Positions 1 to 64,000 of a DNA stretch of 64,000 nt are shown piece after piece. The stretch's first letter is position 1; each line of letters begins with the position of its first letter. This DNA is from an uncultured Bacteroidales bacterium. Lineage in GTDB: Bacteria > Bacteroidota > Bacteroidia > Bacteroidales > P3. Where the stretch lies: positions 62,001 to 126,000 of the forward strand of contig ONQD01000002.1 in the NCBI GenBank assembly GCA_900319865.1, written 5' to 3'. The notes under the pieces are model-generated. The model saw only the letters and a list, made by a program, of their open reading frames with translations. It was not told where the DNA came from and made no database searches. Made by a program: the position numbers and the translations under genes.

Positions 1-1
1 C

Positions 2-289
2 AAATTCTACTTTGAGTCGACATTCGGTTACGGCAACGCCAACAACCAGCATGAGACGGATATGCCCAATGTGCTGGTGGGCGACGTGGAATTGGGATAC
101 AAGTTGAACCCGTATGTGCATTTCTATGGTTTCCACCGGACGAATACCAGCTACTTCACCCGCACAGAATTGCCCTATAAGCAGGGAGTGGGGATAAAGG
201 TGTCGAAGGATTTCAACACCCTGTACGACCTGATGCCCTGGCTGCGGCCCAGCACCCAACGCCGCAAGACATCTGCGACACAGAAATAA
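2..289 (+). CDS. C-terminal end of a TamB-like translocation/assembly protein (partial)
   Basis: The reading frame is open to the left edge, so only the last 95 residues are present. They read as alternating short beta strands (KFYFESTFGYG, GDVELGYKLN, VHFYGF) ending in GVGIKVSKDFNTLYDL. This resembles the C-terminal end of Bacteroidales TamB (DUF490) proteins, which close with a conserved beta-rich stretch and a QGVGxxxxxDFN-type motif. TamB spans the periplasm and helps move lipids or assemble outer-membrane proteins. The family call rests on motif memory over a short fragment; any beta-rich outer-membrane or periplasmic protein is the alternative. The next gene starts 18 bp downstream. Confidence 0.45.
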   Translation, partial: KFYFESTFGYGNANNQHETDMPNVLVGDVELGYKLNPYVHFYGFHRTNTSYFTRTELPYKQGVGIKVSKDFNTLYDLMPWLRPSTQRRKTSATQK

Positions 290-307
290 CAGATTTATAA
301 ATAATGT

Positions 308-1153
308 ATGAAATTACCTAATATATATTATACCTTGAAGCCCAACCTGGTGTTCTGCATAGGGTTGCCGCTGTTCTTGATGCTGTTTATGATATTGTAC
401 CGTCCCGGATTCGGGCTAGAGGAGAGCGAAGGAATGAGGCAATGGACAGAGCATGTGGGTTTTTGCCTGCCGGTGGTGTGTGCCATAGTGATGGGGGTGC
501 TGATGGCAAGCAGAGCGATAATATGTTTTCTGATGGTGAGGCACACGCTGACCAAGCGGGAATATGGGTTGTGGCAGGCGGCGGAGTTTGGAGTGGCTTG
601 TCTTTTTGTTGATTTGTTCCTGTCGCTATATCTGCACATCAACTACTTCGACCTGCTGCCGCGCATCATGCTGCTGGGGTTAGGAGTGCTGATATTCCCC
701 TATCTATTTTTCTGGCTGGTGATGGAATGCATAGACCGCGACCAGCGGCTGAGCGATGCCACACTGGAGGCGGAGCAGCTACGCAAAGGAATAGAGCGTA
801 CGGAGCAGGGAGTGATTCGGTTTGCCGATGAGAAAGGAGTTGTGAAACTGGTGGTGGGAGCGGAGCGGATAATCTCACTGGAGTCGGCTGGGAACTATGT
901 GACCATACTCTATAACGACGACGGGAAGCTGGTGCGATACAGCTTACGCAACACGCTGAAGGGCATAGAAGACAATTGTGCCGCCAACGGAATAGTGCGC
1001 TGTCACCGTTCGTTTTTGGTGAATTTGAAAAAGATACGCATAATAAGGCACACTCCACAGGGTGTGTTTGCTGAGATGGACTTTCCGGGGGTGGAGAACA
1101 TACCGGTGTCGAAAACCTATGCTTCGGAATTGTTAAGGCTATTTGGCAACTAA
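308..1153 (+). CDS. Membrane-anchored LytTR-family transcriptional regulator
   Basis: 281 residues. The N-terminal half holds about four hydrophobic membrane segments (residues about 14-30, 50-75, 90-108 and 118-140). A short linker leads to a C-terminal LytTR DNA-binding domain at about residues 178-278, recognisable from ERIISLESAGNYVTI, VRYSLRNTLKGIE and VRCHRSFLVNLKKI. LytTR domains bind DNA through a beta-fold and usually sit behind response-regulator receivers; here the receiver is replaced by membrane helices, so the protein probably senses a membrane or envelope signal directly. No partner kinase is seen nearby and its targets cannot be read from the sequence. Confidence 0.8.
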   Translation: MKLPNIYYTLKPNLVFCIGLPLFLMLFMILYRPGFGLEESEGMRQWTEHVGFCLPVVCAIVMGVLMASRAIICFLMVRHTLTKREYGLWQAAEFGVACLFVDLFLSLYLHINYFDLLPRIMLLGLGVLIFPYLFFWLVMECIDRDQRLSDATLEAEQLRKGIERTEQGVIRFADEKGVVKLVVGAERIISLESAGNYVTILYNDDGKLVRYSLRNTLKGIEDNCAANGIVRCHRSFLVNLKKIRIIRHTPQGVFAEMDFPGVENIPVSKTYASELLRLFGN

Positions 1154-1281
1154 GTCTTTAAGAGAGGTTGTGTCCTTGAGAGCGCAAGGAGCTGGCTGCC
1201 AAAGAAGTACTAAGACAATAAAGAGGACCCACTTTGAATAACGGATAGAAAAGAAATCACCACAATAACAAACGCAATTTA

Positions 1282-2160
1282 ATGACAATAAAACATATAA
1301 CTATACTCTTGCTGTTGATGGCCGTGATGCCGATAAGGGCGCAACGCGACTATACTGCCGACTCGACAGCTTTTGTGAATGCACCATGGAGCACCGACAC
1401 GCTTGACGGGTTTCTGTACCGGAGTCAGCATTTCATGCAGCGTCAGGTATTCAACTCCAATCAATACTTCAGTGTGCTGGAGATACCGTCGGGGTCGAGT
1501 GTGCATCTGGATTTTGTGGCGGACAGTGTGCTGACACTGGTGAAGGATTTCGCCACACGTCACAAGGCCCTTGCGGCAATAAACGGTTCGTATTTCGATA
1601 TGCGGACAGGGGTGCCTGTGTGCTACTTGCGGATTGGCGGGAAAGAGCTGGGCGAGAACACGCCCAGCACGAGGGACAGCGTCAACAGGAAATATTACCA
1701 ATATGCCACTATACGACTGCTGCGTAACGGGCGGCCGCGCTTTTTGGTGCCAGACAGCAACAGGAAAGCGGAGCAGAAACTGCCTGACAGCAATATCATG
1801 ACCGCAGGGCCGATGCTGATACACCGCGGGATGGATGTGCCGCAGCGGATGGACAGACGATTTGTGTACGGGCGTCACAACAGGACAGCCATAGGGTTGA
1901 AACCCGACGGGACTGTGGTGATGGTGACGGCTGACGGACGCTCGCCACGCGAGGCGGAAGGTTTGAGCCTGCCGGAACTGACACGGGTGATGCGGTGGCT
2001 GGGTTGCTGCGACGCAGTGAATCTGGACGGGGGCGGCTCGACGACTATGTATGTGAGAAACAAGGGCGACGAGGGTGTTGTAAACCATCCGTCGGACAAT
2101 GGACGGTTTGACACCCAGGGATGCCGCAGGGTGGCCAACGCGATAGTGTTGGTGAAATAG
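1282..2160 (+). CDS. Exported phosphodiester glycosidase family protein (NAGPA domain)
   Basis: 292 residues with a clear signal peptide (about residues 1-20, ending RAQ). The body matches the NAGPA/DUF2233 fold: NGSYFDMRTGVP, then GPMLIHRG, TAIGLKPDGTVVMVTADGRS and AVNLDGGGSTTM. The last motif, with Asp followed by a glycine run, is the family hallmark. Relatives include the mammalian enzyme that uncovers mannose-6-phosphate and bacterial enzymes acting on phosphodiester-linked sugars. A role in trimming phosphodiester-decorated glycans in the periplasm or outside is inferred. The product is not lipidated. The gene stands alone and converges on the small lipoprotein gene downstream. Confidence 0.85.
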   Translation: MTIKHITILLLLMAVMPIRAQRDYTADSTAFVNAPWSTDTLDGFLYRSQHFMQRQVFNSNQYFSVLEIPSGSSVHLDFVADSVLTLVKDFATRHKALAAINGSYFDMRTGVPVCYLRIGGKELGENTPSTRDSVNRKYYQYATIRLLRNGRPRFLVPDSNRKAEQKLPDSNIMTAGPMLIHRGMDVPQRMDRRFVYGRHNRTAIGLKPDGTVVMVTADGRSPREAEGLSLPELTRVMRWLGCCDAVNLDGGGSTTMYVRNKGDEGVVNHPSDNGRFDTQGCRRVANAIVLVK

Positions 2161-2196
2161 ACTGAGGACGACGGGACACCGTCGAAAGACAGGATA

Positions 2197-2436
2197 TTAT
2201 TTCTTCTTCTTGGAATCTATCCCAATTTCATCGGGATTGAGGATAGGATCATCCATCTCGTTGCAGAAATAGGTGCGGGTATTAAGACTGGCACAACTAT
2301 AGCTAGGGGATGTATAGGCAGTGTGGGGGCCGGTCCAACGACCGTTGACAAAATCATAGCAGCGGCAGGATTTGGAGGTGCACGACACCAAACCCATAGC
2401 GATAAGGGCTAAACAGACTATTGCAATCTTTTTCAT
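2197..2436 (-). CDS. Small lipoprotein of unknown function
   Basis: 79 residues. The start MKKIAIVCLALIAMG followed by LVSC is a standard lipoprotein signal with the lipidated cysteine at about residue 19. The mature part is short and cysteine-rich (CRCYDF, YSCAS, YFCNE) and ends in a KKKK tail. No family is recognised. The cysteines could form disulphides in the periplasm. It is divergent from nothing obvious and lies 268 bp downstream of the 3' end of the GH92 gene on the same strand, so it may be cotranscribed with or independent of it. Confidence 0.6.
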   Translation of the reverse strand: MKKIAIVCLALIAMGLVSCTSKSCRCYDFVNGRWTGPHTAYTSPSYSCASLNTRTYFCNEMDDPILNPDEIGIDSKKKK

Positions 2437-2704
2437 ATAGTTTGTGTTGTTTTATTAAGGGTTGTTAGTATTCTTTTTTTGTTGTATGCTTCAGCGTATT
2501 GGATGTACGCTGGTGTTATCTGTGATTTGCTTCAGCTTCCCGGAGGGACGCTTGTGCTGTTGTTTCGTTTTGGCTGCACGGCTTCGGATGTCTGTAAACG
2601 ATGAAGTGTTTTGTTTGTTCACCTTTCGGAGGCCAACAGCATGCAGAGTGTGGTTAATTTCCCTCCCAGATGCCTTGTGGAGCAACCGGGAGGGGATTAG
2701 GGTG
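2437..2704. other. Intergenic stretch with a weak stem-loop
   Basis: No convincing gene is present. A stem of CCCTCCC (2661-2667) with GGGAGGG (2688-2694) lies just after the stop of the GH92 gene and could end its transcript, but no run of T follows on the minus strand. Confidence 0.4.
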
Positions 2705-5632
2705 TTATTCTTCGGTGGCGCTTTCAGAGGGGAAGGCGACAAAAGTGGCGAGGTGGCAGCCTACTTCGATTTCATCAACAAAGAGCCAAGCCTGCTCACC
2801 GGCGCTGATGTGCCATTCGGGCATTTTGCCGTAGTTTATGGCTTTGACTTTAACATAGCGGGCCGAGGTATAGGGGCCGGAGCAGGTGAACTTGTGCTGC
2901 ACACTTTCCTCTTCGCGCTGACGGGAAACCTCGAACTCGGTGTTTTCCACCTGAGCCCATGGGCGGTAGTTCTGTCCGTCGGTGGATACGCTCACTTCGA
3001 TTTTGCGCGGGAAGAAAATCCAGGCCCGCATGTTGTCCAGACAATCGACAGAGAGGCTGGTGAGTGTTTTATTTTGAAGCAGGTCGATGACCACTTCCAT
3101 ATCGCCTTGCCAACCTTGCCAGCCACCGATGCGGAAATTGGGAGTGCCGTAGAGTCGGTCGATGAGGCCGTCGGGACCGTTCTCACTGTATTGCGGTGCG
3201 GGTGTGGTGATATAGCGCAACTGCTTGTCGGCAATGAAACGGCTGAGGGTTTGACTCACCACGGGGCTATAATGGCCAGTGGCAGAATTGTAGGCCACGG
3301 CTTTGAGTGTGGCATCGTGTTTGACGGGAATAGGCTGGAGATAGCGGAGGGAGTTGGTGTCGGGCGTGCGGCCGTCGAGGGTGTAGTAGATACTCGACTT
3401 CTGGCCGCCCATATTGCGGGCGTCAAGAGTGACAAAGAGAGAATCCTTGAAACATTGCTGCCAGTCACCAAACCAAGGAGCGGGAGGCACCCGCAACTCA
3501 TCGGGGAACAGCACTTTGCTCTGGTCTGAAAAACTCTCACCGTCCCAGAACTGACCCGGCTTCCATTCGGACTTGTTGATTACAATATCCTTGTCGGCAT
3601 GGATTGTGATGTGGTCGAACAGCGGAGTTACGGTAACATATTCGCCACTGCCGGGACATACGGGATAGAAGCCCATGGCACTCATCACATACCATGCGCT
3701 CATCTGTCCGCAGTCCTCGTTGCCGCACAGGCCGTCGGGCTTGGGGGTGTAGAGTTCGGAAAGGATGCGGTGAACCACTTGGTCCAGCTTGTTGGCTGCA
3801 CCCACATAGGCATAGAGATAGGCGGCATGGTGCGAGGGTTCGTTGCCGTGGGCATATTGTCCAATCATACCGGTAATGTCGCTTTGGTCGCGCCCAGTGG
3901 TCTCACTGCTGGTATTGAAGAGCGAGTCGAGGAAAGCCTCGGCTTTGTCTTTGCCACCCAACTGGTCTATCCAACCTTTTACATCGTGAGGCACATAGGA
4001 GCTGTATTGCCAGCTGTTGGCCTCGGTGAAGTGGTTGTTGACCTCGGTTGGGTTGAAGGGAGTGACAAATCCACCGTTGCGTCGTGCGTGCATAAAGCCC
4101 TCGCGGTCCATAATGTTCTGCCACGATTGGGCGCGATGCATATAAGTATCGTATACCTGTTTGAGATAGTTATTAGCGGAAGTGGTATCGGATACCTTAC
4201 TGCGAGACATCTCATTGAGGGCGTAGCGTGCAATGCACCAGTCATCGAACGAGTATTCAAGTGTTTTGGAGACAGTTTCATTATCCAACTGGCTGTCCAG
4301 ATAGCCTTGTGCGCTGTATGCCTGATGGGCCTCAGTGCGGTTAGCGGTGGCAATCATAGCCTCAAGGAGTTTGAGACGGTCGGCTGTGCTCCATTTGTCC
4401 AGCAATCCCCGCTGCTGTGCCACCAATATGACGGGGCAAGCATGATAGCCAATCATGCAGTGGGTTTCGTGTGCGGCAAGTTCCCACATAGTCAGCTCTC
4501 CCCCTGCTTCATACTGGCGTAGCATGGTGTTGATCCAGTCCTCAGTGATGCCGGGTTCTATTATTGCCATAAGTGGGTGGAGGGCACGATAGGTATCCCA
4601 CAATGAGAAAACGGTGTAGATGGGTTTGTCGGTTGTGCAGATGCTGTCGTTCATGGCGCGGTAGCGACCATCAACATCGCTCCAGAGATAGGGCGAGGTA
4701 TAGCAATGGTAGAGAGCTGTATAGAAGTTACGCCGTTCGGTAAGGCTGCCGCCTTCCACTTCTATTTTTCCCAAGGCCTCTTCCCAGAGGTTGTGCGATT
4801 CCTGTCGGATCGAGTCGAAGTTTTTGAGGCTGCGGGTGGCGAGATTCTTCTCGGCTCCCTTGCTGTCAACACCAGAAATGGAGACATAAACCTCTACCTC
4901 CTTGCAATCGTCGTCCAACTGAACCAACGCCTTGCGGCCATTGTCGAAATATTTGATATCTTTAATTTTTTCGCTGCATGTGAGGGCAAAGAAGCATTTC
5001 TGGTCGGGATTCCAGGCATTGCTTTCCCTCCAGCCGGAGATGATGGAGTCTGAGCGGCGGTCAAATCCGGCCGAGATGACTTTGTCGCGATGCATGAGGT
5101 CGACAATAAAACCTTTCTTGCCACGTTTGGGGAACGTGTAGCGATGGGCGGCGACTCGCTGGTTGGTGGTCAGTTCCACCATAACGCGGTTGCGGTCGAG
5201 CACTACGCGGTAGTAGCCCGGAACAGCTTTCTCGCTGCGATGGGTGAATTTGGAGCAGTATTCGGTTTGGGGCAGGTCGCTGGAATATCCCCATTCGTCG
5301 CCTTCGGCCACCACGGGCATAAGGAGTATGTCGCCATAATCCTCGCAGCCGGTACCGTTCAGGTGGGTGTGGCTGAAACCGTAGAGGGTATCGTCCGAAT
5401 AGTGGTATGCGCTGCATCCATCCCAACCAGAGAGGCGGGTGTCAGGGCTGGGTTGTATCTGCCCGAACGGAACAATGGCACCCGGATAGGTGTGTCCGTG
5501 AAAATCGGTTCCTACCAAGGGATTGACATATCGGCTGTAGCCGCTTTCGCATCCCGAAACAACCAACAGAACGAGTACCCCAAGAAGGGGAAGGGTCAAT
5601 CGGTTGGTCCACTTTTGTCTGTAATGAATCAT
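2705..5632 (-). CDS. GH92 family glycosyl hydrolase (alpha-mannosidase), lipoprotein
   Basis: 975 residues. A hydrophobic leader ends in LVVSGC (Cys28), a lipobox, so the enzyme is probably on the cell surface or periplasmic face of a membrane. The GH92 signature begins at once: YVNPLVGTDFHGHTYPGA and VPFGQIQPSPDT. Conserved active-site regions include GNEPSHHAAYLY (about residue 595) and GLCGNEDCGQMSAWY (about 630-645). GH92 enzymes are calcium-dependent exo-alpha-mannosidases acting on N-glycans and mannans. After the catalytic part come a chitobiase-like beta domain (about 735-800, YYTLDGRTPDTNS) and an F5/8 type C-like sugar-binding domain to the end. A ROK kinase lies directly upstream on the same strand. 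Linkage specificity cannot be predicted. Confidence 0.93.
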   Translation of the reverse strand: MIHYRQKWTNRLTLPLLGVLVLLVVSGCESGYSRYVNPLVGTDFHGHTYPGAIVPFGQIQPSPDTRLSGWDGCSAYHYSDDTLYGFSHTHLNGTGCEDYGDILLMPVVAEGDEWGYSSDLPQTEYCSKFTHRSEKAVPGYYRVVLDRNRVMVELTTNQRVAAHRYTFPKRGKKGFIVDLMHRDKVISAGFDRRSDSIISGWRESNAWNPDQKCFFALTCSEKIKDIKYFDNGRKALVQLDDDCKEVEVYVSISGVDSKGAEKNLATRSLKNFDSIRQESHNLWEEALGKIEVEGGSLTERRNFYTALYHCYTSPYLWSDVDGRYRAMNDSICTTDKPIYTVFSLWDTYRALHPLMAIIEPGITEDWINTMLRQYEAGGELTMWELAAHETHCMIGYHACPVILVAQQRGLLDKWSTADRLKLLEAMIATANRTEAHQAYSAQGYLDSQLDNETVSKTLEYSFDDWCIARYALNEMSRSKVSDTTSANNYLKQVYDTYMHRAQSWQNIMDREGFMHARRNGGFVTPFNPTEVNNHFTEANSWQYSSYVPHDVKGWIDQLGGKDKAEAFLDSLFNTSSETTGRDQSDITGMIGQYAHGNEPSHHAAYLYAYVGAANKLDQVVHRILSELYTPKPDGLCGNEDCGQMSAWYVMSAMGFYPVCPGSGEYVTVTPLFDHITIHADKDIVINKSEWKPGQFWDGESFSDQSKVLFPDELRVPPAPWFGDWQQCFKDSLFVTLDARNMGGQKSSIYYTLDGRTPDTNSLRYLQPIPVKHDATLKAVAYNSATGHYSPVVSQTLSRFIADKQLRYITTPAPQYSENGPDGLIDRLYGTPNFRIGGWQGWQGDMEVVIDLLQNKTLTSLSVDCLDNMRAWIFFPRKIEVSVSTDGQNYRPWAQVENTEFEVSRQREEESVQHKFTCSGPYTSARYVKVKAINYGKMPEWHISAGEQAWLFVDEIEVGCHLATFVAFPSESATEE

Positions 5633-5781
5633 ATTAATAATGTTTTAAACTACCGATGTTATATCGCCTATCCTGTTCCCTTCCAGCCTCAGCAGCGTGG
5701 AATGGAACATTTAGCTTTACATTGTATCCAGACACAGGGAGCCTATCCCCTAGCCCTGTAATAGTAGAATGATAGTGGCAG

Positions 5782-6786
5782 TTAGATTTTCAGTTTTATC
5801 AGAGCGGCGGCACCGAGAATAGCCACCTCGTTGGAGTCGAGATGTGACATATAGATGTCGCATTTGTTCTTATAGATATTCAGCAGATTGGCTTCAAACG
5901 ACTCGCGGAGAGGAATGAGCAGCGGGTCGCCCACTTTGGTGGGACCGCCCATTAGGAATATGGCCTGGGGAGCCGAGAAGGTGCAAGCATTGGCGCAGGC
6001 CAGTCCCAGCCAGTCGCCAACCATGCGGTAGGTTTCCAGAGCCAAGGGGTCGCCTGCATTGGCGGCATCGCCTATCATCTTGCAGGTGATGTCCTTATCC
6101 TGTATTCCTTCCTTTATCCAACCTTCCATACGCTCGGCTTCGGCTGGGGTGCCTTTTTCTTTGCGCAACTCCACGTATGTCTGCACTATTCCGCGGGCGG
6201 AGGTGTAAGTCTCGAGGCAACCCTTACGGCCACAGGTGCATCGGCGGCCGTTGGGTATAAGGATGTTATGTCCCAACTCACCAGCAGTACCAGTGGAACC
6301 GTGCACCAAACGTCCGTCCACCACAATTCCGCTACCCACACCGGTGCCAAGCGTAATCATGATAAAATGGTCCATTCCCTTGGCTCCGCCATACACATAT
6401 TCGCCATAAGCGGCAGCATTGGCGTCGTTGCTGAGCACAAAGGGGATGTTGGTGTGTTTGGCAAATTCTTCTTTGAAATTGAGCAATCCCCTTATAGGCA
6501 GATTGGGGGCCCACTCCACACATCCGGTATAGAAGTTGCCGTTGGGAGCTCCCATACCGATACCGGTCAGTTCGGCCACGCCCAGCGAAGCAACACCCTT
6601 TTCGGGGTCTCCTTCGGCGGCCATCTCCTTTATCTGATCCATAATATCCTGCACATAGGGTTCAAGCAGCGCATAGTTGCCTGTGGGCAGACTGCGGCGA
6701 GCCACAATCTTCGAATCGTCACGAACCAATCCTATGTCAGTGTTGGTACCTCCAACATCTATTCCGATAGCGTATGAATTTTGCAT
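5782..6786 (-). CDS. ROK family sugar kinase (glucokinase-like)
   Basis: 334 residues. Starts with AIGIDVGGTNTDIGLV, the phosphate-binding ATPase loop of the ROK family. The zinc-binding motif CTCGRKGCLETYTS follows at about residue 190, and LGTGVGSGIVVDGR is the second nucleotide-binding segment. ROK kinases phosphorylate glucose, mannose, fructose or amino sugars; the companion GH92 mannosidase downstream suggests mannose as a possible substrate, which is inference. I start at the ATG of MQNSYAIG rather than the longer frame, since the extra 11 residues are not family-like and the stretch before the ATG is A-rich in mRNA sense. The gene is divergent from phoH. Confidence 0.9.
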   Translation of the reverse strand: MQNSYAIGIDVGGTNTDIGLVRDDSKIVARRSLPTGNYALLEPYVQDIMDQIKEMAAEGDPEKGVASLGVAELTGIGMGAPNGNFYTGCVEWAPNLPIRGLLNFKEEFAKHTNIPFVLSNDANAAAYGEYVYGGAKGMDHFIMITLGTGVGSGIVVDGRLVHGSTGTAGELGHNILIPNGRRCTCGRKGCLETYTSARGIVQTYVELRKEKGTPAEAERMEGWIKEGIQDKDITCKMIGDAANAGDPLALETYRMVGDWLGLACANACTFSAPQAIFLMGGPTKVGDPLLIPLRESFEANLLNIYKNKCDIYMSHLDSNEVAILGAAALIKLKI

Positions 6787-6819
6787 AACTTTTTGTATTA
6801 CATTAATTAAACAACTCAT

Positions 6820-6849
6820 CTCCCCGCATGGTTACCCGTATGCAGGGAG
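6820..6849 (-). promoter_or_regulatory. Stem-loop in the ROK kinase 5' leader
   Basis: CTCCCCGCAT (6820-6829) pairs with ATGCAGGGAG (6840-6849) with one mismatch and a 10-nt loop. It lies between the likely promoter and start codon of the ROK gene. Function unknown. Confidence 0.35.
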
Positions 6850-6864
6850 GGGTAAAAACCGTTA

Positions 6865-6872
6865 CAAAAGTA
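6865..6872 (-). promoter_or_regulatory. Bacteroidetes -7 promoter box for the ROK kinase
   Basis: Reads TACTTTTG on the minus strand, matching TAnnTTTG, about 80 nt before the ROK start codon. Confidence 0.5.
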
Positions 6873-6914
6873 CACATTTTTTTTCAATTAGCAACCCATG
6901 TCCAAAAACTTTTG

Positions 6915-6922
6915 TATATTTG
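6915..6922 (+). promoter_or_regulatory. -7 promoter box immediately before phoH
   Basis: TATATTTG lies with only four bases between its last G and the phoH ATG at 6927. If it acts as the -7 box, transcription would begin at or next to the start codon, giving a leaderless mRNA. Confidence 0.55.
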
Positions 6923-6926
6923 CATC

Positions 6927-7913
6927 ATGGAAGAACCCTTAACAGAGAAGATAATCTCGCTTGAAGAGATTGACTATACACGCTTTTGGGGCGACAACGA
7001 CAAGATTCTGGATTTTGTCAGAATTCTTTTCCCAAAGCTCAAACTGATTGCCCGAGGCGACATGCTCAAGGTAGTGGGCAGCGCCGAGGATATTGCCCAT
7101 TTCGAGGGTAAGCTGCAAGCCATGAAGACCTACTACGACAAAGTGGGCAGGCTCAACGAAACCGTTATCATGCAGATATATGAGAGCGGCGGCTCTACCC
7201 CCGAAGCCGAAACCAACGAGGAAATACTGGTGCACGGCCGCAACGGCCTCTTGGTGCGCGCCCGCACCCCCAACCAACAAGCCATGGTGCAGGCGGTGAA
7301 GGAAAACGATATGGTTTTCGCCATAGGACCTGCCGGCACGGGCAAAACCTATACTGCTGTAGCCCTTGCCGTGAGAGCTTTAAAAAACAAGGAGATTCGA
7401 CGCATCATTCTCACCCGTCCGGCTGTCGAGGCAGGCGAGAATCTCGGCTTCCTGCCCGGCGACCTCCGCGACAAGCTCGACCCCTACCTGCAACCCCTCT
7501 ACGACGCCCTGCGCGACATGATACCGCAACAAAAGCTGCTCAGCTATTGGGAGGACAACACCATCGAGATCGCCCCCCTCGCCTTCATGCGCGGCCGCAC
7601 CCTCGACAACGCCTTCGTCATCCTCGACGAGGCACAAAACGCCACTTCCGCCCAGCTCAAAATGTTCCTCACCCGTATGGGCCGCAACGCCAAATTCATC
7701 ATCACCGGCGACATCACGCAAATCGACCTTCCACGCCATCAGCAAAGCGGTCTCGTCCAAGCTATGCATATACTGAACGGCATCAAGGGCATCAGCATCA
7801 TCCAACTGGACAACAACGACGTGATACGCCACAAACTGGTCACCAAAATTATCCGTGCCTATGAACGAAACAGCGACATTCCGCATAACGAGCCACCCCA
7901 ACTGCAAGATTAA
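6927..7913 (+). CDS. PhoH family ATPase
   Basis: 328 residues. The P-loop GPAGTGKTYTA (about residues 132-142) and the Walker B stretch VILDEAQNA (about 229-237) are clear, along with TGDITQIDLPR. The N-terminal 110 residues carry the usual PhoH leader domain (ILFPKLKLIARGDMLKVVG). PhoH proteins are cytoplasmic ATPases or helicase-like proteins tied to phosphate starvation or RNA metabolism; the precise role is not settled. I start at MEEPLTEKI: upstream in-frame codons overlap the promoter and are not family-like. The gene overlaps ispE by 53 nt and is probably cotranscribed with it. Confidence 0.93.
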   Translation: MEEPLTEKIISLEEIDYTRFWGDNDKILDFVRILFPKLKLIARGDMLKVVGSAEDIAHFEGKLQAMKTYYDKVGRLNETVIMQIYESGGSTPEAETNEEILVHGRNGLLVRARTPNQQAMVQAVKENDMVFAIGPAGTGKTYTAVALAVRALKNKEIRRIILTRPAVEAGENLGFLPGDLRDKLDPYLQPLYDALRDMIPQQKLLSYWEDNTIEIAPLAFMRGRTLDNAFVILDEAQNATSAQLKMFLTRMGRNAKFIITGDITQIDLPRHQQSGLVQAMHILNGIKGISIIQLDNNDVIRHKLVTKIIRAYERNSDIPHNEPPQLQD

Positions 7914-8652
7914 CCTGGGGTTGCACATTGTGGGCAAACGCCCTGACGGCTACCACAACCTCGAAACCCTCTTTGTGCCCGTCCTCGACCTCTGCGACAC
8001 ACTGACCATAGAGTCGACTTCCAGCCCCACCACCTCTATGCAGCAGGACGGCATCGTCCTCGACAACTCCCCCGACGACAATCTCTGCATGAAAGCCTAC
8101 CGCATCCTGCAGCACGATTTCAATCTGCCCCCAGTCCACATCCAGCTCACCAAACACATTCCCTTCGGTGCCGGGTTGGGTGGTGGCAGCAGCGATGCAG
8201 CCTTCACTCTCAAAATGCTCAACGAGCAGTTCTGCCTCAATCTCTCCACCCAGAAGCTCAAAGACTATGCCGTCCGGCTCGGAGCCGACTGCGCTTTCTT
8301 TATCGACAACCGACCCGCCTACGCCACCGGCATCGGTGACCAACTGGAACCCATCACCCTCGACCTCTCACCCTACCGCATAGCCATAGAGATACCGCCC
8401 GACGAGCACATCAGCACCCGCGAGGCTTATGCAGGCCTCCGGCTGCAAGGCGGCAGCCGCCCCGACCTGCGCCAGGCGGTACGCCAGCCCATTGCCCAGT
8501 GGCGTGATACTATCGTCAACGACTTCGAGGCCTCTGTATTCCCTGCCCACCCCGCTGTCGCCCGTCTCAAAGCCCAAATGTACCGCCGCGGTGCCCTCTA
8601 TGCCTCCATGACCGGAAGCGGTGCCGCCGTCTTCGGTCTCTTCCCTGCATAG
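7861..8652 (+). CDS. ispE: 4-diphosphocytidyl-2-C-methyl-D-erythritol kinase
   Basis: 263 residues. A GHMP kinase of the non-mevalonate (MEP) isoprenoid pathway: it phosphorylates CDP-methylerythritol at the 2-hydroxyl using ATP in the cytoplasm. Diagnostic motifs are KINLGLHIVGKRPDGYHNL near the N-terminus and the ATP-binding glycine-rich loop PFGAGLGGGSSDAA (about residues 101-114); GSGAAVFGLF lies at the C-terminus. The ATG at 7861 is chosen over a GTG two codons earlier. Because KINLG must lie near the start, the 53-nt overlap with phoH is real and suggests translational coupling. The length is normal, slightly short at the C-terminal end. Confidence 0.95.
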   Translation: MNETATFRITSHPNCKINLGLHIVGKRPDGYHNLETLFVPVLDLCDTLTIESTSSPTTSMQQDGIVLDNSPDDNLCMKAYRILQHDFNLPPVHIQLTKHIPFGAGLGGGSSDAAFTLKMLNEQFCLNLSTQKLKDYAVRLGADCAFFIDNRPAYATGIGDQLEPITLDLSPYRIAIEIPPDEHISTREAYAGLRLQGGSRPDLRQAVRQPIAQWRDTIVNDFEASVFPAHPAVARLKAQMYRRGALYASMTGSGAAVFGLFPA

Positions 8653-8709
8653 TTTTTTTCTCTACCTACTGTCAGATTTTGCCATCCAAAGGGGTATTGT
8701 ATTATCAGA

Positions 8710-11127
8710 ATGGACAACAACGAGATATTCAATACCACTCTGAGCACCTACTCCACCCTCATATGGAGCATGTGCCGCGACGCTGCCTGTGGTGACAGCG
8801 AGTTGTGCCGCGACTTGTTTCAAGAAGTATCCATACGGCTGTGGCTGCATATCTCCGAACTGGACATGAATGCCAAACCCTATCAGCAAAAAGCGTGGGT
8901 CGAATGGCAAGTGAGACATGTGTTGAGCCACAGCCGCAAACCTCGTGAAATGGAACACTACTTGCCGGAGCATCCCGACGACGACGCAGCCGCCGAGGCA
9001 GAACGGCGCACTCTTGTCGCCGACTTGATGGCACAGCTGCAGGACGAAGACCGACAGTTGATGCAGATGCGGCTTGAAGGCTACTCCGCCGACGAGATAG
9101 CCCAAGCCACCGGCCTGAAACGCGATGCAGTGTATCAACGAATACACCGCATCATGGCTCGTTTGCGCAAGATACTCATTGCTCTGTTGTTCATACTGGC
9201 GGCCTCAGCCATTGCCGTTGCCGTGGTGCCACAATGGCGAAAAGCTGTGTTCCACCGCAGCACTCCTCCACCAAGCCCCGCTTCGAAGGGCAACCAACCC
9301 CACCTCCAGCCCACCTCCGACAGTGCCCCCACTCCGGAAATCGTGGTCAACTGGGACTATCACGGCAACGACCCCTGGTACACCCACACAAGCACCGGGG
9401 GCTCAGGATTCGCCTTCAACCACCTCGACAGCACCATCACCTACTACCGTACCCTCAATGGGCGCACCGTGACTGCGGTGATGCATGTTGACCCTGACCT
9501 CCTATCTCACGACACCTTAACATCTGACAGTATGAATACCACAATGAAACAGGCTGCCCTTGCCGCAGCATTAGTGGCTTTGGCCACAGCCACACATGCC
9601 CAGGTGGCACACGATTTCCAAACCGTCACCCCTCAGGGCGACACCCTCTTCTGTACCATCACCGACTCTACACAACGCCACATCAGTGTGCGTGGCGACG
9701 AATCGGTATGGAACGCACATTACATCCACTATAGCGACACGCTGGTCATCCCAGCCACTGTGGAGCACGACGGCACCGCCTACACCGTCACTGCATTGGC
9801 CGACAGCGCATTCTACAGCCATGGCGAGGTGAGAAGCGTCAGCATTCCCGCCACCATAACCACTATCGGGCGGTTGGCTCTTTCCTACACATTGATAAAT
9901 GACCTCTTTGTGCACGACGGCGTGGAAACCATAGGGGCAAAGGCATTCGGTTCAATCAAGAATGTTGTATATCACGGAACAGCCACCGGCAGCCCGTGGG
10001 GTGCGCTGACCGTAAACGCCTATGTGGAAGACAGCCTTTATTACACCGACAGCACACGCACACGCCTCACCGCTTGCCATCCGCAGTTGGCCCAAGCCAT
10101 TGTGCCCCCATCAGTGCGAACCATCGGACGTCTTGCCTTTGCCGGCTCCAATACACTCACCACAGTCACCTTGCCCGAAGGACTCGACACCATAGGCAAT
10201 TACGCCTTTCAGAGTTGCAGCCAGCTGGGCTCTCTGTCCATTCCTTCTACCGTACGGGTAATAGGCAACTACGCATTCTACAACGCTTTTCGGCAAGATG
10301 GCAGTGCTACAGCAACCATCGCAGATGCTGAACATGTCAGCCCCGATTCCGGGTGCAGTATTGGCAAAGGTGCCTTCGCCTACAGCCATGTAGGGACCGT
10401 CAGCCTCGGCAACCGTATCACCTCCATCGGTAGCGATGCCTTCTCCACCTGCGACCGTCTTGACTCCGTCATCGTGCCCAACAGCTGCACCTACCTTGCC
10501 GAGCGCGTCTTTTGCTACAACTACAACGGCAGCCTGAAGAAAGTCCACCTGCCCGAAGGTCTCGACACCATCCGCGCCGAACTCCTCCACGGCTGTCCCG
10601 GACTGAAAGAAGTAAACATACCCTCCTCTGTGGTCTATATCGACAGCATGGCTTTTCTCGAATGCAGCAAGCTGACCGAACTCACCCTGCCCGAAGGACT
10701 CACCTACATCGGGCAGTACGCCTTTGGGGAATGCTCTCGCGTCCGAAAAATACGCAGCCTTGCCGCCACGCCGCCACAGGCATTCTCCGGCACTTTCGAA
10801 AGGATGAATCCTGAGCTCTCGCTTATCGTGCCGTGCCACAGCGGGGAGGCATATAGCTCCGACCCCTACTGGAGCTATTTCAGCAACATCGAAGAGGACT
10901 GCACTGGCGTTCCAACAGCCGAAGCCCCACAAGTGGCAATCCTCACAATTGAAGGAGGCATCACCCTCGAGGGCTGCACAGGCGACCGCATCCGCATCTT
11001 CGACACAGGTGGAAGGCTCATAGCCGAAACCACCTGCCACGGTACCTGCACCCTCCGCCTGCCCGCCGCAGGCATCTACATGGTGCAGATAGCCGACCGC
11101 CCGGCCCGGAAAGTCGTCGTACAATAG
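8710..11127 (+). CDS. Fusion ORF: ECF sigma-like domain, membrane helix and BspA-like LRR protein
   Basis: 805 residues without a stop. Residues 1-154 look like an ECF sigma-70 factor: a region-2-like part (CRDLFQEVSIRLWLHISELD) and a region-4 helix-turn-helix (YSADEIAQATGLKRDAVYQR). Residues about 155-173 form a hydrophobic helix (ILIALLFILAASAIAVAVV). A 100-residue low-complexity and unassigned segment follows. At residue 275 a second signal peptide begins (MNTTMKQAALAAALVALA to THAQ), followed by LRR_5/BspA-type repeats and a T9SS-like C-terminal domain ending in ARKVVVQ. From residue 275 on it is a paralogue of the next gene, which starts with its own ATG at the same point. So either a stop codon was lost between two genes, or two proteins are made from one frame. 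LRR_5 proteins are usually surface adhesins. Confidence 0.75.
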   Translation: MDNNEIFNTTLSTYSTLIWSMCRDAACGDSELCRDLFQEVSIRLWLHISELDMNAKPYQQKAWVEWQVRHVLSHSRKPREMEHYLPEHPDDDAAAEAERRTLVADLMAQLQDEDRQLMQMRLEGYSADEIAQATGLKRDAVYQRIHRIMARLRKILIALLFILAASAIAVAVVPQWRKAVFHRSTPPPSPASKGNQPHLQPTSDSAPTPEIVVNWDYHGNDPWYTHTSTGGSGFAFNHLDSTITYYRTLNGRTVTAVMHVDPDLLSHDTLTSDSMNTTMKQAALAAALVALATATHAQVAHDFQTVTPQGDTLFCTITDSTQRHISVRGDESVWNAHYIHYSDTLVIPATVEHDGTAYTVTALADSAFYSHGEVRSVSIPATITTIGRLALSYTLINDLFVHDGVETIGAKAFGSIKNVVYHGTATGSPWGALTVNAYVEDSLYYTDSTRTRLTACHPQLAQAIVPPSVRTIGRLAFAGSNTLTTVTLPEGLDTIGNYAFQSCSQLGSLSIPSTVRVIGNYAFYNAFRQDGSATATIADAEHVSPDSGCSIGKGAFAYSHVGTVSLGNRITSIGSDAFSTCDRLDSVIVPNSCTYLAERVFCYNYNGSLKKVHLPEGLDTIRAELLHGCPGLKEVNIPSSVVYIDSMAFLECSKLTELTLPEGLTYIGQYAFGECSRVRKIRSLAATPPQAFSGTFERMNPELSLIVPCHSGEAYSSDPYWSYFSNIEEDCTGVPTAEAPQVAILTIEGGITLEGCTGDRIRIFDTGGRLIAETTCHGTCTLRLPAAGIYMVQIADRPARKVVVQ
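9532..11127 (+). other. Possible separate translation unit: secreted BspA-like LRR protein within the fusion ORF
   Basis: The ATG at 9532 aligns exactly with the start of the paralogue at 11415 (MNTTMKQAALAAA versus MNTIMKRVALAAA), and both are followed by a normal cleavable signal peptide. Translation from here would give a 531-residue secreted protein. No TAnnTTTG box is visible just upstream, so it would depend on the upstream transcript. Confidence 0.5.
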
Positions 11128-11142
11128 ACCTCATCCACCCCC

Positions 11143-11181
11143 AAAAGCCCCTGTCAGAGCCACCTCCGGCAGGGGCTTTAC
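11143..11181 (+). terminator. Rho-independent-like terminator after the fusion ORF
   Basis: AAAGCCCCTG (11144-11153) pairs with CAGGGGCTTT (11170-11179) around a loop, 16 nt after the stop codon. A near-copy follows the next LRR gene. Confidence 0.7.
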
Positions 11182-11196
11182 CTTTACCTCCAAAAA

Positions 11197-11204
11197 TATA
11201 TTTG
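11197..11204 (+). promoter_or_regulatory. Candidate -7 box upstream of the second LRR gene
   Basis: TATATTTG, 210 nt before the ATG at 11415. The same octamer occurs at the same place after the second LRR gene (13143-13150), so it may simply be part of the duplicated 3' unit. The 210 bp between it and the start codon is A-rich and holds no gene. Confidence 0.3.
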
Positions 11205-11414
11205 TCCATACGAAAAAAAAACAAGAAGGAATAACTGACGTCCGAAAAGCCTCTCTACAGACTGTCAGAAGCAGGTTTCGTGTTTTGTCAAAAAGGGCAG
11301 GAAAGGAGGAAAAAACAAACTTTATTCTTAAAAAAAATTAAAAACGCAACAAAACAGTTTTTTTTGTGTCTCTATAAATAAAATCGAAACTGCATGCAAT
11401 AAAAAAAATCTGTT

Positions 11415-13073
11415 ATGAATACAATAATGAAACGGGTTGCTCTGGCAGCAGCATTTATGGTCTGGGCTACCGCCTCATTTGCCCAGCAGGCAGACTGGTG
11501 GACACACGATTTCGAGTCTGTCACCCCACAGGGTGACACCCTTTGGTACGTCATCACCGACACAACGCTGCACCACGTCAGCGTCCGTGATTCCTGGCAT
11601 CATTGGAATGAGCACTGGGACGGCATCAGCAGATGCAGCGACACACTGGTCATCCCTTCAACCGTGGAGCACGACGGCATCACATACACCGTCACAGCAT
11701 TGTGCCAAGCCGCATTCGCATATCACGGCGAAATAAAATCAATTGTCATACCTGCAACAGTCACCTCTATTGGAGACTCTGCTCTCGCTTTCAGCGGCAT
11801 AGTAGAACTCATGGTACACGACGGTGTGGATACCATCGGCCCAAAGGCCTTCTGCTTTATCAAGAATGTCATATATCACGGCTCGGCCACTGGTGCCCCA
11901 TGGGGTGCTTTGGCAATGTCTGCCTACGAGGAAAACGGCATCTTCTACCCCGACAGCACACGCACCCGCGTCGTCGGCTGTCGTCCGGGTGTGACACAAG
12001 CCCTGCTGCCCTCCTCGGTGCGCACCATCGAACCCACCGCCTTTAGCAGCATCGGCACACTCGAAACCGTCACCCTGCCCGAGGGTCTCGACTCCATAGG
12101 CTGGCGTGCCTTTTATCGCTGCAGCTCGCTGGGCTCAGTAGTCATCCCCTCAACCGTAAGGGTGGTGGGCGATGAATCTTTCTGTGTTGCTTTTAATCCG
12201 GACGGTAGCGCCACAGTGACCATTGCCGATGCCGAATGCAGCATTGGTTCCTCTGCTTTTGGCGGTAGCGGTATGGGAGCCATCGACCTCGGCAACCGCA
12301 TAACCTCAATTGGAGATGGTGCCTTCGAGTACTGTTACAACATCGACACTATCATCGTCCCCAACAGCTGCACCTATATTGGCAGCTGGGCTTTCGCCGA
12401 CAACTCAAACCTGAAGAAAATCCACCTGCCCGAAGGCCTCGACACCATACATGCCGGACTCCTGGCCTGGTGTTTCGGACTGGAGGAAGTCATCATCCCC
12501 TCCTCCGTGGTATATATAGACAGCATGGCTTTTTGGCATGATAGTAGTCTTACCGAGATCACCCTGTCAGATAACCTAACCTACATCGGGGACGGTGCCT
12601 TCAGCGAATGCATCAATCTTACCGAGCTCACTCTGCCAGCCAGCCTTACCTATATCGGGAAAGCTGCCTTTTACTGGTGCTGGCGCATCCGAACAATACG
12701 CAGCCTTGCCACCACGCCGCCACAGGCCTTCTGGAGCACTTTCGATTATATTAATTTTGAGCTCTTGCTTATCGTCCCGTGTCACAGTGGGGATGCCTAT
12801 GCTGCCGACCCATACTGGAGCTATTTCAGCAACATCGAAGAGGACTGCACCGGCGTTCCAACAGCCGAAGCACCGCAAATGGCAATCCGCACAATTGAAG
12901 GAGGCATCACTCTCGAAGGCTGCACCGGCGACCGCATCCGCATCTTCGACACCGGCGGAAGGCTCATAGCCGAAACCACCTGCCACGGCACCTGCACCCT
13001 CCGCCTGCCCGCCGCAGGCATCTACATGGTGCAGATAGCCGACCGCCCAGCCCGGAAAGTCGTCGTACAATAG
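11415..13073 (+). CDS. BspA-like leucine-rich repeat surface protein with T9SS-type C-terminal domain
   Basis: 552 residues. A signal peptide (MNTIMKRVALAAAF to FAQ) is followed by a beta-rich N-terminal domain and then about twelve LRR_5 repeats of 22-25 residues with the pattern ITSIGDGAFEYCYNIDTIIVPNS-like spacing. The last 70 residues (GDRIRIFDTGGRLIAE, LPAAGIYMVQIAD, RKVVVQ) look like a Por secretion-system sorting domain, which would send the protein through the T9SS to the cell surface. BspA-type proteins bind host matrix proteins or mediate co-aggregation. It is a tandem paralogue of the LRR half of the preceding ORF; the last roughly 80 codons and the 3' flank are nearly identical at the DNA level, pointing to recent gene conversion. 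Confidence 0.85.
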   Translation: MNTIMKRVALAAAFMVWATASFAQQADWWTHDFESVTPQGDTLWYVITDTTLHHVSVRDSWHHWNEHWDGISRCSDTLVIPSTVEHDGITYTVTALCQAAFAYHGEIKSIVIPATVTSIGDSALAFSGIVELMVHDGVDTIGPKAFCFIKNVIYHGSATGAPWGALAMSAYEENGIFYPDSTRTRVVGCRPGVTQALLPSSVRTIEPTAFSSIGTLETVTLPEGLDSIGWRAFYRCSSLGSVVIPSTVRVVGDESFCVAFNPDGSATVTIADAECSIGSSAFGGSGMGAIDLGNRITSIGDGAFEYCYNIDTIIVPNSCTYIGSWAFADNSNLKKIHLPEGLDTIHAGLLAWCFGLEEVIIPSSVVYIDSMAFWHDSSLTEITLSDNLTYIGDGAFSECINLTELTLPASLTYIGKAAFYWCWRIRTIRSLATTPPQAFWSTFDYINFELLLIVPCHSGDAYAADPYWSYFSNIEEDCTGVPTAEAPQMAIRTIEGGITLEGCTGDRIRIFDTGGRLIAETTCHGTCTLRLPAAGIYMVQIADRPARKVVVQ

Positions 13074-13088
13074 ACCTCATCCACCCCA

Positions 13089-13127
13089 AAAAGCCCCTGC
13101 CCGAGCCACCTCCGGCAGGGGCTTTGC
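13089..13127 (+). terminator. Terminator after the second LRR gene
   Basis: AAGCCCCTGCC (13091-13101) pairs perfectly with GGCAGGGGCTT (13114-13124). Near-copy of the hairpin at 11143-11181. Confidence 0.75.
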
Positions 13128-13170
13128 CTTTATCCACAAAAATATATTTGTCCATACGAAAAAAAGTTAG

Positions 13171-13178
13171 TATCTTTG
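13171..13178 (+). promoter_or_regulatory. -7 promoter box for the four-helix-bundle gene
   Basis: TATCTTTG, the commonest Bacteroidetes form, 23 nt before the ATG at 13202. Confidence 0.75.
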
Positions 13179-13201
13179 CAAATTCAAAACATTGGCAAAT
13201 C

Positions 13202-13816
13202 ATGGACAATAACGACACTACACTTTTGGCATCCAGCGGTGATTACCACCAGCTGATATGTTATCAAAAGACTGTGATTGTGTATGACTTGACCTATTGG
13301 TTTTGCGAGCGATATATGGAGCGAAGCAAAGACCGCACCGTCGATCAGATGGTGCAGGCGGCACGTAGCGGAAAGCAAAACATCGTGGAAGGTATCACTG
13401 ACGGGGCGGCCAGCAAAGAGTCTGAACTGAAACTGCTAAAAGTAGCCGCAGGAAGCCTCCATGAGTTGCACGAGGACTATGAGGATTGGCTTCGCTCTCA
13501 CCAACAACCCATCTGGGCAAAAGACAGTGTCGAAATGAAAGCACTATGGGCTGTGGGAAAAGCGCATAGCGATTCGGAGTACTTCATGCAGTTGGCTCGG
13601 ACTCGTCCACCGCAAACCACCGCCAATATCGCCCGCGGAATGACAGAACAGGCTATCTACTTTCTCGACCGACTAATCCAATCCAAGGTGAAACAGTTTG
13701 TAGAGAATGGCGGATTGAAAGAACAGATGTATCGCGTCAGGCAGCAATACCGGCAACAATCCGGATATTACAACAAAGGAAGTAATGGAAACAATGGAAT
13801 GAACGGAATCAATTAA
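13202..13816 (+). CDS. Four helix bundle protein with suffix domain
   Basis: 204 residues, mostly helical. The segment DLTYWFCERYMERSKDRTVDQMVQAARSG then KQNIVEG and SKESELKLLKVAAGSLHELHEDY is typical of the four-helix-bundle family first described from 23S rRNA intervening sequences, and the extra C-terminal part matches the suffix-domain subtype common in Bacteroidetes. Related bundles serve as accessory proteins (Avd) of diversity-generating retroelements, but no reverse transcriptase is near. The last 18 residues are Asn/Gly/Tyr-rich low complexity (GSNGNNGMNGIN). The start is set by the promoter 23 nt upstream; longer in-frame sequence would precede transcription. Function unknown. Confidence 0.8.
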   Translation: MDNNDTTLLASSGDYHQLICYQKTVIVYDLTYWFCERYMERSKDRTVDQMVQAARSGKQNIVEGITDGAASKESELKLLKVAAGSLHELHEDYEDWLRSHQQPIWAKDSVEMKALWAVGKAHSDSEYFMQLARTRPPQTTANIARGMTEQAIYFLDRLIQSKVKQFVENGGLKEQMYRVRQQYRQQSGYYNKGSNGNNGMNGIN

Positions 13817-13877
13817 TTCAATTAATCCAATTTCTTCCATTAAATCAATAGAACTCAACAAATAAAACAACAATATC

Positions 13878-14876
13878 ATGGTAGATTACAAGAAAATCGG
13901 ACTCGTGAACACCCGTGAGATGTTCAAGAAAGCAGTCAACGGTGGCTACGCCATCCCCGCCTTCAACTTCAATAACATGGAGCAGATGCAGGCCATCATC
14001 CAGGCCGCAGTCGAGACCAAAAGCCCCGTCATCCTGCAGGTGTCCAAGGGTGCACGCGACTATGCCAACCCCACCCTTCTGCGCTATATGGCCGAAGGCG
14101 CTGTGGAGTATGCCAAAGAGCTTGGCTGCCCCAACCCCCAGATTGTGCTTCACCTCGACCACGGCGACAGCTTCGAGACCTGCAAGAGCTGCATCGACAT
14201 GGGCTTCTCCAGCGTCATGTACGACGGCAGTGCTCTGCCCTATGAGGAGAATATCAAAATCTCACGCCAAGTTGTAGAGTATGCCCACAAGTACGACGTC
14301 ACCGTCGAGTGCGAACTCGGCGTGCTGGCCGGTGTAGAGGACGAAGTAGCCTCCGAAGTGAGCCACTACACCAAACCCGAAGAGGTCATCGACTTCGCCA
14401 CCCGCACCGGATGCGACTCCCTGGCCATCAGCATCGGCACCAGCCACGGCGCCTACAAGTTCAAACCCGAGCAGTGCACCGTCGACCCGCAGACTGGCCG
14501 TCTCGTGCCTCCTCCCCTGGCTTTCGACGTGCTCGAAGCAGTCGAGAAGAAGCTCCCCGGCTTCCCCATCGTGCTCCACGGCTCCAGCTCCGTGCCCCAG
14601 GAAGAGGTTGACATCATCAACGCCAACGGTGGCGCACTCAAGGCTGCCGTAGGCATCCCCGAAGAACAGCTGCGCAAGGCCGCCAAGAGCGCCGTCTGCA
14701 AGATTAACATCGACAGCGACAGCCGTCTGGCCATGACCGCCGCCATCCGCAAACACATGGCAGAGCATCCCGACCACTTCGACCCCCGCCAGTATCTCAA
14801 ACCCGCCCGCGAGAGCATGAAGAAGATGTACATCCACAAGATTGTCAACGTACTGGGCAGCAACGACAAGCTCTAA
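13878..14876 (+). CDS. fba: Class II fructose-bisphosphate aldolase
   Basis: 332 residues. Zinc-dependent aldolase that splits fructose-1,6-bisphosphate into dihydroxyacetone phosphate and glyceraldehyde-3-phosphate in glycolysis and gluconeogenesis. Visible motifs: AIPAFNFNNMEQMQA at the N-terminus, the metal and substrate segment HLDHGDSFETCKSCID (about residues 93-108) followed by SSVMYDGSALP, VECELGVLAGVEDE (about 141-154), SIGTSHGAYKF (about 188-198) and VLHGSSSVP (about 232-240) with INIDSDSRLAMTAA near the C-terminus. Full length. It has its own terminator and strongly biased codon use with many C-ending codons, fitting high expression. Confidence 0.97.
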   Translation: MVDYKKIGLVNTREMFKKAVNGGYAIPAFNFNNMEQMQAIIQAAVETKSPVILQVSKGARDYANPTLLRYMAEGAVEYAKELGCPNPQIVLHLDHGDSFETCKSCIDMGFSSVMYDGSALPYEENIKISRQVVEYAHKYDVTVECELGVLAGVEDEVASEVSHYTKPEEVIDFATRTGCDSLAISIGTSHGAYKFKPEQCTVDPQTGRLVPPPLAFDVLEAVEKKLPGFPIVLHGSSSVPQEEVDIINANGGALKAAVGIPEEQLRKAAKSAVCKINIDSDSRLAMTAAIRKHMAEHPDHFDPRQYLKPARESMKKMYIHKIVNVLGSNDKL

Positions 14877-14898
14877 TCAGTACAGCAATCCCATCCCC

Positions 14899-14937
14899 AA
14901 AACGCACTCTCCCCACCGAGAGTGCGTTTCCTTTTTA
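14899..14937 (+). terminator. Rho-independent terminator after fba
   Basis: AAACGCACTCTC (14900-14911) pairs perfectly with GAGAGTGCGTTT (14918-14929), 6-nt loop, followed by CCTTTTT. Confidence 0.9.
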
Positions 14938-14971
14938 ACCCCCAAAGCCCTTTTCCCCCCCAACCAAACCC

Positions 14972-15034
14972 CGTCAGACCAGTCCGACAAGTCCGACCAG
15001 TCCGACTAGTCCGACTAGTCTGACCAGTCCGACA
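14972..15034. repeat. 9-bp tandem repeat array, left part (7 units)
   Basis: Units of AGTCCGACn repeat with period 9 (third position varies as A, C or T). Adjacent units create the palindrome GACTAGTC. The same array type occurs 190 bp downstream, on the other side of the 165-bp dispersed repeat. Confidence 0.85.
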
Positions 15035-15048
15035 AACTCCCACCCTCC

Positions 15049-15213
15049 CTTTCAGGTAAACAGTGGGTCCGCCCAAGGTTCGCTATTTCAACGCTACTTC
15101 AACGGTATTTCGACGCTTTTGAAGCGTAGAAATACCGTTAATTTAGTGTAGGTCAAGCGTTAAAGTATCGAACTCATGGCGAATCGGAGGCTAAGTTACA
15201 CTATGACCGATTT
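15049..15213 (+). repeat. 165-bp dispersed repeat, copy A
   Basis: Aligns without gaps to 28516-28680 with about 22 mismatches by hand count (about 87% identity). Inside is a long hairpin: AACGGTATTTC (15101-15111) with GAAATACCGTT (15129-15139), an inner stem ACGCTT (15113-15118) with AAGCGT (15122-15127), and a 3-nt loop. The outer stem is kept in copy B by paired changes. No gene is encoded. It could be a structured RNA, a non-autonomous mobile element or a protein-binding site. Confidence 0.9.
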
Positions 15214-15224
15214 GGGATAATACT

Positions 15225-15269
15225 TGTCAGACTGGTCCGACTAGTCCGACTAGTCCGACTAGTAGGACA
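15225..15269. repeat. 9-bp tandem repeat array, right part (5 units)
   Basis: Five units, the inner ones GGTCCGACT and AGTCCGACT twice, in the same orientation as the array at 14972-15034. The 165-bp repeat lies between the two arrays, as if it had entered a longer array. Confidence 0.8.
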
Positions 15270-15353
15270 GGGCGGGCGGGAGTCAACATGCAGGTTGTCA
15301 GGTTGGTGTTCTATTATTTTGATTGAAAAGGGCAATGTGTGAAAAAATAATCG

Positions 15354-15361
15354 TATCTTTG
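15354..15361 (+). promoter_or_regulatory. -7 promoter box for the exported-protein cluster
   Basis: TATCTTTG, 202 nt before the ATG at 15563. The predicted leader of about 195 nt is unusually long and holds a small CACCG/CGGTG stem (15386-15390 with 15407-15411); apart from this the 14877-15562 gap holds only the repeats and terminator listed separately. Confidence 0.7.
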
Positions 15362-15562
15362 CATTTTTAAATTAGTATTATCCAACACCGCAACTGTGTC
15401 AGGCTACGGTGACGGAGATAAAAAGCAAATAGAAGAGTCCAGTTGTTAAAACTTTATTAATATCCGTTAAAACAGTGTCACATTTTACACTATCGTGTGT
15501 TATATGGTTGTCGGGCACAGGCCTGAACGGTAACATAACAGTAAAATAACATTAAAAACAAA

Positions 15563-16270
15563 ATGAAAAGAATCTGCTCTTTAACATTCATGATTGCACT
15601 GACATTGATGTGTGCAGGACAGACCCTTATGTCCTCGCGGATGAACCGGTGGACGGGCGTGGAAATAACGGGAGGCGTCACGGGATGGGCTACCGCGCAG
15701 CGGGATTTCTATTACTACAATGGTTCCCAAAGAGAATACGCCACCAACTACCGGCAACGGGTTATGAATATCTCTTACGGGATGCAACTTTGGCGGACCC
15801 TCGAGCTGGACGACTTCTGGCGCATACGCTATGGCGCCCAGATTCTATATGGGGAACAGTATTTCAATCTCAGTTTCCACAACGGCAACACGGGGCAGGC
15901 GTTCGACATAGAGGGGCACGAGAGCTACCTGATGGCGGGGCTGAGCTTGATGGCCGGGTGCCAGCTGTTGCCCAATCTGGGCATATATGTGGGGCCGGAA
16001 TTCACCACCCATCAGAACCCCAGGTGGATAAGGCTGTTTGGGAGCGAGAACTATATTGGGCCGCGGATGGTGGTGCAATACAACGTAACCGAAGAACTGT
16101 TTGTGACATTAGAGTCATCGTGGGGTTTGTTCAACAGCAACCGCTCGTGGCACACCGACAACAACACATACACTGCCGACACTCCCACCGGAGAGCTCAC
16201 CTACTACGGCGAAAAACGGAAAGGAGTACCCTTCGCACTCGTGCTGGGATTGGGATATATGTGGGACTGA
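15563..16270 (+). CDS. Predicted outer-membrane beta-barrel protein of unknown function
   Basis: 235 residues with a signal peptide (MKRICSLTFMIALTLMCAG, cleavage near residue 20). The mature sequence alternates polar and hydrophobic residues in short strands rich in Tyr, Trp and Gly (MNISYGMQLWRTLEL, IRYGAQILYGEQYFNLSF, GIYVGPEFTTH, LVLGLGYMWD), and ends with an aromatic strand, as small outer-membrane barrels do. No family is recognised. It is first in a likely operon with the exported 488-residue protein and the M48 protease, so it may act with them at the outer membrane. Confidence 0.6.
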   Translation: MKRICSLTFMIALTLMCAGQTLMSSRMNRWTGVEITGGVTGWATAQRDFYYYNGSQREYATNYRQRVMNISYGMQLWRTLELDDFWRIRYGAQILYGEQYFNLSFHNGNTGQAFDIEGHESYLMAGLSLMAGCQLLPNLGIYVGPEFTTHQNPRWIRLFGSENYIGPRMVVQYNVTEELFVTLESSWGLFNSNRSWHTDNNTYTADTPTGELTYYGEKRKGVPFALVLGLGYMWD

Positions 16271-16368
16271 CTTTCGCGGACGGTTGCACCCATCGTCCGC
16301 TTGCCCACAGCCTGAAACTACCGAACAAAAGCAACCGATACTATAATAATTACTACAATTAACAACAC

Positions 16369-17835
16369 ATGAAGAAAATAGCATTATACCTGATTGCAAC
16401 AATTGCAACGCTCGCTCTTGCAGCCCAAGGCAACGGAACCATGAGCATACGCTACGGCTCGAAAGTGAAGAAATTCGACTACCAGATGGCCCACTCGTGC
16501 CGCATTGCGGCGGAGCGGAACGGCGAGCTATACATGGTGACGCAGAGCACCAAAAAGATTTTGGGCAACCCGATTCCGACGGGGCTGCAGCTGGTGGTGA
16601 CCGACACGAACCTGAATGTGCTGAGGACGCTGCAGATAGCCGACAAGATGATATGGGAAGCCCAAGCGGTGAACTATGTGGACGGCAAGGTGTATGTGCT
16701 ATGCCACATGGGGCCGCTGTACATGAGGCAGGAGATAGACCCCATAAGCATGACAAAAGTGAAAGAGGAGAAAGTGGCGCTGTTCGAGGGGGGAGAAAAC
16801 GACAACTTCTACGATTTTGTGTCGCAGTCGGACAACCGCGACTTCTGTGCGTTGGTGGGGGTGACCGTCTCCAACACGGCCAACGAATACAACCAAAAGC
16901 AATACTTGCTGGACGACAAATTCAACATACTGTGGGAGAAGAAATACGATGCCTCGCTGCTGACCGGAGTCGTAGTAACCGACGAGGGAGTGGTGTACAC
17001 TATGGGGTCGCACTACAACCCCACGACACAGGAGACCAGCTTTATAGTGTCGGAGCTGGACGTTGACAAAGAGCGCACACTGGTGGAGAGCAAACACATG
17101 GGAATGGTGGACTACACCGTACCACTCAATGCGAAGAACGGCATTGTGGTGGGTGCGGGTTACATCAAATCGCCCAAATCGAAAAAGAACGACCTCTACG
17201 ACAGCTATTTCGGCGTTGCATTCAACACACGCACACAGCAGCTGAGTACTTCGGTCCAACCTATCACCAGCGACGAGCTGAACGTGCTGGGCAACAAGAA
17301 CAACAACCGAACCAACAGCGAAGGTGTAGCGGACGCACTGATAGTGTCGGCCAAACAGAAGACCCAATTCGGCGGAGTGCTTGTGTTGCAACGCTCGTGG
17401 AGCGTAACGCGATGCAACAACAAAACGGGATGCACGACCACAGTATATGTGATGGGAACGCTGGCCTTCGGAGTTGACACCACAGGGGCAATTGTGTGGC
17501 ACAAACCCTTCCGCACCAATACGCAAAGCGGACAGGACAACTTTATCAACATTCAAACCGCTTCCATCGGCGACAACTTCTACCTCATTCAGCCCGAACA
17601 CAAGCGTGCCCCCGAAACATACGATATTTCAAAAGCCACATGGCTGGTGCCCATATACCGCAAACACGCCGACGCGCTGTACAAGGTTGACAAGGACGGC
17701 AATGTGGAGAAACTGCTGGGGCTGAGCAAGGAGAAAGGCTCAATGATGGGACGGCTGCACAAAAGAGACAACGGGAAATATTATGCCATACGTTGCACTA
17801 TGACCAAAAGTTTGATGTGTTATGTTGAATTGTAA
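16369..17835 (+). CDS. Exported protein of unknown function, possible beta-propeller
   Basis: 488 residues. Signal peptide MKKIALYLIATIATLALAAQ, then repeating beta segments such as ELYMVTQ, KVYVLCHMG, GVVYTMGSHYN, IVVGAGYI and VYVMGTLAFGVDT, spaced about 40-60 residues apart, suggesting propeller blades. No catalytic motif is recognised. Its 3' end overlaps the start of the M48 protease gene by 14 nt, so the two are very likely translated from one mRNA and may work together. Function cannot be assigned from sequence. Confidence 0.6.
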   Translation: MKKIALYLIATIATLALAAQGNGTMSIRYGSKVKKFDYQMAHSCRIAAERNGELYMVTQSTKKILGNPIPTGLQLVVTDTNLNVLRTLQIADKMIWEAQAVNYVDGKVYVLCHMGPLYMRQEIDPISMTKVKEEKVALFEGGENDNFYDFVSQSDNRDFCALVGVTVSNTANEYNQKQYLLDDKFNILWEKKYDASLLTGVVVTDEGVVYTMGSHYNPTTQETSFIVSELDVDKERTLVESKHMGMVDYTVPLNAKNGIVVGAGYIKSPKSKKNDLYDSYFGVAFNTRTQQLSTSVQPITSDELNVLGNKNNNRTNSEGVADALIVSAKQKTQFGGVLVLQRSWSVTRCNNKTGCTTTVYVMGTLAFGVDTTGAIVWHKPFRTNTQSGQDNFINIQTASIGDNFYLIQPEHKRAPETYDISKATWLVPIYRKHADALYKVDKDGNVEKLLGLSKEKGSMMGRLHKRDNGKYYAIRCTMTKSLMCYVEL

Positions 17836-20602
17836 ACGTTTGGTTATACTTTTAGTGCTATGGGTGGCTGCCTCGGCGGCCGCCCAGCAGCCATATATGC
17901 CCAATAGTTTTCACGGTCTGGAGTCGGAGGGCGAAATACCCGCCGACCTGAAAAAGTCGCTACGCGAACTCTATAACGAGGACAAGCAGCGGATGCGCGA
18001 CTACAACGACGGCCGGCTGAAAAACCGCGATATGGTGCTGGCAGTTTCATACAACATCAACCGGCTCACCTCCAACGGCCGCATACTGTATGGCGACCCC
18101 ATCACCAAAACCATAGAGCGCATAGCCGACACACTGCTGAAAGACTATCCCGAACTGCGCGGACAACTGCGGTTCTACACGGTGAAAAGCGCGTCGGTCA
18201 ATGCCTTCGCCACCGGGCAGGGGATGATATTTGTGAATCTGGGGTTGGTGGCACAAGTGGAGAACGAGGCGCAACTGGCATTCGTCATAGGTCACGAAAT
18301 AATACACTACTACCGCAAACACACATGGGAGGAGATGTCGCGCAACAGGCAGCGTGCCAGTTCGCCGGAGCAGCAGATGCAGCATTTCCTGCGCTACCAC
18401 CACCGCTCGCGCGAGATGGAGAACGAAGCCGACAGCCTGGGGTTGACCCTCTTCTACATCAACAGCCCGTACGACAAGCGGGTGAGCGAGGGGATATTCG
18501 ACGTGCTGCAATTTGCCGACCAGCCGTTTGGGCAAGTGGAGATAACGCGGCAATTGTTCGACAGTCCTTACTACAAACTGCCCGACAGTTATTTCCTGGA
18601 CCAGCTGACGCCCGTCACCCCACGCGACTACTATAACGACACCCTCAGCACCCACCCCGACCTGCAAAGCCGCAGGAAGCACACCTCCCACATCCTGCAG
18701 GGCACACAGGGAGGGGAAGCCTATGTGCTCACCACCCCAGAACAGTTCGAGCAGCTACGCCTGCTGGCCCGCATGGAATGCATACGGCAGGATTTGATAT
18801 ACGGGCAATACACCCGCGCCTACTATAACTGCCTGGTGTTGCTGCAGCAATATGCCGACAACCCCTTCCTTATCTCAGCCAAGGCGCAGGCACTTTACGG
18901 ATTGGCCAAACAGAAGACCTATACGGGCACAATGGCTGTGGAGCATTACGAGGCTTTTGAGGGCGAGATACAGCAGCTGTACCACCTGTTCGGGAAACTG
19001 AAAGCCGACGAGGCCTCCCTACTGGCTACGCGCGAGTTGTGGGCCGCCCACAAAAAACTGCCCACCGACTGGTATATAGAGCACATGTGCCAAGACATGC
19101 TGCAATTGATCTACAGCAAACACGCCATGAATCCGAAGGATTTTGCCACCACGTTCGACACTGCTGCAAGGCATCCCGCCTCCGACAGCAGTTCGACCCC
19201 GGAAGGGAAATACGCCCGTTTCAAGCAGAAGCAGCACACCGCCAGCAGCACCTTCAACCCCAAGTACGCTTTCACAGACCTGCTGCAACAGGACACCGCC
19301 TTCAGCCGCTGGCTCAACCAATATATGACTGCCGAGAACACCGCGAGGGTCGGCCCGTCGTCGGACAAGGGAGTGTTTCTCTTCGCCCCGGGCTATTTTG
19401 TCACTGACCTGAAAGACGGCGGCATAAAATACCGCAAATCAGACCATCAGGAAGAACTTCTGCCCACGATGGTGGCCCAGGCCGCCAAGGGGAACAACCT
19501 GACCACTACCGATTTCTCCGACCCCACCCTGCGGCAACACGACGATGACCAGTTCTACAACGACTTTGTGGCATTGAACGAGTGGACCAACGAGTTTTGG
19601 CAAACCCGGGGCGCTGTACCCAAGTGTATGTCCACACAGCCGCAAATGGACCAGCTGATAGCACGCTACGGGGCAGACAAGCTGAGCCTGAATATGGTGG
19701 CCAACGCCGAATACTATCAAAAGGTCTCAGCCCTCACAGGTATAGGAGCCATGATGTTCGGCACTTTGTTATTCCCGATCATGCCCCTGACCATCAATTT
19801 CCTCGCCTCGAACAAGGAAATGACCACCACATACAACTACTTTATTGACACCCGCTCGGGGCGCGTGCTCGACAAAAACGACAACATCATCAACTACCGC
19901 GATTCGAAAGCCTTGGTCACCAACTCCATATACTCCAACATCTACAAAGGGATGAACAGCAGGGCACCTATTGGATATATGGGCAAACGGCTCTCGGTCA
20001 GCGTCAACGGGGCATTGGATTTCCCATTCCTGAAACTATTGTATTTCGACCGCATATCCAGAGCTGTGGAATTCCGTCCGGCACTCAATGTGGAGTACAC
20101 CCTGAACAAGACCAAGTCTCTTTCGCTTTGGTGCGACTACCTGCCCACCCGGATGTGGGTAGAATCGAACCCGGACGAATTGATAGCGAACATGACTGAC
20201 CTCTTCCTCACCTGGCGGCATTACCTAAACGGCAACACCGCACCCCTCGGCCCTTATTGGGGTTTCGGTGCCACATTGAGCCACGTGGCCCTCTCCACCC
20301 AGGAGCAGGCAAATGGCAGCCAGCTGGCCTTGAGGTATCTGAAAAACCATTACCTCATCCCCGGACTGCAGATAGAGTTTGGCCGCAACTATATATTCGG
20401 CAACAAAATAGTGTTCAACTATGGTGCCCGATACACCCTCACCCTTGCCAACCCCATCAAACCCGAATGGAACAACACAAACATCGGCACCACCAGCCGA
20501 CAGGAAATGAACGAAACCCGCACCCGCCGCTCGCTTTATGGCAACATCTGGATGACTAATCTTTTTGTATTCAGTCTGGGTGTCGGTTTACTGCCACTAT
20601 GA
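17822..20602 (+). CDS. Exported M48-family metalloprotease with a long C-terminal barrel-like domain
   Basis: 926 residues. Signal peptide to about residue 21 (SAAAQQ). The zinc site is GHEIIHYYRKH (HExxH at about residues 158-162), with the third ligand region ENEADSLGLTLF at about 200, both typical of M48 (Ste24/BepA/HtpX relatives). The long middle region is helical. Around residue 640 a hydrophobic stretch (IGAMMFGTLLFPIMPLTINFLA) is followed by about 260 residues of aromatic amphipathic strands (LSLWCDYLP, YWGFGATLSHVALST, VFNYGARYTLTL, VFSLGVGLLPL) that resemble an outer-membrane barrel. BepA-type M48 proteins maintain outer-membrane proteins. The barrel-like tail is not usual for the family and is inferred by eye. 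Confidence 0.8.
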   Translation: MLNCKRLVILLVLWVAASAAAQQPYMPNSFHGLESEGEIPADLKKSLRELYNEDKQRMRDYNDGRLKNRDMVLAVSYNINRLTSNGRILYGDPITKTIERIADTLLKDYPELRGQLRFYTVKSASVNAFATGQGMIFVNLGLVAQVENEAQLAFVIGHEIIHYYRKHTWEEMSRNRQRASSPEQQMQHFLRYHHRSREMENEADSLGLTLFYINSPYDKRVSEGIFDVLQFADQPFGQVEITRQLFDSPYYKLPDSYFLDQLTPVTPRDYYNDTLSTHPDLQSRRKHTSHILQGTQGGEAYVLTTPEQFEQLRLLARMECIRQDLIYGQYTRAYYNCLVLLQQYADNPFLISAKAQALYGLAKQKTYTGTMAVEHYEAFEGEIQQLYHLFGKLKADEASLLATRELWAAHKKLPTDWYIEHMCQDMLQLIYSKHAMNPKDFATTFDTAARHPASDSSSTPEGKYARFKQKQHTASSTFNPKYAFTDLLQQDTAFSRWLNQYMTAENTARVGPSSDKGVFLFAPGYFVTDLKDGGIKYRKSDHQEELLPTMVAQAAKGNNLTTTDFSDPTLRQHDDDQFYNDFVALNEWTNEFWQTRGAVPKCMSTQPQMDQLIARYGADKLSLNMVANAEYYQKVSALTGIGAMMFGTLLFPIMPLTINFLASNKEMTTTYNYFIDTRSGRVLDKNDNIINYRDSKALVTNSIYSNIYKGMNSRAPIGYMGKRLSVSVNGALDFPFLKLLYFDRISRAVEFRPALNVEYTLNKTKSLSLWCDYLPTRMWVESNPDELIANMTDLFLTWRHYLNGNTAPLGPYWGFGATLSHVALSTQEQANGSQLALRYLKNHYLIPGLQIEFGRNYIFGNKIVFNYGARYTLTLANPIKPEWNNTNIGTTSRQEMNETRTRRSLYGNIWMTNLFVFSLGVGLLPL

Positions 20603-20647
20603 GAAAAATGATACAACACAAATAATTGCAATACCTAGTCACTACCC

Positions 20648-23494
20648 ATGATAAAGATACACGGAGCTAAAGTAAACAATTTGAAAAACATATCGGTCGA
20701 TATACCCCAAGGGAAACTGGTGGTAATCACCGGACTGAGTGGGTCGGGCAAGTCGAGTCTGGCCTTCGACACGCTCTATGCCGAAGGGCAACGCCGGTAT
20801 GTGGAAAGCCTCTCCTCGTATGCACGACAATTTTTGGGGCGTATGGCCAAGCCCGAAGTAGACCTGATTGAGAACATCGCCCCGGCGGTGGCCATAGAAC
20901 AGAAGGTCAACACCAGCAACCCACGTTCCACCGTAGGCACATCCACTGAGCTGTATGAGTATCTTAAACTGATGTTTGCTCGCATCGGGCGTACGTTTTC
21001 GCCCATATCTGGGGTGGAGGTGAAAAGGCACTCCGTCAGCGATGTGGTCGACTATGTATACTCGTTCAAACCCGACACCAAGGTGACGCTCTACGCCCCC
21101 CTCGCCTTCAGCAAGGAGCACCCACTCAGACCGCAGCTGGAGATGCTGCATCAGGAAGGATTTGTGCGCATAGCCGTGAAGGGCACCATTGTCCGCATAG
21201 AGGACTGGCTGGCGTCGGGAGCCGAGGAGGAAGAGACGCTCCTGCTGGTGGACCGCATACAAGTGCATCCCGATGACGATGACCAGCATGCCCGCATCGC
21301 CGAGTCGGTGCAGACAGCATTTTTTGAGGGTCGCGGGGGCTGCATAGTGCATTGCGAGGTAGACGGAAACACCGTTGAGCAAAGTTTCTCCAACCGTTTT
21401 GAGGCCGACGGCATCACCTTCGAGAAGCCCAACCCCAACTTCTTCAGTTTCAACAACCCCTATGGTGCATGTCCCACTTGTCAGGGTTATGGAGCTGTGA
21501 TGGGTATAGACGAAAACATGGTTGTGCCCAACAAATCGCGTTCCGTGTTTGACGACGCGGTGGTGTGCTGGCGGGGCGAGAAGATGTGCGAGTGGAAGAA
21601 CCTCTTTATACGGCAGGCCGCCAAGTTGGACTTCCCCATCCACACCCCCTACTGCGACCTGACCCAGGCGCAGCGCGACATTCTGTGGCACGGGAGCGGC
21701 GCGTGGGAAGGGATTGACGGCTTCTTCAAATGGCTGGAAACCCAAGCCTACAAAATACAATACCGGGTGATGCTTTCGCGCTACAAGGGCAAAACCACCT
21801 GTCCCGACTGTAGGGGCACACGGCTACGCAAAGATGCATCATACGTCAAGGTGTGCGGCCGCTCTATCACCGATTTGCTGCAGATGCCAGTGAGTGACTT
21901 TGCCGAATGGCTCAAAGATATCAGCTCCCAGCCCGAGGCCAACGACGGGCTGCACCTCACCGCCCACGAACACGAGGTGGTGGGGCGACTGCTTACCGAG
22001 CTACACAACCGTGTGGGCTACCTGCTGGACGTGGGGCTGGGCTACCTCTCGCTCAACCGACTCTCCAACACGCTGAGCGGCGGCGAGTCGCAACGCATCA
22101 ATCTAGCCACCTCGCTGGGCAGCTCGCTGGTGGGCAGTATGTATATACTCGACGAGCCCTCCATCGGTCTCCACTCGCGCGACACCGACCGCCTGATCAA
22201 GGTGCTGAAACAGCTGCGCGACCTGGGCAACACGGTGATAGTGGTGGAGCACGACGAGGACATCATGCGAGCCGCCGACTACATCATAGACATCGGTCCG
22301 GGAGCGGGCCGCATGGGAGGCGAAGTGGTGTTTGCTGGCACCCCACAGCAGATGGTGTCGCAAATGCCTCAGCAATCGCTCACCGCCCAATATCTGCTGG
22401 GCAAAATGGAAATAGCCGTACCCGCCTCACGCCGTCCCTGGCGCGACCGCATCACTGTGCACGGTGCCTACTGCAACAACCTGCAACACGTTGATGTAGA
22501 CTTCCCCCTCGGGGTTCTCACCGTAGTGACAGGAGTGAGCGGCTCGGGCAAAACGTCGCTTGTACGCCATGTGCTGTGCGACGTGCTTCAGAAACGATTT
22601 GAAGGGGTGGAGGACTATGTGGGCAACTGTGTAGACATAACGGGCGACCTGAACCGCATCAGCAGCCTCGAGTTGGTAGACCAAAACCCCATCGGACGCT
22701 CCACCCGCAGCAATCCCGCCACCTATATGAAGGCATACGACGAAATACGCCAGCTCTATGCCCAGCAGCCGCTTGCCAAAGCAAGAGGTTACAAACCCGG
22801 ATACTTCTCGTTCAACACCGAAGGGGGACGTTGCGAAGTGTGCGAGGGCGAAGGCTACGTGACAATAGGCATGCAGTTTATGGCCGATGTGCATCTGGTA
22901 TGCGAAGAGTGTCACGGCACACGCTTCAAAGAGGAAACCCTCGAAGTGCTGTACAACGGCAAAAACATTTCAGAAGTGCTTGATATGACTGTGAACCAGG
23001 CAGTGGAGTTTTTCGAGGGACAGCAGTCTATCCTCGACCGTCTCAAACCCCTGCAGGACGTGGGGTTGGGATACCTCAAACTGGGGCAGTCGTCCAGTTC
23101 CTTGAGCGGTGGCGAGGCGCAGCGAGTAAAACTGGCATCATTTCTGGTACGCGGCGAGGGTGGGAAGCCCAAACTCTTCGTATTCGACGAACCCTCCACA
23201 GGTCTTCATTTCCACGACATCCAAAAGCTCATCAACTCGTTCAACTATCTCATTGAACGCGGCCACAGCATTATTGTCATCGAGCACCACCACGACATCA
23301 TCAAGGTTGCCGACTGGGTGATAGACATGGGACCCGAGGGCGGACGCGACGGAGGCCGTGTGGTGTTTGCCGGCACTCCCGAGCAGCTTGTCCAAAACCA
23401 AGAATCATACACCGCCCGTTTCCTCCGCGACAAACTGCCTCAAGCGGCCAAACAGGTACAAACCGAAAACAAGTCAAAAAACAAAAAAGCTTAA
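20648..23494 (+). CDS. uvrA: Excinuclease ABC subunit A
   Basis: 948 residues, normal for UvrA. DNA-damage recognition ATPase of nucleotide excision repair; dimerises and loads UvrB. First Walker [10 protein letters not shown] (about residue 29) and second GVSGSGKTS (about 630); ABC signatures [12 protein letters not shown] (about 476) and [12 protein letters not shown] (about 819). Zinc-finger cysteine pairs: CPTC (about 276) with CPDC (about 385), and CEVC (about 730) with CEEC (about 753). [15 protein letters not shown] at the N-terminus is also diagnostic. It lies 15 bp before a small membrane protein and mnmE in one direction. The C-terminal tail is Lys/Asn-rich. Confidence 0.98.
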
Positions 23495-23509
23495 ACACAT
23501 ATATTTCTT

Positions 23510-24082
23510 ATGAACACCGATACAATCAAAAAAATCCGCCGTACGGCAAACTGGGGACTCTACGGCTCTATAGCATTCATTTTGTTGGCAATTGTCTTTC
23601 TTTTCTCTCCCTGGACCCTCCGCCAGACGCAGACCGTGAGCCGCTGGATGCTCATAGCCGGCACCATCCTTGCAGTGCTGTCTGTGGTGATGGTACTGAT
23701 GACCATCCGTAAAAACACGCCCCGTCTGAGGCAACTGGACAGTCTTGAGGAGAAACTCAAAGGCTACGCCGCCCATATTTCCAACATCTACACCGGTTCG
23801 GCCACGATTATCTTGATCGAGACGGCGCTAATCGTGCTCATGTCCGACACTTCGCTGCTCGTGATTACCATCCTGCTGGTGCTCATCCTCTTCCTGTCAT
23901 ATCCCAATATGTACAAGATGAAAATCGACCTCGGACTCACTGACGAGGAGATGAAATCGCTGTTCGGCTCCGCCTATATTGCCGATATTCCCGACGCCCA
24001 ACCCGATTTGGATACCGCCGACGCCCTTCTGGAACGCGACAGCGAGCAATCGCAAGACGCTACCGACAACAATCAAGAGTAA
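23510..24082 (+). CDS. Small membrane protein of unknown function
   Basis: 190 residues with four likely membrane helices: about residues 20-36 (YGSIAFILLAIVFLF), 46-64 (LIAGTILAVLSVVMVLM), 95-112 and 115-130 (LLVITILLVLILFLSY). A charged loop between the second and third helix carries a coiled-coil-like stretch (LRQLDSLEEKLKGYAAH). The C-terminal tail is acidic. No family is recognised. It sits between uvrA and mnmE with 15- and 4-bp gaps, so it is almost certainly cotranscribed with both; this does not reveal its role. Confidence 0.8.
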   Translation: MNTDTIKKIRRTANWGLYGSIAFILLAIVFLFSPWTLRQTQTVSRWMLIAGTILAVLSVVMVLMTIRKNTPRLRQLDSLEEKLKGYAAHISNIYTGSATIILIETALIVLMSDTSLLVITILLVLILFLSYPNMYKMKIDLGLTDEEMKSLFGSAYIADIPDAQPDLDTADALLERDSEQSQDATDNNQE

Positions 24083-24086
24083 CGAT

Positions 24087-25427
24087 ATGAGTACTATTGC
24101 AGCCATCTCTACCCCTCCCGGTGTGGGCGGCATTGCCGTAGTGCGGCTTTCCGGCACCGATGCATTCACTATTGCCGCCAAGCATCTGCAACTGCCCCAC
24201 ACCGGGCGCGACATGGGTTTCTCCCTGTTCCGCCACAACGATGATGTGCTGGACGAGGTGGTGGTGTCTCTCTTTCATTCCCCCCACTCCTATACCGGCG
24301 AAGACGTGGTGGAAATATCGTGTCACGGCTCGCTCTACGTACAGCAGACGCTCCTGCAAGCCCTCCTCGACAGCGGCGCACGGCTGGCAGAGCCCGGCGA
24401 ATTCACCCGCCGTGCGTTTCTCAACGGCAAACTCAACCTCTCGCAGGCCGAGGCGGTAGCAGACCTTATCGACTCCACCAATGCCGCAGCCCACAGCCTT
24501 GCCGTCAGCCAACTGAGGGGAGGCTACGCCAAAGAGCTGGAAACACTGCGGCAGCAACTCATCGACCTCACCGCACTCCTTGAACTGGAGCTTGACTTCA
24601 GCGACGAGGATGTGGAGTTTGCCGACCGCAGCCAACTCCTCTCGCTGGTCTCCCAGACCAGCACCCGCGTCAACGCACTGCGGGAGTCTTTCCACATGGG
24701 CAACGCCCTCAAGCGTGGCATCCCTGTAGCCATCATCGGACGTCCCAATGCGGGCAAATCCTCCCTCCTCAACGCCTTGCTGCGCGACAATCGCGCCATC
24801 GTCAGCGATATTCCCGGCACCACACGCGACACTATCGAAGAGACCTTTGTCATCAATGGGACCCCTTTCCGCATTATCGACACCGCTGGACTGCGCCACA
24901 GCGACGACCCTATTGAATTCCTCGGCATTCAGCGCACCATCGAAACCGTAGTACAAGCCGACATCATCCTTTATGTCCACGATGCCACACAGCCCTTCGT
25001 CCAAGCCCTCGACGACCTGCAAGAGCTGCAGGACATTCGTTCCTTCGACGGCAAGCACATCTTCATTGTCCACAACAAGATAGACCTTGTCCCGGAGACC
25101 CTGACAGCCACCTATCGCACATTCCCCATCTCTGCTAAAGAAGGCACGGGCCTCGACGCCCTCACGTCGGCATTGGCCAAGGCAGCGCAAACCGACCTGG
25201 CGCAGGCTCCCGATGTAATGCTCACCAACGTACGCCACTACGAAGCCCTCGGCCATGTGGAACAGGCGTTGCTGCATGTGGCCAAGGGACTTGCAGACCA
25301 ACTGCCTGCCGACCTCATAGTCATCGACCTCCGCGACGCCCTCCACCACCTCGGCACCATCACTGGCCAAGTCACCTCCGACGAAGTCCTCGGCACAATC
25401 TTCTCCCGTTTCTGCATCGGAAAATAG
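24087..25427 (+). CDS. mnmE: tRNA modification GTPase MnmE
   Basis: 446 residues. With MnmG it forms the carboxymethylaminomethyl group at wobble uridine 34 of certain tRNAs. N-terminal folate-binding domain begins STIAAISTPPGVGGIAVVR-like sequence; the G domain carries G1 GRPNAGKSSL (about residues 218-227), DTAGLR (about 265) and NKID (about 330). The C-terminal FCIGK holds the conserved catalytic cysteine. The start is the ATG 4 bp after the previous stop; the longer frame would overlap that gene. It converges on the O-antigen ligase gene with only 8 bp between stops. Confidence 0.98.
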   Translation: MSTIAAISTPPGVGGIAVVRLSGTDAFTIAAKHLQLPHTGRDMGFSLFRHNDDVLDEVVVSLFHSPHSYTGEDVVEISCHGSLYVQQTLLQALLDSGARLAEPGEFTRRAFLNGKLNLSQAEAVADLIDSTNAAAHSLAVSQLRGGYAKELETLRQQLIDLTALLELELDFSDEDVEFADRSQLLSLVSQTSTRVNALRESFHMGNALKRGIPVAIIGRPNAGKSSLLNALLRDNRAIVSDIPGTTRDTIEETFVINGTPFRIIDTAGLRHSDDPIEFLGIQRTIETVVQADIILYVHDATQPFVQALDDLQELQDIRSFDGKHIFIVHNKIDLVPETLTATYRTFPISAKEGTGLDALTSALAKAAQTDLAQAPDVMLTNVRHYEALGHVEQALLHVAKGLADQLPADLIVIDLRDALHHLGTITGQVTSDEVLGTIFSRFCIGK

Positions 25428-25435
25428 CCCCCCCA

Positions 25436-27373
25436 TTACCGACTGCCCCCGGCAATCTGTAGCAAACGGTCGCGCATGTTCTGTTCCGCTGGCAGGAGAC
25501 TTTTAAAATAATACTCTGCATCCTTCACCGGAAGAAAATACCATATATTCTTCTCCATACGACTGCGCTTCCTATCAAGGTCGAAAGAATGAAGTATCTT
25601 CGCTGCCTCTTCCGGGCGGTTCTCAAACAAATACATCTGCGCCAGATTAAAATAGGAACGGCTGTAATCAGGGCTTATATAGATAGCCTGTTCCAATAGC
25701 ACTGCAGCCGAGTCGGTCTTGTGCCTTTCTGTATACAACACCCTCGCCACATCGTTCAACACCTGCTTGTCGTATGGGCTGTCATGCATCGCCTTACGGA
25801 AAACCGCAAGTGCAGGTTTTCGCTGATATTCACACGCCATCGCCTCATAATAAGCAAAAGGCACCCCGTCGGAAGCAAGCGTTGCGAAAACTGTCTGGGC
25901 CTCATGTGCCCGTTTCTCCACCAATCTCCACTGCATCGTATGTATTCCGTTCACAATATCACCCAAACAACGTTCACTGCGCCAACGTCCCCATACCAAC
26001 AATGCCACCATTAGCGACAAACCTATCACCACAACGCAAAAGTATCTCTTTCCCCTATACAATAAAGGGACACAACCTTTCACACTCAGTGCACAAACGC
26101 TACCCACCACAACCGAAATCCACAACAGCAACTCCATACGCTCGAAAGGAAAATCAAAAAAAGCAAAAGCCGCCACCCCGCACAATCCTGCCAATCCCGG
26201 CAGCAATAGCCGTCTTCTCCGTCCGCCCCGGCATATACCTCCGACAGCCGACACCGCCACGCCCGCCAATGCCAACGACAACAGCAGCAAACCAACGCCG
26301 CCTGTCTCCGACAAAATAGCAAGATACTCATTGTGGGGTCGCACAAAACGGAAATCAAGCGCATCAATTGAAAAAACATCCCTCACCGACACTTCCGGAT
26401 GACACACCTTCCAATTCCCTGCCCCGCATCCTGCTATCGGCTTCCGCTCCACCATCCGAAATGTCATCTGCCATAAAGCACGGCGTTCGCATATCGACAC
26501 CGATGAGCGGATGCCACCCGCGTCCTGTTCAACCTCAACGGGACCTTTGGAAATAACAGCGGCTCCCGCCACCGGAATACAGGCTATCAACAATGCTACA
26601 GCCACCGCTACAACCACCCAACGCCTACTGCCACACTCTGCAATTCGCCTCACGAAAGCCATTTTCGACAACCAAGCCAAAAGAATCCAGCAACCAACAC
26701 CGGCCACAAGTGCAACCAACACCGCACGGGCCAGAAGAAAACATTCCACCACCAACAACACCGACAACAGCACTACATAGAACCATCGTCCTCGTCTTAT
26801 CTTTAGACCCAACCTCATGGCCGGAAACACCGCCAACAGCACAAGCAACATGGCAAAAGTTCCCTTATGCGTAAACAACGAGACAACTGCATATCGGTTC
26901 GACCAAGAAAAATCCGGAATAGAAAACAGCTGCCATACCGCAGCCGACAATGCCAGCAAAGCGACTATTGCCGAACACCTTGCCAGCAAAACAACCCCAC
27001 GCACCGGATACCTGCCCACCAACACAAACGTCACACATCCCGTCATGGCTGCCAACAGCCACCGCGCTGCTGCACACAATGCCTCGGCTCTATTCACCGC
27101 CCACAGTACAGAAAGGAACTGCCATACCACAAAACAGAGCATCGAAACAAACGTCAATATCTCACCCTTGTTCAATCCCCGCAACCCTATTTCCCCCTTG
27201 CGGCGCCGTGTCGGCATCGCCATTGCACAACACACCACCCCGACCAGCAACACCGCCCAACACATCATCCGGGGAGTGTTGGAAATATCGCCAATGCTGT
27301 GGTCAAAGACAAGCGTCGATGCCACCAAGGCCACAGCCACAAATGCCCCTAAAAAACGCACACTAATGCACAA
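25436..27373 (-). CDS. O-antigen ligase family membrane protein with C-terminal TPR-like region
   Basis: 645 residues. About eleven or twelve hydrophobic segments fill residues 1-440, including the Wzy_C-type periplasmic region with RPHNEYLAILSETGGVGLLLL, a motif typical of O-antigen ligase/polymerase proteins. Residues about 480-640 are soluble and helical with TPR character (VLLEQAIYISPDYSRSYFNLAQMYLFENRPEEAAKIL). The family joins or polymerises surface glycans on lipid carriers in the inner membrane. Its start overlaps the stop of the upstream T9SS cargo gene by 11 nt, so both are on one transcript. The actual glycan is unknown; no other glycan genes are nearby. Confidence 0.8.
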   Translation of the reverse strand: MCISVRFLGAFVAVALVASTLVFDHSIGDISNTPRMMCWAVLLVGVVCCAMAMPTRRRKGEIGLRGLNKGEILTFVSMLCFVVWQFLSVLWAVNRAEALCAAARWLLAAMTGCVTFVLVGRYPVRGVVLLARCSAIVALLALSAAVWQLFSIPDFSWSNRYAVVSLFTHKGTFAMLLVLLAVFPAMRLGLKIRRGRWFYVVLLSVLLVVECFLLARAVLVALVAGVGCWILLAWLSKMAFVRRIAECGSRRWVVVAVAVALLIACIPVAGAAVISKGPVEVEQDAGGIRSSVSICERRALWQMTFRMVERKPIAGCGAGNWKVCHPEVSVRDVFSIDALDFRFVRPHNEYLAILSETGGVGLLLLSLALAGVAVSAVGGICRGGRRRRLLLPGLAGLCGVAAFAFFDFPFERMELLLWISVVVGSVCALSVKGCVPLLYRGKRYFCVVVIGLSLMVALLVWGRWRSERCLGDIVNGIHTMQWRLVEKRAHEAQTVFATLASDGVPFAYYEAMACEYQRKPALAVFRKAMHDSPYDKQVLNDVARVLYTERHKTDSAAVLLEQAIYISPDYSRSYFNLAQMYLFENRPEEAAKILHSFDLDRKRSRMEKNIWYFLPVKDAEYYFKSLLPAEQNMRDRLLQIAGGSR

Positions 27374-28289
27374 TTAACTTCATTGTGCGGGAACCTTCAG
27401 CAGCCTCCACGCGGACAAGATAAATGCCCCGGGGCAATCCTCTCAATTCAAACCGCTGCCCTGAGGAAAAAGCCACATTTGTCTGATGCCGCACACAAAC
27501 CGTTCCGTCAATCCCGTACACCGAAACCTCAACACTGCCCTGTATTCCAGCCACCGTCAACACCGTTCTGCCGTCGCTTGCAGGATTGGGGGATAAACGG
27601 CAATCCAACTTAGAGGTCACCGGAACGAAGCCGGTTTTCCGTTCAAAAATAGGCACCATCGAAGTGGCAGAGTTAAATGCATATCCAAAGAATCGGTAGT
27701 AAGTCGATGAATTGCTGGAAAAAACCTGCAACTCATCCACACGGTCCACATTATTCACATACAAATGTGTAAGCATACTCTCCTGACCCGGCAGAAAGTC
27801 ATACGAAGCCACAAATCCCGGAATCAAATAGTCGGTCGTACCGCAAAGGTCCTCCCCCGGATATTCCGTTTTATACACAGAACCCGACCCTGTACCCGTG
27901 CAGGTGATAACAACAGGGATGTCATCCATGTCGTTCAACATAAACACAGGTTGTATCGATGTGGCAGTGTTCGGAGAAAAAGAGAAATAATACTGTGACA
28001 CGGAAGAACCGCTGCCATCCCATACAACATCAGCCATTCGATCCACATTATTCACATAAAGATTCGTCAAATCGCTATCCCAACGGGGCTGAATCGAAAA
28101 CAGTACCTGTTGGTTGTGATAATACTGGGTCAGCTCCCCGCACAAGTCCCTGTCGCCCGTGGCCGTAGTGTACACGCTGCCGCTACCATTTCCTACACAT
28201 TCAATATACACATTGTAACTCTGAGCATTCATCTCAACCAACGGCACAACTGCGAAAAACATAACTAAAATACTAAATTTCAATTTCAT
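27363..28289 (-). CDS. Secreted T9SS cargo protein with two internal repeats
   Basis: 308 residues. Signal peptide (MKLKFSILVMFFAVVPLVEM to NAQ). Residues about 25-205 hold two repeats of about 90 residues, each with CxGxGSGSVY, a DLCG motif and LYVNNVDR (IECVGNGSGSVYTT and ITCTGTGSGSVYKT). Residues about 230-308 form a type A T9SS sorting domain: LSPNPASDGRT, VSVYGIDGTVC, LPRGIYLVRVEA and TMKLIVH. The protein should cross the outer membrane through the T9SS. The repeats contain paired cysteines but no known enzyme signature. It precedes and overlaps the O-antigen ligase-like gene. Confidence 0.75.
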   Translation of the reverse strand: MKLKFSILVMFFAVVPLVEMNAQSYNVYIECVGNGSGSVYTTATGDRDLCGELTQYYHNQQVLFSIQPRWDSDLTNLYVNNVDRMADVVWDGSGSSVSQYYFSFSPNTATSIQPVFMLNDMDDIPVVITCTGTGSGSVYKTEYPGEDLCGTTDYLIPGFVASYDFLPGQESMLTHLYVNNVDRVDELQVFSSNSSTYYRFFGYAFNSATSMVPIFERKTGFVPVTSKLDCRLSPNPASDGRTVLTVAGIQGSVEVSVYGIDGTVCVRHQTNVAFSSGQRFELRGLPRGIYLVRVEAAEGSRTMKLIVH

Positions 28290-28319
28290 ACAGCAATATT
28301 TTAATAATAATACATTTTA

Positions 28320-28327
28320 CAAATATA
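28320..28327 (-). promoter_or_regulatory. -7 promoter box for the T9SS cargo/O-antigen ligase pair
   Basis: TATATTTG on the minus strand, 31 nt before the ATG at 28289. Confidence 0.7.
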
Positions 28328-28401
28328 CAAAAAAGACTCAACAATACAAAAAAACATTCTTCATGTATGGAACTTCTACGAATCCAGCACTCCATATTTT
28401 T

Positions 28402-28474
28402 ATTCCAAATCGGTCATTAGGACCTGGATAAGAGAGAAAGTATATACACGTCGGTCTAATGACCGATTTGGGAT
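28402..28474. repeat. Imperfect inverted repeat with 22-bp arms
   Basis: Left arm 28402-28424 and right arm 28453-28474 are complementary with one mismatch and one bulged base, around a 28-bp spacer. The right-arm core ATGACCGATTTGGGATAA (28459-28476) is identical to 15203-15220 at the end of the other 165-bp repeat copy, so the sequence belongs to a dispersed family. Confidence 0.8.
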
Positions 28475-28515
28475 AAGGATAATTCGTCCAGAAACTGCTG
28501 TCGGGTCGGGACTGT

Positions 28516-28680
28516 CTTTCAGGTAAACAGAGGGTCCACCCAAGGTTCGCTATTTCAACAGTACTTCAACACTATTTCAACACTTTTCAAACGTAGAAAT
28601 AGTGTTAATTTAGTGTGGCTCAAACGTTAGAGTATCGAACTCATGGCGAATTGGAGGCTATGTTACACTGTGGCTGATTG
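28516..28680 (+). repeat. 165-bp dispersed repeat, copy B
   Basis: Ungapped match to 15049-15213. The outer hairpin stem is AACACTATTTC (28568-28578) with GAAATAGTGTT (28596-28606): two base pairs differ from copy A, and both sides changed so pairing is preserved. The inner stem has two mismatches here. Located upstream of a riboswitch-controlled gene and not flanked by the 9-bp arrays. The rest of 28290-28730 shows nothing further. Confidence 0.9.
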
Positions 28681-28731
28681 GATCCGCCTACTGACCATCA
28701 AAGTTTTTCCCCATATATCGTAAAAAATGTG

Positions 28732-28739
28732 TACCTTTG
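28732..28739 (+). promoter_or_regulatory. -7 promoter box for the cobalamin-riboswitch transcript
   Basis: TACCTTTG fits TAnnTTTG and lies about 60 nt before the riboswitch core. Confidence 0.65.
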
Positions 28740-28789
28740 CAAATGTGTTACAAAACATCTGACTGACAGAAAAACACAACACATCAGCA

Positions 28790-28985
28790 CTTTGAAAACA
28801 CAACACACCATCAGGGTCAGCCTTATGTCAAGGCTGCCAAGAGGGAATCACGTGAAAACCGTGAGCTGTCGCGCAACTGTAATTACGCTGCTGAATGGCT
28901 GGAATAACGTCATTGGGGGGTAAACCCTGAGAAGACTTCTGCCACGAGGCGATAAGCCAGGAGACCTGCCCATGATGATTCGGCA
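28790..28985 (+). ncRNA. Cobalamin (B12) riboswitch
   Basis: Two conserved parts of the adenosylcobalamin-type aptamer are visible: GAGGGAATCACGTGAAAACC with GCGCAACTGTAA just after (28841-28882) and the B12 box AAGCCAGGAGACCTGCC (28954-28970). The region between forms stems. Such aptamers bind a cobalamin and usually lower expression of the following gene. The boundaries are approximate. The expression platform lies between 28985 and the ATG at 29139. The gene controlled is a CoA-transferase, not a typical B12 synthesis or transport gene. Confidence 0.9.
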
Positions 28986-29138
28986 ATGCTTTCGCGTCCA
29001 AGGGCGTTTGTCGAGCGGCTACCCAGTGCCTCAGCTGATTCCTATCCGGCACACCTGCTGTACTCCCATACCCTTTCCTTTCACAAAAGACCGTTTGCAA
29101 CGCCACAAGTCAATGACAAAAAAAACAAATAATAAACA

Positions 29139-30443
29139 ATGAACTGGAAAGAAGACTACAAAAGGAAAGTATCCAAGCCTGAAGATGCCATTTACGACAT
29201 CCGCGACGGCCAATGCGTAGTGATGGGCCATGCAGCGGCAGCACCGCGACTGATTCAGCAAACACTGGCCGACCATTGCGAAGACTACAATGACGTGCTT
29301 ATCTTTCACATGACCACCCTTGGCGACAACCCATGCTACAAGCCATGCTGCTACGGTCATTTCCGTCACGTGAGCAACTTCCTCTCGGCCAATTCACGCG
29401 AAGTCGTTGAGCGGCGTGAGGGAGACTTTTTCCCCGCCTACTTCAAGGACGTGCCCTCTATGATAGGGAGCGACATCCCCTGCGATGTGGCCGTGTTCCA
29501 AGCCACACCGCCCAACGAGGAAGGCTACTGCTCTCTCGGCGTGAGCTGCGACTATGCCAAAGCCGCTATACGCGCAGCCAAGACTGTCATTGTAGAGACC
29601 AACGAGATGATGCCCTTCACCTACGGCGACACCATGATTCATGTCTCACAAATCGACCATATCATCCCCTGTTCCTACCCCTTGCAGGAACTTCTGTTAC
29701 CTCCTCCAGGCGACGTGGAACTGGCCATCGGACAGCATTGTGCCTCGCTTGTGGCCAACGGCTCCACCCTGCAGCTGGGCATCGGTGCCATACCCGACGC
29801 CGTCCTGCAGGCCCTAACCAACAAAAAAGACCTCGGCATCCATAGCGAGATGTTCTCCAACGGCGTAATGGAACTGATGCGCAGCGGCGTCATCAACGGC
29901 CGCCGAAAGACCCTCCATCGCGGCAAGGCTGTTGTGACATTCATCATGGGCTCAAAAGAGTTATACGACTTCGTCGACCAGAACCCCGACATCGAATTCC
30001 ATCCCGTAGACTACGTCAACAGCCCACTCATCATCGCCAAAAACGAACGCATGATCTCCATCAACTCGTGCCTCGAAGTCGACCTCCAGGGACAGGTAGC
30101 CAGCGAAACCATAGGCATGCGGCAGTACAGCGGCATTGGTGGACAGGTGGACTTCATCCGCGGGGCATCACTCGCCCGCGAGGGCAAAGCCATCATTGCT
30201 ATGCCCAGCACTGCAGCCGGAGGCACCATCTCGCGCATCAAACCCTTCCTCACCGAAGGTGCCGCAGTCAGCACCTCGCGCAACGACGTGGACTACATCG
30301 TAACCGAATACGGCATCGCACGCCTCAAAGGCCGCACCCTGCAACACCGCGCCGAAGACCTCATCCACATTGCTCATCCCGACTTCCGCCCTCAACTGAT
30401 TGAAGAATACGAACGCCGATTCCACTGCAGCTACCCCGAATAA
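29139..30443 (+). CDS. Acetyl-CoA hydrolase/transferase family protein (CoA-transferase)
   Basis: 434 residues, the length of the 4-hydroxybutyrate CoA-transferase and butyryl-CoA:acetate CoA-transferase subgroup rather than the roughly 500-residue succinate:acetate type. Motifs: GHAAAAPRLIQQTL at the N-terminus, LQLGIGAIPDAVLQAL, GIHSEMFSNGVMEL containing the probable catalytic glutamate (about residues 232-245), and QYSGIGGQVDFIRGA with TEYGIARLKGRT near the C-terminus. These enzymes move CoA between short-chain acids in fermentation. The upstream B12 riboswitch hints that it works in a route alternative to or connected with B12-dependent methylmalonyl-CoA mutase. The exact acids cannot be read. 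Confidence 0.88.
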   Translation: MNWKEDYKRKVSKPEDAIYDIRDGQCVVMGHAAAAPRLIQQTLADHCEDYNDVLIFHMTTLGDNPCYKPCCYGHFRHVSNFLSANSREVVERREGDFFPAYFKDVPSMIGSDIPCDVAVFQATPPNEEGYCSLGVSCDYAKAAIRAAKTVIVETNEMMPFTYGDTMIHVSQIDHIIPCSYPLQELLLPPPGDVELAIGQHCASLVANGSTLQLGIGAIPDAVLQALTNKKDLGIHSEMFSNGVMELMRSGVINGRRKTLHRGKAVVTFIMGSKELYDFVDQNPDIEFHPVDYVNSPLIIAKNERMISINSCLEVDLQGQVASETIGMRQYSGIGGQVDFIRGASLAREGKAIIAMPSTAAGGTISRIKPFLTEGAAVSTSRNDVDYIVTEYGIARLKGRTLQHRAEDLIHIAHPDFRPQLIEEYERRFHCSYPE

Positions 30444-30467
30444 ACTTACTTATCCAACTTTTTTTTG

Positions 30468-30475
30468 TATCTTTG
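30468..30475 (+). promoter_or_regulatory. -7 promoter box for serS
   Basis: TATCTTTG preceded by a T-run, 24 nt before the ATG at 30500. Confidence 0.8.
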
Positions 30476-30499
30476 CCTTTTGAACAAAAAAACACACTT

Positions 30500-31774
30500 A
30501 TGCTGCAACTGCAATATATAAAGGAACATACAGAGGAAATCATCGAACGCCTCAAGATTAAGAACGTACAAAACGTAGAAGAACGCATCGCCGAGATTAT
30601 TGCCCTCGACGAAAAACGCCGCGCCCTGCAACAAAAAGCCGACGCCGTAAAAGCCGAACAGAACGCTATCGCCAAGGAGATTGGCATGCTCTTCAAACAA
30701 GGCAAACGCGACGAGGCTGAAGCCAAGAAAGCCCTCACCGCCGACCTAAAGGCACAGGAGAAAGAACTTGACGAGCAGCAAGCCGCTGTCGACGCCGACC
30801 TCAACGCCAAACTCATCTCCCTGCCCAACGCACCACATATCACGGTTCCCAAAGGCAAGAACGAAGCCGACAACGTCGTCGTGGCCGAATTCGGCACCAA
30901 ACCCAACTTGCCCGAAGGGGCATTGCCCCACTGGGAGCTCTGCGCCAAATACAACATCGTTGACTTTGAGCTGGGCAACAAAATCACCGGAGCCGGTTTC
31001 CCCGTATATAAAGGCAAAGGTGCACGCCTGCAGCGCGCACTTATCGACTTCTTCCTCGACCAAGCTACTGCCGCTGGATATGTAGAGATTATGCCTCCGC
31101 TGATGGTCAACGAAGCCTCCGGCCTCGGCACCGGCCAGCTGCCCGACAAAGAGGGACAGATGTATGCCATACCCCTCGACGGATTCTATATGATTCCCAC
31201 CGCCGAAGTGCCTATCACCAACCTCTACCGCAACGTCATCGTCAGTCCCGACCAATTCCCCATCAAACATGCGGGTTATTCCGAGTGCTTCCGCCGCGAG
31301 GCCGGCAGCTATGGCAAAGACGTGCGTGGCCTGAACCGCCTGCACGAGTTCAGCAAAGTGGAAATCGTCGTCATTGAGCACCCCGACCGCAGCTACGACA
31401 CCCTCGAGGACATGAAACGCCATGTGGGCGGACTGCTTGACAAACTGGGTCTCCCCTACCACATCCTCAAACTCTGCGGTGGCGACATCAGCTTCACCTC
31501 GGCCATGACCTTCGACTTCGAAGTGTGGAGCGCCGCACAGCAGAAATGGCTCGAGGTCTCTTCGGTCTCCAACTTCGAGACCTTCCAGGCCAACCGCATG
31601 AAACTGCGTTTCAAGGACACCGACGGCAAGACCAAACTGTGCCACACCCTCAACGGCAGCGCCCTCGCCCTGCCCCGCATTGTGGCCGCCCTGCTGGAGA
31701 ACTTCCAAACCCCAGACGGCATCATCATGCCCGAATGCCTGCGTCCCTACCTCGGTTTCGACAAGATAGACTAA
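30500..31774 (+). CDS. serS: Serine--tRNA ligase
   Basis: 424 residues. Class II aminoacyl-tRNA synthetase charging tRNA-Ser with serine. The N-terminal long coiled-coil arm (about residues 25-105, rich in Lys, Glu, Ala) binds the tRNA. Catalytic core: IPTAEVPITNLYRN, motif 2 FRREAGSYGKDVRG (about 263) and motif 3 LNGSALALPR (about 383). The first ATG of the longer frame falls too close to the promoter; MLQLQYIKEH is the normal family start with a leader of about 20 nt. Stand-alone gene followed by a strong terminator. Confidence 0.98.
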   Translation: MLQLQYIKEHTEEIIERLKIKNVQNVEERIAEIIALDEKRRALQQKADAVKAEQNAIAKEIGMLFKQGKRDEAEAKKALTADLKAQEKELDEQQAAVDADLNAKLISLPNAPHITVPKGKNEADNVVVAEFGTKPNLPEGALPHWELCAKYNIVDFELGNKITGAGFPVYKGKGARLQRALIDFFLDQATAAGYVEIMPPLMVNEASGLGTGQLPDKEGQMYAIPLDGFYMIPTAEVPITNLYRNVIVSPDQFPIKHAGYSECFRREAGSYGKDVRGLNRLHEFSKVEIVVIEHPDRSYDTLEDMKRHVGGLLDKLGLPYHILKLCGGDISFTSAMTFDFEVWSAAQQKWLEVSSVSNFETFQANRMKLRFKDTDGKTKLCHTLNGSALALPRIVAALLENFQTPDGIIMPECLRPYLGFDKID

Positions 31775-31812
31775 CCGCCGCACATACTTTTCTTTACAGA
31801 AATATATAAAGA

Positions 31813-31852
31813 TCAAGGCCGGACACTCAACGCGAGATGTCCGGCCTTATCA
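31813..31852. terminator. Terminator between serS and the convergent gene
   Basis: AAGGCCGGACA (31815-31825) pairs perfectly with TGTCCGGCCTT (31838-31848), 12-nt loop; serves serS. Confidence 0.8.
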
Positions 31853-31944
31853 TTTAGCCCTATCGGCTCACAAGTTTATCGGCATAAAACAACGTACAAT
31901 CCCTATCGGACTAAAAAACAAGCCTCGAATAGCCATCTGTGCGG

Positions 31945-32511
31945 CTATCGCGACACAAGTTTATACCGACCGCCCAAATCGGGGTCATCGTATATGTTGA
32001 GATAGACATTACCCTCTTCGTCTGTCACGAAATCAATGCGGTGAAAATCACCCTCAAAAAAGTCCGACAAGATAGTATACCCTAATCGGTCCCCAACCAA
32101 CTTATACTTATAGTCGGTCTTAATCTTATACCCGTTCTTGTTTGTAGTGGTCTTCAGTGTACCAAACTCCGAAATCTCCAGCGTGTAGCTCGACACCTCC
32201 ACCGGCTCCCATTTGCCAATCACTGAGTCGGTATAATCCACATTCTTTTTCGCCTTCACGGCATAGCGCGGCGCGGTGGCCTCGGCCTGTTGCACCGACA
32301 GCGGCTTCTCCGCAACTGCGGCCCGTTGGCCCTTGCGGGGAACCGAGGGGAACAACAGCATCCCCACCACTGCCCAGAAAAGCGAAGTAATCAAAACAGT
32401 AACGATAATAGTCTTCAACTTATCGCCATTGTCCTCAATCCAGCGCGGCCTGCGGGGCTCATCTTCGTGCCAACCCGCTCTGTTCTCTTCATCGTATTCC
32501 AAATCATCCAT
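31945..32511 (-). CDS. Single-pass membrane protein of unknown function with C-terminal beta domain
   Basis: 188 residues. A charged cytoplasmic N-terminus (MDDLEYDEENRAGWHEDEPRRPRW) leads to one membrane helix at about residues 33-53 (IIVTVLITSLFWAVVGMLLF). Beyond it a linker and a beta-rich domain of about 95 residues (VIGKWEPVEVSSYTLEISEFG, YKYKLVGDRLGYTIL, GNVYLNIYDDPDLGGRYKLV) resemble small lipocalin-like stress or storage domains, which would be periplasmic. No family is confidently recognised. I start at the second methionine because the first seven codons (MKIIFLN) are not conserved-looking and the acidic start is typical of this type. Confidence 0.65.
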   Translation of the reverse strand: MDDLEYDEENRAGWHEDEPRRPRWIEDNGDKLKTIIVTVLITSLFWAVVGMLLFPSVPRKGQRAAVAEKPLSVQQAEATAPRYAVKAKKNVDYTDSVIGKWEPVEVSSYTLEISEFGTLKTTTNKNGYKIKTDYKYKLVGDRLGYTILSDFFEGDFHRIDFVTDEEGNVYLNIYDDPDLGGRYKLVSR

Positions 32512-33019
32512 ATTCAAGAATATTATTTTCAAATAATAAATAATAACTCAAAACCACCGTTTTTATTATCCCACCTCACAAAAAAATACTCCCGCAGGTT
32601 GTAATTACCCTTAATGAAGGCATTAACCCAAATCGAGTTAGTCAACGATACCCCACCCATCACAAAGAATAAAGTAGTACAATAGGCTATAAATTGGCCA
32701 TCTGAAGCTTTCATATTAGTTCCGGTTCATGATTGTTTTTTCATCACATTCATTCCAGATTCGCTCGTTCCTCACCACATATTCACCACCTCTTAAGCAT
32801 CTGTTCACCCAATGGGTAGAAAGGAATTAAGGAAGTGGTTGGAACAGTCTGGAGGGTAAGCAAAGCGGGAATGGAATTATCTTGGATGACTGACTTGTAA
32901 ACAAAAAAATCGTTATATCGTTTTTTTTGTGTATCTTTGCAATTTGAATTTTTGAGAAAAGCAACATGATGGTTTGATTGTTGTTTTTGATAAACTAACA
33001 CTAAAATATTGACAAAAAT
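32512..33019. other. Intergenic region before glmS
   Basis: About 500 bp. Holds the glmS promoter (32932-32939) and a weak 61-codon minus-strand ORF (32529-32714) with a membrane-like segment that I do not call. Nothing else is recognised; no glmS ribozyme signature is seen. Confidence 0.5.
32932..32939 (+). promoter_or_regulatory. -7 promoter box for glmS
   Basis: TATCTTTG after a T-run; about 75 nt leader to the ATG at 33020. Confidence 0.8.
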
Positions 33020-34879
33020 ATGTGTGGAATCGTTGGATACCTCGGGGAAGAGCAGGCATGCCCTATCTTGATTAAAGGCCTGCACCGTTTGGAATATCGT
33101 GGATACGACAGTTCGGGAGTTGCCATCATCAATGCCAAAGGGGATCTGAATGTGTACAAAGCCAAAGGCAAGGTGTCGGCACTTGAAGAAAGTATCAAGG
33201 AGAAGGACACCACGGGTACTATCGGCATAGCCCACACCCGTTGGGCCACGCACGGCGAACCCAATGCCATAAATGCGCATCCCCATTACTCGGAGTCGAA
33301 GAACCTGGCACTTGTACATAACGGCATTATTGAGAATTACAAGTCGTTGCGCACCGAGATGGAGAAGAACAATATGACATTCTGCAGCCAGACCGACACC
33401 GAGGTGTTGGTGCAGCTGGTGGAATATATGATGAATACCCACAACTGCGACCTCTATACTGCTGTTCAGCTGGCTTTGAAGAATGTGATTGGAGCCTATG
33501 CGATTGCTATACTGGACAAGAGCCATCCCGACCAGTTGGTGTGCGCGAGGAAGGGAAGCCCCCTGATTATAGGTCTGGGCAAAAGTGCCAACGGGCGGGC
33601 GGAGTTTTTCTTGGGCTCGGACGCCACCCCCATCATTGAATACACAAACAAGGTGATATACCTCAAGGATGAGGAGATTGCAATAATGGACCGCTCGGGG
33701 CATATAGATATTACCAACCTGAGCAATGTGAAACAGACACCGCAGCTGGTCACCCTGCAGATGAACCTGGACCAGCTGGAGAAGGGCGGATACCCCCACT
33801 TCATGCTGAAGGAGATTTGGGAACAGCCCAATGCACTGCGCACATGCATACGTGGACGCCTGAATATGGCGGATAAAGATGTTTTGCTGAGCGGCATCAT
33901 AGACCACAAGGAGAAGTTTTTGAACTGCAACCGTATAATAATATGCGCCTGCGGCACCTCGTGGCACTCGGCCCTGATAGGCAAATACTTTATAGAGGAG
34001 GCCGCGCAGATACCGGTGGAGGTGGAGTATGCCTCTGAGTTCCGCTACCGCAACCCGGTGATATATCCGAACGATATCGTGATAGCCGTATCGCAGTCGG
34101 GTGAGACCGCCGACACGCTGGCCGCCATCCAGCTGGCCAAGAGCAAGGGCGCGTTCCTGTATGGAATATGCAATGTGATTGGCTCGTCGATAGCGCGGGC
34201 CACAGACAGCGGCACCTATCTGCATGTGGGACCCGAAATAGGTGTGGCCTCGACAAAGGCATTTACCGGCCAGGTCATCACCTTGGCACTGCTGGGACTG
34301 GCCATTGCCAAAGAGAAAAAGACGCTGAGCGACGAGATGTTCCACATGCTGGTGAACGAGCTGCAGCAGATACCGGACAAGATGCAGTGGACGCTGGAGC
34401 ACAACAAGAATATAGACCAATTTGCCCAGATGTTCACCTATTGCAAGAACTTCATTTATCTGGGACGCGGATACAACTACCCGGTGGCGCTGGAAGGGGC
34501 ATTGAAACTGAAAGAAATCAGCTACATACATGCGGAAGGATATCCAGCCGCGGAAATGAAGCACGGGCCCATCGCCCTCATTGACGAGGAGATGCCAGTG
34601 GTGGTGATAGCGCCGAAACGAGGCATGTATGAAAAAGTGGTGAGCAACATACAAGAAATCAAGTCGCGGAAGGGCAAAATCATCTCAGTGGTGACCGAGG
34701 GTGACACGGTGGTGCGCGACATGAGTGACTACTGTTTCGTGATACCCGACACGCGCGACTGCTTTGTGCCGCTGCTGGCAGTGATACCGCTGCAGCTGCT
34801 GTCATACTATGTGGCTATAGCCAAAGGCCGCAACGTGGACCAGCCACGCAATCTGGCCAAAAGCGTCACCGTAGAGTAA
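33020..34879 (+). CDS. glmS: Glutamine--fructose-6-phosphate aminotransferase (isomerizing)
   Basis: 619 residues. Makes glucosamine-6-phosphate from fructose-6-phosphate and glutamine, the first step to UDP-GlcNAc for peptidoglycan and lipopolysaccharide. The class II glutaminase domain starts MCGIVGYLG with the catalytic Cys2 exposed after Met removal, followed by LEYRGYDSSG and HTRWATHGEP. Two SIS sugar-isomerase domains follow: CACGTSWHSALIGKYF with SQSGETADTL (about residues 315-365), and LGRGYNYPVALEGALKLKE with EGYPAAEMKHGP. The end DQPRNLAKSVTVE is the conserved C-tail. Full length. Confidence 0.98.
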   Translation: MCGIVGYLGEEQACPILIKGLHRLEYRGYDSSGVAIINAKGDLNVYKAKGKVSALEESIKEKDTTGTIGIAHTRWATHGEPNAINAHPHYSESKNLALVHNGIIENYKSLRTEMEKNNMTFCSQTDTEVLVQLVEYMMNTHNCDLYTAVQLALKNVIGAYAIAILDKSHPDQLVCARKGSPLIIGLGKSANGRAEFFLGSDATPIIEYTNKVIYLKDEEIAIMDRSGHIDITNLSNVKQTPQLVTLQMNLDQLEKGGYPHFMLKEIWEQPNALRTCIRGRLNMADKDVLLSGIIDHKEKFLNCNRIIICACGTSWHSALIGKYFIEEAAQIPVEVEYASEFRYRNPVIYPNDIVIAVSQSGETADTLAAIQLAKSKGAFLYGICNVIGSSIARATDSGTYLHVGPEIGVASTKAFTGQVITLALLGLAIAKEKKTLSDEMFHMLVNELQQIPDKMQWTLEHNKNIDQFAQMFTYCKNFIYLGRGYNYPVALEGALKLKEISYIHAEGYPAAEMKHGPIALIDEEMPVVVIAPKRGMYEKVVSNIQEIKSRKGKIISVVTEGDTVVRDMSDYCFVIPDTRDCFVPLLAVIPLQLLSYYVAIAKGRNVDQPRNLAKSVTVE

Positions 34880-34895
34880 CCGACGCCCCAAGCCG

Positions 34896-37523
34896 ATGGT
34901 TCAGCCCAATGCCACAGCCGACGCCGACCAGAAGCGCATAATAGACCTGCAGGGCGGCCGACACCTGGTGTTGGCGCCGCCGGGATGCGGGAAGACATTC
35001 ATACTGGCGGAGAGGGTGATAAAAGCCCACGCCCACGGGGTGGACTACAAGGACATGATATGCCTCACATTCACCAACCGCGCGAGCCGAGGAATGCGCG
35101 ACCGCATAAGCCAACGGACTGGCAACCCGGTGCCGCCTGACTTGTTTGTGGGCAACCTGCACCGGTTCTGTTCCAACTACCTGTTTGAGCAAAAGAAGAT
35201 ACCGCAGAACAGCGCGGTGATTGACGACATAGACGCTGAAAGCATTATCACAGCCCTGTGCCATCTGGACCCGACGGAGAACAATACGCACTACGCAAAC
35301 GATATCGTCAACCTGCAGCACGCCATAAGCCAAAAAGAAGGTGGGATGCCCGAGCGACTGATAGTGCATGCCGACCAGTTGGAAGATGCCGACAGCGGGC
35401 AATGGAAAACAAAGGCGGCATTTGCGCGGTCGTATGCCAAATACAAGGAAACAGACAGCCTGTTAGACTTCGAAGACCTGTTGGAGAAAGCCTATTTCTT
35501 TGCCCAGCAGGATGCGGAACGGCACCGTTACAGCTGGATAGAGGTGGACGAGGTGCAGGACCTGAGTTTCCTGCAACTGGCCATTATAGACCTATTTGCC
35601 ACCGAGGATGCGACCATTGTCTTTCTGGGCGACGACCAGCAGGCCATATTCTCGTTTGTGGGAGCCAAACTGGAAGCATTGCAGCAACTGAAAGCTCAAT
35701 GCAGCCCCAATATACACCGCCTGGGGAAAAACCACCGCTCGCCCAAATACCTGCTGGACATTTTCAACACCTATGCCACCCACCAACTCAAAATAGATCC
35801 CGCGCTGCTGCCGGCCACCGACAACAACGCTGAGGCACAGCCACAGGATTGCTGCATATTCCGCGCCTGCCACCACTCGGTGCCACCAGGGACCAGGACA
35901 GAACGGTGTGCTATCGACGGGACTGACTGCCGAAGCTGCACACACGCGTTTGCCAACGAGTACCGACTGGCCGTCCGCCTCGCCCAACGGTATGCCGAGC
36001 TCTCGGACTCGGACCGTGTAGCCATCATCGTACCCACCAACGTCGACGCTGACAGGCTGAGCAAGGAATTTGGCAAGACACCCCACTTCAAGATATCGGG
36101 GCGCGACCTTTTCAGCACCCCAGCCGCCTGGGCACGATTGCTGTACCACCTGAAGGTGGTGCCCGAGTATGCCCTTGCCCGCAACATGATGCGGGAACTG
36201 CGCAACCGCGCCATATCGCCCACCGACCTGCTCATGTATACCGAAAGCACATATCTGCAGCAGTTCGCCTCGGTGCTCGACAACCAGGAAGTGGTGCTAT
36301 TCGACACCGAGACCACCGGCCTGGACATCTGGAACGACGACATAATCCAGATAGCGGCCATAAAGATAGACCACGGGCGATATGTGGAAGGCTCAGACTT
36401 CAACATAATAATCCAGACCGACAAAGAGATACCCACAACCGTAGGGGGACACGACAACCCGATGCTGACCGAATACCTGAACAGCGAACGGCTGGGCCGC
36501 AGAGAGGGCTTGCAGGCCTTTCTTGACTACTGCGAGGGGCGCGTGCTGATAGGCCACAATGTGGAATACGACTACAATATTCTGGACTACAACCTGCGGC
36601 GCACATTCGGCCAGGGGTTGGGGCACCGCCAGCGGTTTGACACCTTGAAACTGACCCGATTGGTAGAGCCACGCCTGCGTGTTTACAAGTTGGAGCGGCT
36701 GCTGGAAACCCTCCACCTGGAAGGCACAAACTCGCACAACGCCATAGATGACGTTAAAGCCACCCTCTCGCTGCTGACCTACTGCCGGGCGAAAGCCTCC
36801 CAATTGATACCCCTGCAGCAACAGCTGCTTTCGCAACCCAATATGCGACTACTGGCCATGCGGTTCAAGGAAATATACCTACCACTATTCCTCCACACAT
36901 ATCAACAGCAATACAGCGTGCCTCAGGCCGTGGGCACCCCCGACGCAAACGAGGTCCCCATCATGGTACAGGAGTTGGAATATGCATACAGCACATTGCG
37001 TCAGCAAGGCATAATAGAAGAGGTACCCAAATGGCAACACATAGTGGACTACCTTTCGGTAGACATGGTGGACACAAGCCTCGCCCCCACCCTGCGGCAA
37101 CAGCTTGACCTCTATCTGGCCGACCTGAACACCGTTCGCGAGTCGGACCTGTGCGACAGCAGCAGTATGCAGCGATATGGCCGAGAACGTTTCTTCATAG
37201 CGACCGCCCACAAAGCCAAGGGGTTGGAATTTGACAGCGTTATCGTGTTCAATGCAACCGAAGGAGCCTACCCCTACGCCCTCAATATACGCAAACAAGA
37301 CAAAGAACACATAGAAGAAGACGCACGGCGGTTTTATGTAGCCATTTCGCGCGCCAAAAAACGGCTATGCTTCACCTATGCCCAAAACAACAGCCGTGGG
37401 GGATGCGACGCACCATCGCCATTCCTCCGACCCATCGTATCGCAGCTAACGCATTTCTGTTTCGACCCCGAAAGCGGGAAACTCAAGTCGAGTCCACTCC
37501 TGCCGGGAAATGACGCAGAATGA
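34896..37523 (+). CDS. UvrD/Rep-type SF1 helicase with an embedded DEDDh 3'-5' exonuclease domain
   Basis: 875 residues. Helicase motif I APPGCGKT (about 27-34), motif II VDEVQDLSFLQ (about 213-223), motif III GDDQQAIFSFVG, motif IV-like NHRSPKYLL. A cysteine/histidine-rich insert lies at about 319-352 (CCIFRACHH, CAIDGTDCRSCTHAF), perhaps metal-binding. A complete DEDDh exonuclease spans about 462-625: FDTETTGLD, LIGHNVEYDYNILD and HNAIDDVKATLSLL. Helicase motifs resume with AHKAKGLEFDSVIVFNATEGAYP (about 771) and VAISRAKKRLCF. So unwinding and 3'-end trimming are combined in one chain, suggesting DNA repair or processing. It starts 16 bp after glmS and may be cotranscribed. The exonuclease sitting between helicase motifs is unusual. 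Confidence 0.85.
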   Translation: MVQPNATADADQKRIIDLQGGRHLVLAPPGCGKTFILAERVIKAHAHGVDYKDMICLTFTNRASRGMRDRISQRTGNPVPPDLFVGNLHRFCSNYLFEQKKIPQNSAVIDDIDAESIITALCHLDPTENNTHYANDIVNLQHAISQKEGGMPERLIVHADQLEDADSGQWKTKAAFARSYAKYKETDSLLDFEDLLEKAYFFAQQDAERHRYSWIEVDEVQDLSFLQLAIIDLFATEDATIVFLGDDQQAIFSFVGAKLEALQQLKAQCSPNIHRLGKNHRSPKYLLDIFNTYATHQLKIDPALLPATDNNAEAQPQDCCIFRACHHSVPPGTRTERCAIDGTDCRSCTHAFANEYRLAVRLAQRYAELSDSDRVAIIVPTNVDADRLSKEFGKTPHFKISGRDLFSTPAAWARLLYHLKVVPEYALARNMMRELRNRAISPTDLLMYTESTYLQQFASVLDNQEVVLFDTETTGLDIWNDDIIQIAAIKIDHGRYVEGSDFNIIIQTDKEIPTTVGGHDNPMLTEYLNSERLGRREGLQAFLDYCEGRVLIGHNVEYDYNILDYNLRRTFGQGLGHRQRFDTLKLTRLVEPRLRVYKLERLLETLHLEGTNSHNAIDDVKATLSLLTYCRAKASQLIPLQQQLLSQPNMRLLAMRFKEIYLPLFLHTYQQQYSVPQAVGTPDANEVPIMVQELEYAYSTLRQQGIIEEVPKWQHIVDYLSVDMVDTSLAPTLRQQLDLYLADLNTVRESDLCDSSSMQRYGRERFFIATAHKAKGLEFDSVIVFNATEGAYPYALNIRKQDKEHIEEDARRFYVAISRAKKRLCFTYAQNNSRGGCDAPSPFLRPIVSQLTHFCFDPESGKLKSSPLLPGNDAE

Positions 37524-37698
37524 AGCATTGCACGGCACGAATTTGCCCGCCAAACACCCCCTTACAAACCGCGCAGAACAACCCCTCCATCCCCAGTAAA
37601 TAGACACCCATGGGTGCCTCAAAAACAATTGACTGTGGAGGGGAAAACAATGTTGATAACTTTTTTTTTACAAAAAACCTTTTGAATAAAATAAAGTT

Positions 37699-37706
37699 GT
37701 TATACT
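37699..37706 (+). promoter_or_regulatory. -7-like box for the AT-hook protein
   Basis: TATACTTG, one base off TAnnTTTG, about 20 nt before the start codon. Confidence 0.45.
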
Positions 37707-37726
37707 TGCACAAAAATACACACACT

Positions 37727-38467
37727 ATGAATCCTCACAGAACTCACAAAAAGAACCTGATAGTCAGTTACAAAAGCCTTTCCGCCGACCTACTTGAATT
37801 GCTCAAGGAAAAATACCCCGACGGATATGTAGACTATATACAACGATTCGAGAAGCCCAATGGAGAGACCATCTTTGTGGTGCCACTCGAAACAGCCGAC
37901 ACCGTATACATGATAAAATTCGATGTCAAAATTGACACTACCTACACCGACGACGACACGGAGAAAGACTACTTCGATGAAGAAGTGGCCAAAGCCGACA
38001 GCCAATTCGCGCCTCTGCAGGAAGTGCTGGACAAAGAGGACGAGACCCAGTCGCACACCGAGCGTGTGGTGCGGCACGGCAACTACGACGACACACTGGA
38101 CGATGCCAAGAGAAGAATAACCCAGCCTCATTCGCTCAGTGCTCTGGGCGAGGAGCTGCAGGAAGCCTTCTCGGACGACATGAGCTCCGAAGACTACGAC
38201 GACTATTCGCCGGACAGCGATGAGGAGACGGATGACGATGCAGAAGAAGAATACGAGCCCACCGACGAAGAGCTGATGGATATAGACAGCGAATTGTATG
38301 CCAACGCCGAAATACCGCCTGAGGAGCTGGAACGGATGGCCAAAGAAGAGGCAGACAAGGCAGCAAAACCCAAACGCCCGGGTCGTCCCCGCAAGAATGC
38401 CGCAACACCCGCAGCTGAACCGGCAGCACCCAAAAAGAAAGGCCGTCCCCGCATCAAGAAAGATTGA
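37727..38467 (+). CDS. Acidic protein with two AT-hook motifs
   Basis: 246 residues. N-terminal domain of about 90 residues (LIVSYKSLSADLLELLKEKYPDGYVDYI, FVVPLETADTVYMIKFDVKID) is conserved in many Bacteroidales as a protein of unknown function. The middle (about 95-210) is highly acidic, rich in Asp and Glu. The C-terminus carries two AT-hook type cores, KRPGRPRKN and KKKGRPRIKK, which bind the minor groove of AT-rich DNA. A chromatin- or nucleoid-associated role is likely by inference. The start at 37727 is supported by a TATACTTG box at 37699-37706, about 20 nt upstream. A perfect terminator follows. Confidence 0.8.
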   Translation: MNPHRTHKKNLIVSYKSLSADLLELLKEKYPDGYVDYIQRFEKPNGETIFVVPLETADTVYMIKFDVKIDTTYTDDDTEKDYFDEEVAKADSQFAPLQEVLDKEDETQSHTERVVRHGNYDDTLDDAKRRITQPHSLSALGEELQEAFSDDMSSEDYDDYSPDSDEETDDDAEEEYEPTDEELMDIDSELYANAEIPPEELERMAKEEADKAAKPKRPGRPRKNAATPAAEPAAPKKKGRPRIKKD

Positions 38468-38487
38468 TAGCACACACTGACCCAATA

Positions 38488-38519
38488 AAAAGCCCCTCGA
38501 ACTATCGAAGGGCTTTTTT
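38488..38519. terminator. Rho-independent terminator after the AT-hook gene
   Basis: AAAAGCCCCTCGA and TCGAAGGGCTTTTTT form a GC-rich stem with a short loop and a T-run on the plus strand; A-run on the other side allows use by the convergent nadD transcript. Confidence 0.85.
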
Positions 38520-38557
38520 ATATCCTAGGCAGGCATACGGGCGATGACCTGCGGAAA

Positions 38558-39136
38558 TCACTTCTCATAAAAATGCATCTCGGTCAGATATTGGTAAACT
38601 GGCTCGGGCAGGAGGTATCTCACATCCTTGCCTTGACGAATCTGTTCGCGGATATAAGTGGAGGAAATATCTATCATTGGCACCTCGACCATAGTGACAT
38701 GAGGATGGGTGGACAGCTTGCAATCGGCCGAACCGGGACGCGGATAGACATAGATACGGTAATGCTCCAGAATAAACTCCCAATTGCGCCAACGGTCGAA
38801 GGTGGCCAGATTGTCCGACCCCATAATAAGGCAAAACTGCTTGTCGCGGTACTTCTCACCCAAATGGGCAAGAGTAAGCACCGTGTAGGAAGGGATGGGC
38901 AAGTGGAATTCGACATCGCAGGCACGCATGTGGTAGTTGTCGTTGACTGCAAGGCGTACCATTTCCAGACGCTGCTGGTCGGCAAGTAGTGATTTACGCT
39001 CCTTAAGCGGGTTCTGCGGCGAAACCACATACCACACCTCATCGAGGTCGCAATGGGCAAGCATCGCGTTACCTATAATCAGGTGACCTATATGTATCGG
39101 GTTGAAGGACCCGAAAAATAGACCGATTTTGCGCAT
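38558..39136 (-). CDS. nadD: Nicotinate-nucleotide adenylyltransferase
   Basis: 192 residues. Transfers AMP from ATP to nicotinate mononucleotide, giving deamido-NAD in NAD synthesis. The nucleotidyltransferase motif GLFFGSFNPIHIGHL (HxGH) is at residues 4-18, QNPLKERKSLL is the substrate loop, MGSDNLATFDRW is typical of NadD, and ISSTYIREQI (SxTxxR motif, about 155-165) closes the ATP site. I start at MRKIGLFF; the extra 12 codons upstream are unlike the family. It follows the small exported protein gene on the minus strand with a 32-bp gap and could share its promoter. Confidence 0.95.
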   Translation of the reverse strand: MRKIGLFFGSFNPIHIGHLIIGNAMLAHCDLDEVWYVVSPQNPLKERKSLLADQQRLEMVRLAVNDNYHMRACDVEFHLPIPSYTVLTLAHLGEKYRDKQFCLIMGSDNLATFDRWRNWEFILEHYRIYVYPRPGSADCKLSTHPHVTMVEVPMIDISSTYIREQIRQGKDVRYLLPEPVYQYLTEMHFYEK

Positions 39137-39168
39137 TGGAGGGCCAAACATGGCAGGAGGGGGATAAA

Positions 39169-39765
39169 TCAATAATACTTGTAGCGGCTGACAATCTGAA
39201 TGTGGCGCAATTTATTGCCCTTAAAGGTATAAATCTCGCCCACCTCGGCAGCGCCGGCAATCACTTTGAGCACATTGATTTCGGAGGTATAGGACTTGGG
39301 GTAGCTTTTGAAAATGACCTTGAAAACATCTTCTTTCGACATACCCACCTTGACGCCGTTGTCGAGCACCACGGCGGTGTCGGTAATCTTGGCGGCCACC
39401 ATCTCCAGCTTGTTGGTCCAGATGCTACGGTAGACATTGATGTTGGTGCCATCGAGGCGGCTCAGCGTATTGACGGCAACAGTCATTGTGTCATAGAAGG
39501 TCTTATACCCGCTTTCGCGGTACCACAGCAACTGGTTGCTGGTAATATAGTCCTCGACCGTTTTCCATTTACCAATGGGATAGATAGGATAGTCGGCCAG
39601 AGAGAATACGGTCATAGTATCGGCATACACCTTAACGTCCTTCACCTGATACTCGGGACGGGCATAGGCAAGCATGCGAACAGCCTTGGCACGCGAACTG
39701 ACACGCTGGGCATTGACAGACACAACTGACAATAGCAGAACAGCTAACAAGAGGGTTTTCTTCAT
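39169..39765 (-). CDS. Exported protein of unknown function
   Basis: 198 residues from MKKTLLLAVLLLSVVSVNAQ, a signal peptide with cleavage after NAQ. The mature protein is mixed alpha/beta (VKDVKVYADTMTVFSLADYPIYPIG, AAKITDTAVVLDNGVKVGMSKEDVFKVIF). The second part (LDNGVKVGMSKEDVFK, GEIYTFKGNKLRHIQIVSRY) recalls small periplasmic domains that sense or scaffold (SmpA/BamE-like pattern GMSKEDVxK), but I cannot assign it. The start at 39765 gives a leader of about 20 nt from the promoter; an ATG four codons earlier (39777) is possible. Confidence 0.65.
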   Translation of the reverse strand: MKKTLLLAVLLLSVVSVNAQRVSSRAKAVRMLAYARPEYQVKDVKVYADTMTVFSLADYPIYPIGKWKTVEDYITSNQLLWYRESGYKTFYDTMTVAVNTLSRLDGTNINVYRSIWTNKLEMVAAKITDTAVVLDNGVKVGMSKEDVFKVIFKSYPKSYTSEINVLKVIAGAAEVGEIYTFKGNKLRHIQIVSRYKYY

Positions 39766-39788
39766 ATCTGTGTTCATAATTTGCGATG

Positions 39789-39796
39789 CAAAAATA
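39789..39796 (-). promoter_or_regulatory. -7 promoter box for the exported protein and nadD
   Basis: TATTTTTG on the minus strand, 24 nt before the ATG at 39765. Confidence 0.7.
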
Positions 39797-40550
39797 CACA
39801 ATTTTTGCGATATAACGAAATAAATCTGTTTTTATTATTCTAACAATCTCATTTTTATTGGCTGCCCAATGCATACCTATCACCATTACGGTATTATTTC
39901 GGGGTGCGTGGCCGCTTCCGCAATGCCAACTTGAAGCCTCCACCCTCCCAATGTCTTGAAAGGAAATAGGTCACCTGGCCTCTTTCTTGTTTCTTTATCT
40001 TTCTAGGCATTTTTTAGTCCCAACCGATTAATTAGAAACAATCTAAACAATAAGTTTTTTGCTGGTTTTCCACGTTGATGACTATCTCTTATCTCAAGCC
40101 TTCTCTATACTATTGCAATTGTTACATCTACCAATTGGGCTTCTGCCTATTCTTTTCCAGCTTCCTTCTCCCTTTATGCCGAACAAACTCGTTTATAAAT
40201 TAGTTTTCAGCCCCACGGTGAAGAAGAGCCAAAGAAAAGGTGAGGAACGGCTTAACAGTAAGCGAAGCCGGAATTGACGGAAAAGGTGAATGGGGTGAAA
40301 GCGGATTGATGGCTAACAGTGAGAGGATGAATGCGATGAAGAGAGGGGATGGTTGAGGTGGATAGAGGGGATGGATGAAGTGAATAGAGGGGATGGCTGC
40401 GATGGATAAAGGGGATGGCTGCAATAGATGGTGGGAAACGGCAGAACGGGTGTCGAGAGGATAGTGTTTGCAATAGGAAGAAAAAAGGTGGGAGCGGGAT
40501 GGGGGACGAGAGGAAAAATAGGGTTTTCAAACAAGAGTGAGGAGTGTAAA
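39797..40550. other. Intergenic region without a gene
   Basis: About 750 bp. T-rich, low-information DNA to about 40200, then purine-rich plus strand containing the 22-bp tandem repeat at 40321-40430. Short ORFs on both strands have compositions set by the repeat and no family resemblance. Confidence 0.6.
40321..40430. repeat. 22-bp tandem repeat, five units
   Basis: Units near GAGGGGATGGCTGCGATGGA plus TA start at 40321, 40343, 40365, 40387 and 40409. Period 22 is not a multiple of three, and the first unit is the most diverged. No spacers, so not a CRISPR. Confidence 0.85.
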
Positions 40551-40583
40551 AAAAGGTGCCCCGGCAAAGCCGAAGCACCTTTA
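40551..40583 (-). terminator. Terminator after the Omp28/T9SS cargo gene
   Basis: On the minus strand AAAGGTGC and GCACCTTTTTTT close a GC-rich stem around a small loop, just beyond the stop at 40607. Confidence 0.85.
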
Positions 40584-40606
40584 TTATGAAGTACTGCTTA
40601 CAGAAA

Positions 40607-42469
40607 TTAGCGGACAACGGAGATGCGGTGAGAAGCAACGCCCTTGTCGGTGCGGATGGTAACCATGTACATACCGGTAGCCATATCCTGCATGTTGACA
40701 ATGAGATTCTCGCTGTTGACGTTGTTGTTGGTGTAGACTTCCTGACCCATGGGGTTGTAAACGCGGACCTCGTTGATTACGCTACCAGCCTCGATGTTGA
40801 TGTAGTCGGTGGCGGGGTTGGGATAAACGTTAAGGCTAACTTCGTTGGCCTCTCCGATTCCCACATAGGGAGCGTTGAGGTTGGCGGTGGTGGCAGCCTG
40901 CATCACAGCGCAGTCGTTAGGATCGCTCGAGTTGTAATTGCTGATGATAGCAACCACGCGGCAGCGCCAAGCTTTGAGGTTGGCGGGCAGAGTGCCGGAG
41001 ACATTGTAAGTGTAGGTGCCGTCGGCGTTGACAGTGAGGGGATCACCCCAAGTGTCGGTGAGGGTAGCGCGGCAAGCATTGAAGTGCATATAGTTGCCGG
41101 TGGCGCCGCTCTGAGTTGTAACGTTGCTGTCTTCGAGAACCATGAGGGTGAGGCGGGTGTTGGCATTCCAAACCTCATTGGTGAAACGACCGGTAACGGT
41201 ACCGCTGAAAGCACGGGTATCGGGGTTGTAGTTCAGGTTGTCGAGGTTGAGAGTGACAAAGCTGGGGAGAGAATTGACCTCGGTGAGGTACTGGGAAATA
41301 GTGCTAACATCGCCAACACCAGTGACGGGGCCGGGTTCGGCGGGATCGCCATGATAACGGTCAACCATCATAGCGGGAGCATAGGAGCTGTTGTCGTTAT
41401 AGAAGAACATGTAGGCTTCGTTGGCGGGGCAGGTGAGAGCGTCGGTGTAGAAACCAGCGTGGTGGCACACCCAGATGGTGTTGACAGAAGTATTTTCAAG
41501 AGCAGAATGGATGCGATCGTGACCAGCAGGGCAGTATTGGCAAACAGCGGTGGTGAAGTTTTCGAGGACAGAAGTACGGGTGACAGTCGTAGCGGGATCA
41601 TAAGCGATAGTGCTTGCGCTCAAAGTATTGAATTCGGGGGTAGGATCGGTGACACCGTTGGGGTTGGAGACGGTGACAGTGATTTCATAGTTACCGGCAG
41701 CGTCGGTGAAGAAGGGGACATCGTGGGTGAAGTTGTAGGTGCCGTTAGACTGGATATTGATACCAGAGATGGTAGTGGCAATGGGAGTACCGCCATTGAC
41801 ACTGTAGGTCAGGTCAAAGCTGGTGAGGTCCTGAACACCCATGTTCTTCACAGTACCGGTGATGTCAAGGTTGTTATTGATAGCAGCATAGCTGGGGAGA
41901 GCGAAGGAGACGAGGTCCACATCGTTCTGAGCAGGAATATAAACCTTGAAGTTGTCGCAAACGATGAAGTTCATGTCGTTGGAGTTCTGGATAACGGCGA
42001 TATAGATAGTCTGGCCGATGAAAGCATCCAAAGAACCACGATATTTCTCGAAAGAGGCAGTTGCGGCAGGAACGTTGATGATTGTGGTGGTGAATGCAGC
42101 ACGGCTTTCGCGGTCGGTAGTGGAAACCTTCACCATGAAACCATCAGGATAAGCCGCTTCGTAGCAGGCAGCTTCCAGTTCAAAAAAGTAACCGCTGTCG
42201 GGTACAGTGAAAGAATCGGTGATTAGCCAACGGTCGGCTACACCTGCGGGATCAAACCAAGAAGCGCTGACCACAGCAGGAGCAGGATTACCAAGGGATT
42301 GGTTGACCACCCAAGCATCGCGCTGATACTCATTGTGGCTGATGTTGTTATCGTTGAACATCGTCCACGTGGTAGGAATACCATCTGAAAAACCTTCAGA
42401 CCAAAGAACCTGGGCACTCAGTGTAGATGCCAAAAGGCAAGCCACTAAAACCAATAAAACTTTTTTCAT
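40607..42469 (-). CDS. Secreted Omp28-related protein with choice-of-anchor J domain and T9SS sorting domain
   Basis: 620 residues. Signal peptide MKKVLLVLVACLLASTLSAQ. Residues about 20-175 look like a choice-of-anchor J/cleaved adhesin domain (WSEGFSDGIPTTWTMFND, DRWLITDSFTVPD). Residues about 180-285 form a CARDB-like Ig domain. Residues about 295-500 match the Omp28 region: VLENFTTAVCQYCPAGHDRI with a thioredoxin-like CxxC. The last 80 residues are a type A T9SS tail (NVYPNPATDYINIEAG, VRVYNPMGQEVY, MATGMYMVTIRTDKG). The product is therefore a probable surface or secreted protein handled by the T9SS. Codon use is strongly biased, fitting high expression. Has its own promoter and terminator. 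Confidence 0.85.
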   Translation of the reverse strand: MKKVLLVLVACLLASTLSAQVLWSEGFSDGIPTTWTMFNDNNISHNEYQRDAWVVNQSLGNPAPAVVSASWFDPAGVADRWLITDSFTVPDSGYFFELEAACYEAAYPDGFMVKVSTTDRESRAAFTTTIINVPAATASFEKYRGSLDAFIGQTIYIAVIQNSNDMNFIVCDNFKVYIPAQNDVDLVSFALPSYAAINNNLDITGTVKNMGVQDLTSFDLTYSVNGGTPIATTISGINIQSNGTYNFTHDVPFFTDAAGNYEITVTVSNPNGVTDPTPEFNTLSASTIAYDPATTVTRTSVLENFTTAVCQYCPAGHDRIHSALENTSVNTIWVCHHAGFYTDALTCPANEAYMFFYNDNSSYAPAMMVDRYHGDPAEPGPVTGVGDVSTISQYLTEVNSLPSFVTLNLDNLNYNPDTRAFSGTVTGRFTNEVWNANTRLTLMVLEDSNVTTQSGATGNYMHFNACRATLTDTWGDPLTVNADGTYTYNVSGTLPANLKAWRCRVVAIISNYNSSDPNDCAVMQAATTANLNAPYVGIGEANEVSLNVYPNPATDYINIEAGSVINEVRVYNPMGQEVYTNNNVNSENLIVNMQDMATGMYMVTIRTDKGVASHRISVVR

Positions 42470-42533
42470 AAGATGTTGTAATTTAGATTAATAATAATAT
42501 AATTTGTTAGACTTTTCTGTTTTCAATAACATG

Positions 42534-42541
42534 CAAAAATA
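42534..42541 (-). promoter_or_regulatory. -7 promoter box for the Omp28/T9SS cargo gene
   Basis: TATTTTTG on the minus strand, 65 nt before the ATG at 42469. Confidence 0.7.
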
Positions 42542-42603
42542 CACATTTTTTTCTAATTGTTGGATGAAAAAGTGTTTTTTTCTGTCAATTAACATTTTTT
42601 TCG

Positions 42604-42611
42604 TATCTTTG
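42604..42611 (+). promoter_or_regulatory. -7 promoter box for tex
   Basis: TATCTTTG, about 85 nt before the ATG at 42697. Confidence 0.75.
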
Positions 42612-42696
42612 CACTCGTTATTGCGCACATGATAAATAGGTTTATCTGTGGCATATCAATAAGAAAAGTATATCATAATAGTAAATGGTCACCCAT

Positions 42697-44826
42697 ATGA
42701 ATTACTCAGCCACCATAGCTCAACAGCTCAATCTTGGCACCCGACAGGTGGAAAAAACCATCGAACTGCTGGAGCAAGGAGCCACCGTTCCGTTTATAGC
42801 CCGATACCGCAAGGAGGTGACGGGGAGTTTGAACGAGGTTCAGATTACTGCCATACGCGACCTGTTACTGAAACTGAAAGAAATAGACAAACGGCGTGCT
42901 GCCATCTTGGCTTCGATAGCCGAACAGGGAAAGTTGACTCCCGAACTGGAGAAACAGATTGGCGAAGCCACTACGATGACGGAGCTGGAAGACTTGTATC
43001 TGCCTTACAAACCGAAAAGGCGTACCCGTGCCACGATGGCCGTGGAGCGGGGGTTGGAGCCATTGGCCAACGAGTTGCAGAAACAATATTCGTGCGACGT
43101 GACGGCGATGGCCGGGAAATATGTAAACGAAGAGAAAGGTGTGAAAAGTGTGGAGGATGCGCTGGCGGGGGCTCGCGACATAATAGCCGAACGGGTGAGC
43201 GAGAATGTGCAGGCCCGCAACAAGGTGAGAAATATATTCCGCCGCACGGCCATGCTGAGTTCGAAAGTGGCGAAAGACAAGGAGGAAGAGGCTGGCAAGT
43301 ATGAATCGTGGTTTGACTGGAAGGAGAATGCCATGCGTGCTCCTTCGCACAGGATATTGGCACTGTTCAGAGGAGAGGAAGAGGGATTGCTGCGCGTACA
43401 CATTCTGCCCGAGGACGACGAGGCAGTATACGAAACGCTGGAGCGTCAGTTTGTGAGTGGGCGGTACGAGTCGTCGGAGCAGGTGCGTCTGGCGGTGAGA
43501 GACGGATATAAGCGGCTGCTGTGCCCCTCGATAGAGACAGAGTACTACAACCTGTTGAAAGAAAAAGCCGACAAGGAGGCCATACGGGTGTTTGCCGAGA
43601 ACCTTCGCCAACTGCTACTGGCCTCGCCGCTGGGGCAGAAACGCATCCTTGCTATCGACCCGGGATTCCGCACAGGCTGCAAGACGGTGTGTCTGGATGC
43701 CCAGGGGCAGCTGCTTCACAATGAAACTATTTATCCGTTCACTTCGGTGCGCGAAGAACGGGCTGCCATAGCCAAGCTCGAGGCGCTGGTGGAGGCATTC
43801 CACATTGAGGCTATAGCCATTGGCAACGGGACAGCCGGACGCGAAACAGAAGAGGTGGTGAAACGATGCCGGTTCAAGGGCAAGGTGATAGCGGTAATGG
43901 TGAGCGAGAACGGTGCATCGGTATACAGCGCATCGGAAGTGGCCCGAAAAGAATTCCCGGAATACGATGTCACAGTGCGGGGAGCTGTAAGCATAGGCCG
44001 GCGACTGATGGACCCGCTGAGCGAGTTGGTGAAAATAGACCCAAAAAGCATTGGTGTTGGCCAGTATCAGCACGATGTGAACCAAACCCTGCTACAGGAG
44101 AGCTTGAACGATGTGGTGGTGAGCTGCGTGAACAGCGTGGGCGTAGAGCTGAACACCGCCAGCCGCGAACTGCTGAGCTATGTGAGCGGCATTGGTCCCG
44201 CTTTGGCTGACAAAATAGTGGACTACCGCAACCGCGAAGGTGCATTCCATTCAAGACAAGAATTGAAAAAAGTGGAAAGACTTGGCGAAAAAGCATTTGA
44301 GCAGTGTGCCGGATTCCTACGTGTGAGGGAAAGCGACAATCCACTGGACCACAGTGCAGTCCATCCGGAACGATACACACTTGTGGAACGAATGGCAAAA
44401 GATGCAGGGACCACAGTGGACCAGCTAATGAAAGATAAAAGCCTGCGCGAAAAGATAGACATACAGCGATATGTTTCGGCCGACTGCGGATTGCCCACCC
44501 TGCAGGACATTATGAAAGAGTTGGACAAACCCGGACTGGACCCCCGGGCCAAGTTCGAGGTGTTTGAGTTTGACAAGAACGTAACCCGGATAGAAGATGT
44601 GAAACCGGGGATGGATCTGCCCGGAATAGTGACCAACATCACGGCCTTTGGAGCCTTTGTGGACATCGGTGTGCATCAGGACGGACTGGTACACATAAGC
44701 CAATTGGCCAACCGACGAGTGAACGACCCTTCGGAAGTGGTGCATCTGCACCAGCATGTGCGGGTGCGGGTGATAGATGTGGACCTGAGACGCAAACGTA
44801 TATCGCTAAGCATGAAACTGGGATAG
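42697..44826 (+). CDS. tex: Tex-family RNA-binding transcriptional accessory protein
   Basis: 709 residues. Cytoplasmic nucleic-acid-binding protein implicated in transcription control. Domains in order: N-terminal Tex helical domain (GATVPFIARYRKEVTGSLNE, YLPYKPKRRTRATMA), YqgF-like RNase H fold (RILAIDPGFRTGCKTVCLD, about residues 320-340), helix-hairpin-helix region (YVSGIGPALADKIVDYRN and LERLGEKAFEQCAGFLR-like text) and a C-terminal S1 domain (GIVTNITAFGAFVDIGVHQD, VDLRRKRISLSMK). I take MNYSATIAQ as the start; an ATG four codons upstream is possible. Converges on porX with a hairpin between. Confidence 0.96.
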   Translation: MNYSATIAQQLNLGTRQVEKTIELLEQGATVPFIARYRKEVTGSLNEVQITAIRDLLLKLKEIDKRRAAILASIAEQGKLTPELEKQIGEATTMTELEDLYLPYKPKRRTRATMAVERGLEPLANELQKQYSCDVTAMAGKYVNEEKGVKSVEDALAGARDIIAERVSENVQARNKVRNIFRRTAMLSSKVAKDKEEEAGKYESWFDWKENAMRAPSHRILALFRGEEEGLLRVHILPEDDEAVYETLERQFVSGRYESSEQVRLAVRDGYKRLLCPSIETEYYNLLKEKADKEAIRVFAENLRQLLLASPLGQKRILAIDPGFRTGCKTVCLDAQGQLLHNETIYPFTSVREERAAIAKLEALVEAFHIEAIAIGNGTAGRETEEVVKRCRFKGKVIAVMVSENGASVYSASEVARKEFPEYDVTVRGAVSIGRRLMDPLSELVKIDPKSIGVGQYQHDVNQTLLQESLNDVVVSCVNSVGVELNTASRELLSYVSGIGPALADKIVDYRNREGAFHSRQELKKVERLGEKAFEQCAGFLRVRESDNPLDHSAVHPERYTLVERMAKDAGTTVDQLMKDKSLREKIDIQRYVSADCGLPTLQDIMKELDKPGLDPRAKFEVFEFDKNVTRIEDVKPGMDLPGIVTNITAFGAFVDIGVHQDGLVHISQLANRRVNDPSEVVHLHQHVRVRVIDVDLRRKRISLSMKLG

Positions 44827-44867
44827 TCCCCAAGAGGGTTTTGCCCACTCCCACCCCATTACGAACA

Positions 44868-44901
44868 AACCCCGGCTCTGGACTAATCCACTGCCGGGGT
44901 T
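44868..44901. terminator. Bidirectional hairpin between tex and porX
   Basis: AACCCCGGC (44868-44876) pairs perfectly with GCCGGGGTT (44893-44901), 16-nt loop. Confidence 0.7.
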
Positions 44902-44938
44902 ATATTATTATGGTAGGCAAGCGAGGTTGCCGACCAAA

Positions 44939-46507
44939 TCAAGCTTTGGGTTTGAGGGTGATAAAGGGAATGAGGATTTCCTCCATGGAGATACCCCCAT
45001 GCTGGAAAGTGTTCATATAGTATTGAACATACTGATTGTAGTTGTTGGGGTAGGCGAAAAAGTCGTTGCAATGGCAGAAAATATACGGCGAGGTGATGTG
45101 ACGCCTGGGAAGGAAGATTTTGGCAGGGTCTTTGACTTCGAACACCTCCTTGGGATTGTAGTCGAGCAGACGTCCCTGTTTGTAGCGCAGGTTTACACTG
45201 ACACTGGCATCGCCCTTGACCCGGACCGGGTGGTCGATACGCACAGAGCCGTGGTCTGTGGTGATGATGATATTCACATCCTTGCCCATCAAAGCTTTGA
45301 AAACTTCGGCCAAAGGCGAATGTTCAAACCAGCTCAACGTTACAGAACGATAGGCCTTCTCGTCGTCGGCAAGCTCGCGAACAATATTGGAGTCGGTGCG
45401 GGCGTGGGAAAGCATGTCTACAAAGTTGTAAATAATAACATTGAGCTTGTTCTGCATCAAGTTGGAGATGTTTTCAACCAGCTTGCGCCCATAGTGGACG
45501 TTGAGCACCTTGTTGTAGCTGTGCTTGATATTGAGTCCGTGGCGACGCAGATTTTCATCGAGCAATTCGTTCTCGAACTGATTCTTGAAACCCTCCTGGT
45601 CCTCATTTACCCAATATTGGGGATATTTCCGTTCAATCTCCGAAGGCATGAGTCCGCCAAACATAGAGTTGCGTGCAAACTGGGTGGTAGTGGGGATAAT
45701 GCTGTAGTAGAGGTTATCCTCCTCGGTGCGGAGGTACTGCTCGATGGCGGGCTGGATATACTTCCACTGGTCGTAGCGGAAATTGTCGATAACGATGAGG
45801 AATGTGGGACGTTCGTCGTGCAGCAGGGGAAACAGCTTCTCGCGTAGCACGGTGGTCGACATGAGAGGTTTGTCGGTGGTGGAGGTGGTGCTGGTAAGCC
45901 AATCGATGTAATGCTGCTCATAGAACTTACAGAAGAGCTGGTTGGCCTCATTTTTCTGCGAGATAAAGATGTCGTGAATATTGTCGTCATCGGTATTAGA
46001 GAGCTCCAAGTCCCAGTAAACAAGCTTCTTGTATAGCTGTATCCATAACTGGTGGTCGAGACGTCCAGAGAGCTCCATACCGATTTCACGGAATTGTTGC
46101 TGGTAGTTCATTGTGGAGCGTTCGGTTTGCAGCCTACGGGCCTCGGTGTGTTTCTTTATCGCCATGAGAATCTGGTTTGGATTGACTGGCTTGATAAGGT
46201 AATCACTGATTTTACTTCCCAGAGCCTCGTTCATGATATGCTCCTCTTCGCTCTTGGTAATCATGATGACCGGCACCTGAGGATAGTTGGACTTGATTTG
46301 CGTAAGGGTATCCAACCCGCTGATTCCTGGCATATTCTCGTCAAGAAAGACGATGTCGATAAGCTTTGAGTGGTTTTCAAGTTCATCGAGGGCTTCGCTG
46401 CCACTCATAACAGGAATAACCGAATAACCGCGTTCTTCGAGAAAAAGGATGTGGGGCTTGAGGAGGTCGATTTCGTCATCGGCCCAAAGTATTGTTATTT
46501 TATCCAT
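44939..46507 (-). CDS. porX: T9SS response regulator PorX (receiver plus PglZ domain)
   Basis: 522 residues. Receiver domain with acidic pair ADDE (residues 9-12), phospho-acceptor Asp56 in FLDENMPG and Lys106 in LIKPVNP. After a helical linker comes an alkaline-phosphatase-fold PglZ domain: FLIVIDNFRYDQW, FVDMLSHARTDS and IITTDHGSVRID, which carry the metal-ligand pattern. PorX works with the kinase PorY and sigma factor SigP to control and assemble the type IX secretion system, and its PglZ domain hydrolyses oligonucleotides in studied cases. This fits the several T9SS-tailed proteins in the window. It follows mfd on the minus strand with 26 bp between, so the two may be cotranscribed. Confidence 0.93.
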   Translation of the reverse strand: MDKITILWADDEIDLLKPHILFLEERGYSVIPVMSGSEALDELENHSKLIDIVFLDENMPGISGLDTLTQIKSNYPQVPVIMITKSEEEHIMNEALGSKISDYLIKPVNPNQILMAIKKHTEARRLQTERSTMNYQQQFREIGMELSGRLDHQLWIQLYKKLVYWDLELSNTDDDNIHDIFISQKNEANQLFCKFYEQHYIDWLTSTTSTTDKPLMSTTVLREKLFPLLHDERPTFLIVIDNFRYDQWKYIQPAIEQYLRTEEDNLYYSIIPTTTQFARNSMFGGLMPSEIERKYPQYWVNEDQEGFKNQFENELLDENLRRHGLNIKHSYNKVLNVHYGRKLVENISNLMQNKLNVIIYNFVDMLSHARTDSNIVRELADDEKAYRSVTLSWFEHSPLAEVFKALMGKDVNIIITTDHGSVRIDHPVRVKGDASVSVNLRYKQGRLLDYNPKEVFEVKDPAKIFLPRRHITSPYIFCHCNDFFAYPNNYNQYVQYYMNTFQHGGISMEEILIPFITLKPKA

Positions 46508-46533
46508 GCAACCATAACGTTGTCGGGCAAAAA

Positions 46534-49500
46534 TTATTGTATAGCCGAATCCGTTTTTTGGTTGGTGAGGGCATCAATGCGCGCTATTGCCTGCTGAATG
46601 CTGCTAATCTTGTCGCATATCAAAGTGAGACGTTCGGTAGTTTCGCGCAAGTGCATCTCTCCAGGGTGGTTCTGAACGAAACGTATCATACGCACAAAGT
46701 TGGCCGACTGATAGAATGGGTTGCTCTGGTTTGCAACAAAGTGGCAGACCATCCGGTTGCCCTTAAGCACCAGCTTCTCAATACCGAAGTCCTTGGCCAT
46801 GCGGCGCAAAGTGATGGTTTTGATAAGTTCGAGAGTGGGGGGCGGCACAGGTCCGAATCGGTCAATAAGACGCAGCTTGTATTGTTCCAGTTCCTCTTCA
46901 GTAGAGAGGTCGTTGAGCTCTTTGTAGAGCAACAGTCGTTCGCTGACGCTGGTCACATAGTCGTCGGGCAGGAGCACTTCGAGGTCGGTCTCAATGACAC
47001 ACTCTTTGACATACTCCTTGCTCTCCTCTATCTCCTGGCGGAAGAGGTCGCTGAACTCGGTTTCCTTCAACTCTTCAATAGCCTCGTTGAGGATTTTGTG
47101 ATACATGTCATAGCCGATGTCGCTGATGAAACCGCTCTGCTCGGCACCCAATATGTTGCCGGCACCACGGATGTCGAGGTCTCGCATAGCAATGTTGAGA
47201 CCGCTGCCAATCGTACTGAATTCCTCAATAGCTCTGAGACGTTTCTGCGCCTCGTCGGTGAGCATGCCGTACGAGGGGATGAGCATATAGCAGAAAGCCT
47301 TTTTATTGCTGCGCCCCACACGCCCACGCATCTGGTGAAGGTCGCTCAGGCCAAAATTCTGAGCATTGTTTATTATCATCGTGTTGGCATTGGGAATGTC
47401 AAGTCCGTTCTCGATGATAGCGGTGGCGACAAGCACATCGATGTCACCTTCCAGAAACTGCATCATGGTTTCCTCCACCCGCTTGCCGTCCATCTGCCCA
47501 TGGGCTATTCCCACCCGGGCATCGGGCACAAGACGGCTGACAAGCCCGGCCATTTCGGGAAGGTTCTCAACACGGTTGCTGATGAAGAATGACTGTCCTC
47601 CTCGCGACATCTCGAAACGTATAGCGTCACGTATCACCTCCTCGTCGAACGAGCACAGCTCCGTCTGTATTGGCTGTCGGTTGGGCGGAGCGGTGCGGAT
47701 GACACTGAGGTCGCGAGCTCCCATTAGGGAAAACTGAAGCGTTCGCGGAATAGGGGTGGCCGTAAGTGTAAGGCAATCCACATTCACCTTCATGGCACGG
47801 AGTTTCTCCTTGGCGGCCACACCGAATTTCTGTTCCTCATCGATGATGAGAAGACCAAGGTCTTTGAATTTGAGATTCTTATTGGTAATGGCGTGTGTAC
47901 CGATAAGGATATCTATCTTCCCCTCAGCCACACGTTTATAGATATCGTTCTTCTCTTTTGTAGTCCTGAAACGGTTGAGATAGTCCACATTTACGGGCAG
48001 TCCCTGCAAACGGTCGCGGAAAGTGTTGTAGTGCTGGAATGCCAAAATGGTGTTGGGCACCAACACCGCCACCTGTTTGGAATCGCAGCATGCTTTGAAT
48101 GCAGCGCGGATGGCCACCTCAGTCTTGCCGAAACCAACGTCTCCACACACCAGGCGGTCCATCGGGGTAGAGTCTTCCATATCATGTTTCACCTCCCGGG
48201 TGGCTTTCAACTGGTCGGGGGTATCTTCGTAGAAGAAAGAAGCTTCAAGCTGTTCCTGCAAGTAGTTGTCGGCACTGAAGGCATAACCCTTCGAGGCTTT
48301 GCGTTTGGCATATAGTGCAATAAGATCCTTGGCAATATCCTTAACCTGTTTCTTGGTCTTCTGCTTCAGCACTTGCCATGTGTTGCTTCCCAGACGGTTC
48401 AGTGTAGGTTCGGTGCCTTCTTTACCAACATAGCGGCTTATCTTATGAAGACCATGAATGCTGATATAGAGAGTGTCGTTGTTTTTGTAGATAAGGCGAA
48501 TCACCTCCTGGGTGTGTCCATTGTTGGTTATCTTCTCCAGTCCACTAAACCGGCCCACACCATAATCAATATGTGTTACATAATCGCCCGGTTTCAACTC
48601 AAAGAGCTCCTTCAGCGTAAGGGCCTGATGGGTGTCGCGCATGTCGCGGACGGTGTATTTATGATAACGCTCAAATATCTCGTGGTCGGTAAAGCAGACT
48701 ACATGCTCATCATTGTCAATAAAGCCATGATTGATTTGGCACTGAAGGAATTCGATATTGGCGATAGGAGTGACATTACCCACCCCAGAGCCATTGGCTA
48801 TAGCTATCGGATTGACATAACTGCCCGTATTGGCAAAGACACGCTCCAGTCGGCGCTGCTGCTGGTCGTTGGATACGGTGATAAAAATCTTATACCCACG
48901 GTCGCGATAGTCATGGAGGGTATTGGACAGCAAATCAAACTGCTTGTTGAATACCGGCTGGGGAGTGGTATGGGTTTCCACCAAAGCGGCATTGTTAAAG
49001 TAGCTACTATTGCCCTGCTCTATTATGCGGCAACGCAGCACCGAATGGAGAAACTCGTTGGCCGAACAATAGTATGTTTCGTCGCGTCCCGCCTTAGCAA
49101 AGAGAGTCTCGATTGTTTCGCTCACAAACATCAGTCCATACACCCAAACCAAATCCTCACTACCGAAATACTGCAGTAGCGGAACTTTCTCCTCAATGGT
49201 CAACACATCCTGGGCACGGCGGCTCATATTGGGCAGGACACTTATCTTGTCGAAATGCTTGATGGACAGCTGCGACACCGGGTCGAAGGTGCGGAGGGAC
49301 TCCACCGTATCGTCAAAAAACTCAATGCGATAAGGATGTTCGTCGGCAAATGAGAATACATCCACTATACCGCCTCGAATAGCATACTGACCGGGCTCAA
49401 CAACGAAATCCACCCGTTCGAACTCATAGTCCTGCAACACTTCCATCACATGGTCGATACCGGGACTTGTGCCCTTGACTATTGTCAGCGTGTTGCGCGT

Positions 49501-49956
49501 CAAGGTACGGGAGGATACCACCTTTTCGTACAAGGCCTCTGGATAGGTTACAATGAGCAAATTGCGACCAGAATTAAGCTGTTTCACAACCTCACTGCGT
49601 TGCATCACATTTGCATTATCGGTTTCAAAAAGGTCAGCTCCGTCATCCTGTCCGCTCCTAGCCTTGTAGGGTTTGCGTGCAGACGACGGGAAAAGAAGCG
49701 CCCGTTTCTGGTTGATGTCCGCATCTCCCTCACCAAGCATGGTTTCAATATCATTCAGCAGGTAGTAGGCCTCCTCCTTGTTGGCGGCCACAATCAATTG
49801 TGAACGTTCTCTCTGCCTGAGGGCCGTCGCCGATATAATTACGGCAGGGAGCGAGCCCGTCATACCATTTACATGGATACGGTTCTGCCCCTTCAACAAT
49901 TGGTTCTCGATATCGGCAACTATTTGCGAGTCAGTATATGTATCTAAAAGTAGCAT
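46534..49956 (-). CDS. mfd: Transcription-repair coupling factor
   Basis: 1140 residues. Removes RNA polymerase stalled at DNA damage and recruits UvrA; uvrA is elsewhere in this window. N-terminal UvrB-like region (residues about 1-400, with FPSSARKPYKARSG and YAIRGGIVDVFSF), RNA-polymerase interaction domain (LKPGDYVTHIDYGVGRFSGLE, about 445), then the RecG-like translocase: GDVGFGKTEVAIRAAF, IIDEEQKFGV, TATPIPRTLQFSLMG and QMRGRVGRSNKKAFCY, and a C-terminal TRCF domain. Full length. A TAAATTTG box at 49973-49980 (minus strand) would give a very short leader. Confidence 0.98.
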   Translation of the reverse strand: MLLLDTYTDSQIVADIENQLLKGQNRIHVNGMTGSLPAVIISATALRQRERSQLIVAANKEEAYYLLNDIETMLGEGDADINQKRALLFPSSARKPYKARSGQDDGADLFETDNANVMQRSEVVKQLNSGRNLLIVTYPEALYEKVVSSRTLTRNTLTIVKGTSPGIDHVMEVLQDYEFERVDFVVEPGQYAIRGGIVDVFSFADEHPYRIEFFDDTVESLRTFDPVSQLSIKHFDKISVLPNMSRRAQDVLTIEEKVPLLQYFGSEDLVWVYGLMFVSETIETLFAKAGRDETYYCSANEFLHSVLRCRIIEQGNSSYFNNAALVETHTTPQPVFNKQFDLLSNTLHDYRDRGYKIFITVSNDQQQRRLERVFANTGSYVNPIAIANGSGVGNVTPIANIEFLQCQINHGFIDNDEHVVCFTDHEIFERYHKYTVRDMRDTHQALTLKELFELKPGDYVTHIDYGVGRFSGLEKITNNGHTQEVIRLIYKNNDTLYISIHGLHKISRYVGKEGTEPTLNRLGSNTWQVLKQKTKKQVKDIAKDLIALYAKRKASKGYAFSADNYLQEQLEASFFYEDTPDQLKATREVKHDMEDSTPMDRLVCGDVGFGKTEVAIRAAFKACCDSKQVAVLVPNTILAFQHYNTFRDRLQGLPVNVDYLNRFRTTKEKNDIYKRVAEGKIDILIGTHAITNKNLKFKDLGLLIIDEEQKFGVAAKEKLRAMKVNVDCLTLTATPIPRTLQFSLMGARDLSVIRTAPPNRQPIQTELCSFDEEVIRDAIRFEMSRGGQSFFISNRVENLPEMAGLVSRLVPDARVGIAHGQMDGKRVEETMMQFLEGDIDVLVATAIIENGLDIPNANTMIINNAQNFGLSDLHQMRGRVGRSNKKAFCYMLIPSYGMLTDEAQKRLRAIEEFSTIGSGLNIAMRDLDIRGAGNILGAEQSGFISDIGYDMYHKILNEAIEELKETEFSDLFRQEIEESKEYVKECVIETDLEVLLPDDYVTSVSERLLLYKELNDLSTEEELEQYKLRLIDRFGPVPPPTLELIKTITLRRMAKDFGIEKLVLKGNRMVCHFVANQSNPFYQSANFVRMIRFVQNHPGEMHLRETTERLTLICDKISSIQQAIARIDALTNQKTDSAIQ

Positions 49957-49972
49957 TTTTCAATAGAAATTG

Positions 49973-49980
49973 CAAATTTA
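49973..49980 (-). promoter_or_regulatory. -7 promoter box for mfd
   Basis: TAAATTTG on the minus strand fits TAnnTTTG and ends 17 bases before the start codon. Confidence 0.5.
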
Positions 49981-50160
49981 CGCTTTTTTCTCCAATTACG
50001 AACAATAAAACATCTCTCCCCCACCCTACCGGACATCAATGCCCCATTCCTAAACAATAGAATCGTCTGCCTAATACCGAAGCCTTACCGTTAGATAGTA
50101 GTCGTAGGGTGTTGTTCACATAACAGGTTCTCAATTCTCTGCCAGCACGACCATTCAAAC

Positions 50161-50192
50161 AAAAAACCCCTGCCCGAAAGCAGAGGTTTTTT
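50161..50192 (-). terminator. Terminator after the korDABC-like operon
   Basis: On the minus strand AAAAAACCTCTGC pairs with GCAGGGGTTTTTT (one mismatch) around a short loop, ending in a T-run, 23 bp after the last stop. Confidence 0.85.
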
Positions 50193-50214
50193 ATCCATAT
50201 AATCAGAAAAGGAC

Positions 50215-50766
50215 TTAGAGAACCTGAACGGCTTCAATAATACCTTTACCAATTTCAATAGCTTCCTCATTCTGGGGAATAAGGTTCCAGTGACGCTGGG
50301 GCAGAGAGTGCTCAAGACCTTCGTGGATATACTGTTTGTCCACAATGGGTTTCAGTTTCAAGAAACCGCCGAGCACAACCATATTGAACACCTTGGAGAT
50401 ACCCATTTCCTGTGCTTTGGCAGTAGCGGGAATCTTATAGATGTTGATATCCTTACGGGTGGGTTCGTGGGTGATACCATTGGGGTCATAAATCAGCAAA
50501 CCACCGGGTTTAACACTGTGCTCAAACTTGTCGAGCGACTGCTGGTTGAGGATGATGGCAGTGTCGAAGGTGTTGATGATGGGCGAGCTGATGCGCTCGT
50601 CGCTGATGATGACGGAGACGTTGGCGGTACCACCGCGCATCTCTGGACCGTAGCTGGGCATCCAGCTAACTTCTTTATCTTGCATGACTCCGGAATAGGC
50701 AAGAATCTTACCCATCGAAAGGACGCCTTGTCCACCGAATCCGGCGATGATTATTTCTTCTGTCAT
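50215..50766 (-). CDS. korC: 2-oxoacid:ferredoxin oxidoreductase, gamma subunit
   Basis: 183 residues. The fold starts IIIAGFGGQGVLSMGKILAY, typical of the gamma subunit of 2-oxoglutarate/branched-chain 2-oxoacid oxidoreductases; VSWMPSYGPEMRGGTANVSV is the second hallmark. It completes a four-subunit enzyme (ferredoxin-like, alpha, beta, gamma) encoded in order here. The complex oxidises a 2-oxoacid with CoA to an acyl-CoA, passing electrons to ferredoxin. The substrate (2-oxoglutarate or branched-chain 2-oxoacids) cannot be settled from sequence. Confidence 0.9.
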   Translation of the reverse strand: MTEEIIIAGFGGQGVLSMGKILAYSGVMQDKEVSWMPSYGPEMRGGTANVSVIISDERISSPIINTFDTAIILNQQSLDKFEHSVKPGGLLIYDPNGITHEPTRKDINIYKIPATAKAQEMGISKVFNMVVLGGFLKLKPIVDKQYIHEGLEHSLPQRHWNLIPQNEEAIEIGKGIIEAVQVL

Positions 50767-50790
50767 TGTTGTTTCGTTTTAAAAAGTTAA

Positions 50791-51642
50791 TTATTGCATC
50801 ACGGTTAATGGGTGGTCAACTGCCAAACGAGCCACGTCAACATTGTCAACGAGTTTACCGTCTACCTTGATATCTCCGATAGGATAGTTGGGCATCATGT
50901 TGTCTTCCATCCACTTGTTAGCCTGAACCGGGGTCATCTTCCAACCGCTGTTGCAGTTAGACAGTATTTCCACAAAGCTGAGACCTTTCTTCAGCTTCTG
51001 GTTCTCGAAAGCCTGACGGATGGCGGCTTTGGCCTTGCGCACGGCGGCAGGGGTCTGCACGCTCTGACGGGTAACATAATATGTACCAGGCAGTGTGGAG
51101 ATAAGCTCGGTGATACGCAGGGGATAACCATTCAGGTCAACGCGACGGCCATAAGGAGTAGTGGCACTCTTCATACCCACAAGGGTGGTAGGAGCCATCT
51201 GACCACCGGTCATACCATAAATACCGTTGTTAACGAAAATCATTGTAATGTTCTCACCACGGTTGCAAGCGTGGATGGTCTCAGCGGTTCCGATAGCAGC
51301 CAAGTCACCGTCGCCCTGATATGTGAAAACAAAAGTATCGGGGTTGAGACGCTTGATAGCGGTAGCCAGTGCGGGAGCACGACCGTGTGCGGCCTCCTGG
51401 AAGTCCACATCAAAATAATTGTATGCCAAAACGGAGCATCCGACGGGCGAAACGCCGACGGTCTTGTCCTGAATACCCATCTCGTCAATAACCTCTGCAA
51501 CGATACGATGGGTGGTGCCGTGACCGCAACCCGGGCAGTAGTGCATCACTGCATCGGTAAGAACTTTGGTCTTGGTGTAAACCTCGGTGTAACCTTGGTT
51601 CAGCAGCTCTTGTTTGCGAGCTTCTATATCTGTATTTGCCAT
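50791..51642 (-). CDS. korB: 2-oxoacid:ferredoxin oxidoreductase, beta subunit (TPP-binding)
   Basis: 283 residues. Thiamine-pyrophosphate subunit: YCPGCGHGTTHRIVAEV at the N-terminus, TPP/Mg motif GDGDLAAIGTAETIHACNRG (about residues 105-125) followed by NNGIYGMTGGQMAPTT. FVEILSNCNSGWKM near the C-terminus is typical of KorB/VorA-type chains. It lies 24 bp before korC and 9 bp after the alpha-subunit gene, so the four are one operon. Together they link amino-acid or TCA-branch oxidation to reduced ferredoxin, which the hydrogenases at 59.8-64 kb could reoxidise. Confidence 0.93.
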   Translation of the reverse strand: MANTDIEARKQELLNQGYTEVYTKTKVLTDAVMHYCPGCGHGTTHRIVAEVIDEMGIQDKTVGVSPVGCSVLAYNYFDVDFQEAAHGRAPALATAIKRLNPDTFVFTYQGDGDLAAIGTAETIHACNRGENITMIFVNNGIYGMTGGQMAPTTLVGMKSATTPYGRRVDLNGYPLRITELISTLPGTYYVTRQSVQTPAAVRKAKAAIRQAFENQKLKKGLSFVEILSNCNSGWKMTPVQANKWMEDNMMPNYPIGDIKVDGKLVDNVDVARLAVDHPLTVMQ

Positions 51643-51651
51643 ATTGATTTC

Positions 51652-52734
51652 TTATTTAATAATTTTGTTTTCAAGTGCTTCAAGAACCTCTGTCGGAGTG
51701 GGGATAATACCGCCGAAACGGCCGAAATGCTCAGTCTTCACTCCGCAGTTGGTAGCCAGTCTCACATCCTCAATCATCTGACCGGCGCTCATCTCAACGC
51801 AAAGGATACCCTTTACATGCTGAGCCACCTCGGCCAACTGTTTGGTCGGGAAGGGGAACAGGGTAATCAGACGGAACAGACCCACCTTGATGCCCTTTTC
51901 ACGAGCCATCTGCATGGCTTTCATGGCAATGCGGCTGCTGGAGCCATAAGCAACGAAGATATAGTCTGCATCTTCACAATTCAGCATCTCATAGCGCACC
52001 TCTTTCTCCTTCATCTCGGCATACTTGGCCTGAAGTTTGTGGTTGAATACTTCCTGACGGGAAGATTCCAGCTCAAGGGAGGTGATAATGTTGTGAGGAC
52101 GGTTGGCGGGTTTACCCCAAGTGCCCCAAGGAGCGTTCTTGCGGCGTTCTTCTTCTGTCCAGCGGGGGATATAATCACGGGTGTAGAGTTTCTCCATGCA
52201 CTGTCCAATAGCACCATCGGAGAGAATCAGAACAGGATTGCGATATTTGAAAGCAATGTCCCAAGCATCGAAGACGAAATCATACATCTCCTGCACGCTG
52301 GCGGGAGCGAGGGTGTAGAGCTGATAGTCACCGTGACCCCCACCCTTCACACTCTGGAAATAGTCGCTCTGCGAAGGCTGGATGGTGCCCAGTCCGGGAC
52401 CGCCACGCATCACGTTAACAATCAAGCAGGGAATTTCTGCACCGGCCAGATAGGTCAAACCTTCCTGCATCAGCGAGATTCCGGGTGAAGAAGAAGAGGT
52501 TGCCACCTTCTTACCTGTAGCAGCTCCGCCATAAACCATATTGATGGAAGCCATTTCAGATTCAGCCTGCAGAACTACCATTCCGGTGTCCTCCCAAGGT
52601 TTCTCGGCCATCAGAGTTTCCATAACTTCCGACTGCGGAGTGATGGGATAGCCAAAGTAGCCGTCCGTACCACTGGCAATCATAGCGCGGGCAATAGCCT
52701 CATTGCCCTTCATCAGTTTCAGTTCTTTTGCCAT
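51652..52734 (-). CDS. korA: 2-oxoacid:ferredoxin oxidoreductase, alpha subunit (VorB/KorA)
   Basis: 360 residues. GNEAIARAMIASGTDGYFGYPITPQSEVM marks the pyrimidine-binding N-terminal domain (quoted in part: GYPITPQSEV); ESEMASINMVYGGAATGKKV and SSSSPGISLMQEGLTYLAGAE follow. This size and the EIPCLIVNVMRGGPGLGTIQ segment fit VorB/KorA, the 3-methyl-2-oxobutanoate or 2-oxoglutarate type. The start is the ATG of MAKELKLMKG, 20 bp after the ferredoxin gene stop; the longer frame would lie inside that gene. Confidence 0.92.
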   Translation of the reverse strand: MAKELKLMKGNEAIARAMIASGTDGYFGYPITPQSEVMETLMAEKPWEDTGMVVLQAESEMASINMVYGGAATGKKVATSSSSPGISLMQEGLTYLAGAEIPCLIVNVMRGGPGLGTIQPSQSDYFQSVKGGGHGDYQLYTLAPASVQEMYDFVFDAWDIAFKYRNPVLILSDGAIGQCMEKLYTRDYIPRWTEEERRKNAPWGTWGKPANRPHNIITSLELESSRQEVFNHKLQAKYAEMKEKEVRYEMLNCEDADYIFVAYGSSSRIAMKAMQMAREKGIKVGLFRLITLFPFPTKQLAEVAQHVKGILCVEMSAGQMIEDVRLATNCGVKTEHFGRFGGIIPTPTEVLEALENKIIK

Positions 52735-52754
52735 GTTTATTTCTTTTTTCTTGT

Positions 52755-52973
52755 TTAACACTTGATTTTGTAAACGGAAATCACTCCGTCGGGGCATACC
52801 ATAGCGCAGCTGGCGCAACCGATGCATTTGTCATTCACGGTCTGGGTATAGTTATATCCTTTACCGTTTACATTCTTCGATAACTCGAGGCACTGCATTG
52901 GGCAGGCAGCGAGGCATACACCACAACCCTTGCAATGTTCGGTATCGATTACGATTTGTCCTTTAAATGCCAT
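52755..52973 (-). CDS. korD: 2-oxoacid oxidoreductase ferredoxin-like (delta) subunit
   Basis: 72 residues with two four-cysteine clusters, CKGCGVCLAACP and CIGCASCAMVCP, binding two [4Fe-4S] centres. It transfers electrons from the TPP subunits to free ferredoxin. First gene of the operon, directly behind a good promoter box. Confidence 0.93.
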   Translation of the reverse strand: MAFKGQIVIDTEHCKGCGVCLAACPMQCLELSKNVNGKGYNYTQTVNDKCIGCASCAMVCPDGVISVYKIKC

Positions 52974-53030
52974 AATATTAGTTTTATGTGATTAATAATT
53001 GTTGTAAATTGATGTCAAAATTCCAATTTG

Positions 53031-53038
53031 CAAAGATA
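53031..53038 (-). promoter_or_regulatory. -7 promoter box for the 2-oxoacid oxidoreductase operon
   Basis: TATCTTTG on the minus strand, about 58 nt before the ATG at 52973. Confidence 0.75.
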
Positions 53039-53246
53039 CTATCTTTTTTTCAATTAGACAAATTAATTTTTAAACATCCCTCCACTCTCTCTGCCATAGT
53101 ACAGACAACCCATTCCGAAACATTTCTATATATTCATGTAATACATATTGTTGCATCATATTCTCGAAGATAAAAAAAATGTGCTGTTTTATCTGCCACG
53201 ATAGAGGAGAAAACTGGTCGTGCGGCAGGGTTGAGGCAGAAAACAA

Positions 53247-53293
53247 TTTCACGACTTCCACAGCGCATTTCCGGCACTGTGCAAGTCGTGAAA
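53247..53293 (-). terminator. Long stem-loop after the outer-membrane protein gene
   Basis: TTTCACGACTT (53247-53257) pairs perfectly with AAGTCGTGAAA (53283-53293), with a second stem CACAG/CTGTG inside. It starts 24 bp after the stop at 53317 and is followed by a T-rich stretch on the minus strand. The rest of 52974-53316 shows no gene. Confidence 0.7.
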
Positions 53294-53316
53294 ACAAGGT
53301 TTGGGCGAAGCCTTTC

Positions 53317-54096
53317 CTACCACTTAAAGCCTATGGTTACCAAACCTGTGACTAAAGAGGGGATGGTCTCGCTCATTTTTATACCGTTGCCTAAGTTGTC
53401 CATGAAGAAACTATCGGAAGCGTTGACCGAGGATAAGTCGAATGCCACATAGGTGTAGCCGGCATGGAACGACACATAGAATGCTTCGCCCAGATAGTAG
53501 GTCACCCCTGCGGTGGCATCAGCACCCAAATAGATGGAAAACGGAGCACCGCTGGCATGGAAATAGTTGTCGTTGGTTTCGTACACGACACCTTGTGCGT
53601 TAATGGTTTTGCAGTTGGCCTTGGAACCGAAAGTCACCCCTTCGGCAATGCCCACTCCCAGCGACACCGACAGTTTTTCGGGCAGGATGTAGTAGGCCAA
53701 GTACACGTCCTCGGTGATGTTGACGCGTTTCGAGGTGTAGTCGTAACTAATGGTGTTTATGCCCGAATTGGTGGTTTGCAGGAAGTCGGCCTTCCACTTG
53801 TTGGGCGAATAGGCAATCCAGCCTTGAAATCCGAAACGGAAATTGCCGGAGACATCCTTCTCCATCCCGCCGAATAGACCGAATGAAGGAGCCATATATC
53901 GCGAAAAACTCTTTTCGTCAAAAGTAATCGAATTGTCGGTTTTGAAGATGGGCGTTTTTGCCATGGGTATGGCCAGACCGCCGCTGATGCCGAAACGCCG
54001 GTCACCGTCCCAGATGAAGATGGTGAGGCCCTGTGAACAGACTTTGCCGATTCCCATAATGGTCAGCAAAGCGAGGAGCGAGAGTGCTTTTCTCAT
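53317..54096 (-). CDS. Predicted outer-membrane beta-barrel protein of unknown function
   Basis: 259 residues. Signal peptide MRKALSLLALLTIMGIGKVCSQ. The rest is a series of amphipathic strands (RFGISGGLAIPMAKTP, APSFGLFGGMEKDVS, FRFGFQGWIAYSP, LSVSLGVGIAEGVTFG, AFYVSFHAGYTYVAFD) ending in a C-terminal aromatic strand, LVTIGFKW, as expected for outer-membrane barrels of the PorT/OmpX type. No precise family. A TATATTTG box at 54198-54205 (minus) gives a leader of about 95 nt. Stands alone between the oxidoreductase operon and a topoisomerase gene. Confidence 0.65.
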   Translation of the reverse strand: MRKALSLLALLTIMGIGKVCSQGLTIFIWDGDRRFGISGGLAIPMAKTPIFKTDNSITFDEKSFSRYMAPSFGLFGGMEKDVSGNFRFGFQGWIAYSPNKWKADFLQTTNSGINTISYDYTSKRVNITEDVYLAYYILPEKLSVSLGVGIAEGVTFGSKANCKTINAQGVVYETNDNYFHASGAPFSIYLGADATAGVTYYLGEAFYVSFHAGYTYVAFDLSSVNASDSFFMDNLGNGIKMSETIPSLVTGLVTIGFKW

Positions 54097-54197
54097 AATT
54101 TGTTTGTTTTTTAGTTGTTGTTGCTATACTATTGATTATTGATAATCGGTTAACTCTGGGCGGAATACAACGTGGGCGGCGAATTGTTCCGCAAGTG

Positions 54198-54205
54198 CAA
54201 ATATA
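54198..54205 (-). promoter_or_regulatory. -7 promoter box for the outer-membrane protein
   Basis: TATATTTG on the minus strand. The surrounding 54097-54577 region holds this promoter, the topoisomerase promoter and no gene. Confidence 0.65.
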
Positions 54206-54547
54206 CACATTTTCCTGAATTCGGATTCTTTTTTTGTTTTTTCTCACTGTTTTTTATTGCAGAGAATAAAGACTTCTGCTGCTTATTTCATAGAGTGCCT
54301 GTTTCTCGCTTGTTTCCTGCTTTTTTTCTCGGTTGTCTTACACTTTAACAGTGTAAACAAGTGTAATACAACTGGGAAAAGTGTAAAACAGGCGAAGCGT
54401 GGAGGGGAGTGATGATGCGGATGGGAAGGTGGAGGACTGACGGAGAGTTTTGCCAGGAGGTTGGCGGCTGCTGGGTTGAGGGGTTTTTCAACAATGATTG
54501 TGGAGAAAAAGAGATGGCGAAAGAGACGCGGTGTGCGTTTTTTTTCG

Positions 54548-54555
54548 TATTTTTG
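54548..54555 (+). promoter_or_regulatory. -7 promoter box for the topoisomerase gene
   Basis: TATTTTTG, 22 nt before the ATG at 54578. Confidence 0.7.
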
Positions 54556-54577
54556 CAATTTCAAAACCCCGCACACT

Positions 54578-56503
54578 ATGGCAAACGAAGAAGATAACAG
54601 CCTACCACTGAGCAATTCCACCAATTACACCGACGACAGCATCGTCCACCTCGAAGACATGGAGCATATCCGTCTCCGCCCCGGCATGTACATCGGCAAA
54701 CTGGGCGACGGCTCCTCCCACGACGACGGCATCTACGTCCTCATTAAAGAGGTAATCGACAACGCCATCGATGAGTTCACCTCTGGTTTTGGCCGCCGCA
54801 TCGAGATGACCATCAACTTTGCCGAACGCAAAGTCAGCATCCGCGACTATGGACGTGGCATCCCCCTTGGCAAGATGGTTGACGCAGTGAGCAAACTCAA
54901 CACTGGCGCAAAGTACGACAGCAAGATATTCCAGAAATCCGTAGGCTTGAACGGTGTCGGCACCAAAGCCGTGAACGCCCTCTCCAGCTGGTTCCGTGTT
55001 CAGTCGTTCCGCGACGGGAAGACCCGCAACGCCGAGTTCTGCGAGGGAAAGCTCATTTCCGACAGTGGACTGATCGACTACACCCCGCAGGACGCATTCG
55101 AAACCTCCGGCACTTTGGTGGAATTCATCCCTGACAGTAAACTCTTCGGCAATTACCATTTCATCAACGAATATGTGGAACGCCGCGTCTGGAACTACTG
55201 CTACCTCAACCGCGGACTCTCTTTCTACTACAACGACCGCCGCTACTACTCCAAAAACGGCCTCTTCGACCTCCTGGAACACAACATGGAAGGCGAGCCC
55301 CTCTACCCCATCATCCACATCAAGGACGACGACTTCGAGGCGGCATTCACCCACGTCAACGGACAGAACGGCGACTACTACTACAGTTTCGTCAACGGAC
55401 AGCACACCACCGAGGGCGGCACCCATCAAAGCGCTTTCCGCGAAGGCTATTCCCGTGTTGTCAAAGAATTCTACAACAAGAAGGAGTTCGCCCCCGAGGA
55501 TATCCGCCAAGGACTGGTATGCGCTCTCTGCATCCGTATTCAGGAACCCGTGTTCGAAGCTCAAACCAAAACAAAACTCGGCTCCACCCACTTGGCTCCC
55601 AACAAACAGGACGGCACCAACGACAGCCCCTTCCTCAAAACCTACATCCTCGACATCCTCAAGCGCCATCTCGACAACTACCTCCACATGCACAGCGAGA
55701 CCGCCGACATACTCCTTGACAAGATACAACGCAACGAGAAGGAACGCAAGGCCATCTCTGGAATCAAGAAACTGGCCAAAGAGAGCAGCAAAAAGGCCAG
55801 CCTCAACAACAGCAAGCTCCGCGACTGCCACGTCCACTACAACAGCAACCACTCCCGTCGCCTCGAAAGCACCATTTTCATCACCGAGGGTCTCTCTGCC
55901 AGCGGCAGCATCACCAAAAGCCGCGACGTTGAGACTCAGGCAGTGTTTAGCCTCCGCGGCAAACCTCTCAACACTGTCTCTCTCGGCAAAGCCGATATAT
56001 ACAAGAACGAGGAGCTTAACCTCCTCCACAACGCGCTCGACATAGACGACGGTATGGAAAACCTCCGCTACAACAACGTGGTCATCGCCACCGATGCCGA
56101 TGTCGATGGCATGCACATCCGTCTCCTTCTGCTCACCTTCTTCCTCCGTTTCTACCCCGAGCTGGTGCGCACCGGCCATGTCTACATTCTGCAAACTCCC
56201 CTCTTCCGCGTACGCAACAAGCAGAAAACCATCTATTGCTATTCCGACGAAGAACGCATAGAAGCACTCAACAGCATAAGCAATCCCGAAATCACCCGCT
56301 TTAAAGGTCTCGGCGAAATATCCCCCGACGAGTTCAAAGGTTTCATCAATCAGGACATGCGTCTCGACCCGGTCCTGCTCCACAAAGACTTCGACACCCA
56401 GGGCGTGCTCCGTTTCTACATGGGACAGAACACCAGCGACCGCCGCGAATTCATCATGAAGAACCTGCGGGTAGAGGACGACGAAAGCATCGTCGTGGCA
56501 TAA
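54578..56503 (+). CDS. parE: DNA topoisomerase IV subunit B (type IIA ATPase subunit)
   Basis: 641 residues. GHKL ATPase: [36 protein letters not shown] (Mg-binding Asn-rich motif), [12 protein letters not shown] and [20 protein letters not shown] domain: [12 protein letters not shown] with [14 protein letters not shown] and [18 protein letters not shown]. It decatenates daughter chromosomes together with a ParA-type cleavage subunit, which is not in the window. Chosen as ParE-like over GyrB because of the short TOPRIM insert and the N-terminal [14 protein letters not shown] segment seen in Bacteroidales topo IV. The long upstream frame is excluded since it covers the promoter. Confidence 0.9.
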
Positions 56504-56527
56504 TTATAACTTATAAAGAAAACAAAC

Positions 56528-56564
56528 AGCCGACACCCCGTCTTCCAGAGTGCCGGCTTTTCTT
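56528..56564. terminator. Hairpin between the topoisomerase and glycosidase genes
   Basis: AGCCGACAC (56528-56536) pairs with GTGCCGGCT (56550-56558) with one mismatch, then TTTTCTTTT; serves the plus-strand gene. Confidence 0.65.
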
Positions 56565-56577
56565 TTGTAATCCTATT

Positions 56578-58818
56578 CTATTGCAGCTGAATCAGTCTGA
56601 TTTGACTCAGAAGGGCTCTATTCTCATTCTTCACGCTCATGTTGTCGTTCTCCAGCTCGTATATCAGCAGCAGGTTCTGTTTGCCTTTCTTCAGGTGCAG
56701 ACGCAGCGGTGTGCTGTATCCCCACTCGCCCCACATGCCTTCGCCCCTTTGCGGAAACACCACACATCCCTGTCTTCTACCCTCACTCCACAACATACGT
56801 GTGGCACAACTATTGCCCTCCGACACATTGCCACTCCCGTTGGCATACAGGAAATCTACTTGATAGATGCCGTCAACAGGCGCATCCACCTCGATATTGA
56901 TTCGGGTATTCTCCGTGTTGGTAATCTCCACTGCACGTTCCCCCTCTACATACTTGCCTTTGCCTGCCACTTTGGCGAACTGGCTCATTTCGTACCGCAA
57001 TTCCTTTCCGCGCTTGCCACATGCCATAGGCTTGCTGGCATAGCTCATAGTGCCGTTCTCGCCCACTGCCACAACTTGGTATTCAGTATAATTCCTTGTA
57101 GCAGGAATCATGTAGGCATTACCCGTAGCCTTGTTCGGCTGAACACTCACCTCCTTGCCGTTACGCAGTATACGGTATTCCTTCACTCCAGCCACCGGTC
57201 GCCACGCCAGCTTCTGCTCGCCCTCGAAATACACTTCCGGAGTCTCCGGAGCCACCTCCACCGGCTGGGCCTTCAATATCTCATAGTTGCCAAACTCTCC
57301 GTTCATCACTATCCTCACCGTGTGGCGTCCCGTCAGCGAGGCCGACAAGGTGGTGCCCGACTGGCGTTTGCCGTCCACATACATGGCCGACACCTTGTCT
57401 CCATATCCCTGCACGGTTATGTCAAGTACGGCTTTACGGTATTTAAAATTCGTCAACTGTTTACTGTCCGACCACGCCTTCGGCACAAACGGACGTAACA
57501 TCAGCCCTTCCTCTTCCATATTGATACCCATCAGCACCCTGTGCACTATACTTATATCTCCGGCCACATTCCACAGCATATTGTATTTGTCTCCTCCGTC
57601 AATACAAATGCCACTCATGGCATCCACATTTTCACTATTGGAAGCATACAACGCAGCAGTGCGGTATATCGAGGCTATGCCGTGCGTCACCACCTGTGGA
57701 TTACCTGCAATGGCCGAAGCCCAAAGCCAAAAAGCCTGCACTCCTGGCCACATCGCATTGTTCTGATAGGGGTAGACATGCGACTCCTGTGGACTGTAAC
57801 ACGACACACCATAGGGATTCATGGCCACAGTTTTCAACATCTGCTGCGCACGACGGTTGTCGGCAATGCCGAATATCACACACAGCGCTTCGCCCAGAGC
57901 CTCACTCCGTGAAGACACTATCGGATATATCCGCCCGTAGCGATACTGGCCATAATAGCCCTTCTCGTCCAACCACAGATAGTTGTTCACACCGGTCTTG
58001 ATCTTATAGGCTATCTGTTCGAAATGGGTGGCACTGGTGTTGTCGCCACACAATTGCGCCATTCTCGACACTATCTCGTTGGCACGATAGAATATGGCAT
58101 TTGTGCTCAGGCTCATCGTCTGGGCCACATCCGAAGGCTCCATCCAGGTGGGATATGCCCCGTCGCGCCACTCGCCAAACGAGCTTCCTCCCCTCACCAA
58201 ACCTGTCTCCGCGTCATAAATCGTGGCCTCGTCTTGCATCAAACTGTGACGGGCTATCTCATAGCATCGTTTCAACCACTGCTTGTCGCCCGTTGCCAGA
58301 TATACCTGCCATACGCCCAACACCCACACGGCTCTGTCGGTCAGCACTGGCCATGAACCGCCTGTTCCGTCATCCTGCACTATCTTTCCGTTCTTCACCT
58401 TCTTCATCAAGCTGACCTTCGAGACCTCGGGATTCATCCATCCCAGCGAAAGCAAAATACTGTAGTTCAAATCCCTGTTCGATATACCGGTGGCATGCAG
58501 AGCCGTGCGCCACGTACTGTCTTTCTCCATTTGCTGCATCATCTCCCCCACCGACATCTTGTACATCGTATTACTAATGGGCACACCACACGAGAAGGCG
58601 GAATATTGTGTCCCCACCTTGCCCTGCTGCAACCATTTATGCCCGTCCAGGGTGCTCGTCAACGCATTGTCGGCAATAATGTCGGCATGATACTGCCCTT
58701 CTTCCACCTTTCGTGGATAAACCGAGAATACATCCGACTCGTACAAGGGCTGTTCCTGCCCCATTGCCTCGCCACAAAGAAATGCAAACAGCAATATGAT
58801 AAATACTTTCTTATGCAT
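56578..58818 (-). CDS. Exported (alpha/alpha)6-barrel glycosidase with C-terminal carbohydrate-binding-like domain
   Basis: 746 residues. Signal peptide MHKKVFIILLFAFLCGEAMG. Residues about 60-480 have the six-hairpin pattern of amylo-alpha-1,6-glucosidase or mannosylglycerate-hydrolase-like (MGH1-like) enzymes: GSWPVLTDRAVWVLGVWQVYL, GGSSFGEWRDGAYPTWM, ESHVYPYQNNAMWPGVQAFW and IDGGDKYNMLWNVAGD. Acidic residues in EWRDG and PYQNNAMWPG lie where the catalytic acids should be. Residues about 600-746 form a jelly-roll of CBM6/35 type (RINIEVDAPVDGIYQVDFLY, LRLHLKKGKQNLLLIYE). It probably attacks an alpha-linked glycan in the periplasm or outside. No partner genes nearby; family number is uncertain. 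Confidence 0.7.
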   Translation of the reverse strand: MHKKVFIILLFAFLCGEAMGQEQPLYESDVFSVYPRKVEEGQYHADIIADNALTSTLDGHKWLQQGKVGTQYSAFSCGVPISNTMYKMSVGEMMQQMEKDSTWRTALHATGISNRDLNYSILLSLGWMNPEVSKVSLMKKVKNGKIVQDDGTGGSWPVLTDRAVWVLGVWQVYLATGDKQWLKRCYEIARHSLMQDEATIYDAETGLVRGGSSFGEWRDGAYPTWMEPSDVAQTMSLSTNAIFYRANEIVSRMAQLCGDNTSATHFEQIAYKIKTGVNNYLWLDEKGYYGQYRYGRIYPIVSSRSEALGEALCVIFGIADNRRAQQMLKTVAMNPYGVSCYSPQESHVYPYQNNAMWPGVQAFWLWASAIAGNPQVVTHGIASIYRTAALYASNSENVDAMSGICIDGGDKYNMLWNVAGDISIVHRVLMGINMEEEGLMLRPFVPKAWSDSKQLTNFKYRKAVLDITVQGYGDKVSAMYVDGKRQSGTTLSASLTGRHTVRIVMNGEFGNYEILKAQPVEVAPETPEVYFEGEQKLAWRPVAGVKEYRILRNGKEVSVQPNKATGNAYMIPATRNYTEYQVVAVGENGTMSYASKPMACGKRGKELRYEMSQFAKVAGKGKYVEGERAVEITNTENTRINIEVDAPVDGIYQVDFLYANGSGNVSEGNSCATRMLWSEGRRQGCVVFPQRGEGMWGEWGYSTPLRLHLKKGKQNLLLIYELENDNMSVKNENRALLSQIRLIQLQ

Positions 58819-58838
58819 GCACGTATATTTTTAATTTG

Positions 58839-58846
58839 CAAATATA
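58839..58846 (-). promoter_or_regulatory. -7 promoter box for the (alpha/alpha)6 glycosidase
   Basis: TATATTTG on the minus strand, 21 nt before the ATG at 58818. Confidence 0.75.
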
Positions 58847-58969
58847 CAAAAAAAAATCCACATGTCAATTTTTTCGTTTCCCACCATCTCCGCTACGCTC
58901 ACCCTCCCCCACACACCCCTGCACCTATTTTTTTTCAACACCAACTCTGCTCATATCATATTTTTTTTG

Positions 58970-58977
58970 TATCTTTG
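58970..58977 (+). promoter_or_regulatory. -7 promoter box for the small acidic protein
   Basis: TATCTTTG after a T-run, 35 nt before the ATG at 59013. Confidence 0.8.
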
Positions 58978-59012
58978 CAGCGTGAAATAAATAATCATTA
59001 ATACTCTCCGCC

Positions 59013-59264
59013 ATGCAAAATATCGACTTAGAAGACCTGATTGCACGCGAACTCTGCGATGTACTAGACGAACCCGAAGCCTACCAGGACTGTGTACTCG
59101 GCATCAACAAGAAAACTCTCGAAGTCACTGTTGCCAGCCCGATGTCACTCTCCAAAGACTTTGCCGTTTATCCTCTCAATGCTTTTTTCACCAACAACGA
59201 GGACGGTGATGTCGACCTCGACCTCTCCGAAATCAGTTACGTTGCAAGCCGCCATCAGGCATAA
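59013..59264 (+). CDS. Small acidic cytoplasmic protein of unknown function
   Basis: 83 residues, net acidic (IDLEDLIARELCDVLDEPEAYQ, NEDGDVDLDLSEIS). No signal peptide or membrane helix. The predicted helix near the N-terminus followed by strands suggests a compact alpha/beta fold. No family is recognised, but a strong promoter and intact frame indicate a real gene. Downstream is the palindrome-rich region. Confidence 0.65.
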   Translation: MQNIDLEDLIARELCDVLDEPEAYQDCVLGINKKTLEVTVASPMSLSKDFAVYPLNAFFTNNEDGDVDLDLSEISYVASRHQA

Positions 59265-59435
59265 CCTCCTGTCTGCCCTGCCTCATCACATGAGCCTGGC
59301 ACACACACAATGACCATCCCCAAGCGTCATCCCTGCAGTCTCTTCTGCTACTGCAGCAATATTAATTTGCGCCCCACATCCCAAATCACCTCGCAGAGGT
59401 GAGACTATTAATAACGTTGCGGAGGTCGAGAGCAG

Positions 59436-59738
59436 AGCCGAACTTGTTCGGGCTATGCAGAGATGTAGCAACGTCTCGAAGAAACACGGTACAAGCCGAA
59501 GGCGCAGTGCCGTGACACTCAGGCATCAGCGAACTGCGTCCCGAAGGGACGCGACATATATACGGTTTTAATATAGTTTTCCGCAATTCACCGAAACGCC
59601 CCAACGGGGCAACGAGATAATAGCCCAAGGCATCGCCTTGGGTAAATGAGATGCAGACCAATCGCCCTGAAAGGGCAAAAGCATGTTCCCATGACCTACG
59701 GCGTTGCCGTAGGCTATCTGCTTTTGGCCTTTCAGGCC
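59436..59738. repeat. Cluster of short palindromes (REP-like element)
   Basis: At least six short hairpins in 300 bp: GCGTCCC/GGGACGC (59536-59552), GCCCC/GGGGC (59598-59610), CCCAAGGC/GCCTTGGG (59624-59642), GCCCT/AGGGC (59664-59676), CCTACGGC/GCCGTAGG (59695-59713) and GGCCT/AGGCC (59726-59738). The segments 59664-59683 and 59719-59738 also pair with each other, two mismatches, enclosing the fifth hairpin. Resembles repetitive extragenic palindromes common in Bacteroidetes. The remainder of 59265-59772 shows no gene. Confidence 0.8.
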
Positions 59739-59772
59739 GTCGACTGAACAGCCAAAGTATTTCGGCTGTAGC

Positions 59773-61227
59773 CTACTCGTCTTTCAATGTCATCTTGTAC
59801 AGCTGTACCGAGCCGTCAATCTCTTTTTCCTTGGCCTCGTTGCCGTACTTGTCGACATCAAACACATTCTTCGGCGACCGGGTGATACTCAGCGGTCCGC
59901 CCACACAGCCTCCGTCACAAGCCATTCCCTCAAAGAAATTGGCTGTGGCTTTCTTGGCTCGCAGCAGTGTGAGGTGCTGGCGACACTGGTCTATACCGTT
60001 CATGGCCACTGGCTTCACGCCTTCAAAACCCATCTTCTGCGCCACGTGCGCCACACCCTGGGCTATGCCGCCGCTCTTGGCGAAAATACGGCCATAATAC
60101 GAAGCGTTGTCCAAAGTCGAATCCTCGCACTGTGTGGTGTCTATGCCTCGTGCGTCTACAAAAGCCTGCAACTCCTCGAAACTCATCACACTGTCTATCA
60201 TACCGTGCGTCTTCTCCAGAGTATACTCAAACTTCTTGGCGGCGCAGGGACCTATAAATACCACTTTGGCCGTGGGGTCGCTGTGCTTTATCAGTCGGGC
60301 AGCCATCACCATAGGCGACACCGAAGTGGAGATAGCATCCTTCAGCTCGGGGAAATTGTTCTCCACAAACCGAACAAAGGCCGGACAGCAACTGGTAGTC
60401 ATCACGGGGTTTTCGCTCTCGGCGGCCTTCTCCTTAAACTCGCGTGCCTCGTTATACAGGGTGATGTCGGCTCCGATAGCGGCTTCTACCACCTGGTGGA
60501 ACCCAAGTTTCTTGATGGCTGTCACCACCTGGGTTGCACGGCCGAAGCGGCACTGGCTCACAATGGCCGGAGCTATCACCGCATACACGCGGTAGCGTGT
60601 GTTATTCTCCGATTCTTTAAGAATCTTGATAATGTCAAGCACCAAACTCTTGTCGCTTATAGCGCCGAAGGGGCAGCTCACCACGCAGGCTCCGCACGAG
60701 ATACATTTCGAATTGTCTATCTCGGCCTTGTCCTCTTCGTTGATACTGATAGCCTTCACCTTGCAGCTCTTGATGCAGGGACGTTTCTGTGCTATGATGG
60801 CACTGTAGGGACAGGCCTGGGCACACTTGCCGCACTCTATGCACTTCGACTTGTCGATGGTGCATCGGTGGTCCACTATGGTGATTGCACCCTTGGGGCA
60901 AACCTCTTTGCACGAATGCATCAAGCACCCGCGGCATACATCGGTAACTATCATGCCGCCGGCCGGGCACTCGTCGCAGGCCTCATAAAGCACCTCTATC
61001 ACGTTGGGGTTCTCCTTATTGCCGCCCATGGCCATGTGCACACGGTCCATCAGCACCGCACGCTCTTTGTGGATACAGCAGCGGGTATCGGCCTTGGGTC
61101 CCGGTGCGAGGGTGCGCGGAATGGTATAGGCATTTTCCAATCCGCCCTCATAGGCACGGCGGATTACCTCGCGCAGCACCTGGTATTTAATCCATTGTAC
61201 GTTTGTGTCAAATAGTTTTTGTTCCAT
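59773..61227 (-). CDS. [FeFe]-hydrogenase, catalytic type (4Fe-4S domains plus H-cluster domain)
   Basis: 484 residues. N-terminal ferredoxin-like part: CRGCLMHSCKEVCP, CIECGKCAQACP and CISCGACVVSCP. H-cluster domain: L1 TTSCCPAF (about residue 276) keeping both cysteines, including the one used for proton transfer; L2 GPCAAKKFE (about 324); L3 EGMACDGGC (about 434). All four H-cluster ligands are present, so it should make or use H2 with ferredoxin as partner. The GPCAAKK form and three-cluster arrangement fit group B/monomeric enzymes of Bacteroidales. Starts 2 bp beyond the SpoIIE stop, so it is translated from the same mRNA. Maturases are not in the window. Confidence 0.88.
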   Translation of the reverse strand: MEQKLFDTNVQWIKYQVLREVIRRAYEGGLENAYTIPRTLAPGPKADTRCCIHKERAVLMDRVHMAMGGNKENPNVIEVLYEACDECPAGGMIVTDVCRGCLMHSCKEVCPKGAITIVDHRCTIDKSKCIECGKCAQACPYSAIIAQKRPCIKSCKVKAISINEEDKAEIDNSKCISCGACVVSCPFGAISDKSLVLDIIKILKESENNTRYRVYAVIAPAIVSQCRFGRATQVVTAIKKLGFHQVVEAAIGADITLYNEAREFKEKAAESENPVMTTSCCPAFVRFVENNFPELKDAISTSVSPMVMAARLIKHSDPTAKVVFIGPCAAKKFEYTLEKTHGMIDSVMSFEELQAFVDARGIDTTQCEDSTLDNASYYGRIFAKSGGIAQGVAHVAQKMGFEGVKPVAMNGIDQCRQHLTLLRAKKATANFFEGMACDGGCVGGPLSITRSPKNVFDVDKYGNEAKEKEIDGSVQLYKMTLKDE

Positions 61228-61229
61228 AA

Positions 61230-62327
61230 TCAATCATAATTCACTGTTACTTCTTTACCCATGCGGCGCAGGTTCTCGGCCAGACGCTCGACGAGTTTGA
61301 GCTTCATCGTGATATCAATGTCCAACCCCTGATGGGCGGCATTCACATTCTGTCCCACAAAAAAGACTACATGCGTGGCTTCCTCGAAGATGATATTGGC
61401 CAGCAGCGAACCGCCGTCCTTCTTGCTGTAGGTCTTGGGCGTAAGGTCTTTGACCGACACATACTTCTCCGAGAGGGCCAGCAGACGGCGCATCGTGATG
61501 ACGCCCTCGGTAACGAGGTCGATGCCGTCAATAAATCCGATGGGGGGCGACGTAGTGCCGCCGCACACAATGCGCTTATTGGCTCCTTCCATGAAGCGTT
61601 GCACATAAACCTCGTCTTTATCCTTGTCCACCGGAGGACCCACCATGATATGTACCTCCATGCGGGGACGCACGCGGATGGCCGCCACTGTGGTGTCGTC
61701 GCCGGGACGGTCCAGATAGAGGTCGTTGCAAGCCGATGCCAGCAAACAGGCAGCCGCGCGGGCCGACATGTGGGCGTCGATATTCGAGTCCAGATGTTCC
61801 ATTATCTCTTTGCGCTGCCAGCCGAAATTCAGTATTTGGCCGATGCCAGCATGAATGGTGCCGTCGCTCATCACGAAGACCATGTCGCCGGACTCGAGTT
61901 CCAGCGGTGTGTGGAACACTTTCTTGCCGCATATATCCATCTCCTCACGGGGAAAGTCGCAAGTGTGTCCACGGTGGTACCAGATGGCTTCGGGATTGTC
62001 AAACTCAAAAAGATGACCGCGTCCGTAGTTGTCCACATGTATCACCGAAAAAGTGCTGTATGCCACACCACGCTCCTTGCAGACAGGCAGTGTTTGGATA
62101 ATGGTTCCCACGCAGTCCTCCATGTCGGCACCGCCCGAAACCATCGTGCAGAGTATCTTGCTCGTAAGTGTGGAAAGGATGTTGGCTTTCACGCCGCTCC
62201 CCAGTCCGTCGGCCAGCACCACGGTGGTCCAGCCGTCGGCCACACTCATCTCCACGTTGTCGCCGCAGAGTTCCTCGCCATAATGGTTCAGCGAGGTGTA
62301 TCCGTAATCAATACAAAGCTCCTTCAT
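61230..62327 (-). CDS. SpoIIE/PP2C-family serine phosphatase
   Basis: 365 residues. PP2C metal-binding motifs: VVLADGLGSGVKANILS near residue 38, FVMSDGTIHAG (about 152) and GDDTTVAAIRVRP (about 212). The last 140 residues are an additional domain of unknown type. SpoIIE-type phosphatases remove phosphate from serine on regulatory proteins such as anti-sigma antagonists. The start ATG overlaps the upstream stop as TGATG, and the stop is 2 bp before the hydrogenase start, so all three genes are one translationally coupled unit. It likely transmits the state of the upstream sensory hydrogenase; substrate unknown. Confidence 0.9.
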   Translation of the reverse strand: MKELCIDYGYTSLNHYGEELCGDNVEMSVADGWTTVVLADGLGSGVKANILSTLTSKILCTMVSGGADMEDCVGTIIQTLPVCKERGVAYSTFSVIHVDNYGRGHLFEFDNPEAIWYHRGHTCDFPREEMDICGKKVFHTPLELESGDMVFVMSDGTIHAGIGQILNFGWQRKEIMEHLDSNIDAHMSARAAACLLASACNDLYLDRPGDDTTVAAIRVRPRMEVHIMVGPPVDKDKDEVYVQRFMEGANKRIVCGGTTSPPIGFIDGIDLVTEGVITMRRLLALSEKYVSVKDLTPKTYSKKDGGSLLANIIFEEATHVVFFVGQNVNAAHQGLDIDITMKLKLVERLAENLRRMGKEVTVNYD

Positions 62328-64000
62328 CACTTCTTAGCAGTTTTCCAGTCGGTGGGGCGGCCGTCGTCTTGCAAATCGACTTTGCCGTCGGCAAGGGTTT
62401 TCTTCAGTTTCAGCAGTGCCACCTTGGTCTCGGCGGTGGTCTCGCCCAACAGCGAGGCAATCTCCTGAGCCACGCGCATCTGCTTCATAATAAGCTCGTC
62501 GGTGGTGCTGATGGTGTCCATCTTCACTTTGTCGAGCTTCTTGTCGTAGTTCACCTCGTCGCTGATATCCTTCATCAGGCCGAACAGCAGGTTCTGCTCA
62601 CCCAGCAAACTTACGGTCAGCGAAATATAGCGGTCGGTGGTTTTGATATGCAGGCAGCGGTTCTCCACACGGCAATGCTGGTTCAAGGCATTGTAGAACT
62701 CCAGCGGGGGAAAGAACCGATCCACAGCGGTGCCCACATTGTCCTCGGGGCGGCCGGTCATACCCAGCAACTTCATAGCTGTCGCATTGCAGTCCATTAT
62801 GTTCATATCGCTGTCCACAATCATCACACCCTCGGGCGACTGGCGGACGATGTCCACTGCCAGGCTCTCGGCACGCTTGCGCATATAGGGCAGGCAGATG
62901 TCGATATCGGCATAGCCGTTCACCACAGCCCATGCCTTCTCGCGGCAAGTGCTGTAGCCGCAGGCGCCGCAGTTCAGCTCGTCCTCCTTAGTGAATTTGC
63001 CCGTGCGGTGCAGCACATCCTCAATCTCCTTCTCGGTAGCGGGGCGGCTCTTGGAACGCAGACGCGGGTGGGCATAAGCAAGGCTCACTCCTGCATCGGG
63101 GGCCGGACGCATAGGCCGCGTGGCCTTGTCGTGCGCCACATAGGCATCAATGTCCGACTCAGCCTTCATCAGTCCGCCGGGACGGGCAATGGCGCTGGGA
63201 CCGTTGATGCAGCCACCGGGACACGAATTCATCTCGATAAACACATGGTCCAGATTCTCTATATTCTCCAGCACGTTGGCCAAACGGTCCACACCATCAA
63301 CCGACATATATGTATACCCCTCGGGCAGAGCATCGAACGAACGGATAATACCTCTGGTAACGGGGAACGCCTTGGCCAGGTTCACACCGCCGTTTTCACC
63401 GGCAATGGCCAAACGGTTGATCGAGCTGATGTCGATATTGTTCTCCTCCAACAGAGTCAGCAACTCGTCGAAAGTCAGCACACCGTCAATACCATGCTCG
63501 TCGGCCTCGCGTTTCTTGGCCAGACAGGGTCCGATGAACACCACCTTCAGGTCGGGGTCGTTCTTGCGCATCATCTTCGCGTGGGCGGTCATGGGCGAAT
63601 CTACCGGCGCCAGATAAGGCAATGCCTTGGGATAATACATCTGTATCAGCCTGCAGGCTGCCGGACAAGCCGACGTGATGAAATTGCGCATCTCGCCCTT
63701 GGCAAGCACGCGCTTGTATTCCTCCACCACCGCCTGTGCACCCAGCGCGGTCTCTTCAACCACCGAGAAACCCAACTTGGCCAACGCGATGCGCACCATC
63801 TGGAAGTCGTCAACTCCCAAACTGCTCACAAACGACGGAGCCACCGACGCGGCCACGTGACCCTCGCGCAACAGGGCGCGCACCTTCTCCATGCCGCTTA
63901 CCGGCACCTTTGCCTCCTGGGGGCAAGCCAACGTACAGTGACCGCAAAGAATACAATGTTCCTCTATCACACTCGCATGATGGCCCTTGATTTCAATAGC
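62327..64000 (-). CDS. Sensory-type [FeFe]-hydrogenase with PAS domain (HydS-like, partial)
   Basis: 557 residues, open at the right edge. Order: a 4Fe-4S motif CILCGHCTLACPQEAK, the H-cluster domain, a cysteine motif NCGACGYSTCREKA, a PAS domain (PEGVMIVDSDMNIMDCNATAMKLLGMTG) and a helical tail. H-cluster loops: L1 TSACPAAC, in which the first cysteine of the usual TSCCP is Ala; L2 GPCLAKKREAD; L3 NSCPGGC. The ligand cysteines are kept but the proton-transfer cysteine is lost, the pattern of group C sensory hydrogenases, which sense H2 rather than turn it over quickly. With the SpoIIE phosphatase and the catalytic hydrogenase it forms a signalling operon. Confidence 0.88.
   Translation of the reverse strand, partial: AIEIKGHHASVIEEHCILCGHCTLACPQEAKVPVSGMEKVRALLREGHVAASVAPSFVSSLGVDDFQMVRIALAKLGFSVVEETALGAQAVVEEYKRVLAKGEMRNFITSACPAACRLIQMYYPKALPYLAPVDSPMTAHAKMMRKNDPDLKVVFIGPCLAKKREADEHGIDGVLTFDELLTLLEENNIDISSINRLAIAGENGGVNLAKAFPVTRGIIRSFDALPEGYTYMSVDGVDRLANVLENIENLDHVFIEMNSCPGGCINGPSAIARPGGLMKAESDIDAYVAHDKATRPMRPAPDAGVSLAYAHPRLRSKSRPATEKEIEDVLHRTGKFTKEDELNCGACGYSTCREKAWAVVNGYADIDICLPYMRKRAESLAVDIVRQSPEGVMIVDSDMNIMDCNATAMKLLGMTGRPEDNVGTAVDRFFPPLEFYNALNQHCRVENRCLHIKTTDRYISLTVSLLGEQNLLFGLMKDISDEVNYDKKLDKVKMDTISTTDELIMKQMRVAQEIASLLGETTAETKVALLKLKKTLADGKVDLQDDGRPTDWKTAKK

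Follow-up and report, generated by a model that had tools for sequence, protein, structure and literature searches.

Regulators that carry a sensor on the same chain include the ToxR/CadC type, winged-helix activators in which a cytoplasmic DNA-binding part is followed by one helix and an extracytoplasmic sensor. Among sigma factors, the excerpted account of ECF52 (SCO4117 of Streptomyces coelicolor) describes a single chain made up of an ECF domain, a membrane region, a Pro-rich stretch and, at the C-terminus, a binding domain, for which positive autoregulation was suggested and proteolytic release proposed; one ortholog has a stop before the binding domain, perhaps an error according to its authors, and the group was stated to be exclusive to Actinobacteria (PMC5826349). 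In IutY from Pseudomonas putida (ECF243), as given in an excerpt of its report, the sigma factor is fused to a membrane-bound C-terminal regulator and is released by Prc and RseP (PMC8999054). In the PorA – PorXY – SigP system of Porphyromonas gingivalis, a T9SS C-terminal-domain surface protein lies upstream of an autoregulated ECF sigma factor according to the excerpted source (PMC7712824), and PMC8103513, also drawn on in part, provides further context.

The locus described here lies in a 64,000-nucleotide stretch of DNA from an uncultured Bacteroidales bacterium, the whole of which is referred to as the window. A gene of 805 codons plus stop on the forward strand (8710–11127) is open from an ATG at 8710 to the stop codon at 11125–11127, and the reading of it as one frame running from a sigma domain through a membrane helix into a leucine-rich repeat (LRR) protein, made in a first-pass annotation of the DNA, was borne out by TIGR02937, hydropathy and LRR_5 matches. 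The first 154 residues (8710–9171) form an ECF sigma domain comprising both sigma regions 2 and 4. Specifically, TIGR02937 (sigma70-ECF) covers residues 7–156 with 64.4 bits against a cut-off of 42.9, region 4 gave a clear Pfam match (PF08281, E 2.9e-9) and region 2 a marginal one (PF04542, 17.2 bits, below the cut-off of 24), while the predicted structure of the protein (mean pLDDT 73) resembles the ECF sigma structure 6dv9_F (E 2.3e-5). Both regions were also matched in 35/35 other family members (E up to 0.1). A single membrane helix follows at residues 155–173 (9172–9228; best 19-residue Kyte-Doolittle mean 3.08), within a predicted helix spanning residues 138–180; since the sigma domain matches stop at residues 152–156 and the helix directly abuts sigma region 4, there is no space for an anti-sigma domain.

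The linker beyond the helix (9235–9495), which is placed extracytoplasmically, begins with a Pro-rich segment and includes a beta mini-domain of four predicted strands at residues 211–259, for which the model is of low confidence (pLDDT 34–53 in the blocks over residues 211–260). It leads to a methionine at residue 275 that begins a signal peptide (residues 275–297; 9532–9600) ending in Ala-X-Ala before Gln298. The BspA-type LRR domain occupies residues 298–735 (9601–10914; LRR_5, PF13306, E 3.2e-53), the assignment being based on the combination of LRR_5 repeats with the signal peptide and on the match of the model to BspA-type LRR structures (4fs7, E 2.2e-13). The chain ends in a DUF6383-like tail domain (10915–11124); neither this tail nor the promoter motif upstream of the gene figured in the first-pass annotation. 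As had also been noted from the sequence at first sight, the signal peptide at Met275 resembles that of the neighboring LRR gene, a stand-alone paralog on the same strand (11415–13073) that was identified by ORF and Pfam searches and has, according to the motif scan, no promoter motif before it. Over their last 95 residues (10840–11124 and 12786–13070, respectively), the fused LRR protein and this neighbor are 95% identical, as compared with 63% in the preceding part, and gene conversion is a possible source of the near-identical ends. Further downstream, 13208–13813 gave a weak match to a 23S rRNA-intervening-sequence protein (28.3 bits, below the cut-off of 33.8).

Residues 1–274 were searched against 120 genomes of the genus at a threshold of E up to 0.001, and some match was found in 111 of them. 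Sequence stretches were taken around the best matches only, so that the family counts given here are no census. The family table, restricted to frames whose sigma match extends into the helix, holds 71 frames in 58 sequences, namely 13 long fusions including that of the window, 4 shorter fusions of 492 residues, 1 split form, 1 cut frame and 52 unfused members. Within this uncultured Bacteroidales genus, the fusion seen in the window thus recurs at 12 loci spread over 11 additional genomes (13 long fusions in 12 genomes, with G119 holding two), the sigma parts of the 12 other loci being about 32–84% identical; at one of them, L024, the sequence runs off the contig inside the LRR. G017, G040 and G118 were considered as sequences with separated parts and rejected, their short frames being due to contig ends (in G017 and G040 the frame is open past Met275 up to the end of the contig), and all three were left out of the count of separations, G118 being uninformative as to fusion. 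Judged by these sequences, the fusion is genuine and is maintained in part of a single genus.

Beyond the genus, a profile of the sigma domain and helix matched 2 of 393 genomes drawn from the order (E 1e-28), both belonging to this genus, and the helix was reached only by the matches of the window's own genome. Among 190 family genomes, matches with E values of 5.1e-25 to 8.9e-22 came from 6 that lie outside the genus. The 62 named loci are all from uncultured Bacteroidales or Bacteroidetes, and the stated host or site is always ruminant (rumen, reticulum, rectum or deer), which would place the window organism in the ruminant gut. The position downstream of ispE could be compared in the window, L021–L026 and L033–L036, where a sigma–LRR fusion was found in 6, the split form in 1 and an unfused gene for sigma domain, helix and tail in 4, three of the latter with a separate LRR gene alongside. 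A different arrangement was seen in L029 (4374–11821) and L030 (6868–14483), which contain a row made up of an unfused sigma gene with helix and tail, an LRR gene, a sigma–LRR fusion and a second unfused sigma gene with helix and tail, every gene having its own promoter motif. In L036 (5983–6975; G088:C14), the gene for sigma domain and helix has one internal TAG within the first ~40 codons and is possibly a broken copy.

The region between the two parts was examined in relatives for a stop or frameshift, as proposed when the frame was first noticed: the fusion was kept at the 12 other loci, and the parts were split into different frames in one relative, G076. In the 12 codons before Met275, an in-frame stop was present in 0/15 sequences, as compared with 11/15 and 7/15 in the other two frames of the same region. 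For 22 stand-alone LRR genes used as a control (those whose start was found by a pattern, among 31 LRR frames of ≥500 codons), the nearest in-frame upstream stop lies 4 to 67 codons before the start, with a median of 8. The sigma part had dN/dS values of 0.09–0.31 in 8 of 11 pairs, these being the pairs with dS up to 0.9, and the window sigma domain gave 0.15–0.24 against G017, G040, G119a and G096; two further pairs that were near saturation gave 0.12 and 0.6, and one was not computable. The linker is under looser constraint (dN/dS 0.15–0.89). As judged from these substitution ratios, the sigma domain is under purifying selection and, because without a stop it is translated only within the fusion, its low dN/dS was counted in favor of the joined chain. 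The sigma and LRR parts of G076 are open in different frames owing to a deletion (about 55 nt by eye), the stop of the sigma frame overlapping the LRR start. This split counts against selection for one chain, as the joined chain is not needed there, and indicates that the fusion is conserved yet not indispensable in every species.

Met275, Ala297 and Gln298 are invariant in an alignment of 13 rows; in a second alignment the Met of one row (G056) is displaced by a single residue. The base at –3 of Met275 is A in 13/13 rows as compared with 43/160 for other internal Met codons, and the codon preceding Met275 is AGT in 10/13, ACT in 2/13 and AAT in 1/13, with AGT making up 12.7% of Ser codons in the fused genes; the 13 rows are related sequences, so these counts are not independent. 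The internal start is spanned by an AT-rich, weakly structured trough of the kind found at initiation sites (9508–9546 in the window). Across the 13 fused genes, the GC content of the 40 nt around Met275 is 0.25–0.38 (0.35 in the window) against gene means of 0.51–0.66 (0.57 in the window), and all 160 other Met codons have a higher GC content (minimum 0.40) than any Met275 site. The predicted folding of 60 nt at Met275 is –1.5 to –4.7, with gene means of –12.8 to –17.8, and in G054, where the trough is least extreme, 6% of windows fold as weakly. The Ala-X-Ala cleavage motif before Gln is retained, and Bacteroidetes favor Gln directly after the signal peptide cleavage site; the hydrophobicity of the signal peptide at 275 is weak (0.75–1.58). 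Position 9532 therefore looks like a working start from which the LRR protein is probably also made alone, so that one frame would give rise to both proteins.

The four shorter fusions (G043, G068, G078 and G090) encode a 492-residue chain of sigma domain, helix, Pro-rich linker, short LRR and tail, and 4/4 are devoid of the internal Met and of the signal peptide. Their LRR shares about 40% identity with that of the window over 92–95 residues; in L063, which is of this type, it scored under the Pfam cut-off (18.2 vs 27.7 bits) and was weak in the structure model (pLDDT mostly 28–42), which was used for its ends alone. The unfused members seen consist of sigma domain, helix, Pro-rich linker and a C-terminal domain. 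Their tails matched those of LRR proteins in an alignment-to-alignment comparison (probability 99.1, E 4.4e-19) in which 39 of 52 unfused tails were aligned, the 13 omitted being mostly near copies, and in which 24 of the 43 collected LRR-protein tails had been picked by eye as window-like, leaving out canonical YPNP-type T9SS tails and near copies, a choice that favors a match.

The tail of the window protein is probably of T9SS type, although borderline: it scored 23.8 bits against DUF6383 in one search and 18.8 in another (cut-off 23.7), was absent from the TIGR04183 matches in the search of its own genome, and no T9SS domain was among the best 50 structure matches for the window model. For the L063 tail, which was modeled with better confidence (pLDDT 76–88), the matches to T9SS structures were the RgpB domain (7pq4, E 1.1e-3), one chain from the complex 8gl8 (E 3.5e-3) and the domain of RemA (8gl6, E 6.9e-3). 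A beta-glucuronidase domain was matched as well (E 6.8e-4), with adhesin and fibronectin domains in a similar range. As other beta-sandwich domains match equally well or better, the fold fits T9SS domains without being diagnostic of them. The window's own genome encodes a T9SS, as seen from SprA, the component searched (2341 bits), and 73 T9SS C-terminal domains above the cut-off; it also codes for an RseP-like protease, as do most control genomes.

A tree was built from 69 sigma domains, and the long-fusion label requires 8 changes on it, at least 5 of them forced by well-supported branches, against a shuffled mean of 12.1; the label is therefore also clustered, and some long branches are unsure. 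Pairwise comparisons gave contrasting values on either side of the helix: between the window and G119a, dS is 0.66 for the sigma domain and 0–0.14 from linker to LRR, whereas G110 and G056 are near equal in the sigma domain (dN 0.02) and have linkers with a dN of 0.86. Taken together with the changes in the tree, this suggests that linker, internal start and LRR appear to move as a cassette between sigma heads, being exchanged near the helix; repeated losses would be the alternative.

A promoter-like motif, TGTCAGATTT-N14-GTATTGTA, is located at 8670–8701 on the forward strand and ends 8 nt before the sigma ATG, a gap which suggests that the sigma message may be nearly leaderless. With up to 3 mismatches allowed, this is the only copy in the window, where 0.02 would be expected, and most of the listed sigma genes have TGTCAGATTT, 14 bases and GTATTATA or a near variant upstream. 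The consensus TGTCAGATTT-N14-GTATTATA gave 192 matches at up to 2 mismatches in the 120 genomes, vs 11 for the reversed pattern, and 72 of the 120 carry it at this setting, the matches having been examined in part. In 61 sequences searched at up to 3 mismatches, 102 sites were found, with 64 before sigma frames (61 of these with the helix), 18 before LRR genes, 17 before other frames and 3 before no frame. Two more copies in the window's own genome form a divergent pair between a second gene for sigma domain and helix and an LRR gene. The motif at 8670–8701 is likely to be an autoregulated ECF promoter. Other genes found behind the motif include small genes of 136–146 codons (L038, L138, L140, L142, L143, L144 and L146), five of the seven having been inspected and being lipoprotein-like by eye, and a family of 428–447 codons with signal peptides (L113, L120, L122 and L130), so that small lipoprotein-like and other exported proteins are represented by this inspection.

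For the production of both proteins, the topology of the chain, sigma activity, promoter recognition, sensing and proteolysis, we infer a circuit to which the tethered sigma domain, the common promoter motif, the ectodomain shared with the exported protein and the second start jointly point. In this scheme, which we consider reasonably probable, the gene encodes a membrane-tethered ECF sigma factor with a surface-type LRR ectodomain and gives two products from one frame under a self-driven promoter loop. Translation from 8710 would yield the whole chain (sigma domain, membrane helix, linker, LRR, tail), anchored so that the sigma domain is cytoplasmic, whereas translation from 9532 would yield the LRR protein alone, exported by its own signal peptide. 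The sigma domain would most likely activate its own promoter and with it LRR output, creating a positive loop. Because the ectodomain and the exported protein share LRR and tail, the tethered ectodomain may read how well the exported protein is exported or bound, and altered engagement or ligand binding would release the sigma domain, probably via intramembrane proteolysis, so that the gene would make both the sensor and the sensed protein. Several observations count against this circuit: the two parts stand in separate frames in G076, the weakly hydrophobic internal signal peptide of the full-length chain would approach the membrane from its wrong side, the trough is milder in G054, an LRR gene lies within 1.5 kb of 27/52 unfused genes for sigma domain and helix, 17 of the 102 motif sites precede other genes and 3 no frame, the T9SS nature of the tail is borderline, and the linker is under looser constraint. 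A related but improbable model treats the full-length chain as a two-membrane receptor, with a cytoplasmic sigma domain, the linker of ~100 residues (96–106 in length) crossing the periplasm and the LRR drawn outside by its tail via the T9SS; the secretion machinery would pull on the tail or jam it while the free LRR protein competes with the chain, and this would release the sigma domain and reset surface-protein production.

A membrane-tethered factor and an internal start at 9532 had been offered by the first-pass annotation as separate possibilities, next to a lost stop codon. The first gained support from the avoidance of stops and from short fusions without an internal start, the second from the A at –3, the low GC content and the weak folding, and the two appear to hold together rather than exclude each other. 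That the frame arises from an assembly or sequencing error in the window, or from a recently lost stop, is scarcely conceivable: the relatives are themselves metagenome assemblies or bins where stated and some loci lie at contig ends, but the open frame recurs at 12 other loci, whose sigma parts can be as little as 33% identical, and this argues that the fusion is not due to chance, and stops are avoided in that frame only. A missed stop and an assembly error were accordingly rejected.

It is rather unlikely that two genes merely share a frame, the sigma–helix and LRR proteins working separately and the joined chain being a tolerated by-product without function. The separate open frames of G076, the strong conservation of the internal start and the unfused genes after ispE in four relatives, three with an adjoining LRR gene, would all fit such an arrangement. 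It is harder to reconcile with 15/15 sequences lacking an in-frame stop where the other frames have them and where stand-alone LRR genes typically have one nearby; any ribosome that starts at 8710 without falling off would yield the joined chain, and in four genomes this chain occurs without an internal start. These same four genomes would favor the converse, that the LRR is never made alone and that the internal Met with its signal peptide is left over from a gene that was once separate, but a remnant would hardly keep three invariant residues and the trough in 13/13 genes, which makes this very improbable. Should the circuit with two products be correct, regulator, sensor and regulated surface protein would be a single reading frame with two starts, membrane-fused ECF sigma factors would be extended to Bacteroidota, perhaps with a link to the T9SS, and with a family of at least 71 frames, a common promoter motif and seemingly mobile ectodomains, the coupling of surface protein export to transcription would become directly testable.

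Among the listed titles and abstract openings from the open-licence literature, none dealt with a fusion of a sigma factor to either an LRR protein or a T9SS domain. The window protein shares with ToxR/CadC-type regulators their layout but is a sigma factor and not a winged-helix activator. Like ECF52, it has a membrane helix and a further domain beyond it on the sigma chain; unlike the window protein, ECF52 has, in the excerpted account, a zinc-finger domain ahead of the membrane as well as a domain that binds carbohydrate. In the window protein the helix follows region 4 directly, the ectodomain consists of LRR and tail, and there is an internal start. IutY likewise carries a membrane-fused part on a sigma factor but is, in its excerpt, an iron-starvation cell-surface signaling protein with an anti-sigma part, and an LRR or T9SS tail is not mentioned there. 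In PorA – PorXY – SigP, as far as the excerpted source describes it, ligand, kinase, regulator and sigma factor are separate proteins, whereas here sigma factor and T9SS-like domain are on one chain. Membrane-fused ECF sigma factors as such are thus known, and what is new in the window protein is the absence of an anti-sigma domain, the LRR ectodomain, the T9SS-like tail and the internal start, which probably also yields the LRR protein on its own.
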